From a virus: a DNA stretch of 64,000 nucleotides. How positions within the stretch are numbered: position 1 is the first letter of the stretch; the number at the start of each line of letters is the position of its first letter. Location of the stretch: the IMG/VR virus record IMGVR_UViG_3300025141_013863, positions 1 to 64,000 of that record, one strand, 5' to 3'. This document shows positions 1 through 64,000 of this stretch, in pieces. A program made the position numbers and the translations under genes. Under the pieces are notes generated by a model. It ran no database searches and had not been told where the DNA came from. It was given only the letters and a program-made list of their open reading frames with translations.

Positions 1-146
1 ATTACGATTGGTATTACTCTTCTACAGATAATACTATTTACTTTACGGTCATCCCGGGTGGGAATGATTTAGTGGAAGTGGGGTATCGTTATTTTCCTGA
101 CGAAGGAGGAGACACCGGTGATACCGGATTAGATACCGCTGCATAG
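1..146 (+). CDS. C-terminal fragment of an unidentified, probably virion, protein
   Basis: An open frame enters from the left edge (first complete codon at base 3) and stops with TAG at 144-146, giving the last 47 residues of a protein. The fragment is rich in Tyr, Asp, Gly and Thr and ends in an acidic Gly/Asp/Thr tail (EGGDTGDTGLDTAA). The 828-residue virion-region protein ending at 58348 has a similar tail (ADTGDDGEESS), so I infer that this is the end of a structural protein. No domain can be recognised in so short a piece. The next gene starts 11 bases downstream after a good ribosome binding site (AGGAGGG). Confidence 0.7.
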   Translation, partial: YDWYYSSTDNTIYFTVIPGGNDLVEVGYRYFPDEGGDTGDTGLDTAA

Positions 147-157
147 GAGGGCGCAGT

Positions 158-451
158 ATGGAAATTTTTGGAATTATTTTATTGATGAATTTGTGTATCT
201 TCGGATATTTTACTTATAGTTTCATTCAGTTTAGAAAAAACGAAAAATATAGAACACAAGAACTCAATCATAAGGTACAATGTTTATTGGATCAGGCACA
301 AAGAGACTACAAGGCTGAAAGAGAAGCTGAGTTGAGCGAAGAGCCTATTAATAATATTTTTAGAGAGCACGTAATTGACGAGATATCCAAACAACGACTC
401 ATCTACGACGAGGCCACTGGGCGATACATCAGACTACGACAGATCAAATAG
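158..451 (+). CDS. Small membrane-anchored charged protein (possible inner-membrane spanin)
   Basis: A 97-residue protein with one hydrophobic segment at about residues 4-24, followed by a long, highly charged region that is probably helical and ends in a basic tail. The ATG follows a strong Shine-Dalgarno (AGGAGGG at 147-153). The next gene begins inside it in another frame, and that second product has a membrane segment ending at a Cys. An N-in membrane protein with a charged coil and an embedded second membrane/lipoprotein-like gene is the layout of Rz/Rz1 spanin pairs, so a role in outer-membrane disruption at lysis is possible. This is inference from topology only: I recognise no sequence family, and no endolysin or holin is adjacent. 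Confidence 0.6.
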   Translation: MEIFGIILLMNLCIFGYFTYSFIQFRKNEKYRTQELNHKVQCLLDQAQRDYKAEREAELSEEPINNIFREHVIDEISKQRLIYDEATGRYIRLRQIK

Positions 452-707
452 AAGACCGCCAGAGCCTCCAGATCCCTTAGCGTCATTAGATTTATCATTT
501 ATTGCTAAGGGAATACTTTACATCTGTGCGACGGTGATTATAATTGTGTTTGTGAACTCTTGTCAAGTAGACGAAGAGGTTATTAAACAATGTGAGACAT
601 CATGTAGTTCCAATGGCAATCGTATGGATTCAGTTTCTGTGTTTGGGTGTGACTGCGAACAGAAAGAGAGTGTTATACCATCACCTTTTGTTATACCGGG
701 AGAATAA
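375..707 (+). CDS. Small Cys-rich membrane or lipoprotein-like protein (possible outer spanin)
   Basis: A 110-residue frame that starts at a TTG and overlaps the preceding gene by 77 bases in another phase. Residues 1-40 are polar and Pro-rich, and residues about 42-62 form a strongly hydrophobic segment ending in VNSC, which resembles a lipobox though Asn is unusual there. Four more Cys follow in the pattern CETSC...CDC. There is no in-frame ATG before the hydrophobic stretch, so the TTG start is likely but weakly supported by its ribosome binding site. If the Cys is lipidated, this would be the outer partner of a spanin pair with the upstream gene. Alternatively it is an unrelated small phage membrane protein. 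The stop TAA sits directly against the next ATG. Confidence 0.55.
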   Translation: MTRYPNNDSSTTRPLGDTSDYDRSNRRPPEPPDPLASLDLSFIAKGILYICATVIIIVFVNSCQVDEEVIKQCETSCSSNGNRMDSVSVFGCDCEQKESVIPSPFVIPGE

Positions 708-1382
708 ATGAGTTTAATAAAGGTTGGCAATGACTTAAAAAAAGAATTTATTTTTATTCATATACCAAAAACCGGAGGGACATCAGTAAAAAATATTATT
801 GGAGAAACGGGCAGTCATCTTACTATAAACGAGATCATAACAAGTGGCGAAGATGAATTGGGTACCAAATTTGATATTAACAAAAATTTACCTTTAGTAT
901 ATTTTGTTAGAAATCCTTTTGATAGATTGGTTTCTGCTTATCATTATGTTGTTGAAATCGAGAAAGTTAAGCTTCCTGAAATTTTTGACACCTTTGATAA
1001 TTTTGTTAATGAATTTTTGCCGTTAATAACTCCATATAATTATTTTTATTTTCTTGAGACTGCAGATGAAATTAATCGATTAGATCCTGATGCTATAGCT
1101 GCCAGACACGCATTGATGTGGCAATGTCAAACACTATTTGTTCGATCATCCGAAGAAGTTTTGCACTATAGATATAAATTTGAAACCATAGAACAAGGAT
1201 TTCAACACTTTGTAGAAACTTTTATAGGACAAAGTACTGATATTGAACTACCTCACTTAAACAAGAGAAAAAAGAAAAGAAAACCATATCAAGAATATTA
1301 TAAAAACAAAGAAACTTATAAGATAGTCTGTGATTTTTATGATGATGATTTTGTAAATTTTAATTACTCAAAAGAGTTATAA
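708..1382 (+). CDS. Sulfotransferase family protein
   Basis: A 224-residue protein with the two PAPS-binding signatures of sulfotransferases. The 5'-phosphosulfate loop is IPKTGGTS (residues 19-26), after a beta strand FIFIHI. The 3'-phosphate loop is VRNPFDRLVSAYHY (67-80), with Arg68 and Ser75. Such enzymes move sulfate from PAPS to a hydroxyl or amine, often on a carbohydrate. The order and spacing fit the bacterial Sulfotransfer_2-like group, which usually acts on glycans. The gene is about 5 kb upstream of the large sugar island, so a shared glycan target is plausible but unproven. It begins at the base after the previous stop. The C-terminal third is Lys-rich and gives no further clue to the substrate. 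Confidence 0.85.
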   Translation: MSLIKVGNDLKKEFIFIHIPKTGGTSVKNIIGETGSHLTINEIITSGEDELGTKFDINKNLPLVYFVRNPFDRLVSAYHYVVEIEKVKLPEIFDTFDNFVNEFLPLITPYNYFYFLETADEINRLDPDAIAARHALMWQCQTLFVRSSEEVLHYRYKFETIEQGFQHFVETFIGQSTDIELPHLNKRKKKRKPYQEYYKNKETYKIVCDFYDDDFVNFNYSKEL

Positions 1383-1391
1383 GGAGAATAA

Positions 1392-1481
1392 ATGAGTAGA
1401 AAAGCACCAATGCGAAAATTTCGGCGCCGCCGAAAAGTCGGTTCAAAGAAACGTGGAAATAAGAAGAAGAGCAAGAAGTAA
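1392..1481 (+). CDS. 29-residue extremely basic peptide
   Basis: A short ORF with a strong ribosome binding site (AAGGAG at 1381-1386) and an ATG at 1392. It encodes 29 residues, more than half of them Lys or Arg, with runs such as FRRRRK and NKKKSKK, and no acidic residue. Its stop overlaps the next start as TAATG. A good ribosome binding site, tight spacing on both sides and translational coupling all argue that it is translated. A peptide this basic would bind nucleic acid or other polyanions, but I recognise no family. It lies between the sulfotransferase and a small gene of unknown role. Confidence 0.7.
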   Translation: MSRKAPMRKFRRRRKVGSKKRGNKKKSKK

Positions 1482-1672
1482 TGGAAAAAACACCAAAAAA
1501 ATGGCAAAAGGTTAGAATTTTCGACAGATATGCAGATGCAAACGAATTGCGCTGTGTAATGTTAGATAATGATGATACAGGACTTTTGGAAGTAAAAGTT
1601 CGTCGGTGTGGCCCTGGAGGCTCACAATTTAAAGTAAAGAGGTACTTCCCGGATTTAAAGAAAGGAAAATAG
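1481..1672 (+). CDS. Small hypothetical protein
   Basis: A 63-residue protein whose ATG overlaps the stop of the basic peptide gene (TAATG). It has a mixed composition with a basic N-terminus and a basic tail, and a central stretch of alternating hydrophobic residues (LLEVKVRRC) that suggests a small beta fold. I recognise no domain. The next gene starts three bases after its stop, so it is part of the same transcription unit. Confidence 0.75.
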   Translation: MEKTPKKWQKVRIFDRYADANELRCVMLDNDDTGLLEVKVRRCGPGGSQFKVKRYFPDLKKGK

Positions 1673-1674
1673 AA

Positions 1675-2190
1675 ATGCCAGTTCATAATAAAATGTATGA
1701 TAAAAATGATAAAAGACATAGTGATGAAAAATCAAAGAAACCAACAGTAATGGTATCTGGAGGCTTTGATCCTGTTCACGCTGGTCATATTCGGATGATT
1801 AGGGACGCAGCTAATTTTGGAGAAGTTGTAGTTGTAGCAAATTCAGATGATTGGCTATTTCGTAAGAAAGGCTTTGTATTCATGACTTTTGCTCAGCGCG
1901 CCGAGATCCTTAACGCAATTAAAGGCGTGATTTTAGTAGACTCGGTAGATGATACCGATGGTACTGTATGTGAAGCAATCCGACGCATTAAGCCAGACTT
2001 TTTTGCGAATGGAGGCGATCGAGGAAGAACTAATACTCCCGAAGTTGATGTTTGTAATGAAATGGAAATTAAATTATTATGGGGTGTTGGAGGAGATAAA
2101 AAGATGGCCAGCTCATCAGATTTAGTAAAAAATTCTAGAACTTTCGAGTCGGCCCCCATTAGAGCAAGAGCAAAACATTCTGATAGATAA
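1675..2190 (+). CDS. Cytidylyltransferase-like nucleotidyltransferase
   Basis: A 171-residue protein with the nucleotidyltransferase fold of the glycerol-3-phosphate cytidylyltransferase / HldE C-terminal group. The signature is VSGGFDPVHAGH (residues 27-38), where the HxGH-type motif (His35, His38) binds the nucleotide phosphates. It continues with a strand and loop VVVANSDDWLFRKKG, then IKPDFFANGGDRG, and ends with SSSDLV in the place of the (S/T)SS motif. These enzymes join a sugar or polyol phosphate to CMP or AMP. A second, shorter member lies at 28129. The substrate cannot be read from the sequence; a D-glycero-D-manno-heptose-phosphate adenylyltransferase-like activity is one option. 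It ends this operon just before a promoter. Confidence 0.85.
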   Translation: MPVHNKMYDKNDKRHSDEKSKKPTVMVSGGFDPVHAGHIRMIRDAANFGEVVVVANSDDWLFRKKGFVFMTFAQRAEILNAIKGVILVDSVDDTDGTVCEAIRRIKPDFFANGGDRGRTNTPEVDVCNEMEIKLLWGVGGDKKMASSSDLVKNSRTFESAPIRARAKHSDR

Positions 2191-2193
2191 TCC

Positions 2194-2222
2194 TTGACAT
2201 ATATTTATAAATCAGTTATATT
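2194..2222 (+). promoter_or_regulatory. Sigma-70 type promoter
   Basis: TTGACA at 2194-2199 is separated by 17 bases from TATATT at 2217-2222. The -35 is perfect, the spacing is optimal and the -10 differs from consensus by one base. It lies in the short gap before the gene at 2246. It probably serves as an early promoter read by unmodified host RNA polymerase, driving the small genes and perhaps the tRNA/phoH block. Confidence 0.75.
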
Positions 2223-2245
2223 ATAGACCATAAGCCAGGAAAAAT

Positions 2246-2512
2246 ATGAAAATCGAAAAAAATACAATATGCTATACGTCCGAAATCGGACATAATAATT
2301 TTTGGTACCCTTCACATGAAAAAGTCTTAATAAAGGAAAATTGTGAAGCGCAAACGGTACCATGGATTAGCGGTGGTACTAAAATAGCAATAAGAATTTT
2401 GAAGTCTTGCCTTATTCCTATGGATATTACTGAAAATACAACAAATAATATTTCACCTCCAACTAGGAATCAATACACCGTAGTTTGGATCGAGAAATGT
2501 TTAAAAAATTGA
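2246..2512 (+). CDS. Small hypothetical protein behind an early promoter
   Basis: An 88-residue protein with no recognised domain. It has several aromatic residues near the N-terminus (NNFWYPSHEKV), a central Gly/Ile-rich stretch and a basic C-terminal end. It is the first gene after the consensus promoter at 2194-2222. Phage genes directly behind strong early promoters are often small host-takeover proteins; that reading is contextual only. The ATG at 2246 follows a modest ribosome binding site (CCAGGA). Confidence 0.7.
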   Translation: MKIEKNTICYTSEIGHNNFWYPSHEKVLIKENCEAQTVPWISGGTKIAIRILKSCLIPMDITENTTNNISPPTRNQYTVVWIEKCLKN

Positions 2513-2544
2513 AAGATTTGTGTACGTTTAAAAAGGAGAAAAAA

Positions 2545-2748
2545 ATGTCACCCACATCAACTGAAACAAGAACAACAAAACAACTAAAAGAAAAGGTAAG
2601 TCAGCAATCACAGGAACTCTCTAAGCTTCGCTCAAGAGTCAGCCAACTGGTAGATGAAATCAATTCTTTAAAGTATGAAATTGAAACTTTCCGCGATAGG
2701 ATCACAAGCGACATGAAGGTTGTTTTCGAATCCCTGCAGAAGCAATAA
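2545..2748 (+). CDS. Small coiled-coil protein
   Basis: I place the start at the ATG at 2545 because AAAGGAG lies just upstream; an in-frame ATG at 2485 would add 20 residues but overlaps the previous gene and lacks such a site. The 67-residue product begins with a Thr/Ser-rich stretch and then shows heptad-like spacing of Leu, Val and Ile over residues about 15-65 (for example LSKLRSRVSQLVDEINSL), typical of a coiled coil. No catalytic motif is visible. It may be a small adaptor or oligomerisation protein. Confidence 0.7.
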   Translation: MSPTSTETRTTKQLKEKVSQQSQELSKLRSRVSQLVDEINSLKYEIETFRDRITSDMKVVFESLQKQ

Positions 2749-2753
2749 ATAAA

Positions 2754-3227
2754 ATGTCATTTATAGAAAAATTACAAAGCTTGCATCTTGAGTCCGATGC
2801 TATAGCTACACTTACGTATAGCGAAGGCGCCGATGTATTTCTTATGAATGAAGACGAAGTAGAAACTGCTCTTTCTGAAACAAATGTAGTTCAACAATTT
2901 AGCGAACTTATTACAACTCCCGGTATTAATGCTACTACGCCGTTTGGTACCAATATTATAGGAGAACTTCGCCATAACGACTATCTTTTAGATTATGAAC
3001 GAGGCAGCTTTTCATTTTCGGACTATATTAGCGAAACAATTCGTGATAATTTTTACGAATTGGACTTTATTGATAAGTCTGTTAAAAAATATGATTATAA
3101 GCGAGGATTTTGTACGCTCACAGCCGAAATACAAATTCCCGTCGCAGAACTAATTAACGAACGGCCGCATATTGATGCTTGGACAATTTCTGTTCCTACA
3201 AAATTTGGCACAGTTACTGTTCAGTAA
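2754..3227 (+). CDS. Hypothetical protein
   Basis: A 157-residue acidic protein starting five bases after the previous stop. It shows no motif I can assign. The C-terminal half (YKRGFCTLTAEIQIPV, then WTISVPTKFGTVTV) has alternating hydrophobic residues suggesting a beta sheet, while the first half appears mixed alpha/beta. It is the last protein gene before the tRNA pair and most likely belongs to the transcript that begins at the promoter at 2194. Confidence 0.75.
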   Translation: MSFIEKLQSLHLESDAIATLTYSEGADVFLMNEDEVETALSETNVVQQFSELITTPGINATTPFGTNIIGELRHNDYLLDYERGSFSFSDYISETIRDNFYELDFIDKSVKKYDYKRGFCTLTAEIQIPVAELINERPHIDAWTISVPTKFGTVTVQ

Positions 3228-3235
3228 AATCGCTG

Positions 3236-3284
3236 TATCGTCGGTTTAATAACGATAGGTGGCTGCCGATCCTTACGTAGGCAG
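3236..3284 (+). other. Two consecutive short hairpins upstream of the tRNA genes
   Basis: In the 98-base gap before tRNA-Thr, TATCGT (3236-3241) pairs with ACGATA (3252-3257) around a 10-base loop, and CTGCC (3263-3267) pairs with GGCAG (3280-3284) around a 12-base loop. No T-run follows either, so they are not ordinary intrinsic terminators. They could be tRNA-precursor processing structures, a small RNA, or chance. The gap holds no credible ORF. Confidence 0.3.
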
Positions 3285-3325
3285 GGGTTTCCGGTCATCC
3301 TAGTTCGCGACAAAAAACCGGGTTT

Positions 3326-3401
3326 GCCACTTTAGCTCAGTTGGCAGAGCAGCTGATTTGTAATCAGCAGGTCGTAGGTTCGACTCCTATAAGTGGCTCC
3401 A
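3326..3401 (+). tRNA. tRNA-Thr (anticodon UGU)
   Basis: The 76-base sequence folds as a cloverleaf. The acceptor stem pairs GCCACTT with AAGTGGC, followed by the discriminator T and an encoded CCA. The D-arm contains TAGCTCAGTTGGCAGAGCA. The anticodon stem GCTGA/TCAGC encloses the loop TTTGTAA with anticodon TGT, which reads ACA. The T-arm has the usual GGTTCGA loop. It is separated from the next tRNA by one base, so the two are surely cotranscribed. A-ending codons are frequent in this AT-rich genome, which would fit supplementing host tRNA for ACA. Confidence 0.95.
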
Positions 3402-3402
3402 T

Positions 3403-3477
3403 GCGAGTGTAGCTCAGTGGTAGAGCCCCACGTTGCCAACGTGGCTGTCGCTGGTTCGAACCCAGTCACTCGCTCCA
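3403..3477 (+). tRNA. tRNA-Gly (anticodon GCC)
   Basis: The 75-base cloverleaf has acceptor stem GCGAGTG/CACTCGC, discriminator T and an encoded CCA at 3475-3477. The D-arm is AGCTCAGTGGTAGAGC. The anticodon stem CCACG/CGTGG encloses loop TTGCCAA with anticodon GCC, which reads GGC and GGT. The T-loop is GGTTCGAAC. A tRNA reading GGC is notable because GGC-containing palindromes (GGCGCC, GCCGGC) are strikingly common in this otherwise AT-rich sequence. Confidence 0.95.
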
Positions 3478-3483
3478 TTTAAA

Positions 3484-3747
3484 ATGAAATATAAAGAGGG
3501 CGATATAGTATTAGTAAAATCGGAAGCTGGACCGGCTATTCCGCCATTTCATGTTAAGTTAATACAAAAAATAAAACGCGAGACTTCTTTTGATCCGGCC
3601 TATATAATATGGAAGGCCCGCTTGACAAAACGTAAAGAAGCAGATATGCTTAGAAGAGAATGGCAAATACCATTTAAGTTTCCCGATCTGATGGAAACAT
3701 TTGTATATGAAACAAATATAATCAAACTAATTAAATCAAATGGCTAA
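3484..3747 (+). CDS. Small protein with SH3/KOW-like N-terminus
   Basis: I start this gene at the ATG at 3484 because any upstream start would lie inside tRNA-Gly. The 87-residue product begins YKEGDIVLVKSE, the pattern of a small SH3-like or KOW-type barrel (Gly-Asp-hydrophobic-Val), followed by hydrophobic strands and a basic middle. Such folds often bind nucleic acid or proteins, but the match is short and I would not assign a function. Its stop overlaps the start of phoH by 8 bases, which suggests translational coupling. Confidence 0.7.
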   Translation: MKYKEGDIVLVKSEAGPAIPPFHVKLIQKIKRETSFDPAYIIWKARLTKRKEADMLRREWQIPFKFPDLMETFVYETNIIKLIKSNG

Positions 3748-5074
3748 AAAGAATTATCTTTTAGATACAAGCGTTTATTTAACGGATGCCAACTCTATCT
3801 TTGAATTTGGCAATAACGATATTTTCATTCCTCTTAAAGTGCTTGAAGAAATAGATAAACATAAAAAACGCCAGGATTCTGCTGGTGCAAATGCTAGAAG
3901 AATAATCAGAACTCTCGATGAACTAAGAATAGCGGGCGATTTGCAAAAGGGCGTCAGGCTTGGTAAAGGAAAAGGCCTCGTCAAGGTAATGTCTTATACT
4001 TGTTTATCTGGATCTATTTTTCCTCCCGATTTGGACATTAGAATTCCTGATCATGCGATTCTTGCAACTGGTAAAGCGGTCCAACAAGAACAGCCAAATC
4101 GAAAGATGATAGTTGTATCGCGTGATATTAATATGCGTGTCATCTGTGATTCCATTGGTATGATAGCAGAAGATTATATTACCGAAAGAGCCGCAGAATC
4201 ATCCGACCAACTTTACAGCGGCTTTATTGAGCACTTGGTGGATGATCAGATAATCGATCGATTTTATGAGGGAGAAGATATACTCATTGAAGAGGACGAA
4301 GTGCAAACACTATGGTATCCAAATCAATTTATTATGATGGTGTCCAATGCTAATGACAAGAAAACAGCCCTAGCACGCTTTAAAAGCCATCATATACCAT
4401 TGAAAAAAATTATACATGACAAGCTCCCTGACTGGAAAATCAATTCAAGAAACAAGGAGCAGGCGTTTGCTATGGACTTGCTGATGAATCCTGATGTTAA
4501 GATTGTTTCTCTGATTGGAAGAGCGGGCAGCGGCAAAACTTTAATGGCAATTGCTGCAGGCCTACAACAAACAATTGGAATGAGACAAGAACACAATCAT
4601 TATTCACGACTTATTGTCTCGCGACCCGTGCAGCCACTTGGAAAAGATATTGGCTTTCTACCGGGAACCATGCAAGAAAAAATGCTTCCCTGGTTAATGC
4701 CTATTCAAGATAATCTTAAATTTCTTATGGGGGATCGTACATCTTTAGAAATGTATATGGAGAAAGGAAAGATTGAAATTGAAGCCCTTACTTATATTCG
4801 AGGCCGCTCAATTGCAAATGCGTTTGTTGTGATTGATGAAGCTCAAAATTTAACAAAACATGAGATTAAAACTATTATTACGCGTATCGGAGATGGTACA
4901 AAAATTATATTAACAGGAGATATTGAACAGATTGATAATATTTATGTTAATGAAACATCAAATGGTCTAGCACATGCAATTGAAAGCTTTAAGCAGCATC
5001 CAATAGCCGGCCATGTAACTTTTAAGAAAGGCGAAAGAAGCGAGTTAGCCACACTTGCTTCAAAAGTCTTATAA
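3740..5074 (+). CDS. phoH: PhoH-family ATPase with N-terminal PIN domain
   Basis: A 444-residue protein. The N-terminal part (about 1-150) is a PIN-type nuclease domain: YLLDTSVYL places the first acidic residue at Asp9, VLEEIDKHK follows, and later RDINMR. The C-terminal part (about 230-444) is the PhoH ATPase: Walker A is GRAGSGKT (260-267), Walker B is VVIDEAQN (363-370), and TGDIEQID is the sensor region. This PIN-PhoH architecture is that of YlaK/PhoH2 proteins, which are RNA helicase/ribonucleases. PhoH genes are very common in marine phages, though their role in infection is not settled. The gene overlaps the previous one by 8 bases. Confidence 0.95.
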   Translation: MAKKNYLLDTSVYLTDANSIFEFGNNDIFIPLKVLEEIDKHKKRQDSAGANARRIIRTLDELRIAGDLQKGVRLGKGKGLVKVMSYTCLSGSIFPPDLDIRIPDHAILATGKAVQQEQPNRKMIVVSRDINMRVICDSIGMIAEDYITERAAESSDQLYSGFIEHLVDDQIIDRFYEGEDILIEEDEVQTLWYPNQFIMMVSNANDKKTALARFKSHHIPLKKIIHDKLPDWKINSRNKEQAFAMDLLMNPDVKIVSLIGRAGSGKTLMAIAAGLQQTIGMRQEHNHYSRLIVSRPVQPLGKDIGFLPGTMQEKMLPWLMPIQDNLKFLMGDRTSLEMYMEKGKIEIEALTYIRGRSIANAFVVIDEAQNLTKHEIKTIITRIGDGTKIILTGDIEQIDNIYVNETSNGLAHAIESFKQHPIAGHVTFKKGERSELATLASKVL

Positions 5075-5104
5075 TTTATGATATAGTTTAAAGGAGAAAT
5101 TTAT

Positions 5105-5398
5105 ATGTCAGAACAAAAAATAACCACAGAACGAGAGATACACACAAATCCAATGTTGGCAATGCCGGTGCAGCCTGATTCAGAACTTAAGAATTATCTT
5201 GTAGAATATGTTGGAACAAAATTAGACAATGAAGAAGTTACTGTTAATATGATAGCAGAAGTTCTTGCTACTGATTTTCCAGAGTTTGTATATGCATTTG
5301 CGGAAGAAAACTTTCTTCGGGGATATCAATTAGGATTAAATGACGCTACGAGATTACATACACCAGAAACAGAAGATGCTTCTGGAACAACAGACTAA
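5105..5398 (+). CDS. Small acidic hypothetical protein
   Basis: A 97-residue acidic protein whose ATG follows a strong ribosome binding site (AAAGGAG at 5090-5096). The central part (LKNYLVEYVGTKL through FVYAFAEENFLRGYQLGL) appears helical, and the ends are polar and probably disordered. No family is recognised. The metallopeptidase gene begins within its last 60 bases in another frame, so the two are probably coupled and may act together. Confidence 0.75.
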   Translation: MSEQKITTEREIHTNPMLAMPVQPDSELKNYLVEYVGTKLDNEEVTVNMIAEVLATDFPEFVYAFAEENFLRGYQLGLNDATRLHTPETEDASGTTD

Positions 5399-6041
5399 TT
5401 TTTATACATCAACAGGGATTCATGTATTTTTTAAGGATCCGCTGAAAAATCCAGATCTTGATATTGAAGAGCTGGTCTCTAAATTAGAATCTACAATGCC
5501 TTCACATCTTTTATCTGAAGTTGAGATGATTATAATTGGCTGGTTTGATGAATTTGATGAGCGCGGCATAAATGCTTTTTATGATGGCGGTACCTTGTTT
5601 GTTTCAAATATTCAAGATGACTTTATGGATATGTATGATGATCTAATTCATGAAATTTCACACTCTCTAGAAGAGTCGCATGGATATTTTATTTATGGTG
5701 ATAAAAAAATTGAACAAGAATTTCTAAGAAAGAGAAAGCATCTTCATGATTTGTTGTGGAAAAAAGGTGTCAAGGCGCCTTTATCGTCTTTTTTGGATTC
5801 AGAGTATGATAAAGAATTTGATATGTTTTTATATCAAAAAATAGGATATGATAAATTGTCTGGAATTATGATGGGCTTATTCTTAACTCCTTACGCCGCA
5901 ACATCATTAAAAGAATACTTTGCTACAGGCTTCACGGAATTTTATCTACATCCAGAAACCCATGACTTTTTTCAAAAAGTAAGCCCTGAGTTATATAAAA
6001 AAATATTTTTATTACAAGATCCAGAAGAACTTGACAACTAA
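5340..6041 (+). CDS. Zincin-type (HExxH) metallopeptidase-like protein
   Basis: A 233-residue protein, counted from the ATG at 5340, which has a weak AGGA upstream; an alternative ATG at 5376 would shorten it by 12 residues. The zinc-binding helix is LIHEISHSLEE, with His104, Glu105 and His108. A plausible third ligand is Glu192 in KEYFATGFTEFYL, the arrangement seen in gluzincins such as the anthrax-lethal-factor-like and related peptidases. The region before the helix (MIIIGWFDEF... TLFVSN) fits the beta-sheet edge of that fold. There is no signal peptide, so it should act in the cytoplasm or in the virion. Its target is unknown; host proteins or virion precursor processing are both possible. 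Confidence 0.75.
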   Translation: MTLRDYIHQKQKMLLEQQTNFYTSTGIHVFFKDPLKNPDLDIEELVSKLESTMPSHLLSEVEMIIIGWFDEFDERGINAFYDGGTLFVSNIQDDFMDMYDDLIHEISHSLEESHGYFIYGDKKIEQEFLRKRKHLHDLLWKKGVKAPLSSFLDSEYDKEFDMFLYQKIGYDKLSGIMMGLFLTPYAATSLKEYFATGFTEFYLHPETHDFFQKVSPELYKKIFLLQDPEELDN

Positions 6042-6059
6042 TAAAAAAGTGGTTATAAT
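6031..6059 (+). promoter_or_regulatory. Perfect-consensus sigma-70 promoter for the nuclease and sugar island
   Basis: TTGACA (6031-6036), 17 bases, TATAAT (6054-6059) is an exact match to the bacterial housekeeping promoter, with the -35 lying in the end of the metallopeptidase gene. The next start is the TTG at 6082. Downstream genes are nearly gapless in the same direction to about 31.9 kb, so this promoter could launch early transcription of the whole sugar island. Confidence 0.85.
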
Positions 6060-6081
6060 ATAATATAAATCTGGAGGGATT

Positions 6082-6846
6082 TTGCCACATATATCATATT
6101 CAGAACTCAAAGATTGGAATACTTGCGCGTTTTATCATAAACTTACGCGCATTGACAAGCTAAAAGGGTTCAAAGGAAATGCTTTTACAGCATTTGGAAC
6201 AGCTATTCATGCTGTTTGCGAGAAGAAACTATTAAAGGAAGAGATTGACGATGAAGGATTTTTTGTTAGTAGCTTCTCTGATTGTATTGCTTCACTGGAC
6301 GACGATGTGGATGTGGATGATCGACTCGTTGCTGATATGGTGGGACAAGGGAAAGCTATACTTCCAGAAATTGAAGAAGCGGTCAAAGAATACTTCGGAG
6401 AATATAACGTCGAAGCAGTAGAATTGCAGCTTTATGAGCCTATCGATGGTGAAGATGATTATAAGTTCAAAGGTTTTATTGACGCGATTGTATCGACACC
6501 AGATGGAAAAGTTCATATTTTTGATTGGAAGACTTGCGGCTGGGGATGGGACTCTCGTCGCCGAAGCGAAAAGATGACAACGTACCAACTTACGCTTTAT
6601 AAACACTTTTTTGCGCAAAAGATGAATGTAGATCCTAAAAATATTGAAACCCACTTTGCTCTTCTTAAAAGAACAGCAAAGAAAAACAGAGTAGAACTAT
6701 TTAGAGTGACGAGCGGCCCAAGAAAAACTGAAAACGCTCTTAAATTATTGCACAAAGCATTGTACAATATTAAAAATAAACGTTACATTAAAAATAGACT
6801 CTCGTGTGAGCGATGTACGTTTAGACACACAAAAGAATGTCCATGA
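6082..6846 (+). CDS. Cas4/RecB-like PD-(D/E)XK nuclease with probable Fe-S cluster
   Basis: A 254-residue nuclease. It starts at a TTG at 6082 that is supported by a strong ribosome binding site (GGAGGG at 6073-6078). SYSELKDWNTC opens the protein, and the catalytic core is visible as FKGFIDAI (Asp134), IFDWKT (Asp148, Lys150) and a following TTYQLTLY (Gln169). Four Cys are placed like those of Cas4/AddB-type proteins: Cys15, then Cys242, Cys245 and Cys253 near the C-terminus, which would bind a 4Fe-4S cluster. Related phage proteins are 5' to 3' DNA exonucleases or recombination nucleases. There is no CRISPR array or other cas gene here, so a replication/recombination role is more likely than adaptation. 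Confidence 0.85.
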   Translation: MPHISYSELKDWNTCAFYHKLTRIDKLKGFKGNAFTAFGTAIHAVCEKKLLKEEIDDEGFFVSSFSDCIASLDDDVDVDDRLVADMVGQGKAILPEIEEAVKEYFGEYNVEAVELQLYEPIDGEDDYKFKGFIDAIVSTPDGKVHIFDWKTCGWGWDSRRRSEKMTTYQLTLYKHFFAQKMNVDPKNIETHFALLKRTAKKNRVELFRVTSGPRKTENALKLLHKALYNIKNKRYIKNRLSCERCTFRHTKECP

Positions 6847-6853
6847 GGAATAA

Positions 6854-8143
6854 ATGACAGAAAAAAAGAAGATTTTGGTCTTATCCGACCATCCGCTATC
6901 GCCTTCAGGCGTTGGCACACAAACAAGGTATTTTATTGAAGCATTATTAAATACCGGCCAATATAGCTTTATTTGCTTAGGCGGAGCAATGAAACATAAA
7001 GACTATAGACCACAGAAAGTTGATCCGTGGGGTGAAGACTGGAGAATATTTCCGGTCGATGGATACGGAAATCATGAAATTATCCGCTCTATCCTACAAA
7101 AAGAAAAACCAGACGTTCTTTGGTTTATGACAGATCCAAGATTTTATGGCTGGCTGTGGGAGATTGAAAATGAAGTTCGATCGCATATTCCGATGGTATA
7201 TTATCATGTTTGGGATAACTGGCCTGCCCCAGTATATAATGGTTCGTTCTATCGTTCAACTGATGAGGTAGTGTGCATTTCGAAGGTTACTCATGATATC
7301 GTTAAAGATGTGGTGCCAGAAGTTTCATCTTGCTATCTGCCACATGCTGTAGATGATAATGTGTTTAAGAAATTTATCACAGAACAAGAAAAGCAACATT
7401 GCCAAGAAATAAGAGAAAAACTTCAGGTTGGCTCTAGTATAAACTTGAAGAATCCAAATAAAACGATTTTCTTTTGGAACAATAGAAACGCCCGCCGCAA
7501 GCAGAGCGGTACTTTAATTTGGTGGTTTAAGGAATTTCTTGACGAAGTAGGACACGACAAAGCAACGCTTTTGATGCACACAGACGCCAGGGATCCTCAT
7601 GGACAGGATCTACCTCATATTATAAATCATCTTGGTGTTAATGATGGGCAGGTTTTGCTTTCAACCGATAAGATTGACAGTAGGCAGTTGGCAGGAATGT
7701 ATAATGCCGCAGACTTTACAATTAATATATCTGATGCTGAAGGGTTTGGATTAGCCACTCTAGAATCATTATCTTGTGGCACGCCCATTATTGTAACAAT
7801 GACGGGCGGATTACAAGAACAGGTGACAGATGGAGATAATTGGTTTGGATGGGGTATCCAGCCAGCCAGTTCAGCAGTGATTGGATCCTTGCAAGTCCCT
7901 TATATTTATGAAGATAGAATATCACAGAAAGACTTTCATAAAACCCTTAAAAAGGCCCTTAATATCAGACCAAAGGCATATAAACAAATGTCAGACTTGG
8001 GGCAAAAACATGTACAACAAAACTATAGTTTTGCAAAATTTAATAAAAGTTGGGTTGAAAAGATGGACTCAATTGTTGAAAAGCATAGTTCTTGGGAGAA
8101 TAGAAAGGTTTATAAACGTTGGCATTTATTGGAGGTGGCATGA
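6854..8143 (+). CDS. GT4-type glycosyltransferase
   Basis: A 429-residue GT-B-fold transferase. The N-terminal domain opens ILVLSDHPLSPSGVGTQTRY, a typical acceptor-domain start with a Gly-rich loop. The C-terminal donor-binding domain carries DAEGFGLATLESLSCGTP, the EX7E-type signature of family GT4, followed by IIVTMTGGLQEQV. Such enzymes transfer a hexose from a nucleotide-activated donor with retention. It is the first glycosyltransferase of the island and ends with a 4-base ATGA overlap onto the next one. Donor and acceptor cannot be read from sequence. Confidence 0.9.
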   Translation: MTEKKKILVLSDHPLSPSGVGTQTRYFIEALLNTGQYSFICLGGAMKHKDYRPQKVDPWGEDWRIFPVDGYGNHEIIRSILQKEKPDVLWFMTDPRFYGWLWEIENEVRSHIPMVYYHVWDNWPAPVYNGSFYRSTDEVVCISKVTHDIVKDVVPEVSSCYLPHAVDDNVFKKFITEQEKQHCQEIREKLQVGSSINLKNPNKTIFFWNNRNARRKQSGTLIWWFKEFLDEVGHDKATLLMHTDARDPHGQDLPHIINHLGVNDGQVLLSTDKIDSRQLAGMYNAADFTINISDAEGFGLATLESLSCGTPIIVTMTGGLQEQVTDGDNWFGWGIQPASSAVIGSLQVPYIYEDRISQKDFHKTLKKALNIRPKAYKQMSDLGQKHVQQNYSFAKFNKSWVEKMDSIVEKHSSWENRKVYKRWHLLEVA

Positions 8144-9399
8144 CAACAAAGTTATTTTTTAAAGGACCGTTATTGACTCGCTCTGGATATGGAGAACAGT
8201 CCAGATTTGCAATGCGAGCCATCCGATCGCGTCCGGATCTTTTTGATGTTTATATTCAGCCTCTTCAGTGGGGACAAACATCATGGATCAGCGAAGAAGA
8301 CGAAGAAAGAAGGTGGATTGATCAAGCAATTGAGAAGACAATAGCATATGCCCAGCAAGGCGGAAAATTTGATGCAAGTTTTCAAGTTACAATCCCCAAT
8401 GAATGGGAAATTTTGGCGCCAGTTAATATAGGATTTACAGCCGGAATGGAGACAACTAAGGTTGCACATCAATGGATTCACAAAGGAAACGAGATGGATA
8501 GAATTGTGGTTGTTTCAAATCATTCTAAAAAGATTTATGAAAATACCGTTTATATAGCCGGCTCCCAAAACTCAGATCAAGAATTTGAAGTCAGGCTAGA
8601 GACTGAGATTGATGCTGTAAATTATCCTGTTAAGGATTTTGGAGCATGCACTCAACTACCTCTAGAACTAGAATATGATTTTAACTTTCTCTCAATGGCT
8701 CAGTTTGGGCCTCGTAAAAATTTACCAAATACAATAAAATGGTTTATTGAAGAATTTCACGATGAAGAAGTGGGCCTTGTTTTAAAGTCAAATATAGCTA
8801 AGAATTGTTTAATGGATAGAGAAAAGTTATTTCACGATCTAAAGAATTTTACTGCAAATTATCCAAATAGAAAGTGTAAAGTTTATCTTCTCCATGGAGA
8901 CTTGGATGATAAAGAGATACACTCACTATTTGAACATCCGAAGATTAAAGCTTTTGTTAGTTTTACTCATGGAGAAGGTTTCGGCCTGCCGCTTTTTGAA
9001 GCAGCATATTCAGGCATGCCTATTGTTGTTCCTGGGTGGTCTGGACAATTAGATTTTCTAGTCAACAAAAACACAGGAAAGTCAGAATTTTACAGTGTAG
9101 AATATGATCTTCATCAGGTGCCAGATAGCGTTGTTTGGGAAGGTGTAATTATTAAAGAATCAATGTGGGCAAATAGTCGCGAACACTCTGCAAAACAAAA
9201 AATGCGAGAATGTTATTCAGATTTAACCTCAGAAAATTCAGCCACAGTGCTTCAAAGATTTTCCGATCACGCTAAAGTACTGCACGAAACGTTTTCAGAA
9301 GAAAAACAAAATGCATTAATGGTTGAATCTATTTGCAAAGCATTAAATATTGATACATCTGAAAAAAGTATAGACGATATAGTATTAGAATTTGATTAA
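8140..9399 (+). CDS. GT4-type glycosyltransferase
   Basis: I start at the ATG at 8140, which has a perfect GGAGGT at 8131-8136 and overlaps the previous stop as ATGA; an upstream in-frame ATG at 8119 lies before that site. The 419-residue protein begins LFFKGPLLTRSGYGEQSRF and ends its donor domain with HGEGFGLPLFEAAYSGMP and VVPGWSGQLDFL, the GT4 pattern. Strand-loop FLSMAQFGPRKNL marks the start of the second Rossmann domain. It probably extends the same glycan as its neighbours. The 1-base overlap (TAATG) with the next gene shows continued coupling. Confidence 0.9.
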   Translation: MTTKLFFKGPLLTRSGYGEQSRFAMRAIRSRPDLFDVYIQPLQWGQTSWISEEDEERRWIDQAIEKTIAYAQQGGKFDASFQVTIPNEWEILAPVNIGFTAGMETTKVAHQWIHKGNEMDRIVVVSNHSKKIYENTVYIAGSQNSDQEFEVRLETEIDAVNYPVKDFGACTQLPLELEYDFNFLSMAQFGPRKNLPNTIKWFIEEFHDEEVGLVLKSNIAKNCLMDREKLFHDLKNFTANYPNRKCKVYLLHGDLDDKEIHSLFEHPKIKAFVSFTHGEGFGLPLFEAAYSGMPIVVPGWSGQLDFLVNKNTGKSEFYSVEYDLHQVPDSVVWEGVIIKESMWANSREHSAKQKMRECYSDLTSENSATVLQRFSDHAKVLHETFSEEKQNALMVESICKALNIDTSEKSIDDIVLEFD

Positions 9400-11018
9400 T
9401 GAAAAAGATAGTTTTTATATCTGATTTTTTTGTTCACCAAATCGCCGGCGGCGGTGAAATATGCGACGATGTGCTTGTTTCAATGTTGTCTGAAGATGAT
9501 ACAAAGGTTATAAAACTAAATTCCCACACAGTAATAGATAAACATATTAAACTTTATCGTCAGTGTGGGTTTAAATTTTTAGTTTCTAACTTTTGCAATC
9601 TTAGAGAAGATGTAAAACAGGAATTAATAAAATATCCCGGAACATACTCTATTATGGAGCATGATCATAAATATTTACGCTCTAGAGATCCTTCTATTTT
9701 CAAAGATTTTATCGCTCCTCCAAATCAAATTATTAATCGTATGTTTTATACAAATGCAAAAGCTATTTTTGCACAGTCAAAATTACACAAAGAGGTTATT
9801 CAAAAGAATCTTAAGATTAATAATATAATAAGCCTTGGAATGAATCTCTGGACAGATCAACAACTAGCAATTATTGAAAAGAATATAGATAACGAGAAGA
9901 AGAATGATTTCGCAATTGTCAATAGTAAGAATCCTACAAAAAACACACAAGCTTGTGTGTCGTATTGCGTTGAAAAGAATTTGGACTATACCCTTGTTGG
10001 ATCACCAGACTACGCTGAATTTATCAAACAGCTCTCTTCTCATACGAGATATTTATACTTTCCAAAGGTATTAGAAACCTTCAATCGTGTCATAATTGAA
10101 GCACGAATGCTTAATTGCAAAGTAATAACAACTCAAAATAACGGATGTTTATCAGAAGACTGGTTTGCTAAATATAGAGGTAAAGAGCTTGTTGAGTTTG
10201 TTAGAGAACAGCGCCAAAGAGTATATAATGATATTAAAAACGCGATGTTTAAAGAGCAAAAATCTTTGCATGGCGATTCTGATATAACTGTTATTTTAAA
10301 TGCCTATAGGCGCCCATATAATCTTAAGATGCAGATCGAAGCGATTCGTAGCCAGACCATAAAACCAAAACAAATATGGTTATGGGTGAATGCACATGAA
10401 GACAATGAAGGGTTTGATTTTAAATCTCTAGGCGTTGATAGGATATTCCATAACGATTTTAATTGGAAGTTCTATGGAAGATTTGCTAGCGCCCTTTTGG
10501 CAGATACAGAATATCTTGCGCTATTTGATGACGATACCGTGCCCGGCTCAAAGTGGCTTGAAAATTGTATGAATACAATGCAGACAAACGAGGGTATTCT
10601 AGGATCCGCCGGCATAATACTAAATGATATATATTATATTAGGCACGACCGCTGTGGATGGCCAACACACAACCCAGAAGTCACAGAAGTCGACTTAGTT
10701 GGCCATGCGTGGTTTTTTAAGAGAGAATGGTTGCGTTATTTATGGCAAGAAAAGCCTACAACATGGAACAACGGTGAAGATATTCAATTTGCATTTATGG
10801 CAAAGATTCATGGAGGCATTCCTACATATTGCCCGCCACATCCTCCGGACGACAAGGAAATGCACGGATCAATATTAGGCAATGAGCTGGGGATTGATAA
10901 TAAGGCAACCTCCACCAACAGTAACGTGTCTCATAAACAATTTTTTTCTGAGCGAGATATGTGCGTGCAAGCTGGCTTAAGAAAAGGCTGGCAAACAGTT
11001 AGGAATATTAAATTATGA
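9399..11018 (+). CDS. Two-domain glycosyltransferase: GT4-like plus GT2-like
   Basis: A 539-residue fusion. Residues 1 to about 285 resemble a GT-B transferase that opens IVFISDFFVHQIAGGGE and includes YLYFPKVLETFNRVIIEARML, the equivalent of the donor-domain signature. Residues about 293-539 are a GT-A domain of GT2 type: ITVILNAYRRPYNLKMQIEA, a loop IWLWVN, then LALFDDDTVPG near residue 377, where the DDD/DxD-like acidic cluster should bind metal and nucleotide-sugar. Such a protein could add two sugars in succession. The N-terminal half is shorter than a full GT4 enzyme, so it may be degenerate or a targeting domain. It overlaps the next gene by 4 bases. Confidence 0.85.
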   Translation: MKKIVFISDFFVHQIAGGGEICDDVLVSMLSEDDTKVIKLNSHTVIDKHIKLYRQCGFKFLVSNFCNLREDVKQELIKYPGTYSIMEHDHKYLRSRDPSIFKDFIAPPNQIINRMFYTNAKAIFAQSKLHKEVIQKNLKINNIISLGMNLWTDQQLAIIEKNIDNEKKNDFAIVNSKNPTKNTQACVSYCVEKNLDYTLVGSPDYAEFIKQLSSHTRYLYFPKVLETFNRVIIEARMLNCKVITTQNNGCLSEDWFAKYRGKELVEFVREQRQRVYNDIKNAMFKEQKSLHGDSDITVILNAYRRPYNLKMQIEAIRSQTIKPKQIWLWVNAHEDNEGFDFKSLGVDRIFHNDFNWKFYGRFASALLADTEYLALFDDDTVPGSKWLENCMNTMQTNEGILGSAGIILNDIYYIRHDRCGWPTHNPEVTEVDLVGHAWFFKREWLRYLWQEKPTTWNNGEDIQFAFMAKIHGGIPTYCPPHPPDDKEMHGSILGNELGIDNKATSTNSNVSHKQFFSERDMCVQAGLRKGWQTVRNIKL

Positions 11019-11797
11019 AAGATTTTAATAAGGATTTTGACTCGGTTTTAGGATTAATTAAGACAAAACAACATTTTGCGTTTACCCGATTCTCTGACGG
11101 TGAATTATATATGATGCAAAATAGAAAGTTTAAGATCGAAAAGGATAAAGTTTTCCTTAGAGGAGATACACACAAAGGTGTCTGGGGCGAAGAAGAACTA
11201 AAAGAGTTTATTCCCGAAGAACAACAGATGCATAGAGAAAAGCTCATTAAGGCGTTCAAATTTAAGAAGCACAATTATATTAAAGGGATTAGTTGTAAAT
11301 GCTGTGTTGGGCCCGAAGATTGGAAATGGCAACAGCAATACGTTTTAGAAGACACACAACTTACTTGGGCCAACTTATTGATCAATGGAAACTATACAAG
11401 ATTTATAGAAGAGATGGTGCCTGAATTTGTTAAATATTCTGTGGTATATATTTGTAATAAATCTGCCAATATACAAAAGCTCCCCTTTGATGTTAAAAAG
11501 GTATTTAGAATTGGCAATAATTGTCATGTTAATGATCTTCATCTGATTGAAGAAGTTAAAAATTGGGTGAAGGACAATGATATTAAACATCATTTATTCT
11601 TGTTTTCTGCTGCAACTCTTACAAATTATATGATTCATGAATTGTATAAAGAGCATGATAAAAATACATATTTAGACATTGGGAGCACGCTTAATCCGCT
11701 TATGGATATGGACGGCTGGATCGCTTCTCGGGCCTATCTACGTGGCTATTGGATGAAGGAAAATAATCAATATATTGATATGAAATGCGTGTGGTGA
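11015..11797 (+). CDS. GT-D-fold (DUF1792-like) glycosyltransferase
   Basis: A 260-residue protein with FAFTRFSDGELYMM at residues about 22-35, the R-F-[SG]-D-G-E signature of the GT-D (DUF1792) fold. The C-terminal part has LFLFSAATLTNYMIHELY and then YLDIGSTLNPLMD, matching the usual Asp-Ile-Gly region of this family. Characterised members transfer glucose in glycan assembly on surface proteins and need a metal ion bound by the SDGE acidic residues. Two CxxC-like cysteines (CKCC) in the middle are unusual. It overlaps its upstream neighbour by 4 bases and precedes the SDR gene by one base. Confidence 0.75.
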   Translation: MKDFNKDFDSVLGLIKTKQHFAFTRFSDGELYMMQNRKFKIEKDKVFLRGDTHKGVWGEEELKEFIPEEQQMHREKLIKAFKFKKHNYIKGISCKCCVGPEDWKWQQQYVLEDTQLTWANLLINGNYTRFIEEMVPEFVKYSVVYICNKSANIQKLPFDVKKVFRIGNNCHVNDLHLIEEVKNWVKDNDIKHHLFLFSAATLTNYMIHELYKEHDKNTYLDIGSTLNPLMDMDGWIASRAYLRGYWMKENNQYIDMKCVW

Positions 11798-11798
11798 T

Positions 11799-12455
11799 AT
11801 GCAAGATATTTTATATATAATAACCGGCACTAGCCGTGGTATTGGATATGAGATAAAACAATTGTTATTGAAAGAGAAAATAGATATAATTTCATTAAAT
11901 CGTAAAAAATTTGATGAATATGATTATAAAATAGACCTTTCTCACATTGGAGAAGTGTATAAATTTTCGCATTACTTTAGAGAAAAAATTAAATCTGACT
12001 TTTCAAACCATACATTGGTTTTTATAAACAACGCATTTTCTTTAGGCCCGATCGGTAAAGTATCAGATTATAAAAACTATGAAATTGTTGATTCATTAAA
12101 TACAAATATATTTTCACCATTAATTTTATTAAAACTCTTGACAGAGCTGCCTAATAAGTTGTATATTATTAATATTACTTCGGGAGCAGCTCATAGTACG
12201 AACAAGCATCTTGGCCTCTATAGTTCAAGTAAATTATTTATTGAGAATTTTCTAAAGTTTATTGAAGTAGAAGACAACAATTGTTTAGAAACATATAATT
12301 TTGATCCTGGAATTACCAAAACAAGAATGTACGAGACACTTTCCGCAAGCGAAAAATTCGAAAATGAAAGCTTTAGTGATGCAATACCACTTGATCCGGC
12401 CTTTGTGGCAGCCCATTTATATAATATTATATCAAAAGAGTTGATTAATGATTAA
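11799..12455 (+). CDS. Short-chain dehydrogenase/reductase
   Basis: A 218-residue classical SDR. The cofactor loop is YIITGTSRGIGYE near the N-terminus, VFINNAF is the NNA motif, and the catalytic site is NITSGAA (Ser) followed by YSSSK (Tyr and Lys). SDRs of this size oxidise or reduce a hydroxyl/keto group with NAD(P)H. In this context the substrate may be a sugar or a keto precursor. It forms a tight unit with the ATP-grasp and HAD genes that follow, with 8-base overlaps, which suggests a shared pathway. The protein is a little shorter than the usual 240-250 residues. Confidence 0.85.
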   Translation: MQDILYIITGTSRGIGYEIKQLLLKEKIDIISLNRKKFDEYDYKIDLSHIGEVYKFSHYFREKIKSDFSNHTLVFINNAFSLGPIGKVSDYKNYEIVDSLNTNIFSPLILLKLLTELPNKLYIINITSGAAHSTNKHLGLYSSSKLFIENFLKFIEVEDNNCLETYNFDPGITKTRMYETLSASEKFENESFSDAIPLDPAFVAAHLYNIISKELIND

Positions 12456-13416
12456 CGTTTTAGTTAGCGGCGTTGGAGGTGATGTAGGACAAGGAGTTAT
12501 CAGGTGTCTTAATAAATCTGATTTAGAATTGCGTATATTTAAAATTAGCTCAAGTGTTAATGATTCGTGGCTTTATCTTGATAATGATTGTTTTATTAGT
12601 CCTACAATTTACGAAGATTATATATCTTACTTAATTAAGTTTATTAATACTCATAAGATTGATATATTCTTTCCTTGCATAGATTTAGAAATACCCATAA
12701 TTTCAAAAAATAAAGACAAAATACAGTCTAAAACAAGTTGCAAAGTTTTTGTTGATGATTATCATAAAATTCAAATTTGTAACGACAAATATATGACAGC
12801 AAGATATCTAGAGGATTTTTCGTTATCATGCCCAGAAACAGATCTGATCACAACGATTGATCACAATAAGTTTCCTGTAATTATTAAGTCAAGAGAGGGT
12901 TGTGGCTCAAAAGATATTCACCTTATATATAGCAAAGAAGAGATAAGGCCATTTCTAAATAATAAAGACTATATTATTCAAGAATATTTAGATGGAGACG
13001 AATACACCGCTGGTGTTTATCTTGGAGAGGATAATAGAATAAAAGGCGTTTGCATTTTAAAAAGAACCCTCAAAGACGGCTCAACATATACTGCCGAACG
13101 TGTATTAGACTTGCAGCTGGAAGAAGAGATTGCAGCTATAGCTAGCCACGTCAGAATGAAATATTTAAATATTCAATTTAGATTAAAGAATGGAAAAGTT
13201 TGTCCTTTCGAACTAAATGGTCGTTTTTCCGGAACTACTGGTATTATTAGCAATGTTTTTAATGCACCAGAAATGGCAATCAAAGAACTTGTTTTAAAAA
13301 AAAATGTGTCTCCTTTCTTGCATAGTAAGAAATTTTATGTTATGAGATATTATGAAGAAATTTTTTCCACACAAGAGCAGCGAGAAGAACTTTTAAATAG
13401 GAGTAAGGATGATTGA
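12448..13416 (+). CDS. ATP-grasp family ligase
   Basis: A 322-residue protein of the carbamoyl-phosphate-synthase-like ATP-grasp type. The N-terminal pre-ATP-grasp domain opens NVLVSGVGGDVGQGVIRCL. The ATP-binding core includes FPVIIKSREGCGSKDI and YIIQEYLDGDEYTAGVY, and the metal-binding end is FELNGRFSGTTGI. These enzymes join a carboxylate to an amine through an acyl phosphate. Within a sugar island such a protein could attach an amino-acid or carboxylic group to an aminosugar. The genes on both sides overlap it, forming an SDR, ATP-grasp and HAD trio. Confidence 0.85.
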   Translation: MINVLVSGVGGDVGQGVIRCLNKSDLELRIFKISSSVNDSWLYLDNDCFISPTIYEDYISYLIKFINTHKIDIFFPCIDLEIPIISKNKDKIQSKTSCKVFVDDYHKIQICNDKYMTARYLEDFSLSCPETDLITTIDHNKFPVIIKSREGCGSKDIHLIYSKEEIRPFLNNKDYIIQEYLDGDEYTAGVYLGEDNRIKGVCILKRTLKDGSTYTAERVLDLQLEEEIAAIASHVRMKYLNIQFRLKNGKVCPFELNGRFSGTTGIISNVFNAPEMAIKELVLKKNVSPFLHSKKFYVMRYYEEIFSTQEQREELLNRSKDD

Positions 13417-14098
13417 TACCGTAGTATTTGATTTTGTCAATACATTAGCTTATCTAAACCCAAAAAGAGAAGATGTGATTTATAACTTTTTGATCGATAA
13501 GGGAATAAAGCTCAACAAGAGCAAGGTTCTTGATGCGTTAAAGATAGCCGACGATCAATGTCATTATAGTTGTTTTGAGATTGTTGATAAAGACTCTAAG
13601 AAAAACTTTTTTCAAACGAAATATAACAAAGCACTTTTAATGGCCCTAGACGTAGACTATACAATTGCAAATTGTATTGCGCTTTATGACTATTTCGATA
13701 ACTTATATAAAGAGTGGATTTTACATGATGGCGCCATGGAAACAATTAAAGAATTAAAGAAACTAGGCTATACTGTTGGAGTGGCATCTAATTTTGAACG
13801 CAGTCTAAAAACAAAGTTGGCAGATAGTTTGGGCCTCGTAGAACATTTAGATTTTCTAGAAGTCTCTCAGTGCATTGGCTTAGAAAAGCCAGATATCAAA
13901 TTTTATGAATATGTTATAAAGAACAATAATTTAAAGCCAAACAATACATTATATATTGGCGACAGCTATATGTTAGATTACCTGCCAGGAGAAGAAGTGG
14001 GCTTTAATTGTTGCTTATACGATAAGAATAATATTTATGGATCTGTGTCTAATAGAATAAATCACTTTAATAAAGTTTTGGAGTATATTAACAAATGA
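13409..14098 (+). CDS. HAD-superfamily protein with altered motif I
   Basis: A 229-residue HAD protein with an alpha-helical cap. Motif I is VVFDFVNTL: the nucleophile Asp8 is present, but the second Asp of DxD is replaced by Val10. Motif II is VASNFERS, motif III lies in GLEKPDIKFY, and motif IV is YIGDSYMLDY. Phosphatases of this superfamily use the DxD second Asp as the acid/base, so this protein may not be an ordinary phosphatase; haloacid dehalogenases and phosphonoacetaldehyde hydrolase also lack it. It overlaps the ATP-grasp gene by 8 bases and the mini-aminotransferase gene by 4. Confidence 0.8.
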   Translation: MIDTVVFDFVNTLAYLNPKREDVIYNFLIDKGIKLNKSKVLDALKIADDQCHYSCFEIVDKDSKKNFFQTKYNKALLMALDVDYTIANCIALYDYFDNLYKEWILHDGAMETIKELKKLGYTVGVASNFERSLKTKLADSLGLVEHLDFLEVSQCIGLEKPDIKFYEYVIKNNNLKPNNTLYIGDSYMLDYLPGEEVGFNCCLYDKNNIYGSVSNRINHFNKVLEYINK

Positions 14099-14706
14099 GA
14101 CACAATCCGTACAAAATTGTAAAAATGTTTGAAGAAACAATGGCCGATTACTGCGGTTCAAAATATGCTGTATCTACAGATAACTGTACAGATGCATTAT
14201 TGTTGTGTTGTGAATATCTTAATGTTAAAGAGGTTACGATCCCATCGCGGACTTATCTTTCTGTTCCGCAATCGATTTTGCATGCCGGCGGAACATTGAA
14301 ATTTAGAGATTATAGATGGAAGGGAGTATATCAACTGGAGCCCTATCCGATTTATGATGCAGCTAGGCGCCTTACGAGTAATATGTACATCCCAGGAAGC
14401 TTCATGTGCCTTTCCTTTCACATCAAAAAACACCTAAAGATAGGCAAGGGTGGTATGATTTTAACTGACGACGAGCAGGCCGCAAGGTGGTTTAGAAAAG
14501 GTCGTTATGAAGGCAGATCTGAGGTGATGTATCATAAGGACAATATTGAAATTAATGGCTGGAACGCATATATGAGTCCTGAGCAGGCGGCTCGCGGCCT
14601 AATGCTAATGCAAAATTATCCAGAACACAATGAGGATATACCCGAAGAACCGTTTTACAGAGATCTAAGAGAGTTTAGCCTGTTTAAAGATGTAGAGACA
14701 AAATAA
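14095..14706 (+). CDS. Miniature DegT/DnrJ/EryC1-type sugar aminotransferase
   Basis: A 203-residue protein clearly of the DegT family but barely half the usual 370-400 residues. FEETMADYCGSKYAVST and VTIPSRTYLSVPQSILHAGG match the normal N-terminal region, IYDAARRL the Asp loop, and LSFHIKKHLKIGKGGM the PLP-lysine segment with Lys112 at the Schiff-base position. Compared with full-length members it lacks the segment between the first Asp motif and the Asp loop, and the whole C-terminal small domain. The usual EGG is GKGG. Start and stop overlap the neighbours (ATGA, TAATG), so the size is not due to a frame break. It may act as a compact enzyme, a partner subunit, or a degraded copy. Confidence 0.75.
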   Translation: MRHNPYKIVKMFEETMADYCGSKYAVSTDNCTDALLLCCEYLNVKEVTIPSRTYLSVPQSILHAGGTLKFRDYRWKGVYQLEPYPIYDAARRLTSNMYIPGSFMCLSFHIKKHLKIGKGGMILTDDEQAARWFRKGRYEGRSEVMYHKDNIEINGWNAYMSPEQAARGLMLMQNYPEHNEDIPEEPFYRDLREFSLFKDVETK

Positions 14707-15434
14707 TGGAAGCACCCAAAGTCATTCCCGCTGAACTATATAATGCATATTCCATGAATGGTAAAATAAGCATGGGATATAACTATAGAAATGATTGCAG
14801 CGAAGAAATACAAAATGAAATAAATGCCAAATTTACTAAAGAAGAATTTGATAAGTGTATTGAGAAAATTAAAAAAAGAGAATACAACTATTATATGGAC
14901 ACTGATTATTGGCTTTATGCTGCTTTATCAGATTTCCCAATTGAAGGAAAGCATATATGTATCATAGGCTCCGCATATCCTTGGTATGAAGCCATGGCTA
15001 TCTTGTTTGGAGCAGAAAAGTGTACAGTCATAGAGTACTCTGACAGAAAAAGCTTTCACCCAAAAATAGAATATATAAAGCCATCTGAAGTAGGAGAGCA
15101 ACTATACGACGCTTGTTTTTCTATATCTTCTTTTGAGCACGATGGCCTAGGAAGATATGGCGATCCGCTAAATCCAGATGGGGATCTGGAGGCGATGAAA
15201 AATATGAAAAAAATCCTTAAAAAAGATGCACTAATATACTTGGCTGTTCCGACTGGCAATGATTGTGTTTATTTTAATGTACACAGAGTTTATGGTATAC
15301 ATAGATTTCCGTTGCTTATCGAAGGGTGGGAACAAGTAGCATTTTATGGAGTTACCGACGAAATGTTTACCAATTCGTATAATAACGCTTACGAATCCCC
15401 ATATCAGCCCGTCTGTGTGCTAAGGAACGCTTAA
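14706..15434 (+). CDS. DUF268-family protein (methyltransferase-like)
   Basis: A 242-residue protein matching the DUF268 pattern, with ACFSISSFEHDGLGRYGDPL, then MKKILKKDALIYLAVPTG and a C-terminal VYGIHRFPLLIEGWEQV. The central part, with HICIIGSAYPWYEAMA followed by KCTVIEYSD, looks like a class I SAM-binding Rossmann fold, in which the Gly-rich loop and the acidic residue after strand two bind SAM. DUF268 members often occur in surface polysaccharide gene clusters, but to my knowledge their function is not established. The start overlaps the previous stop by one base (TAATG). Confidence 0.75.
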   Translation: MEAPKVIPAELYNAYSMNGKISMGYNYRNDCSEEIQNEINAKFTKEEFDKCIEKIKKREYNYYMDTDYWLYAALSDFPIEGKHICIIGSAYPWYEAMAILFGAEKCTVIEYSDRKSFHPKIEYIKPSEVGEQLYDACFSISSFEHDGLGRYGDPLNPDGDLEAMKNMKKILKKDALIYLAVPTGNDCVYFNVHRVYGIHRFPLLIEGWEQVAFYGVTDEMFTNSYNNAYESPYQPVCVLRNA

Positions 15435-15435
15435 T

Positions 15436-16326
15436 ATGATTACATTTTCAGAACTAGGTCGCCTTGGGCGTTTAGGAAATCAATTTTTTCAATATAGTGC
15501 CCTTCGATCGTTATCGTTATATCACGGATATGCCATGGCCATTCCAAATCCTAAAGATAGAGATTGGCATGGACAAAATTGTTTATTGAATGAGTTTAAT
15601 ATTGAATGCCAATTTTTAAACGCACAGAATTCTAGCGACATAACCATGTTATATCGTGAGCCAAATCATATGAGCTTTGATCCTGAATTTTTTAATATCA
15701 AGGACAATACAAACTTGTATGGTTTTTTTCAAAGTACTTTGTATTTTAAACATTGTGAGGAGCAAATCAAAAAAGAGCTTACTCCGAAGCAACATCACCT
15801 TGATAATGCTAAAAAAGCTATTCAACACATAAAAGAAAAATATCCCAATCATGAGATAGTGTCAATTCACTTGCGTCGAGGGGATAATACAGATGGTTCA
15901 AATCCAAGCAAAGAGCTTAATGAAATGTATGGAAAAAACAATGAACTTGATCCAAACAGTTTTTATGGTAAGTATATTAATGCTGCTTTTGAACAGTTTG
16001 AAAATAAAAAAGTAAAGTACTTAGTATTTTCAGGAGGAGCAAGATTTGCCGGCAATGACAATATATCTGATATCGAATGGTGCAGACAAAATCTTAAAGG
16101 AGATAATTTTGTTTTTTCAAAAGGAAATACCGCTATAAATGATTTTTCATTGATAATGTCTTGTGATCACAACATTATAAGCCATATTAGCTCTTTTGGC
16201 TGGTGGGCCGCATATTTGAACCAAAATCAGGATAAAATCGTAGTAGCACCAGAAAAATACCACCCAGATATGCCAGAATACACCTATAGAGAGGGATTTT
16301 ATCCCGATAACTGGAGATTAGTGTGA
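15436..16326 (+). CDS. GT11-type fucosyltransferase (alpha-1,2 type)
   Basis: A 296-residue protein with the hallmark of family GT11. GRLGNQFFQY (residues 11-20) starts the N-terminal domain, IHLRRGD (144-150) is the donor-binding HxRRGD motif, and ISHISSFGWWAAYL near the C-terminus is the conserved SSFSWW-like segment. GT11 enzymes move L-fucose from GDP-fucose, usually to galactose O-2. A GDP-L-fucose synthase gene lies 2 kb downstream at 18256, so donor supply and use are encoded together. The stop overlaps the GTG start of the next gene. Confidence 0.9.
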   Translation: MITFSELGRLGRLGNQFFQYSALRSLSLYHGYAMAIPNPKDRDWHGQNCLLNEFNIECQFLNAQNSSDITMLYREPNHMSFDPEFFNIKDNTNLYGFFQSTLYFKHCEEQIKKELTPKQHHLDNAKKAIQHIKEKYPNHEIVSIHLRRGDNTDGSNPSKELNEMYGKNNELDPNSFYGKYINAAFEQFENKKVKYLVFSGGARFAGNDNISDIEWCRQNLKGDNFVFSKGNTAINDFSLIMSCDHNIISHISSFGWWAAYLNQNQDKIVVAPEKYHPDMPEYTYREGFYPDNWRLV

Positions 16327-17321
16327 GTTTTTGGAAGGATAAAAAGGTTCTTGTAACTGGTGGCGCCGGGTTCATAGGCTCAAATTTATGTAAAAATTTA
16401 GTTTTAGAGGGCTCTAATGTCGTTATAGTTGATAATTTCGAAAGAGGAAAGGTAGAATACGTTCAAGAAATCTTAGATTCTTGCAAATTGATAGAAGGCG
16501 ATCTAAAGGATGTGAGTTTTTGCGAAGAAATTTTCACTTCAGATGTTGATATTGTCATTCATATGGCATCCAAAGTGGGCGGAATTGGTCTTTATACATC
16601 ACAGCCACACACAGTAATGAGAGAAAACATGCTGATTGACTCTAATGTTTTAAAATCTGTCTTACACAACAATATTAAAAGGTATTTTTATGCTTCAAGT
16701 GCTCATATTTATCCGAAACAGCTGCAAGGTACCCCAAACTCCATAGCAATTAGAGAGTACCATGCATACCCAGCAGATCCAGAGCTGTCATATGGTTGGG
16801 CAAAATTAATTTCGGAGAAAGAAATTGAATGTGCACTAATAGAAAGACCAGATTTGTGTGTAGCAATCGCAAGATATATTGGAATTTATGGAGAAAATCA
16901 AGATTTTAATTTAGAAACAGGCTCCTGTATTCCTGTATTTACAAATCGTGCAATAAATTATCCACAGATTCCGTTTAGTGTGTGGGGCACAGGAAGAGAA
17001 ACAAGATCATATTGTTTTATTGATGATGCAATTGAATGCACGAAACTGATGATTGAAAAAATGGAAGAGAAGAATCAAGTTGGGCCCTATAATGTTGGCA
17101 AGCAAGAGCGTGTTTCAATTAAAGAACTAGCCGAAGCGGTCATAAAAACATCCGGCAAAGAAATTGATATTGAATTTGATCTAACAAAAGAGACTCTTAT
17201 ATGGGGCCAATGGTGTGATTGCAGCAAAGCAAAACAAGAAATAGGATTTGAAGCCAAAACAAGCCTACAAGAAGGCCTTAAAAGAGTTTATAATGATATA
17301 CAAGGAAGGATAAAAAAATGA
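16323..17321 (+). CDS. NAD-dependent epimerase/dehydratase, GDP-mannose 3,5-epimerase-like
   Basis: A 332-residue extended SDR that starts at GTG with a 4-base overlap (GTGA). The NAD loop is VTGGAGFIGSNL; YASSAHIYPKQL and LSYGWAKLISEKE provide the Ser and Tyr-x3-Lys catalytic residues; WGTGRETRSYCFIDD is the substrate-loop region. The wording around the active site resembles GDP-mannose 3,5-epimerase and GDP-fucose synthase, both of which act on GDP-sugars at C3 and C5. Its first seven residues (MSFWKDK) are the same as those of the GDP-fucose synthase at 18256, which suggests that the two are paralogues. Confidence 0.8.
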   Translation: MSFWKDKKVLVTGGAGFIGSNLCKNLVLEGSNVVIVDNFERGKVEYVQEILDSCKLIEGDLKDVSFCEEIFTSDVDIVIHMASKVGGIGLYTSQPHTVMRENMLIDSNVLKSVLHNNIKRYFYASSAHIYPKQLQGTPNSIAIREYHAYPADPELSYGWAKLISEKEIECALIERPDLCVAIARYIGIYGENQDFNLETGSCIPVFTNRAINYPQIPFSVWGTGRETRSYCFIDDAIECTKLMIEKMEEKNQVGPYNVGKQERVSIKELAEAVIKTSGKEIDIEFDLTKETLIWGQWCDCSKAKQEIGFEAKTSLQEGLKRVYNDIQGRIKK

Positions 17322-18247
17322 GGATTCTTATAACTGGAGGCGCCGGGTATATCGGTAGTGAACTAGTAGATCATCTTTTAAGAGATGGTCATGAAGTTAC
17401 TGCGATGGATAATTTGATGTACGATGCGACATCTTTATTGAGATATACGATTCATCCAAATTTTAATTTTATAAAAGCAGATGTTGTTAACATAGATTTA
17501 TTGAGAGAACAAGTGTCTAAGGCTGATGTTATTATTCCTTTGGCTGCTCTCGTTGGATTTCCGCTCTGTGACAGAGATAAGAGAGGCGCCGTAGAAATTA
17601 ATCATGGAGTAAATGCCTGGATTGCTAAAAATAAATCTGATGATCAGATGGTAATATATCCTTGTACTAATTCTGGCTATGGAGTTAGTGTCGACGGCTC
17701 TGTTTGTACAGAAGAGTCTCCGCTAAATCCTGTCTCATTATATGGACAGACGAAGGTCGCTGCCGAAAAAGAATATAAGAATGTTGATAATCATGTAACG
17801 TTTAGACTGGCAACAGTATTTGGCCCCGGTTCAAGAATGAGAACAGACTTGCTTGTTAATAATTTTGTTCTTAGGACTCTTCGCGATCGAGTATTGGTTC
17901 TTTATGAGTGTGAATTTATGAGAAATTATGTACACCTACAAGATGTATGTCGGGCATTTAAATATGTTATTGACAACTGGGAATCTTGTAAAAACGAAAC
18001 TTACAACGTGGGCAACGATGCAATTAATATGAATAAGCTGCAGCTTGCAAGAAAGATTGGCCAACATCTCCCACTTGAGATTATAAAAGCGGAATTTACT
18101 TCTGATCCTGATACGCGCGATTATATCGTAAGCAGCCAAAAATTTTATGATAAAGGATTTGAATGTAAGTATGATTTAGATGATGGAATACGACAACTTA
18201 TTAAAGCGTATAGCATTATTGAATCTCCATGGTACGCAAATTATTAG
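17318..18247 (+). CDS. NDP-sugar epimerase/dehydratase (extended SDR)
   Basis: A 309-residue extended SDR. RILITGGAGYIGSELVDHL is the NAD-binding start, PCTNSGYGV the equivalent of the Ser/Thr catalytic strand, and SLYGQTKVAAEKEY the Tyr-x3-Lys motif. MRNYVHLQDVCRAF is the typical substrate-domain segment. It resembles UDP-glucose 4-epimerase and related enzymes, but the sequence alone does not fix the nucleotide sugar. It sits between two GDP-sugar type SDRs with a 4-base overlap upstream. Confidence 0.85.
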   Translation: MRILITGGAGYIGSELVDHLLRDGHEVTAMDNLMYDATSLLRYTIHPNFNFIKADVVNIDLLREQVSKADVIIPLAALVGFPLCDRDKRGAVEINHGVNAWIAKNKSDDQMVIYPCTNSGYGVSVDGSVCTEESPLNPVSLYGQTKVAAEKEYKNVDNHVTFRLATVFGPGSRMRTDLLVNNFVLRTLRDRVLVLYECEFMRNYVHLQDVCRAFKYVIDNWESCKNETYNVGNDAINMNKLQLARKIGQHLPLEIIKAEFTSDPDTRDYIVSSQKFYDKGFECKYDLDDGIRQLIKAYSIIESPWYANY

Positions 18248-18255
18248 GAAAGAAA

Positions 18256-19206
18256 ATGTCATTTTGGAAAGATAAAACAGTATTAGTAACCGGCGGCCAT
18301 GGCTTTGTGGGTACTCACGTTATAAGAATGTTAAAAGAAAAAGAGGCTGCAACCATACATGCCCCATCTAGATATGATTATGATTTAACAGTTGAACAGC
18401 AGGTGCAATTAATGTTTGAGCACCTCAGACCTGATGTCGTAATTCACTTAGCAGGAAAGGTTGGTGGAATTGCCGCAAACAAGTCAGATCCGGGAACATT
18501 TTTTTATGACAACATTATGATGGGTACCCTTGTATTAGAATATGCTCGCCGCTATAATGTTCAGAAAACGGTTGCTCTAGCGGCAGGATGCGGCTATCCA
18601 TTAAATTTAGAGGTGCCATATACTGAAAATGATTTTTGGAGTGGTTTACCTCAAGAAGAATCGATGGGATATTCAATGGCAAAAAAGATGTTAATAGTAC
18701 AATCTTGGACGTACCGATTACAATATGGGTTCAACTCATCGATATTATTACCAGCAAATCTTTATGGACCTAATGATAATTTTGATCTAGAGAAGAGCCA
18801 TGTTGTTCCAGCCCTGATAAGAAAATTTTTAGATGCCAAGCAAAACAATATACCACTAGTAGAAGTGTGGGGTACAGGCGCCGCGACAAGAGAGTTTTTA
18901 TATGTAGAAGATACTGCGAAAGCTATTCTTGATGTTGCTGAAAAGTTTAATCATAGCGGTCCTTTAAATTTAGGCACGGGTGTCGAAACATCTATTAAAG
19001 TACTTGTCGAAACAATTGTAGAACTTGTTGGCTATGAAGGAGATGTAGTGTGGAACACTGATCGTCCGGACGGACAGCCTAGAAGATTTTACTGTATGGA
19101 AAGATTTAGAAAGCACATGGGATATGTTCCGAGCACACCATTAAAAGAAGGCCTACAGAAGACAATCGATTGGTACCTAAATTCGACAGATAAGAAGAGG
19201 TTGTAA
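18256..19206 (+). CDS. fcl: GDP-L-fucose synthase
   Basis: I start at the ATG at 18256 (ribosome binding site AGGAAAG), giving 316 residues, which is the usual length for Fcl/WcaG. The NAD(P) loop is VTGGHGFVGTHV; LAGKVGGIAANKSDP is typical of the family; the catalytic Tyr-x3-Lys is GYSMAKK; and ANLYGPNDNFDLEKSHVVPALI is a near-signature of GDP-fucose synthase. The enzyme epimerises GDP-4-keto-6-deoxymannose at C3 and C5 and reduces C4 to give GDP-L-fucose. The upstream enzyme GDP-mannose 4,6-dehydratase is not in the window, so its substrate must come from the host or from elsewhere in the genome. It supplies the GT11 enzyme at 15436. Confidence 0.9.
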   Translation: MSFWKDKTVLVTGGHGFVGTHVIRMLKEKEAATIHAPSRYDYDLTVEQQVQLMFEHLRPDVVIHLAGKVGGIAANKSDPGTFFYDNIMMGTLVLEYARRYNVQKTVALAAGCGYPLNLEVPYTENDFWSGLPQEESMGYSMAKKMLIVQSWTYRLQYGFNSSILLPANLYGPNDNFDLEKSHVVPALIRKFLDAKQNNIPLVEVWGTGAATREFLYVEDTAKAILDVAEKFNHSGPLNLGTGVETSIKVLVETIVELVGYEGDVVWNTDRPDGQPRRFYCMERFRKHMGYVPSTPLKEGLQKTIDWYLNSTDKKRL

Positions 19207-20232
19207 ATGAAAGTTGTATATGATTTATCGGGAGGCTACCCAGATGATATTGATCATTATTTAAAATATCATGAAATGGGTGATGATAGTGAGACCAACA
19301 TAATGTTTTTTGGATATAATGCGATAAACAATAAAGCATTAAAAGAAAAATATAAACACTATGATAGAAAGATAGCCGTTACTGGAGAGCAGCCTTGTGC
19401 ATTTTTATCAGGACAACAAGATGTAATAAATCTAAGCGCTGATGCAGATAATTATTTTGATAAGGTTTATACCATTTGTCCATACACCGCCAAATGGCTA
19501 AATGGACTACACGGTAATGAGAAGTTTGAATCAGCTATAATTCCATATAACATAAACGACATCCCTAAAAAAGAATATGAAAAAGAATTTGATGTGATAT
19601 ATTGGGGAAATATTCATTCAGAGGATCATATTGCAATAATGGATTCCTTGCCTCTTTTTAAATCTAATTTATTTACTGTGCATCCGGCACATTGGTCTGC
19701 CCCTGCTTTTAGCTATGGGGGTCGTTTTGATGAGGGCCAGCGAAATCCAGACGGCCGCCCTTATGATAGGTATGTTCCTGAAAAGTATGTGAAACTAATT
19801 TCAGGTGTTAGCACTCCACGTATTGAAATGTGGGATGTTTTAAGAAAAACAAAAATTTTTGTAGTTACAAACACGCTTTACCTCTCAGAAGCTCACACTA
19901 TGAGCGTCAAGGCGCTTCCAGCTCATAATAGCAACGAGGCTTTTTCTCATGTAGACCAGAGGATAGCGCCACAGATGAAAACAAGAGTTGTTGAGGCTGC
20001 TTTTAATAAAACACTTTCGCTTGTTAAAAAAGATCCATGGAATGTTGTTGAGCGATGGTTTGAGCCAGAAAAAGATTATCTTTATTATGAAAGCAATGAA
20101 CAATTACCGCTTCTTATAAAAGAAATATCAAACAATTGGGACAAGTATAAACAAATTACAGAAAATGCATACAACAAAGCAGTAGAAAACTATACTGCTC
20201 AAAAGCTATTTAAGAGATTTAGCGGAGAATAA
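19207..20232 (+). CDS. Probable glycosyltransferase, family not assigned
   Basis: A 341-residue protein starting at the base after the fcl stop. The fold seems to be two alternating alpha/beta domains: KVVYDLSGGY opens the first, and FDVIYWGNIHSEDHIAIMD starts the second in the manner of the donor domain of GT-B transferases. A later stretch, WDVLRKTKIFVVTN and then KTRVVEAAF, sits where GT4 enzymes have the E-containing signature. I see no clear family motif. Context among glycosyltransferases and the domain pattern are the evidence. Confidence 0.6.
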   Translation: MKVVYDLSGGYPDDIDHYLKYHEMGDDSETNIMFFGYNAINNKALKEKYKHYDRKIAVTGEQPCAFLSGQQDVINLSADADNYFDKVYTICPYTAKWLNGLHGNEKFESAIIPYNINDIPKKEYEKEFDVIYWGNIHSEDHIAIMDSLPLFKSNLFTVHPAHWSAPAFSYGGRFDEGQRNPDGRPYDRYVPEKYVKLISGVSTPRIEMWDVLRKTKIFVVTNTLYLSEAHTMSVKALPAHNSNEAFSHVDQRIAPQMKTRVVEAAFNKTLSLVKKDPWNVVERWFEPEKDYLYYESNEQLPLLIKEISNNWDKYKQITENAYNKAVENYTAQKLFKRFSGE

Positions 20233-20646
20233 ATGACAAGAAAGTACCTACCCACGCTGTCAGAATTGATAGATAGATTATCAATTGCACAACTAAAAGA
20301 AGTGTTTATTACGGAACATAAAGAGGAGTACGCAGAGGAAATTTCTGATATTCTTCATGATATTAATTTGACTTTAAAAGAAAAAGAGGTTATATTAGAT
20401 GCTGATGCTGTTAGAGCAATTGTTGTTTTGTCACAAATGAATTTGCATATTTGGCACAATGAATCAAATTACCGCAAAGGGATCAAAGATGGCAATAACT
20501 TAGAGCTTACGCACGGCTTAAATGGTATTCGCAACACTGCTAAAAACAAGATACAAGAACTTGCGGGCGGTAGAAAAGATTATAAGATTGACTGCCTTGC
20601 CGCAGAATTTAAAGATTGGGAAATAAGTTGGAAACAAGAAGATTAG
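20233..20646 (+). CDS. Hypothetical helical protein in the sugar island
   Basis: A 137-residue, mostly helical protein that begins at the base after the previous stop. The N-terminal LPTLSELIDRLSIAQLKEVF and the His/Asp-containing EISDILHDINLTL are its most distinctive parts, and the Trp/His segment NLHIWHNESNYR follows. I do not recognise a named family. Placement between a glycosyltransferase and the radical SAM gene suggests an accessory role in the same pathway. Confidence 0.7.
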   Translation: MTRKYLPTLSELIDRLSIAQLKEVFITEHKEEYAEEISDILHDINLTLKEKEVILDADAVRAIVVLSQMNLHIWHNESNYRKGIKDGNNLELTHGLNGIRNTAKNKIQELAGGRKDYKIDCLAAEFKDWEISWKQED

Positions 20647-22154
20647 ATGTCTTATTCGTACACACAAACTCTTCAAAAAAGATTTATCAAGACTTAGCAA
20701 AAGATCATTCAGCGATCGAGCCTCCTATTTGGGCGGCCATGTTAGCTAATCATTGTCGAGCTAATGGTTTTGGTGTTAATATATTAGATTGTGAAGCAGA
20801 AAGAATAGACGATGAAACGTCGGCCAATTTAATCAGTGATATGAATCCTAGAGTGGCTTGTTTTGTGGTTTATGGTCAACAGCCTAGTGCGTCTACACAG
20901 AATATGCAAGGCGCCGTGGATACTGCAAATATGTTAAAGAAGGTTGATCCTTCTATCCCTATCTTATTTGTCGGCGGCCATGTGTCGGCATTGCCCAGAG
21001 ATGTGTTGCGTAATGAGCCATCTATTGATTATATATGCCAGAATGAAGGCGTATACACTATCAGTAATTTGTTAGCAGCCCTTCAAAGTTCAAATTTTGA
21101 TCCGAGCAAAATCCGTGGCTTAGGCTACAGAGATGATTCTGGAAATCCTATCTTAAATGAAACAGAATCTATTGTTGCCAAGAAAGATCTTGCACACCAA
21201 TTGCCTGGAATGGCTTGGGATTTATTGCCTGATATTACAAAGTATAGAACAGCCGGCTGGCATTCCTGGTCTAATAATACCGAAAAAGAGCCTTTTGCTG
21301 CTTTATATACAAGCTTAGGGTGTCCCTATAGATGTTCATTTTGTATGATCAACATTATTAATCGAACTAATTCGGCCGTCAACATTGCAAGTGCTGATAG
21401 TAATATATTCAGATGGTGGGAGCCCGAATTTATTATAGGCCAATTTGATGAAATTGCCAGGATGGGTGTCAAAAATGTTAAAATTGCTGACGAGTTGTTT
21501 GTATTAAACCCTCGACATTTTATGAAAGTTTGTGAATTGCTAATTGAAAGAGACTATGGTTTTAATATTTGGGCATACTCTAGAATTGATACCTGTAAGC
21601 CTGCATATCTAGATACTTTAAAGAAAGCTGGTGTAAACTGGTTAGGTCTTGGTATTGAAAACCCCAACCAGACTTTGCGCCAGCAAATACATAAAGACAA
21701 CTACAAAGAAGTAAAGATTACTGATATCATGGATAGTATGAGAAACGCTGGTATAAATGTAGCAGCGAACTATATTTTTGGCTTACCAATGGACACAGAA
21801 GAAAGCATGCAAGGCACCCTTGATTTTGCAATGGAAAATATGTCAGAGATGGTGAATTTATATTGTGCCATGGCATACCCAGGAAGCCCACTACACCTAA
21901 CTGCAAAGAAAGAAGGCTTGATCCTTCCACAGGCTTATTCTGGTTATAGTCAACATTCTTACGATACATTAAATTTATCAAGCAACAACCTTACATCGAA
22001 ACAGATATTGGGCTTTAGAGATAAAGCATGGATGCAATATCATACGAATCCAGAGTATTTGAAGCTATTAGAAACAAAGTTTGGTACCGTGGCTCGCCAA
22101 AATGTGGAAGCCACAACAAAGATTAAATTAAAAAGAAAATTATTAGGAGATTAA
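20628..22154 (+). CDS. B12-binding-type radical SAM protein
   Basis: About 508 residues. No ATG is available near the conserved start, so I place it at the TTG at 20628; a TTG at 20616 is possible. The N-terminal domain (DVLFVHTNSSKKIY, then ACFVVYGQQPSAS and FVGGHVSALP) has the Rossmann-like fold of cobalamin-binding domains, though the classical DxHxxG is not visible. The radical SAM core has CPYRCSFC, the Cx3Cx2C motif for the 4Fe-4S cluster, and LGLGIENPN and YIFGLPMDTEESM fit the rest of the barrel. Related proteins methylate or rearrange unactivated carbons. In a sugar island it could make a C-methyl or deoxy sugar. It overlaps the previous gene by 19 bases. Confidence 0.85.
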   Translation: METRRLDVLFVHTNSSKKIYQDLAKDHSAIEPPIWAAMLANHCRANGFGVNILDCEAERIDDETSANLISDMNPRVACFVVYGQQPSASTQNMQGAVDTANMLKKVDPSIPILFVGGHVSALPRDVLRNEPSIDYICQNEGVYTISNLLAALQSSNFDPSKIRGLGYRDDSGNPILNETESIVAKKDLAHQLPGMAWDLLPDITKYRTAGWHSWSNNTEKEPFAALYTSLGCPYRCSFCMINIINRTNSAVNIASADSNIFRWWEPEFIIGQFDEIARMGVKNVKIADELFVLNPRHFMKVCELLIERDYGFNIWAYSRIDTCKPAYLDTLKKAGVNWLGLGIENPNQTLRQQIHKDNYKEVKITDIMDSMRNAGINVAANYIFGLPMDTEESMQGTLDFAMENMSEMVNLYCAMAYPGSPLHLTAKKEGLILPQAYSGYSQHSYDTLNLSSNNLTSKQILGFRDKAWMQYHTNPEYLKLLETKFGTVARQNVEATTKIKLKRKLLGD

Positions 22155-22159
22155 ATAAT

Positions 22160-23104
22160 ATGCCCGCAGACAATAAAAACAAAGTTACTGTTTTAAAACT
22201 TAGAAGACAAAAGAGAGAAGGAACAAAGACTGTGCTAGTCACAGCATATGATTATCCGCAAGCACGTATTGCTGATAATGCCGGGGTCGATGCTATTTTG
22301 GTAGGCGACTCTTTGGGAATGACAACTCTTGGCCACAAGACAACAATCCCGGTTACTATGGATGACATGATGGCGCACTGCGAAGCGGTGTCCCGTGGTT
22401 CAAAGCGTGCTTTTTTGATTGGTGATATGCCTTATATGTCGTATCAGATTTCCAACGAAGAAGCTGTTAGGAACGCCGGCAGATTTATTTGTGCTGGAAT
22501 GGATTGTGTCAAGGTCGAGGGCGCCCAAACCGAAAGAATTAAGGCTATTGCTGATTCTGGAATTATGGTAATGAGCCATTTGGGCCTCACTCCCCACACT
22601 CGCGCAAAGTTAGGCGGATATCGCGTGCAAGGCAAGACCGCAAAGCAAGCAGAAATTATTCTGGAACAGGCACTAAGGCTACAAGAAGCCGGCTGTTCTT
22701 TCTTGCTCTTAGAGGGTATGCCAAGAGAATCTGCAGCAATGATTACAGAAAGCTTAAGAATTCCTGTTTATGGTATTGGCGGCGGAGATATGGTCGATGG
22801 ACAACTTGTGATCTTTCACGATCTAACTGGATTATTTTGGGAGTTCAAGTCTAAGTTTGTCAAGAGATACTGCGAGGCCGGCCAGCTTATGCAATCTGCA
22901 CTAGAACAATATGCACAAGAAGTCAGAGAGGGCGTTTTTCCCGCAGAAGAGAATTTTTACGCCATCAGGGAAGAAGAGCTTGAAAAGCTTCTCGGAGACT
23001 CAAAGTGGAAGTATGAAACTGATCAGGGTTTTCCTACAAACCATAGCGTAACTCCAAACACCGTTACATTAAAAGAAGATCCTTATAAAAAAAAATTGTC
23101 ATGA
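22160..23104 (+). CDS. panB: Ketopantoate hydroxymethyltransferase (PanB) family protein
   Basis: A 314-residue protein that closely follows PanB. VTAYDYPQARIADNAG and ILVGDSLGM (Asp50), LIGDMPYMSY (Asp89) and KVEGA (Glu120) supply the magnesium ligands, and LLLEGMP (Glu185) supplies the catalytic Glu. SHLGLTPH and GGYRVQG are also family hallmarks. PanB uses 5,10-methylene-tetrahydrofolate to add a hydroxymethyl group to 2-ketoisovalerate on the way to pantothenate. It is about 50 residues longer than the E. coli enzyme, with an added hydrophilic C-terminal tail. The adjacent ThDP enzyme also handles 2-keto acids, so the pair may build or use a branched keto compound instead of making vitamin B5. 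Confidence 0.9.
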   Translation: MPADNKNKVTVLKLRRQKREGTKTVLVTAYDYPQARIADNAGVDAILVGDSLGMTTLGHKTTIPVTMDDMMAHCEAVSRGSKRAFLIGDMPYMSYQISNEEAVRNAGRFICAGMDCVKVEGAQTERIKAIADSGIMVMSHLGLTPHTRAKLGGYRVQGKTAKQAEIILEQALRLQEAGCSFLLLEGMPRESAAMITESLRIPVYGIGGGDMVDGQLVIFHDLTGLFWEFKSKFVKRYCEAGQLMQSALEQYAQEVREGVFPAEENFYAIREEELEKLLGDSKWKYETDQGFPTNHSVTPNTVTLKEDPYKKKLS

Positions 23105-23163
23105 CCAATGAGTTAAGACGAGAACTATTAGAAATTTTTAAAGAACCATGGTCAATACAATAA
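23101..23163 (+). CDS. 20-residue ORF coupled to panB
   Basis: An ATG at 23101 overlaps the panB stop as ATGA and opens a 20-residue frame that ends at TAA 23161-23163, ten bases before the ThDP-enzyme ATG. The peptide (MTNELRRELLEIFKEPWSIQ) is amphipathic and helical in appearance. The overlap arrangement is the same as for real genes in this operon, and it fills the only real gap here. It may be a small protein, a coupling leader for the next gene, or a remnant. Confidence 0.4.
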   Translation: MTNELRRELLEIFKEPWSIQ

Positions 23164-23173
23164 AGAGAAATAA

Positions 23174-25006
23174 ATGAAATTAGCTGATTATGTTATAAAT
23201 TATCTTGCCGATATCGGAGTTAAAGAAGTGTTTGTTGTTTATGGCGCCGCCAATGGTAGCCTTATCGACGCATTTACAAGAAACGATCAAATTAGATATG
23301 TGGCGACCATGCACGAACAGGGTGCCGGATTTGCAGCAGAAGGATATGCCAAGGTTTCAAAAAACATAGGTGTTGCGATCGCCACTAGCGGCCCTGGTGG
23401 AATGAATTTTGTAACATCTGTCGGTAATTGTTTTTATGATTCGGTGCCCTGTCTGTTTATTACGGGCCAGATTAAAACAAAGTACATGCGACCTGACGAG
23501 TCAATTCGCCAGATCGGATTCCAAGAGACAGATATTGTAAGCATTGTGAAGCCATTAGCTAAATATGCGAAGCTTATCGAAGACCCGAATAGTATCAAAT
23601 ATGAACTACAGAAGGCCATTTATCTTGCAAAGAACGGTCGACCGGGCCCAGTATTTTTAGATATTCCCATTGATGTACAAAAAGCAGATATTGTTCCTGA
23701 AAGGTTAATTGGTTTTGATGAAGAACTCCAAGAAGTTTGCTACAATAATAGTAGAATCGAGGAACAAATAGATCGTTTTCTGAAAGATTTATTCAAGTCA
23801 GAGCGTCCCTGCTTAATGGTTGGCGGCGGCGTTCGTCTAGCGGATGCTGAAAAAGAGCTGCTTGAGTTGGCAAGAATCTTAAAGATACCGTGTTTTCCCA
23901 CATGGAATGCATTAGATATTGTTGCTTCAGATTTTGAATATTATGGCGGCCGTATTGGAACATATGGTGGAGCCGGAAGAAACTTTGGAATCCAAAATTC
24001 CGATCTATTGTTGGCAATTGGAAGTCGTATTTCTGGTAGAATTACTGGCGGAGAGCCTCACTTGTTCGCAAGAGGAGCTAAGAAATATATGGTAGACGTT
24101 GATGGAGCCGCTATGCAAAGAAAGCTACAACAGCTGCCATTTGATGAGTGTATCCTTTCGGATGCTAAGCTATTTATTAGCCTGATGATTAAGAAACTAA
24201 AGAACTATGATGTTCCAGATTATACACAATGGACAGAGAGAGTGATGGAATGGAAAGTAAAATATGATCCAGTAACAAAAGACATGTATAATCCTTCTCA
24301 ATATATTCATCCATATGTGTTTTTAAGAATTCTTTCCGAAGAAATGGGCGCCAATGATATTCTAGCAGGTGATTGTGGTGGAAATATTGTTGCCATTAAT
24401 CACTCTTTTGAAACCAAAGTGGGACAACATTATTTTACTAATAATGGAAACTCTCCCATGGGATTTTCATTCGCCGGCGCAATGGGCGCATGCTTTGTAG
24501 CAGAGGATACACAGAATGTTGTATGTGTAATTGGTGATGGTGGAATGAATATGAATATTCAAGAAATTCAAACCGTAATAAATTATGGTGTTAAACTAAA
24601 AACTATTATATTGAATAATCATATTTACGGAATTACAAAAGCTTTTCAAGAAGTTAACTTTGAAGGTCGCAGCGAAGCATGTGGACCAAAAGGTTATAAT
24701 CCTCCAGACTTTATTAAAATTGCAAAAGCATATGGCATCGATAACATGATTATTGAAGATGGAACAGACTATGAAAAAGTTCGTAGACAGATTCGTGAAT
24801 TTTTAGATCATGATTCGGCAGTTATTTGTGACGTAAATTGTCACGAGTATCACACATATGAACCAAAGATTGTTGGATGGTCTACTCCTATTGAAGATAT
24901 GTACCCTTATCTTCCGCGAGAAGAATTCTATTCTAACATGGAGATCGAGCCATTAGAAATTTCTAAGGATCCTCCAATGCCAAGTATTTTTAATAAAAAG
25001 GATTAA
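23174..25006 (+). CDS. ThDP-dependent acetolactate-synthase-like enzyme (possible YerE-type)
   Basis: A 610-residue member of the ThDP enzyme family. The N-terminal pyrimidine-binding domain has MHEQGAGFAAEGYAK with the activating Glu48. The middle domain contains PCLMVGGGVRLADAEKELLE. The C-terminal domain carries GDGGMNMN (454-461) and LNNHIYG (480-486), the GDG...NN motif binding magnesium and diphosphate. Family members decarboxylate pyruvate or another 2-keto acid and pass the aldehyde unit to an acceptor, as acetolactate synthase does. YerE does the same onto a 3,6-dideoxy-4-ketosugar to make yersiniose. The ColD-like gene at 25924 makes the YerE type of reaction attractive, but this is inference. 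Confidence 0.85.
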   Translation: MKLADYVINYLADIGVKEVFVVYGAANGSLIDAFTRNDQIRYVATMHEQGAGFAAEGYAKVSKNIGVAIATSGPGGMNFVTSVGNCFYDSVPCLFITGQIKTKYMRPDESIRQIGFQETDIVSIVKPLAKYAKLIEDPNSIKYELQKAIYLAKNGRPGPVFLDIPIDVQKADIVPERLIGFDEELQEVCYNNSRIEEQIDRFLKDLFKSERPCLMVGGGVRLADAEKELLELARILKIPCFPTWNALDIVASDFEYYGGRIGTYGGAGRNFGIQNSDLLLAIGSRISGRITGGEPHLFARGAKKYMVDVDGAAMQRKLQQLPFDECILSDAKLFISLMIKKLKNYDVPDYTQWTERVMEWKVKYDPVTKDMYNPSQYIHPYVFLRILSEEMGANDILAGDCGGNIVAINHSFETKVGQHYFTNNGNSPMGFSFAGAMGACFVAEDTQNVVCVIGDGGMNMNIQEIQTVINYGVKLKTIILNNHIYGITKAFQEVNFEGRSEACGPKGYNPPDFIKIAKAYGIDNMIIEDGTDYEKVRRQIREFLDHDSAVICDVNCHEYHTYEPKIVGWSTPIEDMYPYLPREEFYSNMEIEPLEISKDPPMPSIFNKKD

Positions 25007-25008
25007 AT

Positions 25009-25902
25009 ATGGAATACAACATGAAGTACCTTGAAGGGGGTGTTTGGAATGAAACTGACAACAGAGTTGTTGCAACTATACTTCCTTACCTAGTTTATTC
25101 TTTTGCAAAGCCAAAGATGGTTGTTGCAGAAGTCGGCGTTTGGGAAGGTAACTCATTAGCGCTTTATATTCGAAAGATAAAAGACTTAGATGGAAAGCTA
25201 TATTTAATTGATTGGTGGAAAGGCAGCAAGCATGTCGAAGAAGAAGCAGAGATGTCATTTAACGAAGACATCTATGAAGAAGCATATCAGAAAGTTTTAA
25301 AGATCGTTAATGAAAACGATGCACAAGATAATGTAGTGATTCTTAAGGGCGATAGTGTTGAAATGGCAAAACAAATACCCGATGGAGAGCTGGATTTATG
25401 CTTTATTGATGCTGGTCACACGTATGAAGAATGTAAAAAAGATATTAAAGCTTATTTGCCTAAAGTTAAAAAAGGCGGCATAATGGCCGGCGACGATATG
25501 GATGGAGTAGTAAGTTTTTATACATATCTTGTTAACCTTGGCACCTATACCGTAGAAGAATTAAGCATGGATGTCGTTGACAACAAGGGACATCCAGGCG
25601 TACATGCAGCTGTGTGGGATTGCTTTCAAGTTAATGTTAATACGATCTCGGATGGATGGTATACTTTTGCTGGATATAAAATAGTCAGAGCGGCTATTGG
25701 TATTGTTGACGCCGAAGCCGATGCAAAATTTTGGAGTAAAGGTATTTCATCTGGAGAATATACGGGCCAAATTGTTCCCTTTAAGGGAGGATACCACCTC
25801 TTAACAAATAAACATGTTTTTCTTGTCCCAGAAGGATGGACACAGCCATCAGGCATGCACACAGTTACGGAAAACAAAACGACAGCTTGGTTGATGAAGT
25901 AA
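25009..25902 (+). CDS. Class I SAM-dependent methyltransferase (TylF/Methyltransf_24-like)
   Basis: A 297-residue protein. VVAEVGVWEGNSLALYI is the Gly-rich SAM motif I, LYLIDWW holds the acidic residue of motif II, and LDLCFIDAGHTYEECKKDI with GGIMAGDDMDG gives the Asp-containing active-site region common to TylF- and Methyltransf_24-type O-methyltransferases. The C-terminal 70 residues extend beyond that core and look like a small beta domain. A role in methylating a sugar hydroxyl fits the operon. It starts three bases after the ThDP gene. Confidence 0.8.
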   Translation: MEYNMKYLEGGVWNETDNRVVATILPYLVYSFAKPKMVVAEVGVWEGNSLALYIRKIKDLDGKLYLIDWWKGSKHVEEEAEMSFNEDIYEEAYQKVLKIVNENDAQDNVVILKGDSVEMAKQIPDGELDLCFIDAGHTYEECKKDIKAYLPKVKKGGIMAGDDMDGVVSFYTYLVNLGTYTVEELSMDVVDNKGHPGVHAAVWDCFQVNVNTISDGWYTFAGYKIVRAAIGIVDAEADAKFWSKGISSGEYTGQIVPFKGGYHLLTNKHVFLVPEGWTQPSGMHTVTENKTTAWLMK

Positions 25903-25923
25903 TAATTTAAAGAGAATAAACTT

Positions 25924-27111
25924 ATGACATTCAAAAAAGAAAGAGAAAAAGAAATTAGGTTTCCACTAGCGATGGAAACAATCGATAACAACGATATTGA
26001 TGCCTTGTGCAGCTGGCTTAAATCTTATCCTAGGCTTACGAAAGGTGATCTAACTAAGGAGTTTGAGAGTCAGTGGGCAGAATATATTGGAACGAAATAT
26101 TCAGTCTTTTGTAATTCTGGATCCTCCGCTAATCTTCTTATGATCTACGCTGCATATGCTTCTGGCAAAATGAAAAATAATAAGATCGCCGTGCCTTCTG
26201 TTGGGTGGGTCACCACGATTGCCCCAGCAATGCAATTTGGCTTAGAACCAATTATGATTGGCGCAGATAAAGAAACATTTGGCATGGACTTAGACCAGTT
26301 AGAGAAGCTGTGTGAAGAAGACATTCCTGGCGCCGTAATTTTTGTTCAAGTGTTGGGTGTCCCTCACTATAAAGAAAGAATCCTGCAATTACAGAAGAAG
26401 TATGGCTTTGTGCTTTTAGAAGATTCGTGTGCCGCTTTAGGGGCAGAATACTCCGATGGAACTATGATTGGTGCCCTGGGCGATATGTCTAGTTTTTCCT
26501 TTTATTTTGGACACCAGCTGTCATCTATTGAGGGAGGCATGGTTAATACCGACAACAAAGAGCTTTATGATTTGATGTTGATGCTGCGCAGCCATGGCTG
26601 GGGAAAGGATCTTGATCAAGAGACATACGATGGGCTGATTCAACAGCACGGTGTGGATGATTTTCATAAGCCGTTTACTTTCTTTGTCGCAGGATTTAAC
26701 CTGCGCTCGACAGATCTACAGGCATTTTTGGGACTCAGACAGATGAAAAAAGCAGGCTGGGTTGCCCAAAGAAGGTATGAAAACCACAAACGATATGCAG
26801 AAAATTTAAAGGGCTATGTAGAATTTCAAAATTGGCGTGATCATAAACCAGTATCTATTTCATTTGGAGCCCTTGCAGACAGTACGGAACATCGACAAAC
26901 TATTGTAGAAAGACTTGTTGAGAACAAGATAGAGACAAGAATTTTTAGCGCCGGTAATCTAGGACTGCATCCTTTTTGGACGGAGCAGTATGGCGAATTT
27001 GATGACGAAATGAGCAATAAGATACATTCATGTGGGTTCTTTGTACCAAATTACCCAGAACTCACTAACGAAGATATTGATTATATTTGTAGCGTTATAA
27101 AAGGTGAGTAA
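25924..27111 (+). CDS. ColD-like PLP-dependent sugar 3-dehydratase (DegT family, Lys to His)
   Basis: A 395-residue DegT-family protein of full length. FCNSGSSANLLMIYAAY, VPSVGWVTTIAPAMQFG, VLLEDSCAALGAEYSDG and FNLRSTDLQAFLG are the normal landmarks. At the PLP site the sequence is SFYFGHQLSSIEGGMV, so His197 stands where aminotransferases have the Schiff-base Lys. That change is characteristic of the dehydratases ColD and RfbH (E1), which use PMP to remove the C3 hydroxyl of 4-keto-6-deoxyhexoses. The product would be a 3,6-dideoxy-4-ketosugar. The 4,6-dehydratase at 29219 could make its substrate. The next gene starts on its last base. Confidence 0.9.
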   Translation: MTFKKEREKEIRFPLAMETIDNNDIDALCSWLKSYPRLTKGDLTKEFESQWAEYIGTKYSVFCNSGSSANLLMIYAAYASGKMKNNKIAVPSVGWVTTIAPAMQFGLEPIMIGADKETFGMDLDQLEKLCEEDIPGAVIFVQVLGVPHYKERILQLQKKYGFVLLEDSCAALGAEYSDGTMIGALGDMSSFSFYFGHQLSSIEGGMVNTDNKELYDLMLMLRSHGWGKDLDQETYDGLIQQHGVDDFHKPFTFFVAGFNLRSTDLQAFLGLRQMKKAGWVAQRRYENHKRYAENLKGYVEFQNWRDHKPVSISFGALADSTEHRQTIVERLVENKIETRIFSAGNLGLHPFWTEQYGEFDDEMSNKIHSCGFFVPNYPELTNEDIDYICSVIKGE

Positions 27112-27848
27112 TGAGAATTCTTGTTATTGGAGATAGTTGCAAAGACGTTTTTATTTATGGAGATTGTAGTAGATTAGCTCCAGCAGCGCCAGTTCCTGTA
27201 TTTGTCGAAAAGTATAGAAAGACCAATAAAGGCATGGCCGGCAATGTTTATGAAAATGTATTATCTCTAGGGGTAAAGTGCGATATAATTACTAATAAAG
27301 CCGAGATTATAAAGACTCGTTATGTTGAAAAAAAGACCAATCATATGATAGTGCGTGTTGATTCTGATGAAGAAAAGATCGATAGAATCAAAGATATTAA
27401 CATAGAAGCTCTACAGCAATATGACGCAGTTATAATTTCTGATTATAATAAGGGCTTTTTGCTTGAAGAAGATATACAATTTATTGCTGATAATCATGAG
27501 CTTGTTTTTTTGGATACAAAAAAACTTTTAGGCGATTGGGCAAGGAATATAAATTTTATTAAAATTAACGAACAAGAATATGAAAGAACTAGACACCTTT
27601 TGGTAGATAAAGAATGGCTTGACGAAAAGTTGATTGTTACAATGGGCGCCCGCGGCTGTATATACAATGGTAATATTTATCGAGTTCTTCAAGTTGAAAT
27701 TAAAGATTTGACAGGAGCCGGCGACTCGTTTTTGGCAGCCTTAGTTTATAAGTTTGTTAAAGAGGCAGATATAATATCTGCTATAAAATATGCCAATGAA
27801 TGTGCTACAAGAGTTGTACAACAAAAAGGAGTTAATACAATTAAATGA
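27111..27848 (+). CDS. PfkB-family kinase, HldE N-terminal (heptose-phosphate kinase) like
   Basis: A 245-residue PfkB/ribokinase-fold protein. ILVIGDSCKDVFIYGDCSRLAPAAPVPV at residues 3-30 follows the start of the HldE kinase domain, including the APVPV segment. DLTGAGDSFLAAL (199-210) holds the GAGD anion hole and catalytic Asp205. It is shorter than the roughly 320-residue HldE kinase domain. In E. coli HldE this domain phosphorylates D-glycero-D-manno-heptose 7-phosphate at C1. The nucleotidyltransferase half of HldE has its counterpart as a separate gene at 28129, with one small membrane-protein gene between. Substrate assignment rests on this pairing. Confidence 0.85.
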   Translation: MRILVIGDSCKDVFIYGDCSRLAPAAPVPVFVEKYRKTNKGMAGNVYENVLSLGVKCDIITNKAEIIKTRYVEKKTNHMIVRVDSDEEKIDRIKDINIEALQQYDAVIISDYNKGFLLEEDIQFIADNHELVFLDTKKLLGDWARNINFIKINEQEYERTRHLLVDKEWLDEKLIVTMGARGCIYNGNIYRVLQVEIKDLTGAGDSFLAALVYKFVKEADIISAIKYANECATRVVQQKGVNTIK

Positions 27849-28132
27849 CATTTAAAGAATACTATCAATATTATTTGACTTTACATCAGAATCCTACAAA
27901 TAGATATTTACACGTACTAGGCCAAATGGTGACCATTAGTTATGTTGTATCAATGATCGCAGCCGGCTGGTGGTGGGCACTATTAGCAGCACCATTTGTG
28001 GTATATCCGTTTGCGTGGACCGGACACTTTTTCTTTGAGAAGAATACACCGGCCGCCTTTTCGCGCCCTATTTGGGCGAAAGCGTGCGATTGGGTTATGC
28101 TTAAAGATATTTTGACTGGAAAACTTAAGTGA
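27845..28132 (+). CDS. Mpo1-like (DUF962) small membrane protein
   Basis: A 95-residue protein with the DUF962/Mpo1 pattern: YYLTLHQNPTNRYLHVLGQ near the N-terminus, with conserved His residues, and two hydrophobic segments, MVTISYVVSMIAAGWWWALL and the region around AAPFVVYPFAWTGHFFFEKN. Yeast Mpo1 is an iron-dependent dioxygenase that shortens 2-hydroxy fatty acids by one carbon. Here it is the only evident membrane protein inside the sugar operon, overlapping both neighbours by 4 bases. A link to lipid or LPS modification is possible but not shown. Confidence 0.8.
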   Translation: MTFKEYYQYYLTLHQNPTNRYLHVLGQMVTISYVVSMIAAGWWWALLAAPFVVYPFAWTGHFFFEKNTPAAFSRPIWAKACDWVMLKDILTGKLK

Positions 28133-28521
28133 AACTAGTTTGGGTAAATGGGTGTTTTGATGTTTTACATCGTGGGCATCTTGAAATGTTGAAGTATGCT
28201 AAGTCTCTCGGTGATTATTTAATGGTAGGCATTGATTCTGATCAAAAAGTAAAGAAAGATAAAGGTAGTAATCGTCCGTTTAATAATGCTGAAGATCGTA
28301 AGTTTGCTTTAGAATCAATAAGATATGTTGACAAGGTGCTGGTTTTTAATTCTCGTGCAGGATTAGAACACTTAATAAAACTATTAGAACCAGATTATAT
28401 GGTTATTGGTTCGGACTGGAAAGGAAAAGAAGTTGTAGGTGAGTCATATTGCACAGAATTAAAATTTTTTGATAGAATAAGTACATACTCAACAACAAAG
28501 ATCCTGGAAAATAATAAATGA
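28129..28521 (+). CDS. HldE C-terminal-like / cytidylyltransferase-type nucleotidyltransferase
   Basis: A 130-residue protein matching the nucleotidyltransferase domain of HldE and of glycerol-3-phosphate cytidylyltransferases. VNGCFDVLHRGH (6-17) is the HxGH motif, GDYLMVGIDSDQKVKKDKG follows it, and RISTYSTTKI is the closing (S/T)T motif. The order kinase then nucleotidyltransferase, as two genes, mirrors the two halves of HldE. It would convert a sugar 1-phosphate to an ADP- or CDP-sugar. It starts with GTG inside the preceding stop and overlaps the next gene by 4 bases. Confidence 0.88.
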   Translation: MKLVWVNGCFDVLHRGHLEMLKYAKSLGDYLMVGIDSDQKVKKDKGSNRPFNNAEDRKFALESIRYVDKVLVFNSRAGLEHLIKLLEPDYMVIGSDWKGKEVVGESYCTELKFFDRISTYSTTKILENNK

Positions 28522-28856
28522 CGTTTGTATTTGACATCGACGGAACAATCTGCACTACTACAGACGGTGATTATGATTATGCAGAGCCAATACGGGAACG
28601 TATAGAGCTTATAAATAATTTATATGATGAAGGCCACACAATAGTTTTTCAAACAGCCAGAGGTATGGGCAGAACAAACAACAACCAACTGGCGGCATAT
28701 GTAATGTTTTATAATTATACTGCGGAACAGCTAGAAAGTTGGGAAGTTAAATATCATGCCTTATATTTAGGCAAGCCATCTGGAGATATCTATGTTGACG
28801 ATAAAGCGATGCGAGATGTTGATTTTTTTGAACAAATGGAGAAATCTTTACAATGA
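28518..28856 (+). CDS. Small capless HAD phosphatase
   Basis: A 112-residue HAD protein. FDIDGTI gives the nucleophile Asp6 and acid/base Asp8, FQTARG gives Thr46 of motif II, Lys86 is in LGKPSGD, and YVDDKA (Asp94, Asp95) is motif IV. It lacks a cap domain, which suits a sugar-phosphate or other bulky substrate. Similar proteins occur in capsule and LPS gene clusters. Given the HldE-like pair beside it, it could play the GmhB part (removal of the 7-phosphate), although it is shorter than GmhB. All catalytic residues are present, unlike in the HAD protein at 13409. Confidence 0.85.
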   Translation: MTFVFDIDGTICTTTDGDYDYAEPIRERIELINNLYDEGHTIVFQTARGMGRTNNNQLAAYVMFYNYTAEQLESWEVKYHALYLGKPSGDIYVDDKAMRDVDFFEQMEKSLQ

Positions 28857-29218
28857 GCAAAAAGAAGCCACTATCAATGAAGCACGTCCCTAAAGGCTGG
28901 GGCTGGGAACGATGGATTGTAAATTGTCCAGAATATTGCGGCAAGCTTTTGTTTTTTAATAAAGGGAAGCGATGTTCGTGGCATTATCACAAGATTAAAG
29001 ATGAAGTATTTTACCTACAGTCTGGTAAAATGATGGTTTACTATTCTATGAACGATGATATAAGAGAAGCAAGTCAAATAATACTTAATCCTGGTGAAAA
29101 ATTTCATGTAGCAACTGGCTTGCGACATCAAATGGTTGCACTGGAAGATAGCGAATTATTTGAATTTTCTACAGAACACTTCGACAGTGATAGCCACAGG
29201 ATCATTAAAGGAGATTAA
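28853..29218 (+). CDS. Cupin-domain protein
   Basis: A 121-residue single cupin barrel. The first cupin motif is SWHYHKIKDEVFYLQSGKM, with His44, His46 and Glu51 as probable metal ligands. The second is HVATGLRHQMVALED, with His92 as the fourth. It resembles the cupin part of mannose-6-phosphate isomerase / mannose-1-phosphate guanylyltransferase and small cupins next to nucleotide-sugar genes. An isomerase or epimerase role on a sugar phosphate is possible. It overlaps the HAD gene by 4 bases and is adjacent to the 4,6-dehydratase. Confidence 0.8.
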   Translation: MSKKKPLSMKHVPKGWGWERWIVNCPEYCGKLLFFNKGKRCSWHYHKIKDEVFYLQSGKMMVYYSMNDDIREASQIILNPGEKFHVATGLRHQMVALEDSELFEFSTEHFDSDSHRIIKGD

Positions 29219-30178
29219 ATGAAATTAGTTGTTATAACTGGATGTTTAGGACTAATTGGTATGCATGTTACAAGGCACTGTCTTGAAAAAGGATGGAAAG
29301 TGCTGGGCATTGATAAGATTACGTATGCATCTAATCCTAAAGTTTTAGGCCAGTTTTCATATTATGAAAATTTTGATTTTAGAAAAGAAGACATATGTGA
29401 GCTGAAACAAATGCCAGATTGTGATTACGTGATCAACATAGCGGCCGAATCTCATGTTGGAAACAGTATTGTTGATAGTGAAAGCTTTATTCAATCTAAT
29501 ATCTTTGGCGTTAAACATCTTTTAGACTTAATTAAAAATAAGCAAGACAATGTTAGTGATCGTCCTGTGTTTTTTCATTTTAGTACAGATGAAGTATACG
29601 GTGATATTACCAAAGGGGAGCACACCGAATTTGATATTCTTAAGCCAAGCAATCCATATTCTGCATCAAAAGCTGCAGCAGATATGTTAGTTCTTGCGTG
29701 GGCAAGAACTTATGGAATTAAATATTTAATCTTGCGCCCCACAAACAATTATGGGATAGGACAGTATCCTGAAAAACTAATACCGCTAGCTGTCAAAAAT
29801 CTTATGAGAAATAAAAAAATTAAACTTCACGACAAAGGAGAACCAATTAGAAACTGGCTACATGCTGAAGACACAGCTTCTGCGGTCACTACTTTAATTG
29901 AATCGGGAGTTGTAAACGAAATTTACAATGTAGCTGGCGGGTTTGAACAAAAGAATATAGAAACTATTATTAAAATTTTAGAATCTTATTTTGATGAAAT
30001 AAGAGAAGAGGGTGATTGGAGTGAATATCTTGATCTTTCATATGATAGAGAAGGCCAGGATGTTCGTTATGCTCTTAATGACCAGAAACTTCGTGCGCTT
30101 GGTTGGCGCCCCGAAAAACAATTTGATCGAGAGATTAAAAATATAGTTAATTTTTATAAAGATAATTTTAAATGGTAA
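29219..30178 (+). CDS. NDP-glucose 4,6-dehydratase-like enzyme
   Basis: A 319-residue extended SDR. VVITGCLGLIGMHV is the NAD loop, FHFSTDEVYGD carries the Thr-Asp-Glu triad that distinguishes 4,6-dehydratases such as RmlB, and NPYSASKAAAD has the Tyr-x3-Lys. LRPTNNYGIGQYPEKLIPL and RNWLHAEDTASAV are also RmlB-like. The reaction makes a 4-keto-6-deoxy sugar from NDP-glucose or a related hexose. This is the natural first step before the ColD-like dehydratase at 25924. The nucleotide (dTDP, CDP, GDP or ADP) is not determined. It is the last gene of the sugar island. Confidence 0.88.
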   Translation: MKLVVITGCLGLIGMHVTRHCLEKGWKVLGIDKITYASNPKVLGQFSYYENFDFRKEDICELKQMPDCDYVINIAAESHVGNSIVDSESFIQSNIFGVKHLLDLIKNKQDNVSDRPVFFHFSTDEVYGDITKGEHTEFDILKPSNPYSASKAAADMLVLAWARTYGIKYLILRPTNNYGIGQYPEKLIPLAVKNLMRNKKIKLHDKGEPIRNWLHAEDTASAVTTLIESGVVNEIYNVAGGFEQKNIETIIKILESYFDEIREEGDWSEYLDLSYDREGQDVRYALNDQKLRALGWRPEKQFDREIKNIVNFYKDNFKW

Positions 30179-30187
30179 GGAGAAAAA

Positions 30188-30403
30188 ATGCAATTATCAA
30201 ATCAAGCACTAGGTGCCATCATGATGGCGCTACAAGAGTCGCTTTTAAATCAATTGGATATTGTTCCAATTCTTAAGGGCTTTGAGCTTACTGAGTCAGA
30301 GTCTGGCCTTGTAGTTACAAACCCACCAACAGTAAGGTTTACTGACAACAGTGAAATTACCGAGCAAGACTTGGTTAGTTTGGCGGCCCCCAAGGATGCC
30401 TAG
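30188..30403 (+). CDS. Small hypothetical protein
   Basis: A 71-residue protein behind a strong ribosome binding site (AAGGAG). The N-terminal half is a hydrophobic amphipathic helix (LGAIMMALQESLLNQLDIV) and the rest looks like a small beta unit. The zinc-ribbon gene starts within its last 8 bases. No family is recognised. It marks the switch from sugar genes to expression and virion genes. Confidence 0.75.
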   Translation: MQLSNQALGAIMMALQESLLNQLDIVPILKGFELTESESGLVVTNPPTVRFTDNSEITEQDLVSLAAPKDA

Positions 30404-30662
30404 ATATAGGTATATGTGCGAAGAGTGCACGCTGACCTTTACAGTATTACACGGAATCAACGAAGTGTTGGTAAAATGTCAAGAATGTGGCGCTTCGCAA
30501 AGTATGCGAAAGCTTTTGTCAACGCCTATATTGATAAAAGATGATATCGTAATTAAAGAAAACAAAATAGGCGAACTAACGAAAGAATATATTGAAGCAA
30601 ATCGTAAGATTTTAGAAAAGCAAAAAAAAGAAGCAAAAAGTAAAGATTATGAGCCGACTTGA
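30396..30662 (+). CDS. FmdB-like zinc-ribbon protein
   Basis: I start at the ATG at 30396 (AAGG just upstream), giving 88 residues that open PRYRYMCEECTLTFTVLHG. Two CxxC pairs (MCEEC and KCQEC, then GAS) form a small zinc ribbon, as in FmdB-type putative regulators. The rest is a charged, Lys-rich helix. Such ribbons are common in phage genomes and may bind nucleic acid or RNA polymerase. It overlaps both neighbours, and the late sigma gene lies just downstream. Confidence 0.8.
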   Translation: MPRYRYMCEECTLTFTVLHGINEVLVKCQECGASQSMRKLLSTPILIKDDIVIKENKIGELTKEYIEANRKILEKQKKEAKSKDYEPT

Positions 30663-30987
30663 AATAATTTTATCTGCCATATCGACATTATCCTTGATTA
30701 TTAATGTTGGCTTGTTCGTGTACGCGCGTTATGCTATCGTACAGCTAATATCAGTTTCAGAAGAATTAGGAGATTTACAACAAATGGTAGATTCATTTAC
30801 AGAACACTTAAAGTCGATCTCTGAGCTTGAGATGTTTTATGGCGATGAAACAGTTAAAGGATTGTTAGAACACTCTCTTTCTTTTGGTGAACAGTTGACT
30901 ACGTTTGAATATATCTATTCATTAACAGAAGAAGGAACTACTCTAATAGATGACGACACAGAAGAAGCAGACCCGCAAGAAACGTAA
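30649..30987 (+). CDS. Small membrane-anchored protein
   Basis: A 112-residue protein with one hydrophobic segment at about residues 5-28 (IILSAISTLSLIINVGLFVY), then a helical region and a strongly acidic tail. It overlaps the zinc-ribbon gene by 14 bases and the sigma gene by 38 bases. No family is recognised. Confidence 0.75.
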   Translation: MSRLEIILSAISTLSLIINVGLFVYARYAIVQLISVSEELGDLQQMVDSFTEHLKSISELEMFYGDETVKGLLEHSLSFGEQLTTFEYIYSLTEEGTTLIDDDTEEADPQET

Positions 30988-31651
30988 AAATCATTATTTT
31001 ACAAAAGACCATGAGAACGCTATAATTCAATATAGCAACACCGATTGCATTAGAGAAAGAACAGAACTATATGTAAAATGGATCCAGCCAGCATTTAATG
31101 AAATGGTTGATAAGATTGTATTTACTTATAAATTTACAAATTTACCAAATTGTGATGTTTTACGAGATGAATGTAAGATTTGGTTGATGACAATTCTTGA
31201 TAAATATGATCCATCAAAAGGCTCCAAGGCCTTTTCTTATTTTTCAGTTATAACAAAAAACTGGTTTATTCATAAAGTCAAAAGGCAGCAAAAAAGAAAT
31301 AAACGAGAAGTTGATTATGATAATATTTCTAAAAGATTCGAGGAAGAGTTTTTATCAACAAGTGAATCATACCTTTCTAACAGAGAAGAGAACGAATTTT
31401 GGAATTCTTTTTATGGGGAGCTAAAATCTTGGGATGCTTCAACGATGAAAGAAAATGATTTAAAAGTGTATAAGGCAATTAATATTCTTTTTGAATCAAA
31501 AGATGACATCGATATTTTTAATAAAAAAGCTATTTACTTATACCTTCGCGAAATTACTGGCTTGAACACAAAACAGATTGTTAATTCATTAAAGAAATTT
31601 CGTAGAAAATATTATATTTTTAAACAAGATTGGGAAAATGGAGAGCTATGA
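30950..31651 (+). CDS. gp55: T4 gp55-like late sigma factor
   Basis: A 233-residue protein with a basic N-terminus (TTQKKQTRKKRKNHYF), then a region resembling sigma region 2: CDVLRDECKIWLMTILDKYDPSKGSKAFSYFSVITKNWFIHKVKRQ contains the helix pair and the KYDP...AFSYF pattern seen in T4 gp55 and its marine relatives. The rest is helical and lacks region 4, again as in gp55. gp55 directs host RNA polymerase to late promoters (TATAAATA) together with gp33 and the sliding clamp gp45, neither of which is in this window. Placement directly before the virion genes fits a late-gene controller. Confidence 0.8.
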   Translation: MTTQKKQTRKKRKNHYFTKDHENAIIQYSNTDCIRERTELYVKWIQPAFNEMVDKIVFTYKFTNLPNCDVLRDECKIWLMTILDKYDPSKGSKAFSYFSVITKNWFIHKVKRQQKRNKREVDYDNISKRFEEEFLSTSESYLSNREENEFWNSFYGELKSWDASTMKENDLKVYKAINILFESKDDIDIFNKKAIYLYLREITGLNTKQIVNSLKKFRRKYYIFKQDWENGEL

Positions 31652-31938
31652 ACAATAATGATTTAGAATCTCTGATTGACGAGGCGCTAGATAATATTCG
31701 TAACGACAGAAAAGCAGCTAGAGAGTTTCTTAATGAGGTTGCAAATCAAATTGCAAATGATGCAGAACAAAATAAATATCTTAGCCCCGTAGCGGCCAAA
31801 CACATTGAAACCCTTCAGAGATCTAATGAACAATTAGTAAAGCTTATCGGCCTTCGACAAAAGGGCCGACCCCATTCGGTCTCTCTTTCTGACGAAGACA
31901 AGGATAGTATATTTGATATGATCCAGGGAGAGAACTAA
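31648..31938 (+). CDS. Small helical protein before the baseplate genes
   Basis: A 96-residue protein, taking the ATG at 31648 that overlaps the sigma stop as ATGA. It is predicted to be almost entirely helical and charged (LESLIDEALDNIRNDRKAAREFL), with a short basic loop RQKGRPHSV. Its stop overlaps the next ATG by one base. It may be a small baseplate chaperone or a transcription-related adaptor. No family is recognised. Confidence 0.7.
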   Translation: MNNNDLESLIDEALDNIRNDRKAAREFLNEVANQIANDAEQNKYLSPVAAKHIETLQRSNEQLVKLIGLRQKGRPHSVSLSDEDKDSIFDMIQGEN

Positions 31939-33164
31939 TGTCTAAAGATTTTGTAGATCCGACCTTGTTATCTGATCCAATAGGCGCCCTGGATATGTAT
32001 GGTAATTCTCTTAGACAAGCTATACGTTTTGATGTCTATGAAGGTAAAACTGTTTTTGAGGCAATCGTTTTGTCAAAGCCAATTTTCCTTGCTGACGCCC
32101 AATTGGGCTCGGAAGCCTCCACTTTTAGCCAAGCATCTGTAGCTGAAGGAAGATTACAAAAATTTTCTTTCAAAGGAAGAATAGTTGATTCCCCTTCGCC
32201 TCACGATTTTTTGCCAGATCCATGTGATTTAAACGATGCTAGCGATGATAAAATTAAAAAGAAGGTCATAAGGAGAACAAACCTTCATACAACATTTATA
32301 TCTTCTGATGATTATACGAGAACAAACTCAACTTTGCCTAATATTGGCGATAAGGTTCGCGTAGAGCTAACTAAAAATGTACACTCTTATAATTTACAAT
32401 ATGGCAAATTCCTTGGGATTGTAAGTAACTTGGTGGGCCCCGATGTTCCCAAAACCGAGCAATGTATATCAGCCAGAGTTGCTTTCGGCACTGGCACTGC
32501 CGCCGGCGTTGCCACCGCTACCGGCGGCAATATGCCCGAGACTGGTTGGAAAATTACTGGAGATGCTCCTTGCACCGGTGAAACTGTAGTTTCTCCATTA
32601 CCCCCCGGCGGTCGAAATAACGGCAGTTTTGCGTCTAGCCGGAAAGGATCCATTCATGGTGCTGCAGACTTTTCCGGCAAGATAGGTACCCCAATATTCG
32701 CCATAGCTGACGGGACGATCTCGGTGGCCTACGCCGGCGAACGAGGCGCACCATGTCCCGATGCCGGCAAGCCCACGTGCGGGCCCAATAAATGCGGAAA
32801 CATGGTCTGGCCATGCCATTGCGGCGGTTGTATGGGAAATTATATAATGATTACACACACTGGGACAGATGAGGGACGAAAAATTGTTTCTTATTATGCA
32901 CATTTAAGCAGCTATACTGTCGCCAAAGGAGCCACGGTGACAGCCGGGCAACAAATTGGCACTATGGGAACTACAGGCAATAGTAGCGGCCCGCATCTTC
33001 ATTTAGAGGTCCGCATCAAGGGTTCCCCAATCGGTCATGGCTCGAAAGGAAAAGTTGATCCTATAGCCTATATGAGCAAGAATGCAGGGGGCAAGTGTGG
33101 CGCCGCCGCGCCAGCCGCTGCACCGGCGCCGGCGGCCGGCGCCGCCGCATCCACTGGCACGTAA
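31938..33164 (+). CDS. Baseplate hub-like protein with M23 endopeptidase domain
   Basis: A 408-residue protein. Residues 1-170 form an N-terminal virion module (VFEAIVLSKPIFLADAQ, then a probable OB-fold around GDKVRVELT and YGKFLGIVSNLVG). Residues about 235-380 are an M23 (LytM-like) peptidase with all zinc-site residues: His240 and Asp244 (HGAADF), His322 (YAHLS) and His353/His355 (PHLHLEV). Six Cys (273, 281, 286, 293, 295, 298) lie in an insertion between them. The tail (about 385-408) is Ala/Pro-rich. This arrangement suggests the tail hub enzyme that opens peptidoglycan cross-bridges at injection, replacing T4 gp5 lysozyme. The next gene duplicates its first 70 residues. Confidence 0.85.
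   Translation: MSKDFVDPTLLSDPIGALDMYGNSLRQAIRFDVYEGKTVFEAIVLSKPIFLADAQLGSEASTFSQASVAEGRLQKFSFKGRIVDSPSPHDFLPDPCDLNDASDDKIKKKVIRRTNLHTTFISSDDYTRTNSTLPNIGDKVRVELTKNVHSYNLQYGKFLGIVSNLVGPDVPKTEQCISARVAFGTGTAAGVATATGGNMPETGWKITGDAPCTGETVVSPLPPGGRNNGSFASSRKGSIHGAADFSGKIGTPIFAIADGTISVAYAGERGAPCPDAGKPTCGPNKCGNMVWPCHCGGCMGNYIMITHTGTDEGRKIVSYYAHLSSYTVAKGATVTAGQQIGTMGTTGNSSGPHLHLEVRIKGSPIGHGSKGKVDPIAYMSKNAGGKCGAAAPAAAPAPAAGAAASTGT
32049..32153 (+). repeat. Upstream copy of a 105-base direct repeat
   Basis: Encodes TVFEAIVLSKPIF through SQASVAEGR near the N-terminus of the M23 hub protein. The partner lies at 33289-33393, 1240 bases away, with most differences at third codon positions. It marks a tandem partial gene duplication. 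Confidence 0.85.
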
Positions 33165-33174
33165 AGGAAATATA

Positions 33175-33429
33175 ATGGGAAAAGATTTTTTAGATCCAGG
33201 TCTGTTTTCGGATGCAATATCTGCAATAGATCTGCACAACAACATGGTTAGACAGCGCTTACGCGGTTTTGATGCTTTTGGAGGGAGAACCGTTTTTGAG
33301 GCAATCGTTTTATCAAAACCTATTTTCCTTGCTGATGCACAGACAGGCGCCGAATCCTCCACCTTTAGCCAAGCATCTGTAGAAGAAGGAAGGCTGGCTT
33401 GCAAAAGAGCCATGGCATTGGAGCTATAG
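33175..33429 (+). CDS. Truncated paralogue of the hub protein N-terminus
   Basis: I use the ATG at 33175 (AAAGGAAATATAATG). The 84-residue product matches residues 1-73 of the M23 hub protein: KDFLDPGLFSDAISAID against KDFVDPTLLSDPIGALD, and FEAIVLSKPIFLADAQ is identical. It then diverges at GRL and stops after eleven unrelated residues. Either it is a free-standing copy of the module, for instance a minor baseplate subunit, or it is the remains of a full duplication that lost its enzyme domain. Six bases separate it from the next gene. Confidence 0.75.
   Translation: MGKDFLDPGLFSDAISAIDLHNNMVRQRLRGFDAFGGRTVFEAIVLSKPIFLADAQTGAESSTFSQASVEEGRLACKRAMALEL
33289..33393 (+). repeat. Downstream copy of a 105-base direct repeat
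   Basis: Partner of 32049-32153. By eye about four fifths of the bases are the same and the protein sequence is more conserved than the DNA, which means the copy has been under protein-level selection for some time after duplication. Confidence 0.85.
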
Positions 33430-33435
33430 CGGCGG

Positions 33436-34518
33436 ATGAGTAAAAAAATATTTAATGATGACTTTTTCGGAAAATTTCGAAGATCCGAAGATCCCAAGAT
33501 GCCCGGTGCGGATCCGGAAAAGGATGAAGATGAGGTTCCTGTAGGTGCGGAGGATCCTCCCTCCCGACCTAGGTTTTCAACTTTACATAAACAAATTCAA
33601 GATGGAAAACGCTTCTTTCAAATTCCGGATCGCGCAGGGCCCATGCAGACCGATTCCGCGGAGCCGAAAATTTCCTTTCGGCCGGCCCCTAGCCAGAGAG
33701 TTATAAGCAAAAGAAGCTCATACATAGTCTTTGGTAAAGACAGGCCTTGCCAACTGCCTTCTGGATATGGCGGAAAGGGCGCCCTAGGTGCTGATGCAAT
33801 TGATATTGTTGTTGGAAGAATGTCATCCTTGCCAAAAGTTAATACGAGAAAGCGGCCGAGAATTGTCAATAGTCATTTTGGAGCAGATGCCGCTAGAATA
33901 TATATTAGTCAATTAACAGATATTGATACAAACTTTGCCATTGCCGATGGGGTCATCGGCAACATTAAGGCCCGTTCCGGTATTGGTATAAAAGCAGACG
34001 TAGTAAGAATTGTTGGCAGAGAAGGAATCAAAATTGTCACCGGTAAAGGGGAATTCCCCGGATTTGGATCATCTGGTGAGCCAAACTCTCTTGGAGGAAA
34101 AATAATACAGCCTTCCCCCACAATTGAGCTAATAGCAGGAAATTACGACGGCCCTAGAACGGTGTTTGGAGGAATGTTTCTGCCACGAGAATCCATAAAT
34201 AGCCTACAACCAGTTGTAGCCGGCGATAATTTAAATTCTGCGTTGAAAGATTTAAATGGAATTATTGAAAAAATAATGTCCGCTATATTTAATTTAGCAG
34301 TCATTCAGTCTGCTTTTAACGCTGCAATTGGAGTAAACCTTTGGCCGGCGAATAGTCCTCATTATGGTGCCGCCGGCGGTGCGTCTGCAACACAAATAAT
34401 AGATATGGTAATTAATAATATATGGCAAACAAGAATAAATGCTAATTTATGGGAGAACAATTATTGTACTCCCTACGGATACAAATATATCTGCAGTAGA
34501 AATGTCTTTGCCACATAA
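33436..34518 (+). CDS. Baseplate/virion protein
   Basis: A 360-residue protein. After a charged, Pro-rich N-terminus (about 1-60) the middle is a string of short alternating strands with Gly turns, for example RIYISQLTDIDTNFAIADG and ADVVRIVGREGIKIVTGKG, which looks like a beta-helix or stacked beta-sheet. The last 100 residues are helical and then Trp/Tyr/Cys-rich. Position between the hub-like gene and the giant baseplate gene suggests a spike or hub component. I do not recognise a named family. Confidence 0.7.
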   Translation: MSKKIFNDDFFGKFRRSEDPKMPGADPEKDEDEVPVGAEDPPSRPRFSTLHKQIQDGKRFFQIPDRAGPMQTDSAEPKISFRPAPSQRVISKRSSYIVFGKDRPCQLPSGYGGKGALGADAIDIVVGRMSSLPKVNTRKRPRIVNSHFGADAARIYISQLTDIDTNFAIADGVIGNIKARSGIGIKADVVRIVGREGIKIVTGKGEFPGFGSSGEPNSLGGKIIQPSPTIELIAGNYDGPRTVFGGMFLPRESINSLQPVVAGDNLNSALKDLNGIIEKIMSAIFNLAVIQSAFNAAIGVNLWPANSPHYGAAGGASATQIIDMVINNIWQTRINANLWENNYCTPYGYKYICSRNVFAT

Positions 34519-34529
34519 GGAATTAAAAA

Positions 34530-37500
34530 ATGGCTGAATCAAAATTTTTAAAATATCAAGATAAAAACGGCGATGGCTTAATTGATGTTTGTGAAGACAA
34601 GGTAGATGTTAAAGAACCGTTTTATTGTCCTCCTTGTATTCCAAATCCTTACGCTGCAATCCCAAATTGGAAAGAATTGGATATTGACGAACCGTTCTTT
34701 AACGAAAGGGTGTGTAAATATCAGGTTGCAGTTGTAACAAAATACACCACAACAATGTCTGATGAGAGTTTGGAAAATTCCGATATGACAGGCGAAGAAG
34801 CCATCGAAGCTACGAATGAGCGCTTCGATGAATATCTTGAAGAAGCGGTTGAATCTTTACTGGTTAATAACTCAAAAGACGATTCGGATCCTTCAAAAAG
34901 TGTTATCCGACAGACAATTGAATATACAGATTTTGACTTAGATGTGCGCCCTAATTCTCGATTAACGCTGCTTTACTCTGTTGAGCAAGAAGTATTGTCA
35001 GCCATTGCCGATGCTGATGATGAGGAAGACGATGAAGAAGACGATGAAGAAGAAGGAACAGCCACTACTGTAGAGTTCCTTGCGGACGAAATAAGACCTA
35101 AAATTACTAAAATAAGAAAAGCCTTAAGGCTTTACTCAAAATATTTAAAAGTTTTTAGAGCAGTAGAGGGCGGCAACATTCTTAGAGTAAAAGACAATAG
35201 TGTATTTAACCTAGAAAATTATGGTGACTCAGGGCGCCTTAAAAAATCTACACTGGGCTCTATTCTTATAGACTTGGATGCTTTTTTAAACAGCAAAGGC
35301 TATAATCTTGCTGGTGTAGGCGGAGGATTTCTTCAAGAAAAAGTTACAAAAATAAGCTTTAGGTTTACTTCAAAATATAAACTAAAGAAAATGAAAGTTT
35401 ATACTGCTGGCTGCGGAGATATACCCAAAATATATGGAAAGAAAAAGCTTAAAGCTTTGAATGCAAAAAGTTCCTTTAAAGATCCAACAGCGCTAGCATA
35501 TTTTGCCCAGCTAAACGAAATGGATTCCGTACTTCAAGGCCGAGAATCGCCCGAGTGGATAGACGTTATCAAAGAATATACTTATCCAGAAGTTTATGAT
35601 ACTTTTCCATCAGTGGAACAAGATCTTAGAACCGGAAGTTGTATAGCTGAACGCTTAAAAGAAGAAGGTAAACAGATTGGACAAGATTTGCTTGATGAAG
35701 CTTTTAGTATCGGAGATGCAATTCTCTATTCTTTTCGTAAAAATACATGCATAGATAGCATTGAAGATTTAGAAGAAGAAGATCGACAGCTTGGATTAAC
35801 TTATAATCCAAAAGCTACGAGTACTCCCACAACCATCAAAGGTATGGCTGCCGAACAAGCACTTAAATCAATTGAGGAAGATGATATATCTTTTAATTCT
35901 TTATGCATACAATTCCTTGCATCCTATGGAGACTCTAAGCCGGGCGGCATGTCGCTGGAGGACTTATATAAGGGAAGTCTGGATAAAATAAAGGTTTGTG
36001 GATTATTTGAGCTGTCGCTTGAAGCCATAGGCTGCTTGCTTAAAGGTTTAACCCTGGAAGAGGCCGCGGGTCGTATGATTAAGTCTGCAATAAAAGGAAT
36101 GTCTCTTGAGAATTTAGGAGATTTTTTCTTAGTAGCGCTTCCGCCACAGAAAGCAAAAGAGATTCAAGATTTAGTGCAGACTAAAATAGATGGTGGAAAT
36201 GTTTTCCCAGACAAATCAAGATCTCAAGAAATTTCAAATGCTATAGCAACTGGAGCCACCGTAGGTGAGCCGTGGACTGATAGCGGAAAAGTACAAGAAG
36301 AAAAAGAATCCATGGTAGAAGGAAATCAAGAATCCATGGTTCCTTCTAGAAGTAGCGAAGGAGTAACACAAAGCAATGCTGGGTCCGCTCCCGGTACATT
36401 GGCCACCGCTAGCGCTTTCAAGGCGCTCAGTGATTCTGTAATTATCGAGGCATACGCCGACGCCCTTATAGAGGTTTATGCAGGCGATATTTTATCTCCA
36501 ATTGAGTTACTAAATAAATATCCAGGCGCCCAGATAATTGCTACTGCTTTGGCTATGTTTGACTGTCCGGAGGCGCCTGAAGATCCCCCAGTTCCGTCTT
36601 TTATGAAGACGGGCGAGTTCCCGTTTTGTAATACTCCGTGGGCAATTTCAATACCGAAATTTGAGAACCCATTTCAGTGGATCCCTGAAATTAAAGATTT
36701 TACAGCTGTTATTTTTAAAATACTCAAATTACAAATTAAACAAATGATTGTAAGATTAATTGTTCAAATGATGCAGAAGATTTGTGCTCTAATAAGCAGC
36801 GCCGCTTGTAAGGGCCTAGGCGCCATCGGTGGAGCGATTACTGGAGAAGGAGAAACTAATGGCCCCGGCGCATTTAGAGACGCAATAAAAGGTGCAATTT
36901 GTGGTGATGATGCCGACGATGAACAAGTAGATAATACGATCGCAGACTTATTTAAGAGTTTGGGTCTTGGTGCTGCAGCTTTAGCAAACCAAGAACGTGT
37001 AGATTCGTTTATGTCTGATTTGTCATCTTCGGTGACAAATAAAGAGCTTATGTCTGCATTCGTAGGCGATCCTTCGTCCGAACTACTGCAAATCGTTGAT
37101 AGGCTGATAGAATACGAGTATACCGAATTCAGAGAAGGGCTGCCTAATCAGAATTCTGCAGCAGATTTTTTTGCAAACGTAGGGAACTTATTTCCAGCAG
37201 ATCTTAAAGATGCCATCAGAGATCAATTAGATGCTCCCGGCGATGAAGATGTGCTACCTGCTAATCCGTCGTTGTGTGCTACCCCCGAACAGATAGAAGA
37301 TTTTTGCGAAAGACGCCAAGCACTCCTTGCCGGTCGCGCTACCCCATCACAGATTGCACAGATGTGTGAGAATACCAGAGATCAAGCAAAGAACGATCTT
37401 GAAGATTTAGGTGATTTATTGCAAGGTGGTTTGCCACAATATCTTGCAAACAATATGCCACCTTTGGTCTCGGATCCTGGTTGTGATAATGGTCTAATCC

Positions 37501-40500
37501 CCTATGAATCAGAAGAAGCTGTTGCGGCTGCATCTATGGCAGCAAAAAACGAATTAAAGAGATTGGAAATAGCATTTACTGTAGACATGCTTGGGAATGG
37601 CCCCGGTGAAAGTAGGTGGGGACTAATCAATATGATTATGTCTGATACAATGGGAAATCCACTAACTGCGCATCATAGAAAGGCCTACTTTAACCCATTC
37701 TACGTTGACTATTTTACCGAAGAGGACGAGGACGATACCGATTGGAAAGATTTACTCGCAGGAAGATTTATACCTGTATCTGTTCAAAGAGGCGCCTTTC
37801 CCGCTAAAGTTGCCGAATGGCTAGAATATCAGCTGCTTGGTGATGAGTCCGTCGTAGCAGCCACAGATTTTCGAGATTCTTTGTCTTTTAGTTCTAACAA
37901 TAATTATATAGGACCGCAAGTAACTACGGCTTCCTTTGAAGATTTGGGCCTGACACACAAGCCCCTCGCTGTTCAAGTTGCAGCGGGCGCTCTGACTGTT
38001 GCTGGTGCTGGCATAGCCGGCGCCATGGCCGCCGCAGCTGGTGCAGGGGAGTTATATGAAAAACCAGAAATCAAATTATATGAATTACCTGATTTGGGAT
38101 ATAATGTTGGGATTAAAGTTGATTTAGAAAATGAGGGCATGAGGTTTATACGAAAAGGGAGGAAAGCCGATCCAGATACTACGCTCGTATTCAAAGACAA
38201 TGCTAAAGGGTTGAGACTGGGAGACAATTCAAAAGACTCAGCATATTCATATGGATTTGATCTTGAAATGTATTTGTCGGATTTAGAGAACACAGCGCCA
38301 ACGATGTATGCCAGCAACCTCGCCAGCAAGACCCAGCCCGTGCCGGAAAAAACTATTCACAATATTTATAGTGATAATGTTAGGATATCAATTGTTGAGA
38401 AATATAATCCTGGTGCAAAATTTGAATCTCCGCTCAATAAAATTTCGTTTTTCCCAATCCCAGCTGTTGGTGACGATAACAACGAAGAGACAGTAATATC
38501 TGAGGTAAAGTATGAATTTAGTGCTTCAGATAATGCTCTTGATGAACTAGATCTGTCAAATTATCCTAGCTTTGCTAAGAGCTTTTCGGGCGAAAAAGAA
38601 TATTTGCCGCAAGTTGTGCTCTTGAAAGAGATACTCAATAATAGAGGAGCGAATTTTAGCAGCGCTGATATTAAAAATGCACATGATGAAATAATGACAA
38701 CTTTCTTAGATAATTTTGCAACAATAATTGGAACAGACAATCCTGCCTTTAATTATGGCGCCGAATTCGATCAGCTATCCGAAACTGACGTGGAATATGT
38801 TTTAGGCCCAGGCTATAGAGATTCTGGTATATCATATGGCGAGGCAGAAATTGAAGGAGAGGACGAAGACGGCAATAAAGAATATCGTAAAATTTTGAAT
38901 AATGATATGATTTTAGGCATGAGTCGCATGCAATATCAGCTTGAGGAAGGAACATATGAGGGCTCTGCTACGATAAACAGAGTGCATTATTTAAACCCTA
39001 ACCAGTTTGGAGGAACTTATATGAACCCTCCTGTATATATTGAGCCTATTAAAAATGAAGGTTGGATGGGCGTGTTAGATGCATTATTTCCTGAGTTAAC
39101 ACACTGTAAAAATGGTAAAAAAGATTTAGTTAACTTTGGAGAACTTGAAGACTTAATTACAGATCGTAGACCAAACATACCTCACGATGAAAGACTTAAG
39201 AGTAGCGATCCTGAGTGCATTGAACAGCTTCCATATAACAGAATTTTAGAAAGGGATTCGGCCGCATCCTTAGAGGGAATTATTACTGCAGCCATCAGAA
39301 TTTTTATTGCCACACACGTTGTAAGATCCCTAGCAACATTTTCTAAATTTAAGATGGACTTTCCTGACATATTTAGTGATATATATGCTGCATATATTGT
39401 TGAGAGTATGGAGGAGGCGTTATCTGGCGCCGACGATGATAAGGTGGAAAGGTTTAGCCTCTTTAAAGATTCTGAGTTTTGGATTGCGTTTTTAGAACAG
39501 TCTGTCCAAATGTATGCGCGGAGAATAGACGACGGCTATGTAAGCGATCCGCCCCGACAAGCTCTCGATGCGTTGGCCAATTTAAACGACATGCAAGGAA
39601 GGCACCTGATCGCAAGCAAAGAATCCCTAAAGCGAGCCAAAGAGGCCAATACCGTTAAAAGAACAAAAACACTAAGAAATTATCGTGAAGAGAAAAATTT
39701 CAATGCTGTTTACCGCACGAGAGATGATGCAAAGAAAGTTCTCAAAGAATTGGTCTCAGAACAATTAAATATAATGGGCCCCCGACTTGTTGACGCTCTT
39801 AAATCTATTGGTGTAACCCCAGAAGTTAGAGATATGTCTCACTATGTATTTGAAAATTTAGTACAGGGCGCCGAATTAGATTTGTCAGATGAAGCTATGG
39901 TAATGACAAGTACCGAGCTGCCTACAGAGGGAGGCCTTGAAGATCAATATACTTCTGGTGGTGAGTTTAGTGTTTATAAGGTAAATGATCCTGATGCTGG
40001 ATATTCCCAAGGCGATGAATATGTTGGATATTATCATACACATTTAGACGAAGAAGATAACTTAAACTATATGGCAGGAGAAGTTCATGTTGACGGTCCT
40101 CATAATTTATTAATGCCTTTCTCAACTAAAGTTAGTTTACCAATTGGCGATGTTGCCAATTATGGAGCTTCGGCATCGTCGGACAATAGTCAGCCTTTCT
40201 TGATTGAGAAATATATTAGTATTGATAATGTAAAATATTCATCATCTGATGCGGTAGATAAGATTCTAGCAAATGATGGAAATCTAAATATTTCAGATGT
40301 ATATCCAGGCACTTTAGAGCTTATTTATGCTCCCGGCAATATTGAATTAGACTTTCACGGCACTGAGGATGAAGAAGCTGCCACGACCCGCGCAGCGCCA
40401 ACTGATGTGGTAATAGGAATTAAGGGAAACATTGGAGTAAGATATGGCTTGCGTCTTTCCGTTGTTATTGATGGACAAAGAGCCACTGTGACTACTGTAG

Positions 40501-41159
40501 AAATAGACGCATTAGATACCCCAATATCAGAATTTCCTCCCTTTGAAGGAGACAGTAAAACGCTATTGTGTTTGTTAAATTTTCTCAGAGAAGATGTTGA
40601 TTTTAGACTTTTAACTCGTTATATTTTTCCATTAAATAAATTAACTTCTACTCTTGCAATTTATAACGACATGGCGTTTTTGGCCTCTATTGGAGAAGTG
40701 ACTGTTGAAGATGATTCAACTCACGGTGTCGGTGTTGAATATGATCAGAAGCCCGGCATGAAGGCAACCATATCTACGGTGGAAGACGATGATGGGAATG
40801 AGATTGTAGACTCGATTACTGAAGATCCGTCTGCTGGCTGGGCTAGCGTGCTAGATAGAAGCCCTGGCTTGTTTGGTGGTCGAATTGTTAATGAGTGGGA
40901 TAATTGGAACAGAACGCTTCTAACAAGATCAAAGGTAAAACTAAAAAGGATGTTCAGAAGACACTATCGTAATAGATGGCGCCGACCCGGAGATTTTGGG
41001 CTTGATCTCCCCAGCCCAGGCCGAATATTAATGAACAATCTAAGAGAAAATTTAAGACCACCAGCCGGTCGAACCCTCTTGCCATGGTGGAAAAGAAGAA
41101 GAATACGCAGAAATCCGTATGACAAGAATGGAAATATTTGTGAAAAAGATGAGGGCTGA
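34530..41159 (+). CDS. Giant baseplate-region virion protein (2209 residues)
   Basis: It opens with a perfect 12-residue EF-hand loop, DKNGDGLIDVCE (residues 11-22; acidic or Asn ligands at positions 1, 3, 5, 9 and 12), so it may bind calcium. An acidic run (DDEEDDEEDDEEE) lies at about 162-175. Two hydrophobic segments are seen, near IKQMIVRLIVQMMQKICALI and near the Ala/Gly-rich VAAGALTVAGAGIAGAMAAA. The last 80 residues are Arg-rich and end DKNGNICEKDEG, echoing the N-terminal loop. Its place just before gp25 and gp6 suggests a central baseplate or hub component. No whole-protein homologue is recognised. Confidence 0.75.
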   Translation: MAESKFLKYQDKNGDGLIDVCEDKVDVKEPFYCPPCIPNPYAAIPNWKELDIDEPFFNERVCKYQVAVVTKYTTTMSDESLENSDMTGEEAIEATNERFDEYLEEAVESLLVNNSKDDSDPSKSVIRQTIEYTDFDLDVRPNSRLTLLYSVEQEVLSAIADADDEEDDEEDDEEEGTATTVEFLADEIRPKITKIRKALRLYSKYLKVFRAVEGGNILRVKDNSVFNLENYGDSGRLKKSTLGSILIDLDAFLNSKGYNLAGVGGGFLQEKVTKISFRFTSKYKLKKMKVYTAGCGDIPKIYGKKKLKALNAKSSFKDPTALAYFAQLNEMDSVLQGRESPEWIDVIKEYTYPEVYDTFPSVEQDLRTGSCIAERLKEEGKQIGQDLLDEAFSIGDAILYSFRKNTCIDSIEDLEEEDRQLGLTYNPKATSTPTTIKGMAAEQALKSIEEDDISFNSLCIQFLASYGDSKPGGMSLEDLYKGSLDKIKVCGLFELSLEAIGCLLKGLTLEEAAGRMIKSAIKGMSLENLGDFFLVALPPQKAKEIQDLVQTKIDGGNVFPDKSRSQEISNAIATGATVGEPWTDSGKVQEEKESMVEGNQESMVPSRSSEGVTQSNAGSAPGTLATASAFKALSDSVIIEAYADALIEVYAGDILSPIELLNKYPGAQIIATALAMFDCPEAPEDPPVPSFMKTGEFPFCNTPWAISIPKFENPFQWIPEIKDFTAVIFKILKLQIKQMIVRLIVQMMQKICALISSAACKGLGAIGGAITGEGETNGPGAFRDAIKGAICGDDADDEQVDNTIADLFKSLGLGAAALANQERVDSFMSDLSSSVTNKELMSAFVGDPSSELLQIVDRLIEYEYTEFREGLPNQNSAADFFANVGNLFPADLKDAIRDQLDAPGDEDVLPANPSLCATPEQIEDFCERRQALLAGRATPSQIAQMCENTRDQAKNDLEDLGDLLQGGLPQYLANNMPPLVSDPGCDNGLIPYESEEAVAAASMAAKNELKRLEIAFTVDMLGNGPGESRWGLINMIMSDTMGNPLTAHHRKAYFNPFYVDYFTEEDEDDTDWKDLLAGRFIPVSVQRGAFPAKVAEWLEYQLLGDESVVAATDFRDSLSFSSNNNYIGPQVTTASFEDLGLTHKPLAVQVAAGALTVAGAGIAGAMAAAAGAGELYEKPEIKLYELPDLGYNVGIKVDLENEGMRFIRKGRKADPDTTLVFKDNAKGLRLGDNSKDSAYSYGFDLEMYLSDLENTAPTMYASNLASKTQPVPEKTIHNIYSDNVRISIVEKYNPGAKFESPLNKISFFPIPAVGDDNNEETVISEVKYEFSASDNALDELDLSNYPSFAKSFSGEKEYLPQVVLLKEILNNRGANFSSADIKNAHDEIMTTFLDNFATIIGTDNPAFNYGAEFDQLSETDVEYVLGPGYRDSGISYGEAEIEGEDEDGNKEYRKILNNDMILGMSRMQYQLEEGTYEGSATINRVHYLNPNQFGGTYMNPPVYIEPIKNEGWMGVLDALFPELTHCKNGKKDLVNFGELEDLITDRRPNIPHDERLKSSDPECIEQLPYNRILERDSAASLEGIITAAIRIFIATHVVRSLATFSKFKMDFPDIFSDIYAAYIVESMEEALSGADDDKVERFSLFKDSEFWIAFLEQSVQMYARRIDDGYVSDPPRQALDALANLNDMQGRHLIASKESLKRAKEANTVKRTKTLRNYREEKNFNAVYRTRDDAKKVLKELVSEQLNIMGPRLVDALKSIGVTPEVRDMSHYVFENLVQGAELDLSDEAMVMTSTELPTEGGLEDQYTSGGEFSVYKVNDPDAGYSQGDEYVGYYHTHLDEEDNLNYMAGEVHVDGPHNLLMPFSTKVSLPIGDVANYGASASSDNSQPFLIEKYISIDNVKYSSSDAVDKILANDGNLNISDVYPGTLELIYAPGNIELDFHGTEDEEAATTRAAPTDVVIGIKGNIGVRYGLRLSVVIDGQRATVTTVEIDALDTPISEFPPFEGDSKTLLCLLNFLREDVDFRLLTRYIFPLNKLTSTLAIYNDMAFLASIGEVTVEDDSTHGVGVEYDQKPGMKATISTVEDDDGNEIVDSITEDPSAGWASVLDRSPGLFGGRIVNEWDNWNRTLLTRSKVKLKRMFRRHYRNRWRRPGDFGLDLPSPGRILMNNLRENLRPPAGRTLLPWWKRRRIRRNPYDKNGNICEKDEG

Positions 41160-41181
41160 ATAATTATATTGAGGTAAAAAT

Positions 41182-41550
41182 ATGTCTTCTTTAGGTGTGG
41201 CCTTGCCACTGCGATTATCCGATGCTGATGGTTTTGTTATGATAAAGGGCTTTCGGCGCCTTGTCAGACAAAATTTAAAAATGTTAATTTTGACAATTCC
41301 TGGCGAAAGAGTTATGGAACCAGAGTATGGTGTTGGTATGAAAAAGTATCTATTTTCAAGCTTTCATCAAAATCTATATGGCGATCTAGAGAATAACATT
41401 AGGCGCCAAGTTAAGATATATATGCCGGCAGTCAAGATAGAAAATATAATTTTTAACTCGTCAGACCCGGATAATCAAACTTTGGGGATAACTATACGAT
41501 ATTCAATTCCACAAATATCGATAGATGATGCGCTGCAATTTACTATTTAA
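41182..41550 (+). CDS. gp25: gp25-family baseplate wedge protein
   Basis: A 122-residue protein of the usual size for the GPW/gp25 family. MIKGFRRLVRQNLKMLILTIPGERVMEPEYGVGMKKYLF contains the hallmark RxxxP..GxGL-like region, where the family has a loop carrying the conserved Glu-Arg and Gly residues. It is followed by a helix and strands. In T4 gp25 sits in the baseplate wedge and helps trigger sheath contraction. The ribosome binding site is GAGG upstream of 41182, and the gp6-like gene comes next, as expected for a wedge operon. Confidence 0.92.
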   Translation: MSSLGVALPLRLSDADGFVMIKGFRRLVRQNLKMLILTIPGERVMEPEYGVGMKKYLFSSFHQNLYGDLENNIRRQVKIYMPAVKIENIIFNSSDPDNQTLGITIRYSIPQISIDDALQFTI

Positions 41551-41565
41551 AATGAGGATTCTTTA

Positions 41566-43362
41566 ATGGCCGACAATAGAAAAAAAATGGTACCCATAGA
41601 TTATACTAATAGGGAATTTAATGGGATTAGAGACGATTTAATGGAAATCGTAGAAAGGTTTTATCCCGATAAGTTTCGGGATTGGAGCGAGGGCTCTTTT
41701 GGTTCTTTGATGTTAGATGCGGTTGCATATGTCGGAGATCAGCTTTCGTTTTACTTGGATTACAACGTAAACGAGACCTTTTTAGATACAGCATATCAAT
41801 ATGGCAATATATTAAGACAAGGAAGAGTCCTTGGCTATAAAAGCACAGGAAGGCCCTCTACATATGGAATAGTTGCTATGTTTGTTTTGGTGCCCGCCTC
41901 CCCGACCGCTATAGGTCCAGATACAAGATATATACCGATACTTAAAAGAGGTACTTCTTTTCTATCTCGCGCCGGCCTATCGTATATATTAACGCAAAAT
42001 ATTGATTTTTCTAACGTTACTTATCCTAGAGTGGTAGCAAGAGTAAACGATGATACAGGATCTCCAACACATTATGCCATTAAAGCATATGGGAACGTGG
42101 TCTCGGGCCAATTACAACAAGAAGAAATAGATGTTGGACCTTATGAGAGATTTAAGAGGGTTGCGATTGCTGATCCAAATGTTTCCGAAGTTATTAAAGT
42201 GGTAGATACAGAGGGTAATGAATATTTTGAAGTAGATTATCTATCTCAAGATATGATATATAAGGAAATATCAAATAAAAACTTTTTAAATGATAATGTG
42301 CCCTCTATATTAAAGCCCACTTTGGTATCTAGAAAATTTGTTGTTGAGAGAGGCAGAGAATCTACCATTATACAATTTGGTAGCGGCAAAGAGGGCGAAT
42401 CAAGCGTTGTTGCTTCACCGCAAGAAGTTGCGATAGATTTATTTGGAAAAAATTATACCACTGATGTTACATTTGACCCTACTAGATTGTCTAAAAATGA
42501 GAATTTTGGAATTGTTCCCTCTAATACGACGTTAACGGTGGTGTATAGAAGCACGAATCCTGTAAACTCTAATGCTGGCGCCGGATCTATCAATAAAGTT
42601 ACAAACGCTATAATGTCGTTTTCGGATAGACAAATATTATCAAATGATGAGGTAGTAGCGGTGAGAAACTCAATAGAGGTGTTTAATGAATCTCCAATAA
42701 CTGGTGATGTCACGGCTATAAGTCCCTATGAATTAAAGCAAAGAATTTACGATACATTTCCTACGCAGAATCGAGCAGTAACTCAATCAGACTATGAAAA
42801 CATTGCCTTAAGAATGCCAGCAAAATTTGGCTCGGTATCGCGGGTTAGCGTCCAGAAGGATCCTAGCGCCAAGAAAAGAAATCTAAATATGTACATCGTA
42901 TCGGAAGATTTAGCTGGCAAACTAACACTTACGAACCAGACTATAAAAAATAATTTAAAAGTTTGGTTAAACAATTATAGAATGATAAATGATACTATAG
43001 ATATTTTAGATCCTTATATTATTAATATTGGAATATTCTTTGATATTAAAGCTTCAGCCGGTGCAGAAAAGTTTGACACACTCCAAGAGTGTATAGATGC
43101 TATAACAAAACAATATAGTTCAAAGTTTTTTATTGGAGAATCTTTGTATGTAAGCGATATTTATAAAGCATTGAATGAAGTTCCGGGAGTCCTGGACGTA
43201 ATCAGTGTTAAACTATTAAATAAAATAGGCTCTAATTATTCTGGGAATGTTCTTGATATTAAAAGAAACATGTCGCCAGATGGGGGTCATTTAGTGGCGC
43301 CAAAAAACGCTATATTAGAAATTAAGTTTCCTGAAGTTGACATAAAAGGAAAGGTTAGATAA
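41566..43362 (+). CDS. gp6: gp6-like baseplate wedge protein (J family)
   Basis: A 598-residue protein whose N-terminus (IDYTNREFNGIRDDLMEIVE, RDWSEGSFGSLMLDAVAYVG, DQLSFYLDYNVNETFLDTA) fits T4 gp6 and the wider baseplate J family. The second half has DTFPTQNRAVTQSDYENIAL, typical of the same family, and ends in a beta-rich segment (VISVKLLNKIG). gp6 forms the inner iris of the baseplate, bound by gp25 and gp7. Its length is close to the 660 residues of T4 gp6. The stop overlaps the next ATG by one base. Confidence 0.92.
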   Translation: MADNRKKMVPIDYTNREFNGIRDDLMEIVERFYPDKFRDWSEGSFGSLMLDAVAYVGDQLSFYLDYNVNETFLDTAYQYGNILRQGRVLGYKSTGRPSTYGIVAMFVLVPASPTAIGPDTRYIPILKRGTSFLSRAGLSYILTQNIDFSNVTYPRVVARVNDDTGSPTHYAIKAYGNVVSGQLQQEEIDVGPYERFKRVAIADPNVSEVIKVVDTEGNEYFEVDYLSQDMIYKEISNKNFLNDNVPSILKPTLVSRKFVVERGRESTIIQFGSGKEGESSVVASPQEVAIDLFGKNYTTDVTFDPTRLSKNENFGIVPSNTTLTVVYRSTNPVNSNAGAGSINKVTNAIMSFSDRQILSNDEVVAVRNSIEVFNESPITGDVTAISPYELKQRIYDTFPTQNRAVTQSDYENIALRMPAKFGSVSRVSVQKDPSAKKRNLNMYIVSEDLAGKLTLTNQTIKNNLKVWLNNYRMINDTIDILDPYIINIGIFFDIKASAGAEKFDTLQECIDAITKQYSSKFFIGESLYVSDIYKALNEVPGVLDVISVKLLNKIGSNYSGNVLDIKRNMSPDGGHLVAPKNAILEIKFPEVDIKGKVR

Positions 43363-45035
43363 TGGCCCTAAAGAGATACACAGCGAGCGCTGACACTACG
43401 ATTGCGAACGCATACGAGCCTGGACTTATTACTAGAGCCACCGGCGCAAATATGGGAGCATCTGATGTGTTAGATGTTTTTTCTGTCTATGCAAGACAAT
43501 CAACTAGTTCCGCTGAGCTGTCTCGCGTGTTGGTTAAATTTCCCATAACTGATATATCAACAGACCGAACAAATTCTATAATACCAGCAAGTGGTAGTGT
43601 TAGCTTTTACTTGCACCTTTATAATGCTTCTCATTCGCGAACAGTTCCGAAAGAGGCCAAATATACTTTTATGATGGTTTCTCAATCATGGCAGGAGGGC
43701 GCCGGCTTAGATATGGAAGGCTATACCGACTTGACACTTGGCAATGAGGGGGCCGATTGGATGTCTGCATCTAATAGTGCCTATTGGACAGATGCCTGCA
43801 GTACGTTGTTGGCCGGCGGTTCTTATCATACACAATCTGGCGCGCCAAACGATCAGGTAGATACTGAAATTCACATCTTTGACCAAACTTTGTCCGATGG
43901 AACCGAAGATATAGAAGTTGATATTACGCCATGGGTCGAGCAATGGATCGCGGGCACTTACTCAAATTATGGTGTTGGGGTAATGTTAACAGCTAGCCAG
44001 GAGGCCTCCAGTTCTGTTGATGCTCTAGCCGGCCTCCCAACAGGCAGAGCGGATGACGATGGGCTTATTCAAAACCCAAGCGGTTCTACTACATCATATT
44101 ATATTAAAAGATTTTTTGGTAGAAAAAGTCAATATTTTTTCAAGCGCCCTCACATAGAAGCTCGTTGGGATGATAGTTTAAGAGATGATCGGGGAGACTT
44201 TCATTATAGTAGCTCTTTGGCAGATGGTCCTGATAACTTAAATACCATTTATTTATATAATTATGTTCGTGGTATATTGAAAGATATTCCCGGAATTGAG
44301 AAAACGGGCTCTATCATGGTTAGTTTATTTTCTGGCAACCTTGATGACACTAGACCAACGGGATCAAGTGGACAGCTGCACATTAATAGCTCTTCAAACC
44401 CCGGCAACGAGGGTAAGGTTGGGGGCGTTAAACTTCATGTTACCGGCGGCTGGGTTTCGACTGGAATATATTCAGCCTCGTTAGCCATAACTGCTTCTAA
44501 AACAACAAGCGGATTTGATCCAATATTGACCTTATATGATGTTTGGTCCACAGGCAGTATCGTAGACGCTGATCATCTGCAAACACAATTTCATACTGGA
44601 ACAATTAAGCCGATAATATTAGAATCAGATAATAGAATGCAGAAGCATAGAAATTATTTAAGCATTACTAACCTGCGCAACAGCTATAGAGCCGACGAAA
44701 CAGCTCGGTTCAATTTATTTGTGAGAGAGAAGAATTGGAGCCCCAATATTTACACAAAAGCCAGCTCTAATATTGAGACAAAGACAGTTCACAGTGCATC
44801 CTATAGAGTTTATAGAACTTTAGATGCTAATGATTCGGTTACATATGGTACCGGAAGCGATAAACATACATATTTGTCATATGATGTATCTGGAAATTAT
44901 TTTGATTTCGATATGAGCTTGCTGGAACCTGGATACGAATATTCGTTTAAATTTTCTTTTTATGATAATTCGTTATCAACGTGGGTTGAACAAGAACAGG
45001 CTTTTAAGTTTCGAGTAGAAGATTATGAGTATTAA
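43362..45035 (+). CDS. DNRLRE-like virion protein
   Basis: A 557-residue protein. The first 250 residues resemble DNRLRE-type beta-sandwich domains: YTASADTTIANAYEP, a strand-rich stretch with LVKFPITDIS, and FDQTLSDGTEDIEVDITPWVEQWIAGT. The last 130 residues form a second beta domain with an aromatic ending. Such domains are found in secreted and virion adhesion proteins. It lies where T4 has wedge genes after gp6, so a baseplate role is probable. It overlaps the giant gene by 11 bases. Confidence 0.7.
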   Translation: MALKRYTASADTTIANAYEPGLITRATGANMGASDVLDVFSVYARQSTSSAELSRVLVKFPITDISTDRTNSIIPASGSVSFYLHLYNASHSRTVPKEAKYTFMMVSQSWQEGAGLDMEGYTDLTLGNEGADWMSASNSAYWTDACSTLLAGGSYHTQSGAPNDQVDTEIHIFDQTLSDGTEDIEVDITPWVEQWIAGTYSNYGVGVMLTASQEASSSVDALAGLPTGRADDDGLIQNPSGSTTSYYIKRFFGRKSQYFFKRPHIEARWDDSLRDDRGDFHYSSSLADGPDNLNTIYLYNYVRGILKDIPGIEKTGSIMVSLFSGNLDDTRPTGSSGQLHINSSSNPGNEGKVGGVKLHVTGGWVSTGIYSASLAITASKTTSGFDPILTLYDVWSTGSIVDADHLQTQFHTGTIKPIILESDNRMQKHRNYLSITNLRNSYRADETARFNLFVREKNWSPNIYTKASSNIETKTVHSASYRVYRTLDANDSVTYGTGSDKHTYLSYDVSGNYFDFDMSLLEPGYEYSFKFSFYDNSLSTWVEQEQAFKFRVEDYEY

Positions 45036-48000
45036 AAAGCTTTTTGATTCGCAAAGATCAAAAAATTATTTATCTGAGACCGACGAAAGAGAGGCTTTCG
45101 CCGATATAGAGTCGTCCAGAAACATGAAGGCGATCTCAAAGAGGCAGAAGACTTTTGTTCCTCAAATAGATTATACAAAGCCTGAAAGATTTGCACGCTA
45201 CGGATCGGCATATCTTTATTATAAATCTGCTATTGAATGGATTCATGATTATTATCCATATGATGGTTCCGATGCAGAAATAAATGAATATAGAAATAAA
45301 CTATTAGATATCGAAAGGTATATATTTGATAATATCTATCCTCGTACAAACGGGTTTGTTACTTTTGCTAATCCTCATGATGGCGGCTGGGGCGGCACCA
45401 CTAATGATCCAGATGATTCTGATGGTTATGGAATTCCATCCACGCTAGAGTACATTACATTTAAAGGAGGGCCCGGCACTGGTTCCGCCGAAGATGGTGC
45501 ATTGTCTTCTCTTGTGCCCAATCCTTATAATGAAAAGATAAAACACGCCAACATATATGATGAAGATATCTACACAAATGCTGGCTTACCAGCAACTTAT
45601 GGATCGGGCTCTAGAGAGTCTAATCTTAAAGCTAATTTTAATACAGGCGTCACAGTTGAGTTTTGGTTAAAAACAGGCTCCGCTATTCCTCTAAGTACAC
45701 TGAATAACGAAACAGAAAAGCAAGTTATCTTTGATATGTGGAACAACAATGCCGACACTACGCATGATTATGGACGCATAACGATTGAGTTAAATGGGAC
45801 AGCTAGCAGCGGATCTCCATTTATAGTCACAGTCCAGTCTGGTAATGCTAACCCTGGAATTTTTCAACAATCAATCGGCGCCGACATAGATGTCGACACC
45901 CTTTCAAAATGGCATCATTATGCTTTTGTAATGGAGAATACTGGCAGCGGCCATGCTATTAAATTCTATGTAGACGGCGATTATAATGATGTACTGGCCC
46001 ATACTGGTTCTTTTGGAGAGTTGCCTCAAAAAGACATGATGGGGCGCCTTGGAGCACTCTTAACGACTCCTTCTGAAACAACCGCCACTGGCTCCCTTGC
46101 CGGCGCCGGAAAACTTTCTGGCTCTATGGATGAATTTCGATATTGGAAAGTCGCTAGAACTGCCAGAGAAATTGGTTTAAACTGGCTCGATCAAATTAGA
46201 GGCGGAGTAAACACAGATATTTCTAATACGACCCTTGGTGTCTATTATAAATTTAATGAGGGTATAACAACTGTAGCGGCCACCGATAGCGTTGTTCTGG
46301 ACTATGGAGGCCGCGTTTGCAATGGTGTTTGGACAGGCTACGGAAGTAATTCCCGCGCCACTGGCTCTGCGATGGTCTTGGCCAGCGGCTCGGCAATTTC
46401 ATCAGAATACAAAGATCCAATTATGTATTCAAACCACCCAGATGTGTCTGCATTAAAAACAGCTTTATTAAATAGTGGCTCCTATCACGATAGACAAAAC
46501 AACTCTTCTATGTTGAGCATGGCGCCTTCTTGGATTATCGAAGAAGACGAAGATCATGGTAGTGAATTTACTACAAATCTTCGATACGTATCTCATATTG
46601 TAGGAACATATTTCGATAAATTATACTTACAAATTCAGTCTCTTCCAAAATTTAAGCAAGCCGGATATACAAGCGCTTCATATACGCCATTTCCCTTTGC
46701 ACAGCATATGCCACAATCAATGGGGCTCGTCTCCCCGGAGCTGTTTATTGATGCATCTGTTATGGAGAAATTTCTCAATAGAAACCAGACCGGATCCTTT
46801 GAGGGCGACTTAGCAGAAACTAAGAATCTAATTTATCTCAATCTTTATAATAATATAACAAATATTTTTAAGAGCAAAGGTACTGAAAAATCAATTAGAA
46901 ATGTATTTAGGTGCTTTAATCTTGATGAGAGCTTGATCCGATTAAACGCATATGCCGATAATACAACATATTTGTTAAGAAACAATACCCTGCAGACTCT
47001 TATAAATAAAAATAGTATTAACTTTAATCAGAAGCAAAATACAAACGCCGTTATTTATCAGAAGCAATATACTGGCTCCGCGTATGAACCGGCCCCAAAT
47101 GATGTAATTGCTGATGATACCATAGGACATATTTCTGGTTCGTGGGGTATCGGCTATAATGCCACCAATGCTCCGGATGATAGGGGTATTGAAGATCCTT
47201 ATGGATTTACAATGGAAGCTGATATTACGTTTCCAACATTCTATAGAACCCAAGATAGATTTGATAGAAATTTTTTAACAGGCTCTTTGTTTGGGCTATA
47301 TACTGTTCCGTCCGGTGCTTCTGGTTATCCTCTTACTAGGATTAAAAACGGTACCGACACTACGTGGATAACAAGCCTTGGAAACAATGCAGCAGGAGAT
47401 TCCGAAAAAGGCCCAGACGCAGCAAACTTTCAAGTTTTTGCAATTAGAGATAGCGAATATTCAAAAAATATTCGGTTTATGATTTCTTCCTCTAATGAGC
47501 CGACCCCGATTCCGCTATTAACAAGTAGCACCTTTTATGATGTCTACTCAGATAGTCGTTGGAACCTTTCCGTTAGAATTGTTCCGTCCCTAACAAGCTC
47601 TTATGGTGCTGCCGGCATTGTTAGCGGCTCCCGAGAATCAGAAAGCAATTATGATCTGATCTTTAATGGCTATCATAATGAAGTTGGTACAATTCAGAAT
47701 AGTTTTAAGTTAACTGCATCGATAGACTATGATACTGCGGTAAACTTTTTAAATGCGGCCAAAAGGGTTTATGCCGGCGCCCGCCGAACAAATATAACTG
47801 GTGCTATTTTAAATCAAACAGATGTTAATATAAACTCTATAAAATATTGGACAAAATATATTGAAGATGGAGTATTAGAACAACACGCGAATGATCTTAC
47901 TAACGCCGGCATATCTGCATCGTACCAAAACACCTCCCCAAGAGATTTAAATAGTTTTGGCCACGATATTTTAAATTTAAATACTTTGGCTCTCCATTGG

Positions 48001-51000
48001 AACTTTGAAAATATAACAGGCTCAGATAGTAATGGTAATTTTTATATTACGGATATGAGTTCAGGCTCATCAGAGATAAGAGATAATTTTGGCTGGGCTG
48101 GCAACTGGGCAGGATATCAACATACTGGATATGGATTTGGGTTTAGTACCTCGTCCACCAACGTTGTTGAAAAAAATGCGATCAACTACTTTAAGTTTAT
48201 AGATCCAGAAAGAGTAGTTTCATCAGATATGGTCCAGATCTTGTCTAGTGATGATCGAGTTTTTGGCACAGATGATGTCGTTCCGGACTATTATTTCACA
48301 GTTGAAAAAAGCATGTATAATGCAATTTCAGAAGAAATTCTTGACTTCTTTGCTGGGGTTGTAGACTTTAATAATATTATTGGCGAGGCCGTTAATAGAT
48401 ATCGCCATAGATATAAATCACTAGAAAAACTCCGAGAGATTTTCTTCAGGAAAGTGTCGAACACCAAGGATGTAGAAAAGTTTGTTGATTATTATAAGTG
48501 GTTTGATGACTCTTTAACAACAATTATATCGCAATTGATCCCGGCATCGGCTGATTTTGAAAACGACATGATGAATATTATTGAAAGCCACGTGCTTGAA
48601 AGAAATAAGTATCAAACTAAATTTCCAACATTCGATTTTAAAGAGCCAGATTTAGATTTTGCCATGAAAGGGGCAAAAGAAAGCTCGTATTCGTGGAAAG
48701 ATGGTAGCTCTACAATTCCGGCTTCTCCTCGTTCTACAAAAAAGAATAGACTATATTGGGATCGACGCGCTGAAAGATCCGCAACAGAGTTATCCTCCAG
48801 TCGCTCAACTAACTCTCCCACGGTTAATTCAACTATTGACGGGCAGAGAGAAAAGTTTAAAACGATTATATATTCTAATCCACATATGAGCCAAAGTACG
48901 CGCCTTTCCTATACTAGCACTGGTACATCATATGATATTGGAGCCCACCGAAGTCGTAGTTATGGAGGCCTCTATAATCTTCAATACGATAGTTATATAG
49001 GTTCCGGCAGTACCATTAAAGGCGGCACGAACTTCACAGATAATAAAAATATTGATTTTACATATAATGCACTTCGTCCTGCAGGTCCAGTTAATAATGA
49101 CGGCACCATATTTGTTCCTCAAAATGTTATTTTGGGATTTGCCAATGACTTGGTTGAACTGCATGAAACTCACCAATGGGAGACTGATAAGTATCCAAGA
49201 ATATTAACTAAAAGATATCTAAAAACTCTCCACGGAAGAAACTTTGAGTACGATGGAACCGGATATAGTAATGTTAAATCTTCCTTCGCATTTCCTTTTA
49301 ATATTGTAAGTTCTTCAATAAAAAGTGGATACAACAAAGTTGTAACCGATAGAGTTACCGGAGGTATTGAAATTGTTAACTTGCATCATGATACTTATGG
49401 AGATTCTTTTGAGATTCCAATGCAGGGCCCATTTACCAATACTCATGTTGGGGGCCACCAATCACGCCACATTGCAATAAATACAGGTTCAGATCAGTGG
49501 TATAACCGTCCGGAAGCATGGAAGATACTTCTTGGAACTAGTGATCTTGGAACACATAATTTAACAGGCGCAATCGGCATGGTGGGCCCAGATTATCCGT
49601 GGCCCGAGGCCAACGAAAGAGGCGGCTCGTCTCCAGGCGCTTGGATCTCACCATACCCAATGACAGCTTCTCACAAGGCTTGGCTGTATAGAGGCATGGT
49701 CGCGAAGAGTCCAGTAAACATTAGGAACATATTAACTACAACTGGATCCAGGGTACTTGGAAATTATCAGAGAAATTACGAAATAGTACAGTCGGTTGGT
49801 GCATATGAAAATGCTAGAGCATTTATTGAAGAACAGCCCACCTTGCCATCTACGGTATACTTGAGCCATTCGGGCAGCACCACAAACGTAAGAACGTTAT
49901 TAGATCTCCGTCGTGAGTCTGGAAGTCATTTCAAGTTTGTAGATGAATATAACGCTGGTTATTTAACGGGTACCGAAAACAAATCAATTATGCTATCTAG
50001 ATTTGCTGCTCCTGGTGGCATAGAAGTGATGGGTCGAGGCTATTTAGATTTTAGAGCTTCAGAATATTCTGTTTATAATTCATTATTGAATAGAAACTTG
50101 ACAGTTATCAAGCCCTCTCAGGGCCCAACTGGTTCGTATTCTGAACTTGTTGGCTCGGGTACTGCGGGAATTCGAGTATTCGATATTCATGGAAAAGATT
50201 TTGGATTGCGCTCACACTTGGCAAGACATAGTGCCAGATTTGGTAGAGATTCCATGTTTGTTACTTCTTCGAATGATATGCCCGGCGCCTCCTATGACCA
50301 GCTTCCATCTTTTCATAAGCTTAATAGAAATCGAAGAGCAGTAATAAAAATAACCAATGCCGGCGACATCTTTAGTCCAAAGACGATAACAACCGCGACG
50401 GCCTCGAAATACGATAACTATTATGTGTCCTACCCCATCCCCAGATCGGACAGACAATATTCGTGGGTTACTGGCTCAATTACTGGCTCAGATATAAGAT
50501 TTTATGGCCATGCCCGAATACATGGCGAGCAAGCAGGTTTGTTTTCTAGTTCTGCTAATGGTTATGTTGCTTATTTTGATTATGTGAGTGCCAGTTCTGT
50601 TGTGCCACAACTTACACAAAGTTTATACCAGCCGACAACAAGATTAAATATTTTAACACACGATCCTTTAACTGCCTCTGGCGACAACAACACGCTTGGA
50701 CATGCAACAACAATTGATTACGATGAGTATTTTAATAAAACAATTGTAGATAGATTCCAGATCGAAAACTTCCTTACGACATCCGCGAATTACTTTAACT
50801 TGCTGATGACAAGGCGTGGTGGTACTTTTGGTTGGAACTGGAAGAGGTTAAGGATTCAAGATCACCCAATCTTAGTTGATCAATATTTAAGTAGTACTTT
50901 TACGCGTGCCGCCATTACTGATGATGATGTCACAACGTATAGTCTCCCACCTGTGTCCATGAGAGGCCGTCCTCTCCTTATTAATTATAGCCAGGATGAT

Positions 51001-54000
51001 TCAGATACAACACTCAAAATTACTCACAACAATGAAAAGATTTATTTTAACAGCACGACTTTAAATGATGAGCTAGGCTTGCCTAATATGGAAACTGTTA
51101 CTGCGTATGATCAAGTTTTATCGATTATACAGTCGGCCGATTATTCATTAAATTGGATTATGTATTGCGAAAATGTTTTCCCATCTTTAAGAAACGAATT
51201 TGTTTCCTCGTCTCGCGAAAGAATTGGTTTTGATAATAAATTTTGGAGAGATGCATCAATAGATCGCTTGGCGGTTGGAAATGCTTTGAAAAATTCCTTT
51301 GGTGTAAGGTCTCCCGCTGTTTCACAAAGTTGTTGGCCCTTAGACGCGCCGGCTAATTTCTTGACGCGCTCAAAAGTGCCAAATGTTGGAACTGGCGGCG
51401 GCGATCATGATTTCTTTGAAGAGGGTCAAGCAGGAGAGCTTCAAAATACTTATTTTGCATATCACACAGGCGCCGCCAAGACCAGCGATGAAGTGTTTAC
51501 TTTCATGGCCCCCGCCGCCCTTTACGCCAGAAAACACACTCTTAGTTCACCATTTTCGGTGGCATCTCCATCAGGAATGGATATTCCAGAAACAGGAAGT
51601 ATTTCAATTGGAGTTCCATTTTGGAAAGGCAGCTCGCAGATTGATATTTATGCAGGCGAAGCAGTATGGGAAGCCGGCTCACAAGCTGGAATTGTTACAG
51701 TTTCTGGTTCTACCTCAATTTTTCAAGCGACCGCTTCTATTCCCTGGTTCAACGATTATGATGATTATAAAGAAGACTTATTATTGTTGGCTCGCGACTA
51801 CTCCATTATTCCAGAATTTAGGATTAGTGAACATATCGAAGATTACATAAAGTATGGCTTGGCATCAAAAAATAAATCAAACACTTTCGAGATTCCAGGG
51901 ACATCAATCAACAGCTCGACAAGTTCTTTTTATGTAGATTATTCTAATTCTGAGTTTATGACAGAATTTCTCAACATTAAGCAAGATTCATTGCTTGATG
52001 CAACAGAAATTAGATTAGTATGTAGCGCTGCAATTAGATTTAATCCGTATAAAGGGTTTTATCCCGCACAAAGAACTTTAGATCTAGTCTCACAGTTTTC
52101 TCGTTCTTATGGCGATGGATTGTTTGCGTCCAAGAAGGGCGACGGTACACAATTTTCAGTCGCCGGCGAAGAGCTTATCAAGAACAGGCCGGGCTTATTG
52201 AGGCCTTTGATGACGACACTATATTCTCCAGGTATTTTATTCAACAGTATTAAATCTGGACTGGCAGTTAATTATCCAGGAATAACTGATACTAGAAAAT
52301 TAAGTGCATCATATTATGGTAAATCAAAATTAGAAAATACAGAAAATTGGATGATCACGCCGGCCCTCCCTCCCAATAGTACAAAAGTTGGATATCGCGG
52401 CGGAGAGTTCTGGGACATTAAAGTTCCTTTCGAGGCCATCTTAGCCCCAGAAAAATATATTGCAGGGATACAATTTTTGGATATAGAGCCCCACCCCTCT
52501 TGTTCTCTGAATGCAACTGCTTCTTTGGGAGCGGCAAGTGATGAAATTTATTCTATGATGGCCAGTAATTTTCTCGGAGAAGTTGGGTCTTTCTTCTTGA
52601 AAGATAATATGTTTACACAGCTTGCCTCTGAGCCAGTTACAGATGATCTAAGATTTACATCCGGTAGCGTTTATGGGGCTAGAATAAAGTTAAGAAGATC
52701 TGTGTCGGGCTCTAGAGGTTATCTTCTAGAATCTGGCTCTGTTGGAGGAAGCGATCCATATGATCTAACAGGTGGTAGAATTTATGATTCAACTTTGGGG
52801 GCATATCAAAACGGTGCCTTTCCAATACCACAAGATCCAAGAGCAACTAACAAATCTTTTCAAGAAAGTTTTACAATGTATTCTCGCCCCTCCGCCTTCG
52901 GTCCTCCCGTTGCCGGCCAACCGGATTCAACAGGATCGAAAGACTCAGTTGTCTTAGCTTCAGATCCATTAGATAGTGTAAATGGGTATTATTGGTCATT
53001 CACCCCTCCATATTACAATGGTGAAGCTTGGTGCGATGTAATTTTTAGACCGGATAGTACGAAAAGCTATGATTTAGAACAAATATTAGCTGAGGCCTCT
53101 TTGGTATATTGGCGAGCTGATCCTGGGATTGGCACAGGTAGTGCTGGCTATTTGGGCTCTAATCCTGTTTTAATCTCCTCTTTTGGTTCTGCCTCATTTA
53201 CAAATGCTGATAATTATATTTATTCTGGACACAATGTTAATGCAAACGCTATGCAAATCAGCGCCAGCATTAATTTGCTTGGTGTTGAAAGGGTCTTGCA
53301 GCAAGAAGAAGATAAGTTTGGAAACAAGATCAAAGGCACAAATATTACCGCAGCAAAACGTTGGGTAATTCAGCCAAAATGGGAAACCCCAATGCTCAAT
53401 TTTGGTAATCAAGGGGTGCACCCAATAACCGAAAATGATGGTAACTTAACATTGCCTGATTATGGAAAAGCATCAGTGCCAAGAGGGATGTGGCATCAAT
53501 TTGGTATAATGCCAGAATCGCCAGATAAAGGAATTTTCTTAGAAATTGGAGATATTCCAAAGGATTGGTTAAAAAATCATTACGATGTATTAACAAACGA
53601 TACCGTTTATAATAATGATGATGCTGATACCGGCGACAAGGTATTTAAAGAAATGCAATCTTTAACAGATCTGGCAGGCTTTAAATCATCAACGTCAAAG
53701 CGCTTAGGAGAAATAGCAGAAAGTAAAATTATCAGGGAAGCAGTTGTGGCGGTTCCTTATGTAATACAGAATGAAGCAGGCATATCTAACGAGGCTAGCG
53801 CACTTACATCGACCATGAAGTCTCTTATAAGCATTCCAAAACAGAGATATGAAGCTGCCATGTCTAGTGCTAAGGGAACGGCGGAAGGTGATTCATTAGA
53901 TGCCGCTGGAGAGTCAATAAGAAAGCTAGTTCAAAAAATGGAAAGGTACGTTTTGCCACCTCAGTTTGACTTCCTAACTAATCCAGATGTTGATCCGGTT

Positions 54001-54441
54001 GTTATGTATATTTTTGAATTTAAGTATATTTTAGATCAAAATGATCTATCGTATATATGGCAGAATTTAGCGCCAAGAGATTATAAAAAAATATCCTTTC
54101 AATATGAATCAGTTGCACATGAGCTTATGGACACTGAATTGCTGACGGAGGCAAACTTAGTAGATAATGAAAACTTAAGATGGATGGTCTTTAAAGTAAA
54201 ACAGCGTTCCGGCACTCACTATTATGATCTAACGACTGCTCAAGCAGGCCAAGCCTCAAAAGATGTATTTAGCTTTGATGATGATACTTCTGGATACAAG
54301 CTTGGATTCAATTGGCCTTATGATTATTTATCTTTTGTTGAGCTAATTAAGATGGATGCGGAAGTTCTTTTTAAATCATCTGACGATACAGATACCACAA
54401 ATGGCTCAACTGATGTATATGGCGAACTGGAGAGCGAATAA
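45025..54441 (+). CDS. Giant virion protein with LamG-like domain (3138 residues)
   Basis: Residues about 210-390 form a concanavalin/LamG-type beta-sandwich (VEFWLKTGSAIPL, WHHYAFVMENTGSGHAIKFYVDG, LSGSMDEFRYWKVARTAREI), a fold that binds carbohydrate or proteins. Around 1110-1200 lies a long helical segment (YKSLEKLREIFFRKVSN). Much of the rest is rich in Ser, Gly, Thr and Tyr with frequent TGS turns and appears as repeated beta modules. Because gp25 and gp6 precede it, it may be a very enlarged wedge/tail-fibre network protein, as gp7 or fibre proteins are in T4. I could not define the domain borders beyond these. Confidence 0.75.
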   Translation: MSIKKLFDSQRSKNYLSETDEREAFADIESSRNMKAISKRQKTFVPQIDYTKPERFARYGSAYLYYKSAIEWIHDYYPYDGSDAEINEYRNKLLDIERYIFDNIYPRTNGFVTFANPHDGGWGGTTNDPDDSDGYGIPSTLEYITFKGGPGTGSAEDGALSSLVPNPYNEKIKHANIYDEDIYTNAGLPATYGSGSRESNLKANFNTGVTVEFWLKTGSAIPLSTLNNETEKQVIFDMWNNNADTTHDYGRITIELNGTASSGSPFIVTVQSGNANPGIFQQSIGADIDVDTLSKWHHYAFVMENTGSGHAIKFYVDGDYNDVLAHTGSFGELPQKDMMGRLGALLTTPSETTATGSLAGAGKLSGSMDEFRYWKVARTAREIGLNWLDQIRGGVNTDISNTTLGVYYKFNEGITTVAATDSVVLDYGGRVCNGVWTGYGSNSRATGSAMVLASGSAISSEYKDPIMYSNHPDVSALKTALLNSGSYHDRQNNSSMLSMAPSWIIEEDEDHGSEFTTNLRYVSHIVGTYFDKLYLQIQSLPKFKQAGYTSASYTPFPFAQHMPQSMGLVSPELFIDASVMEKFLNRNQTGSFEGDLAETKNLIYLNLYNNITNIFKSKGTEKSIRNVFRCFNLDESLIRLNAYADNTTYLLRNNTLQTLINKNSINFNQKQNTNAVIYQKQYTGSAYEPAPNDVIADDTIGHISGSWGIGYNATNAPDDRGIEDPYGFTMEADITFPTFYRTQDRFDRNFLTGSLFGLYTVPSGASGYPLTRIKNGTDTTWITSLGNNAAGDSEKGPDAANFQVFAIRDSEYSKNIRFMISSSNEPTPIPLLTSSTFYDVYSDSRWNLSVRIVPSLTSSYGAAGIVSGSRESESNYDLIFNGYHNEVGTIQNSFKLTASIDYDTAVNFLNAAKRVYAGARRTNITGAILNQTDVNINSIKYWTKYIEDGVLEQHANDLTNAGISASYQNTSPRDLNSFGHDILNLNTLALHWNFENITGSDSNGNFYITDMSSGSSEIRDNFGWAGNWAGYQHTGYGFGFSTSSTNVVEKNAINYFKFIDPERVVSSDMVQILSSDDRVFGTDDVVPDYYFTVEKSMYNAISEEILDFFAGVVDFNNIIGEAVNRYRHRYKSLEKLREIFFRKVSNTKDVEKFVDYYKWFDDSLTTIISQLIPASADFENDMMNIIESHVLERNKYQTKFPTFDFKEPDLDFAMKGAKESSYSWKDGSSTIPASPRSTKKNRLYWDRRAERSATELSSSRSTNSPTVNSTIDGQREKFKTIIYSNPHMSQSTRLSYTSTGTSYDIGAHRSRSYGGLYNLQYDSYIGSGSTIKGGTNFTDNKNIDFTYNALRPAGPVNNDGTIFVPQNVILGFANDLVELHETHQWETDKYPRILTKRYLKTLHGRNFEYDGTGYSNVKSSFAFPFNIVSSSIKSGYNKVVTDRVTGGIEIVNLHHDTYGDSFEIPMQGPFTNTHVGGHQSRHIAINTGSDQWYNRPEAWKILLGTSDLGTHNLTGAIGMVGPDYPWPEANERGGSSPGAWISPYPMTASHKAWLYRGMVAKSPVNIRNILTTTGSRVLGNYQRNYEIVQSVGAYENARAFIEEQPTLPSTVYLSHSGSTTNVRTLLDLRRESGSHFKFVDEYNAGYLTGTENKSIMLSRFAAPGGIEVMGRGYLDFRASEYSVYNSLLNRNLTVIKPSQGPTGSYSELVGSGTAGIRVFDIHGKDFGLRSHLARHSARFGRDSMFVTSSNDMPGASYDQLPSFHKLNRNRRAVIKITNAGDIFSPKTITTATASKYDNYYVSYPIPRSDRQYSWVTGSITGSDIRFYGHARIHGEQAGLFSSSANGYVAYFDYVSASSVVPQLTQSLYQPTTRLNILTHDPLTASGDNNTLGHATTIDYDEYFNKTIVDRFQIENFLTTSANYFNLLMTRRGGTFGWNWKRLRIQDHPILVDQYLSSTFTRAAITDDDVTTYSLPPVSMRGRPLLINYSQDDSDTTLKITHNNEKIYFNSTTLNDELGLPNMETVTAYDQVLSIIQSADYSLNWIMYCENVFPSLRNEFVSSSRERIGFDNKFWRDASIDRLAVGNALKNSFGVRSPAVSQSCWPLDAPANFLTRSKVPNVGTGGGDHDFFEEGQAGELQNTYFAYHTGAAKTSDEVFTFMAPAALYARKHTLSSPFSVASPSGMDIPETGSISIGVPFWKGSSQIDIYAGEAVWEAGSQAGIVTVSGSTSIFQATASIPWFNDYDDYKEDLLLLARDYSIIPEFRISEHIEDYIKYGLASKNKSNTFEIPGTSINSSTSSFYVDYSNSEFMTEFLNIKQDSLLDATEIRLVCSAAIRFNPYKGFYPAQRTLDLVSQFSRSYGDGLFASKKGDGTQFSVAGEELIKNRPGLLRPLMTTLYSPGILFNSIKSGLAVNYPGITDTRKLSASYYGKSKLENTENWMITPALPPNSTKVGYRGGEFWDIKVPFEAILAPEKYIAGIQFLDIEPHPSCSLNATASLGAASDEIYSMMASNFLGEVGSFFLKDNMFTQLASEPVTDDLRFTSGSVYGARIKLRRSVSGSRGYLLESGSVGGSDPYDLTGGRIYDSTLGAYQNGAFPIPQDPRATNKSFQESFTMYSRPSAFGPPVAGQPDSTGSKDSVVLASDPLDSVNGYYWSFTPPYYNGEAWCDVIFRPDSTKSYDLEQILAEASLVYWRADPGIGTGSAGYLGSNPVLISSFGSASFTNADNYIYSGHNVNANAMQISASINLLGVERVLQQEEDKFGNKIKGTNITAAKRWVIQPKWETPMLNFGNQGVHPITENDGNLTLPDYGKASVPRGMWHQFGIMPESPDKGIFLEIGDIPKDWLKNHYDVLTNDTVYNNDDADTGDKVFKEMQSLTDLAGFKSSTSKRLGEIAESKIIREAVVAVPYVIQNEAGISNEASALTSTMKSLISIPKQRYEAAMSSAKGTAEGDSLDAAGESIRKLVQKMERYVLPPQFDFLTNPDVDPVVMYIFEFKYILDQNDLSYIWQNLAPRDYKKISFQYESVAHELMDTELLTEANLVDNENLRWMVFKVKQRSGTHYYDLTTAQAGQASKDVFSFDDDTSGYKLGFNWPYDYLSFVELIKMDAEVLFKSSDDTDTTNGSTDVYGELESE

Positions 54442-55877
54442 TGGCTAAATTTTTAAATAAAAAAGAGCAAGTTTATGATTTAAAGCTTACCTCGTATGGC
54501 CACTATTTGATGTCGGTTGGTAAATTCAAGCCAGCATACTATAAATTTTTTGATGACAATATTCTATATGATGGTCGTTATGCTATGTATACCGGCTCAA
54601 GTGCCCCAGAGAAATCTAGTGTCGATTTAATGTTATATGAAAGTCAAAATCAAGTTCACAAAAGAATAAAAGAAGAGACTCAGTATTTAGAAAGCTTAGT
54701 CTTATTTGAAGATGTCGAAAATAACATAGGAAAACTATCTGATGACAATTTTGAAACAGACGTTACAGCGACCATGGTCGAGCCAAGGTTGGATGTGTTC
54801 AGGATTGATGAAGGCATAGGAGACGCATTTTTAGATGCCGGCACTCAAGCTGCCCCTGCTTGGAAAATAGTTGCTTTAAATGGAGAAATTTCCTCTTCCG
54901 CAACAAGTGATCCAGCAAATAATTCAAAAATCCCTCAAATAAATATCTCTTTAAATTATGAGAAAAAGTTGCTATCTGATATTGAACCCTTGATCGCCCC
55001 CGATTCCGTACCTGAAATGGCAGCTAGAACCGCAAAATTTTCAGACAATTACCAAATCGAACTAGTGTATGATGATGGTCTAATTTATGCTGAAGAAATG
55101 AACACCTTATTATTAACTGATAATTTTGATATTGAAGTTTTCGAACAACAAACGGAAGATGCGGAAAATGCTGCAGCACAATTTTCCTTTAATGCATCTG
55201 GGCCCGGAATCCGAGATGAAACGTTTACAATAAACGATGGTACAACATCGGCGACGTTTACTTTCAAAGAGACAGCTGCCTCTTCTACACAAATAAAAGA
55301 CGGTGCTCCACCCAGCACCGCTGCGGTTACATTAGCAGAACGAGCCGTTAGAATAATAAACAATTATGTTGCACAGTCTAGCGTCGATCTTAAAGTTAGT
55401 GCCGCGTCTGATGAAACCACAGGAGTGATAACGATAACCAACACTAATGGCACCGGTAAAAAAACAAATTCCGAAGGCACTACGGCTAGAATAACATCTT
55501 CAGATGAAGACAAGATTGCAACTGATGGTGGATTTTTTACTGGCGGCACGGATGTAAAGACAAGCCTTATAAAGAAATTTTTTAAGCAAGGGGTACCTCA
55601 AGTAGTAGATGGTTTTATGGTTTCACCACAGCCAATAGAAACCCCACTAGAAGAGCTTCATACAGGTAGCGTAGAATATTACTTCAGCATTGTTGCGGAT
55701 CAAGAAGTCGATCCAAAGCTAGCATGCCGTGCCACAGAACTTTTTAATAAAGAATCATATTATATTGATTTAGATTACGATTGCAGTCAATATACATCTT
55801 TAACTGAAGATGTATCGCCCAAATATTTTGATATTTATGGGCCAGTAACGGAGCCAGAGATATGCCAAGAGCCATAG
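54441..55877 (+). CDS. Virion protein with shared LTxxGxxxLxxGxF N-terminus
   Basis: A 478-residue protein. Residues about 12-45 (DLKLTSYGHYLMSVGKFKPA then YKFFDDNILYD) share a pattern with the start of the gene at 63192. Residues about 240-370 look like an inserted beta domain of small residues (FTINDGTTSATFTF, VITITNTNGTG) of a type seen repeatedly in phage tail proteins. The C-terminus is acidic and aromatic. It starts in a TAATG overlap with the giant gene and itself overlaps the next by 16 bases, so it is co-expressed with the baseplate set. Confidence 0.72.
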   Translation: MAKFLNKKEQVYDLKLTSYGHYLMSVGKFKPAYYKFFDDNILYDGRYAMYTGSSAPEKSSVDLMLYESQNQVHKRIKEETQYLESLVLFEDVENNIGKLSDDNFETDVTATMVEPRLDVFRIDEGIGDAFLDAGTQAAPAWKIVALNGEISSSATSDPANNSKIPQINISLNYEKKLLSDIEPLIAPDSVPEMAARTAKFSDNYQIELVYDDGLIYAEEMNTLLLTDNFDIEVFEQQTEDAENAAAQFSFNASGPGIRDETFTINDGTTSATFTFKETAASSTQIKDGAPPSTAAVTLAERAVRIINNYVAQSSVDLKVSAASDETTGVITITNTNGTGKKTNSEGTTARITSSDEDKIATDGGFFTGGTDVKTSLIKKFFKQGVPQVVDGFMVSPQPIETPLEELHTGSVEYYFSIVADQEVDPKLACRATELFNKESYYIDLDYDCSQYTSLTEDVSPKYFDIYGPVTEPEICQEP

Positions 55878-58348
55878 AAGATCTTATGTCGGGAAAATTC
55901 CCGACGCCCTTTATTGAAAGAGTGTACGTTCAAAGTCAGCAGACTAATGATTATGAAGATAATACTTCGGATGGCTTACAGGTTGACATAGCGATTTATC
56001 TACCCGAGATTGATGGCGCCGAACCAACAGAACAAAGAGAAGCTATAAATGATCTGATTTTTTATGCTGTTTATATTGTTGGTGATCCATCAATTACTGC
56101 AATCAGCAGAAGAGAAGAGTCTATCTTCGAACATATGAAAAAAATGTATATGTCTGACGCATCTTTTGCCAATAATGCAATGTCAGATATTAAAGCAAAC
56201 CCTAGCTATCACGATAATCTTATAGCTTATGGCTACGGAGTATCTACTGAGGCATCTTATACTAATGCAACCTATGCAGAAGATACCAATTCCTCGTCAT
56301 TGCGCGCCTATTGCAAAACCAACTATAATGCAATAACATTTGATGAGTTTAGTGACGAGGGAGAGCTAGTAATTGTTGAAGAGACAGAACGATTTTATAA
56401 ATATATAGCCTCAATCAGTATCCCTATGATTGGTGATTATACCTTATTTGACGACTTGATGGATGCTGCTTATCAATCAGACGACAGAAAGGTTGATTAT
56501 AAAAGCATCAATGTTTATGCATTTAGTTCAACAATAGAACATGATTTGGAGAGTGTTGATGTCTTTTCTATTGTAAATGAAAATAAAAATCTCATCAATA
56601 AGAGGCACTCAGGTTTAGCATATGAGCAGGTTTTTGACGACGGCTCGATCACTTCCGAGCCGCGTCTGAGGTGGTTTTTGGCCGACACACTTTGGGACGG
56701 CATTCCAATGATCGCGACAGACGGCACGACACGAGAGTACTCAGATTTCGATCGAGAACGAATTGTAGAGGCAATATATACGATTATGCCACAAGATCCG
56801 GTCACGGAAGAGGGGCAAGAAATTTTAGAGAATTTGATGTATTTGGTTGAGGCTGACGCATATGAGCCTACTTTTTTAACAAGATTAAATGAGTATAGAA
56901 GAGCTTTCCCTTACAAAGAAGATGCTTTCTATACAAAGCTTACAGAATTAGTAGCTAATGAAAATAATGTTTTATCGGATTCCAGCCCACTACAAAAAAA
57001 ATTAATTAGAAATTTTAAAGTAATCGACGCAAGACAGGTGGAGTTTGAAGTAAGTTATGATTATCCGGATGTAGAGGAGTTTGCGGCCGGCACTTATTTA
57101 GCTGGTGATGATGAAACTATGGATTCTGAAAGGATATATGAAAACTCTATAGAGTATTTTACTAGATACGCATATTCATCCGCCGTTGTCAGCGGTACTG
57201 ATCTCCCTGATTATGAAGATGCAGAAGATATGTTTTTAAGTTATGGATTTATATTCTTTGATTTTGAAAAAGCGGTTAGATATGATACTGCCTTAGCTGG
57301 TGTTTTTAACATACAGTCCCTGGAAGCTTGGTTTGGCAAGTCTCTTATAAACGCATCATTAAGATTTGATTATACAAGATTGCGAAGATTTTATGATGGA
57401 GGTAAAATTCGAACAATAGAGACCCATTATGATACACATTCTCCAAGTTATCCGTTTCCGCTTTATACAGCATATAGCACGACAATCGTCGGTGGCTACA
57501 CTGGTGATCCTGGAGAAGTAGAAGTTTATCCTGGGGCGAATTCTGATGGTACCCAGGGCTTCGGAGACTATTCATATTGTATGTTGGCGCCATTTTCTGT
57601 GCCGGGAATGTCTCTCGGCGCCGCAACAACTGACTATCGATTGGCGTGTTTTGCCTTCCAAGATTACTATGATTTAGATTCGACATCGGATGCAACAGTG
57701 ACTGAATATTCAAATAGCGACACAATGACTAGCACTAGTGGTGACGATATGTCTATAGAGTCATATGACTTTCAAATAGTTACGGAAGATAAAAGTGCAG
57801 ACGTTCTTATGGCTATTACTGGTTCGTACTACACAGCAGTTTATGAAGAGTTTCAAGCTTATTATGATTATGCTAATGAATATTGTAGCTATAACGATGT
57901 TGAAGGCTATTTTAATGAATTTTTTGTAAATGCTATGGATGAAATTTATCCTGACGATAGCGCAAAGCCGTGGATGCGGATGCCTGTAATTTATAATGTG
58001 CATCAAGATATTCTATATTCTGAATTTGGAGGAGATTCAGAGAAGCTGTTAGACACTGCCCAAAGCATTTCTGATAGAATCGGACCGTATACAGGAAATT
58101 TAGTACAGCTAGAGACGTTTAAAGATCAAATAGAGGCACTATGGACGCAATTTTATTCAGATGGTGGTCTTGTTGAAACAGCCATAGAGTCTATGATTGA
58201 GTCCAGAGGCGCCACTACTATATGGTATAATCAAGAATGGAAAAGTCTTCCAGAAATAATATATTCTGGCGATGGATCCACTTGGCTTCCTGAAACCGCC
58301 AAGGATTATGGCGCGGACACCGGCGATGACGGCGAGGAAAGTTCATAG
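55862..58348 (+). CDS. Large virion protein of unknown family
   Basis: An 828-residue acidic protein, unusually rich in Tyr, Asp and Glu. I see no recognised domain. The N-terminal 60 residues (IEDLMSGKFPTPFIERVYVQ) are followed by alternating helical and strand stretches. It ends in an acidic Gly-rich tail (ADTGDDGEESS) like the fragment at the left edge of the window. Its position between other structural genes makes a tail or baseplate-peripheral function likely. Confidence 0.7.
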   Translation: MPRAIEDLMSGKFPTPFIERVYVQSQQTNDYEDNTSDGLQVDIAIYLPEIDGAEPTEQREAINDLIFYAVYIVGDPSITAISRREESIFEHMKKMYMSDASFANNAMSDIKANPSYHDNLIAYGYGVSTEASYTNATYAEDTNSSSLRAYCKTNYNAITFDEFSDEGELVIVEETERFYKYIASISIPMIGDYTLFDDLMDAAYQSDDRKVDYKSINVYAFSSTIEHDLESVDVFSIVNENKNLINKRHSGLAYEQVFDDGSITSEPRLRWFLADTLWDGIPMIATDGTTREYSDFDRERIVEAIYTIMPQDPVTEEGQEILENLMYLVEADAYEPTFLTRLNEYRRAFPYKEDAFYTKLTELVANENNVLSDSSPLQKKLIRNFKVIDARQVEFEVSYDYPDVEEFAAGTYLAGDDETMDSERIYENSIEYFTRYAYSSAVVSGTDLPDYEDAEDMFLSYGFIFFDFEKAVRYDTALAGVFNIQSLEAWFGKSLINASLRFDYTRLRRFYDGGKIRTIETHYDTHSPSYPFPLYTAYSTTIVGGYTGDPGEVEVYPGANSDGTQGFGDYSYCMLAPFSVPGMSLGAATTDYRLACFAFQDYYDLDSTSDATVTEYSNSDTMTSTSGDDMSIESYDFQIVTEDKSADVLMAITGSYYTAVYEEFQAYYDYANEYCSYNDVEGYFNEFFVNAMDEIYPDDSAKPWMRMPVIYNVHQDILYSEFGGDSEKLLDTAQSISDRIGPYTGNLVQLETFKDQIEALWTQFYSDGGLVETAIESMIESRGATTIWYNQEWKSLPEIIYSGDGSTWLPETAKDYGADTGDDGEESS

Positions 58349-58361
58349 AATTTAACATGAA

Positions 58362-58369
58362 GATAAATA
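58362..58369 (+). promoter_or_regulatory. Candidate T4-type late promoter box
   Basis: GATAAATA differs at one base from the T4 late-promoter box TATAAATA and sits in one of the few intergenic gaps of the virion region, 22 bases before the next ATG. A gp55-like sigma is encoded nearby. An eight-base AT-rich match has little weight alone. Confidence 0.25.
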
Positions 58370-58390
58370 AAAACAAGGAGAACAAAATAA

Positions 58391-58942
58391 ATGCCATCAT
58401 TTAAACTTAAAAAATCAAGCGCTTCAAGCATTGTTTCCGGTATATCGGCAGGAAGCAGTGTTGCGATTATAAGAGGTCAGCTGGTAACATCTGATAGCGC
58501 CGACGCTAGCAATTTGCTGGCGATACAAGGCGCCTATAAAAAAATGAATTCAAATGGAATAATTACCGTACAATCTCCAACTACTTCTGATAATGATAGC
58601 GCGCTAGGCGTGTTGGGGGCTTTAGGGTGCTCTGTGTGCTCCATGTCAACAGAAATGTCTCTCTTGCCCTCTCAAACTGATACAGACATTGTAGAAAATG
58701 AAAATATTTTTGACAAATCTGTTCTCAAGCTTACTCCGGATAATGTTTCAGCAACTGATAAGTTTCCTAATTCCGATAGTGATCCGTTTTTTACATTGGA
58801 CGATGCGCCACCCAGAACCCTTAGAGACAAGATTAGTCGAACAACGTCCTATGAGACAACTTCCGATGTTATACAAATAACAGCAGATCTGGTATCATTA
58901 AATATATCCAGAGAAGATAGCACATTAAAACAATTTGGATAA
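58391..58942 (+). CDS. Small virion-region protein
   Basis: A 183-residue Ser- and Asp-rich protein with a strong ribosome binding site (AAGGAG). The start is basic (PSFKLKKSSASSIV), then there is a hydrophobic Gly-rich stretch (SGISAGSSVAIIRGQLV) and two Cys (CSVCS), and the remainder is polar. No family is recognised. Composition and place suggest a virion component. Confidence 0.7.
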   Translation: MPSFKLKKSSASSIVSGISAGSSVAIIRGQLVTSDSADASNLLAIQGAYKKMNSNGIITVQSPTTSDNDSALGVLGALGCSVCSMSTEMSLLPSQTDTDIVENENIFDKSVLKLTPDNVSATDKFPNSDSDPFFTLDDAPPRTLRDKISRTTSYETTSDVIQITADLVSLNISREDSTLKQFG

Positions 58943-58966
58943 TATTTATTAAATATGGAGTAAAAC

Positions 58967-59395
58967 ATGGCCACCGGCTTTCCTCAAACATATATGATCA
59001 CACCAGTAACAGGATCGAGCGATTATGATTCAGATACTGAGCTATTAACATCTTTTTCTCCAGCTCACTTTGGCCCACTTGAAGAAGAAGAAGACGCCGG
59101 CGCCGAGGAGCTTGCAGATCTTCCGTCTTATTCATTTTGCCTTATACAGGCGGTCAACTATACTGATGCTGGTTTTTATGAATACATGAATTATGCCGCG
59201 TACACTGACGATGATATAATTGAGTCATTCAAATTTGTGGAGTTGTCAGAGGCGCCATATAGTCCGTATGATCCAGAACTTCCAGGAGATGCGGAAGTTG
59301 ACGAGGTAGACACTGAAGAAGATGAATCAGAAGAAATGGGAACAGAGGAAGAAGAGGAATATGCATCTGGGGGCGATGGCGAAGGCTACTCGTAG
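58967..59395 (+). CDS. Small acidic virion-region protein
   Basis: A 142-residue protein with an ordered, aromatic N-terminal part (TGFPQTYMITPVTG, FCLIQAVNYTDAGFYEYM) and a highly acidic C-terminal 40 residues (EEDESEEMGTEEEEEY) that end in a Gly/Ser tail. The acidic tail may be a flexible linker or a charge display. Ribosome binding site GGAG lies upstream. No family is recognised. Confidence 0.7.
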   Translation: MATGFPQTYMITPVTGSSDYDSDTELLTSFSPAHFGPLEEEEDAGAEELADLPSYSFCLIQAVNYTDAGFYEYMNYAAYTDDDIIESFKFVELSEAPYSPYDPELPGDAEVDEVDTEEDESEEMGTEEEEEYASGGDGEGYS

Positions 59396-59403
59396 GAATT
59401 CGT

Positions 59404-60030
59404 ATGAAGGCAAAAAAATTTGAATATGTTAAGGGAAACACCAAAACCAATATTCCGTGGTTTAGGCCGGATCCGCACCAGTTAAATCTCTGGAAAGAAC
59501 AATTTTTCAAAATAGAGGGCGTCGAACACTACAAATACTGGATCTGCGGAGGGGTTTTGGAAAACTGGAAAACATGGGATATAGATATTTTAGTAACAGG
59601 AAAAGTAAATTCATACAAAGAATTACAAAATATTTTATCTAGTGCCACACAGATTGGTTTTGATTATAGACAACTTGTCGATATTAATTGGAACGATTCG
59701 TATGAGAAATTTTTAAGCAAAGGTCCGTGCCTTAGAAGAAGTATTTGTTGTGAACATTACTATGAAAACGATACTTGTGAATTGCAACATTGCCTCACGC
59801 CCCACACATTTGAATCAATAACTATAGCGTCGGAAATAATTAAAAATGAAAAAAAGGTTTCAAACAGGAAATTAGGATCTTCAAAAATATTTGATTCCCT
59901 GTGGAGAACTAAATTAACTCTTCCATCAAAAAAACAACACGAAAGAATTAAAAAAGGCATTATTTATAAGAGCAGGCCTGTTTTACTCACAAAAAATTTA
60001 GATTTTAAAGATATTATAGACTGGCCATAA
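59404..60030 (+). CDS. Pol-beta-type nucleotidyltransferase-like protein
   Basis: A 208-residue protein. YWICGGVLENWKTWDIDILVTG has the GG...DxD pattern of the pol-beta nucleotidyltransferase fold, with Gly49, Gly50, Asp59 and Asp61; the two Asp would bind metal. A Cys-rich central section (CLRRSICCEHYYENDTCELQ) and a basic C-terminal half follow. Such proteins transfer nucleotides to RNA, proteins or small molecules. It is the only evident enzyme among structural genes here. It carries no signal peptide. Confidence 0.7.
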   Translation: MKAKKFEYVKGNTKTNIPWFRPDPHQLNLWKEQFFKIEGVEHYKYWICGGVLENWKTWDIDILVTGKVNSYKELQNILSSATQIGFDYRQLVDINWNDSYEKFLSKGPCLRRSICCEHYYENDTCELQHCLTPHTFESITIASEIIKNEKKVSNRKLGSSKIFDSLWRTKLTLPSKKQHERIKKGIIYKSRPVLLTKNLDFKDIIDWP

Positions 60031-60044
60031 AGGAGATTTAAAAA

Positions 60045-60479
60045 ATGTCATACGTATATTATTCACATTTTGGCGCCAAAGAATCCGGCACCGGTACTAC
60101 CACTTTTACTTGGTACATTGGCGGCACCAAAGATTACGGAACTACGGCAAACACCGACACCACCTATGCTCTTGGTCCAGACAGCCAGAGTGACACTTGG
60201 TCTAGCAAAAAATCAATGACACGAAAACTACAAAATCAATTTGGCAATCATTCAAGTTCTGAAAATGCATTCGAGGATATCCAATCTATAATTAGCGATG
60301 GTATTGACGACTTGGTAGGTCAAATGGAACCAAACACGCAGGAGGCCACTGACTATATGTCTGTTATCGATTTTGGAGGCACGCTTGAAACCTTTACTAC
60401 CGCCTTTGAGACCACAGAAACACAAGTAGGCGTTGAACTAGAAACAACCACGGTAACCGTATCGGAGACATCCTACTAA
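60045..60479 (+). CDS. Small virion-region protein
   Basis: A 144-residue Thr- and Ser-rich protein starting behind AAAGGAG. The opening (YVYYSHFGAKESGTGTTTF) is aromatic, and the end is a string of short strands (TTVTVSETSY). It looks like a small fibre-type or decoration protein. Its stop overlaps the next gene (TAATGG). No family is recognised. Confidence 0.7.
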   Translation: MSYVYYSHFGAKESGTGTTTFTWYIGGTKDYGTTANTDTTYALGPDSQSDTWSSKKSMTRKLQNQFGNHSSSENAFEDIQSIISDGIDDLVGQMEPNTQEATDYMSVIDFGGTLETFTTAFETTETQVGVELETTTVTVSETSY

Positions 60480-63151
60480 TGGCATCAGTTTCTGTTGAAT
60501 ATGTTGATACCAATTTGATATCAGGTTCTGAACCGTTGCGAACGCAACTGGAGCAATCTTGGGAATATGTAAGTTCTTCTGAGGGCGTTACTTTAAGTTT
60601 TAATGGAAATGTTGATTATGACGGCGGAATAACCTATTACTTAAAAGAGGTTCTTACTGATTACGAACAAGTAGCCGAAATGTCAGAAGACGCCATAATA
60701 CCAAATTACAAAATACCGGTTCGAATTCGCGGCAATGAAGATCTCATATTAAATGATAATATGTGGAAGTCTTATTTGCTGGGATACTCCTATGGAACAG
60801 CGTCTTTCGCTGCGGCTTATAATACCAACGTAAATGATGATTATTATATTTCATTTAATATGCCTTATGATAATTATGCGGCCAGAGTGTTATCTGAGCT
60901 TGACGGAGATAGCTATGAATCTATAAGAGTTCAGCCAGTTTATAATTATTATATAAAAGAATATCAAGAAGCTATCGCATCCGATGCTGACTATTTAATT
61001 CCAAATATATATCTTTATCAAATAGCAGCAGATGCAGAGTCCACTGGCCAAAATTTCGATGAAGATATGATGGCTTACCTTACATTAGATGGCGAATTGG
61101 GTAATATTATGGGATATTCAACCGACTCCAATGTGCTTAGTTCCCTACTTTCGCCAACTGCACACCAGATGCTGCCCCCAGCGGAATCGTTATATGAAGG
61201 TTCTGATCTTGATGGCGACTCCACCGATGATATTATGCTTGATAGAAATTATGATCTTCGACGTTTTTTAAGCTCATCTTATCCAAACCGTACACTCTCT
61301 GCATCCTCAGCCGCTAGCGCTTTCGTTGCATCGCAACATCTTATTTTTGATCATGAGTCAGCCGGCACGCTATTGAACTCAACCTCTAAAGTTCATACTG
61401 ACGCCGGCCTCTGGCCATATTATACTGAAATAGAAATGCCTTTGGGTCGTTCTGGGGGAACAACATTTAGAGATATACTTAAGACCCGAAAATATGTTGA
61501 AAGATTTATGTTAGATCTTCAATATTTTACAGATGATCGCGTTTCGAAAGAAGGGCACAATATAGTAGCAAACTATTCGTACAATTCAGGCTCAGAGGCC
61601 TCCGATATAGTTTCATCTTTAAAAAACTCTGCAGTTGAAACACACCAATCAATAGATTTTTTGGATTTTTTATATTCATCATATAATAATATTGGCAACC
61701 GCAGCTTCGGACAGGGGGCCTTTTACGCAAAACCTCTTACTTATGATTCGAAAGCCTCGCAGGCCATAGATGCTCCTTACATATACTATAACATTGGAAA
61801 GAATTTAAAAGTAGTTGATGATGTGATATCCTATTTAGAGAGCAATCCACCATCAATTGAAAGCATTGAGGATTTATATGATCTGGCCTCATCGTCTAAA
61901 TATTATGAAGTCTTAGCATATCGAATTGAAAAAGCTGCACCCAATGGTGAGAATATACAAAACTTTTGGATTTTTAATGCCACCGGCCTGGAAGATACAA
62001 TAACACTTTATGATTCACAGCTGAGATACGGCGCCGATTATGTATATAATATTTATATGTATAAATTAATACACGGCATTAGATATAGTCTTTCTGATTT
62101 GGTATACACAAAACAAATAGCCCAGCCAGCCACATTATCAGACGATACGACAGCCTATTGTTTGCAGTTTTTAAGTGCTGAAACTGGAGAGTTAGCTCAG
62201 CCGCTTTATGGTGTTACAGCTGAAGAAGAGACGGAAGAAGAGGAAGAAGAGGAAACTTCAACGGATTTAGCAGATTATCTGGGTGATTCGATTTTTAGAG
62301 ATGCATCAGATCCCTATTTGGCTGATTTTATGTTAAATTATGAACCGTCATTAAAACTAGTTGAAATTGCGCTGGGCTCAAAAACAATTAGAATTTTAGA
62401 TCATCCAGCCCCCTCCTTAGACGTATCTTCATATCAGATGCTAGATGATTCTGGAGTAATTGGGTTTTCGATAAACGTAGAAGCATTCGCAAAAACGAAA
62501 CTGCCAACTCCATTAACGACAGGCGATATGCAATATAACAGTAATTACAGATACCATAATGATTTATTAGAAGACGAAAAAGTTACAATGCCCGCTCGAT
62601 CGCCAACACGTACAATCGAAGTATTTAGACTAGCGACGAGACCAACCGCGATCGCAGACTTTGGCGAATCGCCATTTAAAACATACGATCTCACAATACA
62701 AAATGAAAAGGGCACAAGAGCGGTAGTACAGTGTCATGATAAAATCTCCACAAATACAAAATATTATTATATGTTTAGAGTATTAAATGAATTTGGTATA
62801 GCTGGCCCATTGACTGAAATTTATGAAGTTGAGCTGGTTAGCGATGGCGGTTATAATTATATGATAACAGAAATTCTTTTTGAAGAGGATCTGGACACAG
62901 CCACATATACTAACCCAACAAAATCATTTGGTAAAATTTTTCAAATTATGCCCCACGCGAGTCAGCTGACTTTAGTGGACTCAGATGTTGACTATGCCGA
63001 GCCGTCTTACACACAGATTGATAATTTAGAAGTAGGAAATGCAGATTTAGAAGATAAAATATGGGGCAAAACATTTAAACTTCGCCTTACATCAAAGAAA
63101 ACTGGTAAAAAAATTGATTTAAATATTACTTATAATGTAAGCAGCGGATAA
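60479..63151 (+). CDS. Large virion protein with a fibronectin-like C-terminal domain
   Basis: An 890-residue Tyr/Asp-rich protein. Near residues 705-790 a fibronectin-III-like pattern is visible (RTIEVFRLATRPTAI, then TKYYYMFRVLNEFGIAGP with the typical Tyr and Gly-Pro turn). An acidic run (EEETEEEEEEETS) at about 582-595 probably links two halves. The last 60 residues are beta-rich and basic. It resembles a tail peripheral or adhesion protein. It starts in a TAATG overlap. Confidence 0.72.
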   Translation: MASVSVEYVDTNLISGSEPLRTQLEQSWEYVSSSEGVTLSFNGNVDYDGGITYYLKEVLTDYEQVAEMSEDAIIPNYKIPVRIRGNEDLILNDNMWKSYLLGYSYGTASFAAAYNTNVNDDYYISFNMPYDNYAARVLSELDGDSYESIRVQPVYNYYIKEYQEAIASDADYLIPNIYLYQIAADAESTGQNFDEDMMAYLTLDGELGNIMGYSTDSNVLSSLLSPTAHQMLPPAESLYEGSDLDGDSTDDIMLDRNYDLRRFLSSSYPNRTLSASSAASAFVASQHLIFDHESAGTLLNSTSKVHTDAGLWPYYTEIEMPLGRSGGTTFRDILKTRKYVERFMLDLQYFTDDRVSKEGHNIVANYSYNSGSEASDIVSSLKNSAVETHQSIDFLDFLYSSYNNIGNRSFGQGAFYAKPLTYDSKASQAIDAPYIYYNIGKNLKVVDDVISYLESNPPSIESIEDLYDLASSSKYYEVLAYRIEKAAPNGENIQNFWIFNATGLEDTITLYDSQLRYGADYVYNIYMYKLIHGIRYSLSDLVYTKQIAQPATLSDDTTAYCLQFLSAETGELAQPLYGVTAEEETEEEEEEETSTDLADYLGDSIFRDASDPYLADFMLNYEPSLKLVEIALGSKTIRILDHPAPSLDVSSYQMLDDSGVIGFSINVEAFAKTKLPTPLTTGDMQYNSNYRYHNDLLEDEKVTMPARSPTRTIEVFRLATRPTAIADFGESPFKTYDLTIQNEKGTRAVVQCHDKISTNTKYYYMFRVLNEFGIAGPLTEIYEVELVSDGGYNYMITEILFEEDLDTATYTNPTKSFGKIFQIMPHASQLTLVDSDVDYAEPSYTQIDNLEVGNADLEDKIWGKTFKLRLTSKKTGKKIDLNITYNVSSG

Positions 63152-63191
63152 ACCAAAATTACTAACTATTTATAGGAGAGAGAATAATTAA

Positions 63192-64000
63192 ATGGCATTT
63201 TTAGATAACTCTGGCGACATTATTTTAGACGCCGTATTAACAGATGTTGGAAGAAAGAGATTAGCGCAAGGAAACTTTAAGATTACTAAGTTTGCTTTAG
63301 GCGACGATGAGATCGATTATACTTTGTTTAATAGAGATCATTCTAGTGGTTCCGCATATTTTGACTTGCAAATTATGCAAACACCGATCTTTGAGGCTTT
63401 CACCCAGACGAATGCAAATATTAATTATGGGCTTACGTCACACACAAGAACAGATTTGCTTTATCTGCCAATTTTAAAAGCAAATGAGCTGGTCAGCACA
63501 GCTGCAAAAGTAACTTCAAGCGTTTACTATGTTGCAGCTAATTCAGAAACAGCAACCAAATTAAAGACTGCGTTCAGCAGCTCTAATTATGTTCTAGAAT
63601 CGAGTCAAGTTTCTGATACTGCGATTTATGTTGAATCCGGCCTTGATACTACAAACTTAACTAGCGATTCATCAAACCGATCTAGCTATATTGTTAATAC
63701 AAACTTGCTTGATTCTGCTTATACAATATACGCTGATAGTCGATTTGTTGCAGGGCTGTTGACTGCGCCGAGAGCGGGTTATTTCCGAAATGGAACAGAC
63801 GGAACATCAAAAATTAGTATGACGCCGCTGGGGACCACTACGGCTACCTCAGCGACAGCAGTTTTAGACAACTATAATACATATAGTGCCATTGGGGTTT
63901 CCAACGAGGTGACATATAATTCGCTCGTTGATGCTACTACGATCTCTGCGATATCGGGCCCTAGAGGATCCGCAACTGCTTTAAATATTGTAGTTGATAG
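63192..64000 (+). CDS. Virion protein, N-terminal part (runs off the window)
   Basis: An ATG at 63192 behind AGGAGAG opens a frame with no stop to the right edge, about 269 residues. It starts FLDNSGDIILDAVLTDVGRK and continues LAQGNFKITKFALGDDEIDY; this LT-x2-G-x3-L-x2-G-x-F pattern is also at the start of the gene at 54441, so the two share an N-terminal module. The rest is Thr/Ser-rich with many short strands. A tail fibre or baseplate peripheral protein is likely. Confidence 0.8.
   Translation, partial: MAFLDNSGDIILDAVLTDVGRKRLAQGNFKITKFALGDDEIDYTLFNRDHSSGSAYFDLQIMQTPIFEAFTQTNANINYGLTSHTRTDLLYLPILKANELVSTAAKVTSSVYYVAANSETATKLKTAFSSSNYVLESSQVSDTAIYVESGLDTTNLTSDSSNRSSYIVNTNLLDSAYTIYADSRFVAGLLTAPRAGYFRNGTDGTSKISMTPLGTTTATSATAVLDNYNTYSAIGVSNEVTYNSLVDATTISAISGPRGSATALNIVVD

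Follow-up and report, generated by a model that had tools for sequence, protein, structure and literature searches.

The question raised by this locus is what a virus gains from a panB gene embedded in a group of sugar genes. Viral panB has hitherto been counted as an auxiliary metabolic gene (AMG) of vitamin B5, and has served as an argument that viruses increase the CoA of their hosts; among the vitamin genes of an oxygen-minimum-zone virome, viral 'pantoate transferase' ranked first in abundance and was interpreted as boosting CoA (PMC8940887). The window, i.e. the whole stretch of 64,000 nucleotides that was analysed (positions 1 to 64,000 of the IMG/VR record IMGVR_UViG_3300025141_013863), is part of a virus record of 90,332 bases. 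Its genes of interest are listed below, with the evidence for each in brackets.

17318..18247, +: SDR of family c17, candidate reductase/epimerase, recurring near carboligases of lineage TA (family match, neighbourhood)
18229..19206, +: GDP-L-fucose-synthase-like SDR, candidate sugar reductase (NF047922, 272 bits, cut-off 500)
20616..22154, +: B12-binding radical SAM protein (Pfam B12-binding and Radical_SAM, neighbourhood)
22160..23104, +: PanB-type 2-oxo acid hydroxymethyltransferase, phage clade (Pfam, NCBIfam and PDB matches, fold search, conservation, clade)
23174..25006, +: YerE-like ThDP-dependent carboligase, lineage TA (TPP_enzyme N, M and C domains; JanthE the top PDB match by sequence and fold)
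25924..27111, +: ColD-like PLP-dependent 4-keto-sugar 3-dehydrase whose PLP lysine is replaced by His, FYFGHQLSSIEGG (top PDB match ColD, 2gms, E 2e-52; motif)
27111..27848, +: HldE-type PfkB sugar kinase (PF00294; rfaE_dom_I below cut-off)
28129..28521, +: HldE/TagD-type nucleotidyltransferase (rfaE_dom_II, 115.6 bits, cut-off 181.5)
29219..30178, +: RmlB-like NDP-hexose 4,6-dehydratase (TIGR01181, 307 bits, cut-off 365)

The PanB protein and its active site

The panB ORF encodes 314 amino acids, has an ATG start and is preceded by a GGAG ribosome site. The protein matches PF02548 over its full length with 331.6 bits (cut-off 28.7) and the panB equivalog TIGR00222 with 284 bits (cut-off 207.6), and its closest solved structures, by sequence as well as by fold search of the PDB, are ketopantoate hydroxymethyltransferases (KPHMTs). 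Because panB homologues differ far less at codon positions 1 and 2 than at position 3, where most of the divergence lies, the window gene is, judging from these comparisons, under purifying selection. The identification as PanB in the original prediction thus holds for an intact gene, and its claim of a complete active site was correct: in the alignment, Asp50, Asp89, Glu120 and Glu185 correspond to Asp45, Asp84, Glu114 and Glu181 of the E. coli enzyme, Ser51, Lys118 and His140 are likewise kept, and all of these residues are invariant throughout the phage PanB clade. In E. coli numbering, Asp45, Asp84, Lys112, Glu114, His136 and Glu181 are all identical.

Phage PanB has the fold, the Mg2+ ligands and the catalytic Lys, His and Glu in common with canonical PanB (EC 2.1.2.11), but differs from it in several respects. 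The phylogeny against bacterial PanB that had been proposed as a check places the window protein in a distinct phage clade. Two phage-specific loops, TPHTRAKLGGY and WEFKSKFVKRYCEAG, and a C-terminal extension of about 48 residues, all absent from the original prediction, set it apart; in the first loop the canonical TPQS/T has become TPHTRAK, and the stretch FKSKFVKRYCEAG, a loop in which it also differs from canonical PanB, is invariant in the phage clade. In the structure models, which were built from shallow alignments, both loops are low-confidence regions and the C-terminal extension is not confidently folded. Finally, canonical V/V is replaced by L/I in the pocket, and the panC neighbour is missing.

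The 2-oxo acid pocket of E. coli KPHMT is shaped by I202, I212 and V214, for which the variants I202A, I212A and V214G have been described (PMC7610986). Phage PanB has I, L and I at these three positions. L212 and I214 are found in every sequence of the window clade, as is Met at 183, and Tyr occupies position 200 in 98% of them; bacterial PanBs mostly have Val 212, Val 214, Val or Ile 183 and Ile 200. Since the residues at 212 and 214 are bulkier in phages than in bacteria, the phage pocket is probably smaller, which would favour pyruvate or 2-oxobutanoate. With formaldehyde, the wild-type E. coli enzyme has been used on a series of 2-oxo acids, among them pyruvate as 2a (PMC10127515). The substitutions in the phage pocket are of modest extent, and the change at 212/214 is an imperfect marker, as two bacterial PanBs (L109 and L128) have it without a ThDP neighbour. 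The PanBs of L348 and L370, about 65% identical to that of the window, combine a retained TPQS with the phage pocket residues, so that, on the aligned sequences, the pocket residues seem to have changed before the TPHTRAK loop arose.

Pantothenate genes and the CoA reading

If the gene were an AMG in the usual sense, phage PanB would supply ketopantoate to the PanE and PanC of the host for the synthesis of pantothenate and CoA. Membership of the PanB family, with all catalytic residues present, agrees with this, as does the interpretation given to the abundant viral 'pantoate transferase' of the oxygen-minimum zone (PMC8940887); those AMGs go by the enzyme name of phage PanB and likewise come from marine virus contigs. 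The original prediction had reported no panC, panE or panD, which was confirmed: none of 50 virus records, among them the 90 kb record of the window, had panC, panE (ApbA_C) or ilvD, and none of 14 had panD. All of these records are fragments, so that the missing genes count as supporting evidence. The searches for the PanC, PanE and IlvD families covered the 50 virus records that have the PanB family, and controls in well-known bacteria were positive. Moreover, the carboligase partner and the sugar-branching context are constant, and both the lid loop and the pocket depart from a canonical PanB that is nearly invariant there (e.g. Gln142 to His, Val214 to Ile). We therefore regard a boost to CoA synthesis, which had been offered as the alternative, as unlikely; the CoA-booster reading of viral panB (PMC8940887), where the gene is tied to vitamin B5 and not, as here, to sugar branching, is probably wrong for the window PanB clade.

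A strictly linked carboligase

A search of viral contigs with PanB alone gave 80 loci at about 72-95% identity, and a ThDP-dependent carboligase was adjacent to PanB in every one of them, with a median gap of 1 bp and in both gene orders; the loci come from related phages, so that 80/80 does not stand for 80 independent events. The phage PanB clade is paired with three carboligase lineages which are only some 33-36% identical to one another. Counting well-supported branches only, the PanB tree requires at least four partner changes for lineage TA and at least four for TB, and as read from this tree PanB and its carboligase partners have thus re-associated several times. The link of PanB to a sugar-branching carboligase is strong.

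PanB beside a carboligase was seen in no bacterial locus examined. When the phage PanB alignment was searched against species genomes of bacteria and archaea, 84,980 in all, no adjacent carboligase appeared among the matches listed; the best of these was 52% identical, and they were mostly canonical TPQ PanBs, often beside panC. The phage PanB motif occurred in none of 201 genomes of one phylum. Two panB matches in isolate phages were inspected and set aside as bacterial-looking, with panC nearby and no carboligase. MW495066 (L093) and CAKLQH020000014 (L094), which are public 'phage' records and have both panB and panC, resemble bacterial chromosome (purL, sufBCDS; thrS, infC, rpmI), and records of this type call for caution in surveys of viral metabolic genes. 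The plasmid matches inspected were canonical panB-panC or true acetohydroxyacid synthase (AHAS), and an unannotated Paraburkholderia match grouped with AHAS in the tree. As to the host, the one structural protein tested had no isolate match.

Identity of the ThDP enzyme

YerE-like enzymes, such as JanthE and PpYerE, transfer an acyl group from 2-oxo acids onto 4-keto-3,6-dideoxy sugars. The nearest NCBIfam model for the window ThDP enzyme is acetolactate synthase, yet the score is 365.8 bits against an equivalog cut-off of 538, and ilvD is absent from the 50 records. JanthE (8rph) is the nearest solved relative, ranking first in the PDB by sequence, ahead of PpYerE (5ahk), and taking ranks 1 to 6 of the fold search; it is about 30% identical to the window carboligase and has an unusual CDG in the ThDP motif where the phage enzyme has GDG. 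In the tree, the phage carboligases together with JanthE and PpYerE, which have long branches, are split from AHAS with an SH-aLRT of 100, these two enzymes being the YerE-like references. The partner thus groups with YerE-like carboligases by sequence, fold and tree rather than with acetolactate synthase, and acyl transfer to a ketone is predicted for it. JanthE accepts 4-hydroxy-2-oxovalerate (PMC12247030; PMC12188165), and the donors of ErwE are 4-hydroxy-2-oxo acids (PMC12247030).

The acceptor side

That PanB sits in a sugar island, as originally described, is borne out by the carboligase, ColD-like 3-dehydrase, RmlB-like dehydratase and SDRs around it. Neighbours of the DegT family were found in 78 of 95 mapped loci, and all the DegT-cluster neighbours inspected have His at the position of the PLP lysine, as in the sugar 3-dehydrases of the yersiniose and erwiniose pathways. 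They are of three types: ColD, to which the window protein belongs, RfbH/E1, and a third with ASHVITAGG. RmlB-like dehydratases and SDRs recur across the PanB loci as well. From its genes, the island is predicted to encode a pathway for branching a 3-deoxy-4-keto sugar. A 4,6-dehydratase, a His-type 3-dehydrase, a YerE-like carboligase and an SDR are shared with the YerE/ErwE branched-sugar pathways (yersiniose A, erwiniose, caryophyllose); unlike these, the phage loci are phage-encoded and have PanB beside the carboligase. The third His-bearing dehydrase (ASHVITAGG.GGM) travels with the third carboligase lineage, in L031, L037, L063 and L072.

Genes in the place of PanB

Further relatives came from searches with alignments of the two main carboligase lineages, so that this sample is built around the carboligase. 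Within four genes of 117 distinct carboligases lay the phage PanB (81), a second PanB clade (6), a class I aminotransferase (6; L335, L337, L357, L367, L371 and L376), an HpcH/HpaI aldolase (4; L317-L319 and L323, with weak HpcH matches of 26-31 bits), an Ldh_2 protein (2; L306 and L320) or a 4-hydroxy-2-oxovalerate-aldolase-like protein (1; L326). The remaining 17, several of them at contig ends, had no recognised source of a 2-oxo acid within that distance. The second PanB clade, 43-46% identical and with a TPQS motif, occupies the same place in L294, L301, L302, L304, L332 and L373, and in the tree it falls with a Spirochaete PanB, apart from the window clade. Some substitutes are not adjacent (HMGL at -3, Ldh_2 at +4). 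In the PanB-less loci L317-L319 and L323-L325, an HpcH-like aldolase and/or a 4Fe-4S LdpA-like protein adjoins the carboligase.

A 2-oxo acid can come from any of PanB, aldolases, aminotransferases and Ldh_2; with PanB and the aldolases it is a 4-hydroxy-2-oxo acid. Because the genes in PanB's place are thus producers of 2-oxo acids, the pattern fits what a supply of donor to the carboligase would predict.

Proposed order of the reactions

PanB likely makes the donor of the carboligase. As a whole, we consider a two-step scheme fairly probable: PanB would hydroxymethylate a 2-oxo acid of small size, the best guess being pyruvate, and the carboligase would pass the hydroxyacyl group so formed on to a sugar, the substrates being deduced from gene content and pocket residues. 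PanB would enolise the 2-oxo acid (most likely pyruvate, possibly 2-oxobutanoate or ketoisovalerate) and add a hydroxymethyl group from 5,10-methylene-THF, yielding a 4-hydroxy-2-oxo acid; the conversion of pyruvate into 4-hydroxy-2-oxobutanoate appears the most probable. A 3-deoxy (3,6-dideoxy) nucleotide sugar would come from the 4,6-dehydratase together with the ColD/E1-type dehydrase. The carboligase would then decarboxylate the 4-hydroxy-2-oxo acid, and the hydroxyacyl carbanion would attack the sugar at its C4 ketone, after which an SDR may reduce the new ketone. The expected product is a 4-C-branched deoxysugar for a phage-directed glycan, and PanB would fill the part that a 2-oxo acid aldolase could play, providing the hydroxy-2-oxo acid needed by ErwE-type enzymes.

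The original prediction had PanB possibly acting on another keto acid or on the product of the neighbouring ThDP enzyme. Its partnership with that enzyme is supported by the strict linkage and the substitute genes; the second option has the order probably reversed. It would have the carboligase add the acetyl group of pyruvate to the 4-ketosugar, and PanB hydroxymethylate the resulting alpha-hydroxy ketone. The gene set would be identical, such a ketone could conceivably chelate Mg2+ much like a 2-oxo acid, and the phage-specific loops, being of low confidence in the model, leave room for a larger substrate. However, no conserved residue of a 2-oxo acid enzyme has been lost, the pocket residues are bulkier and not smaller, and the genes found in PanB's stead point to donor supply, which makes this order improbable. 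It is similarly doubtful that ketopantoate itself is the donor, with normal PanB chemistry on ketoisovalerate, after which a hydroxypivaloyl group would pass to the sugar: the canonical catalytic residues would suit an unchanged PanB substrate, but residues 212 and 214 of the phage pocket are larger, and so hindered a donor would presumably be hard for the carboligase.

A phosphonate-like pathway, in which a member of the PEP mutase superfamily, a ThDP decarboxylase and a PLP enzyme act as in aminoethylphosphonate synthesis, was considered because PanB belongs to that superfamily and PEP mutase is among the fold matches. It was dropped as very improbable, since the PEP_mutase score is 24.9 bits, below the cut-off of 31.5, and the PanB match is far better, the carboligase is YerE-like and the PLP enzyme is a dehydrase without the transaminase lysine.

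With PanB as donor maker, a wider proposal can be put forward, if only tentatively. A repurposed PanB subfamily of folate-dependent hydroxymethyltransferases may turn pyruvate into 4-hydroxy-2-oxobutanoate, a donor dedicated to YerE-like carboligases, and the donor gene may be a swappable phage cassette (PanB, aldolase, aminotransferase or dehydrogenase), giving varied new branched deoxysugars in marine phage glycans by a previously undescribed route; we found no paper in the open-access literature that links PanB to sugar branching. If the clade is indeed a donor enzyme of sugar branching, CoA inferences drawn from it need revision, and a check of the neighbouring genes offers a direct rule. 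The proposal also suggests a new answer to the source of hydroxylated donors for YerE-like enzymes, predicts branched sugars, as yet unknown, made by marine phages, and would let the PanB-carboligase pair build chiral tertiary alcohols from a one-carbon unit in few steps.

Other genes of the island

The B12-binding radical SAM protein lies directly upstream of panB and stays beside the TA carboligase in PanB-less loci (L357-L364); a modification of the same sugar, or of the donor, is a possible role. A protein of 95 residues similar to Mpo1 (2-hydroxy-palmitic acid dioxygenase) is encoded at 27845-28132, within the sugar island, and relatives of it occur near PanB in 15 of the 95 mapped loci. 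A DegT-family protein at 14095-14706 has 203 residues, about half the usual length; its match to the family falls into two separate parts, as after an internal deletion.
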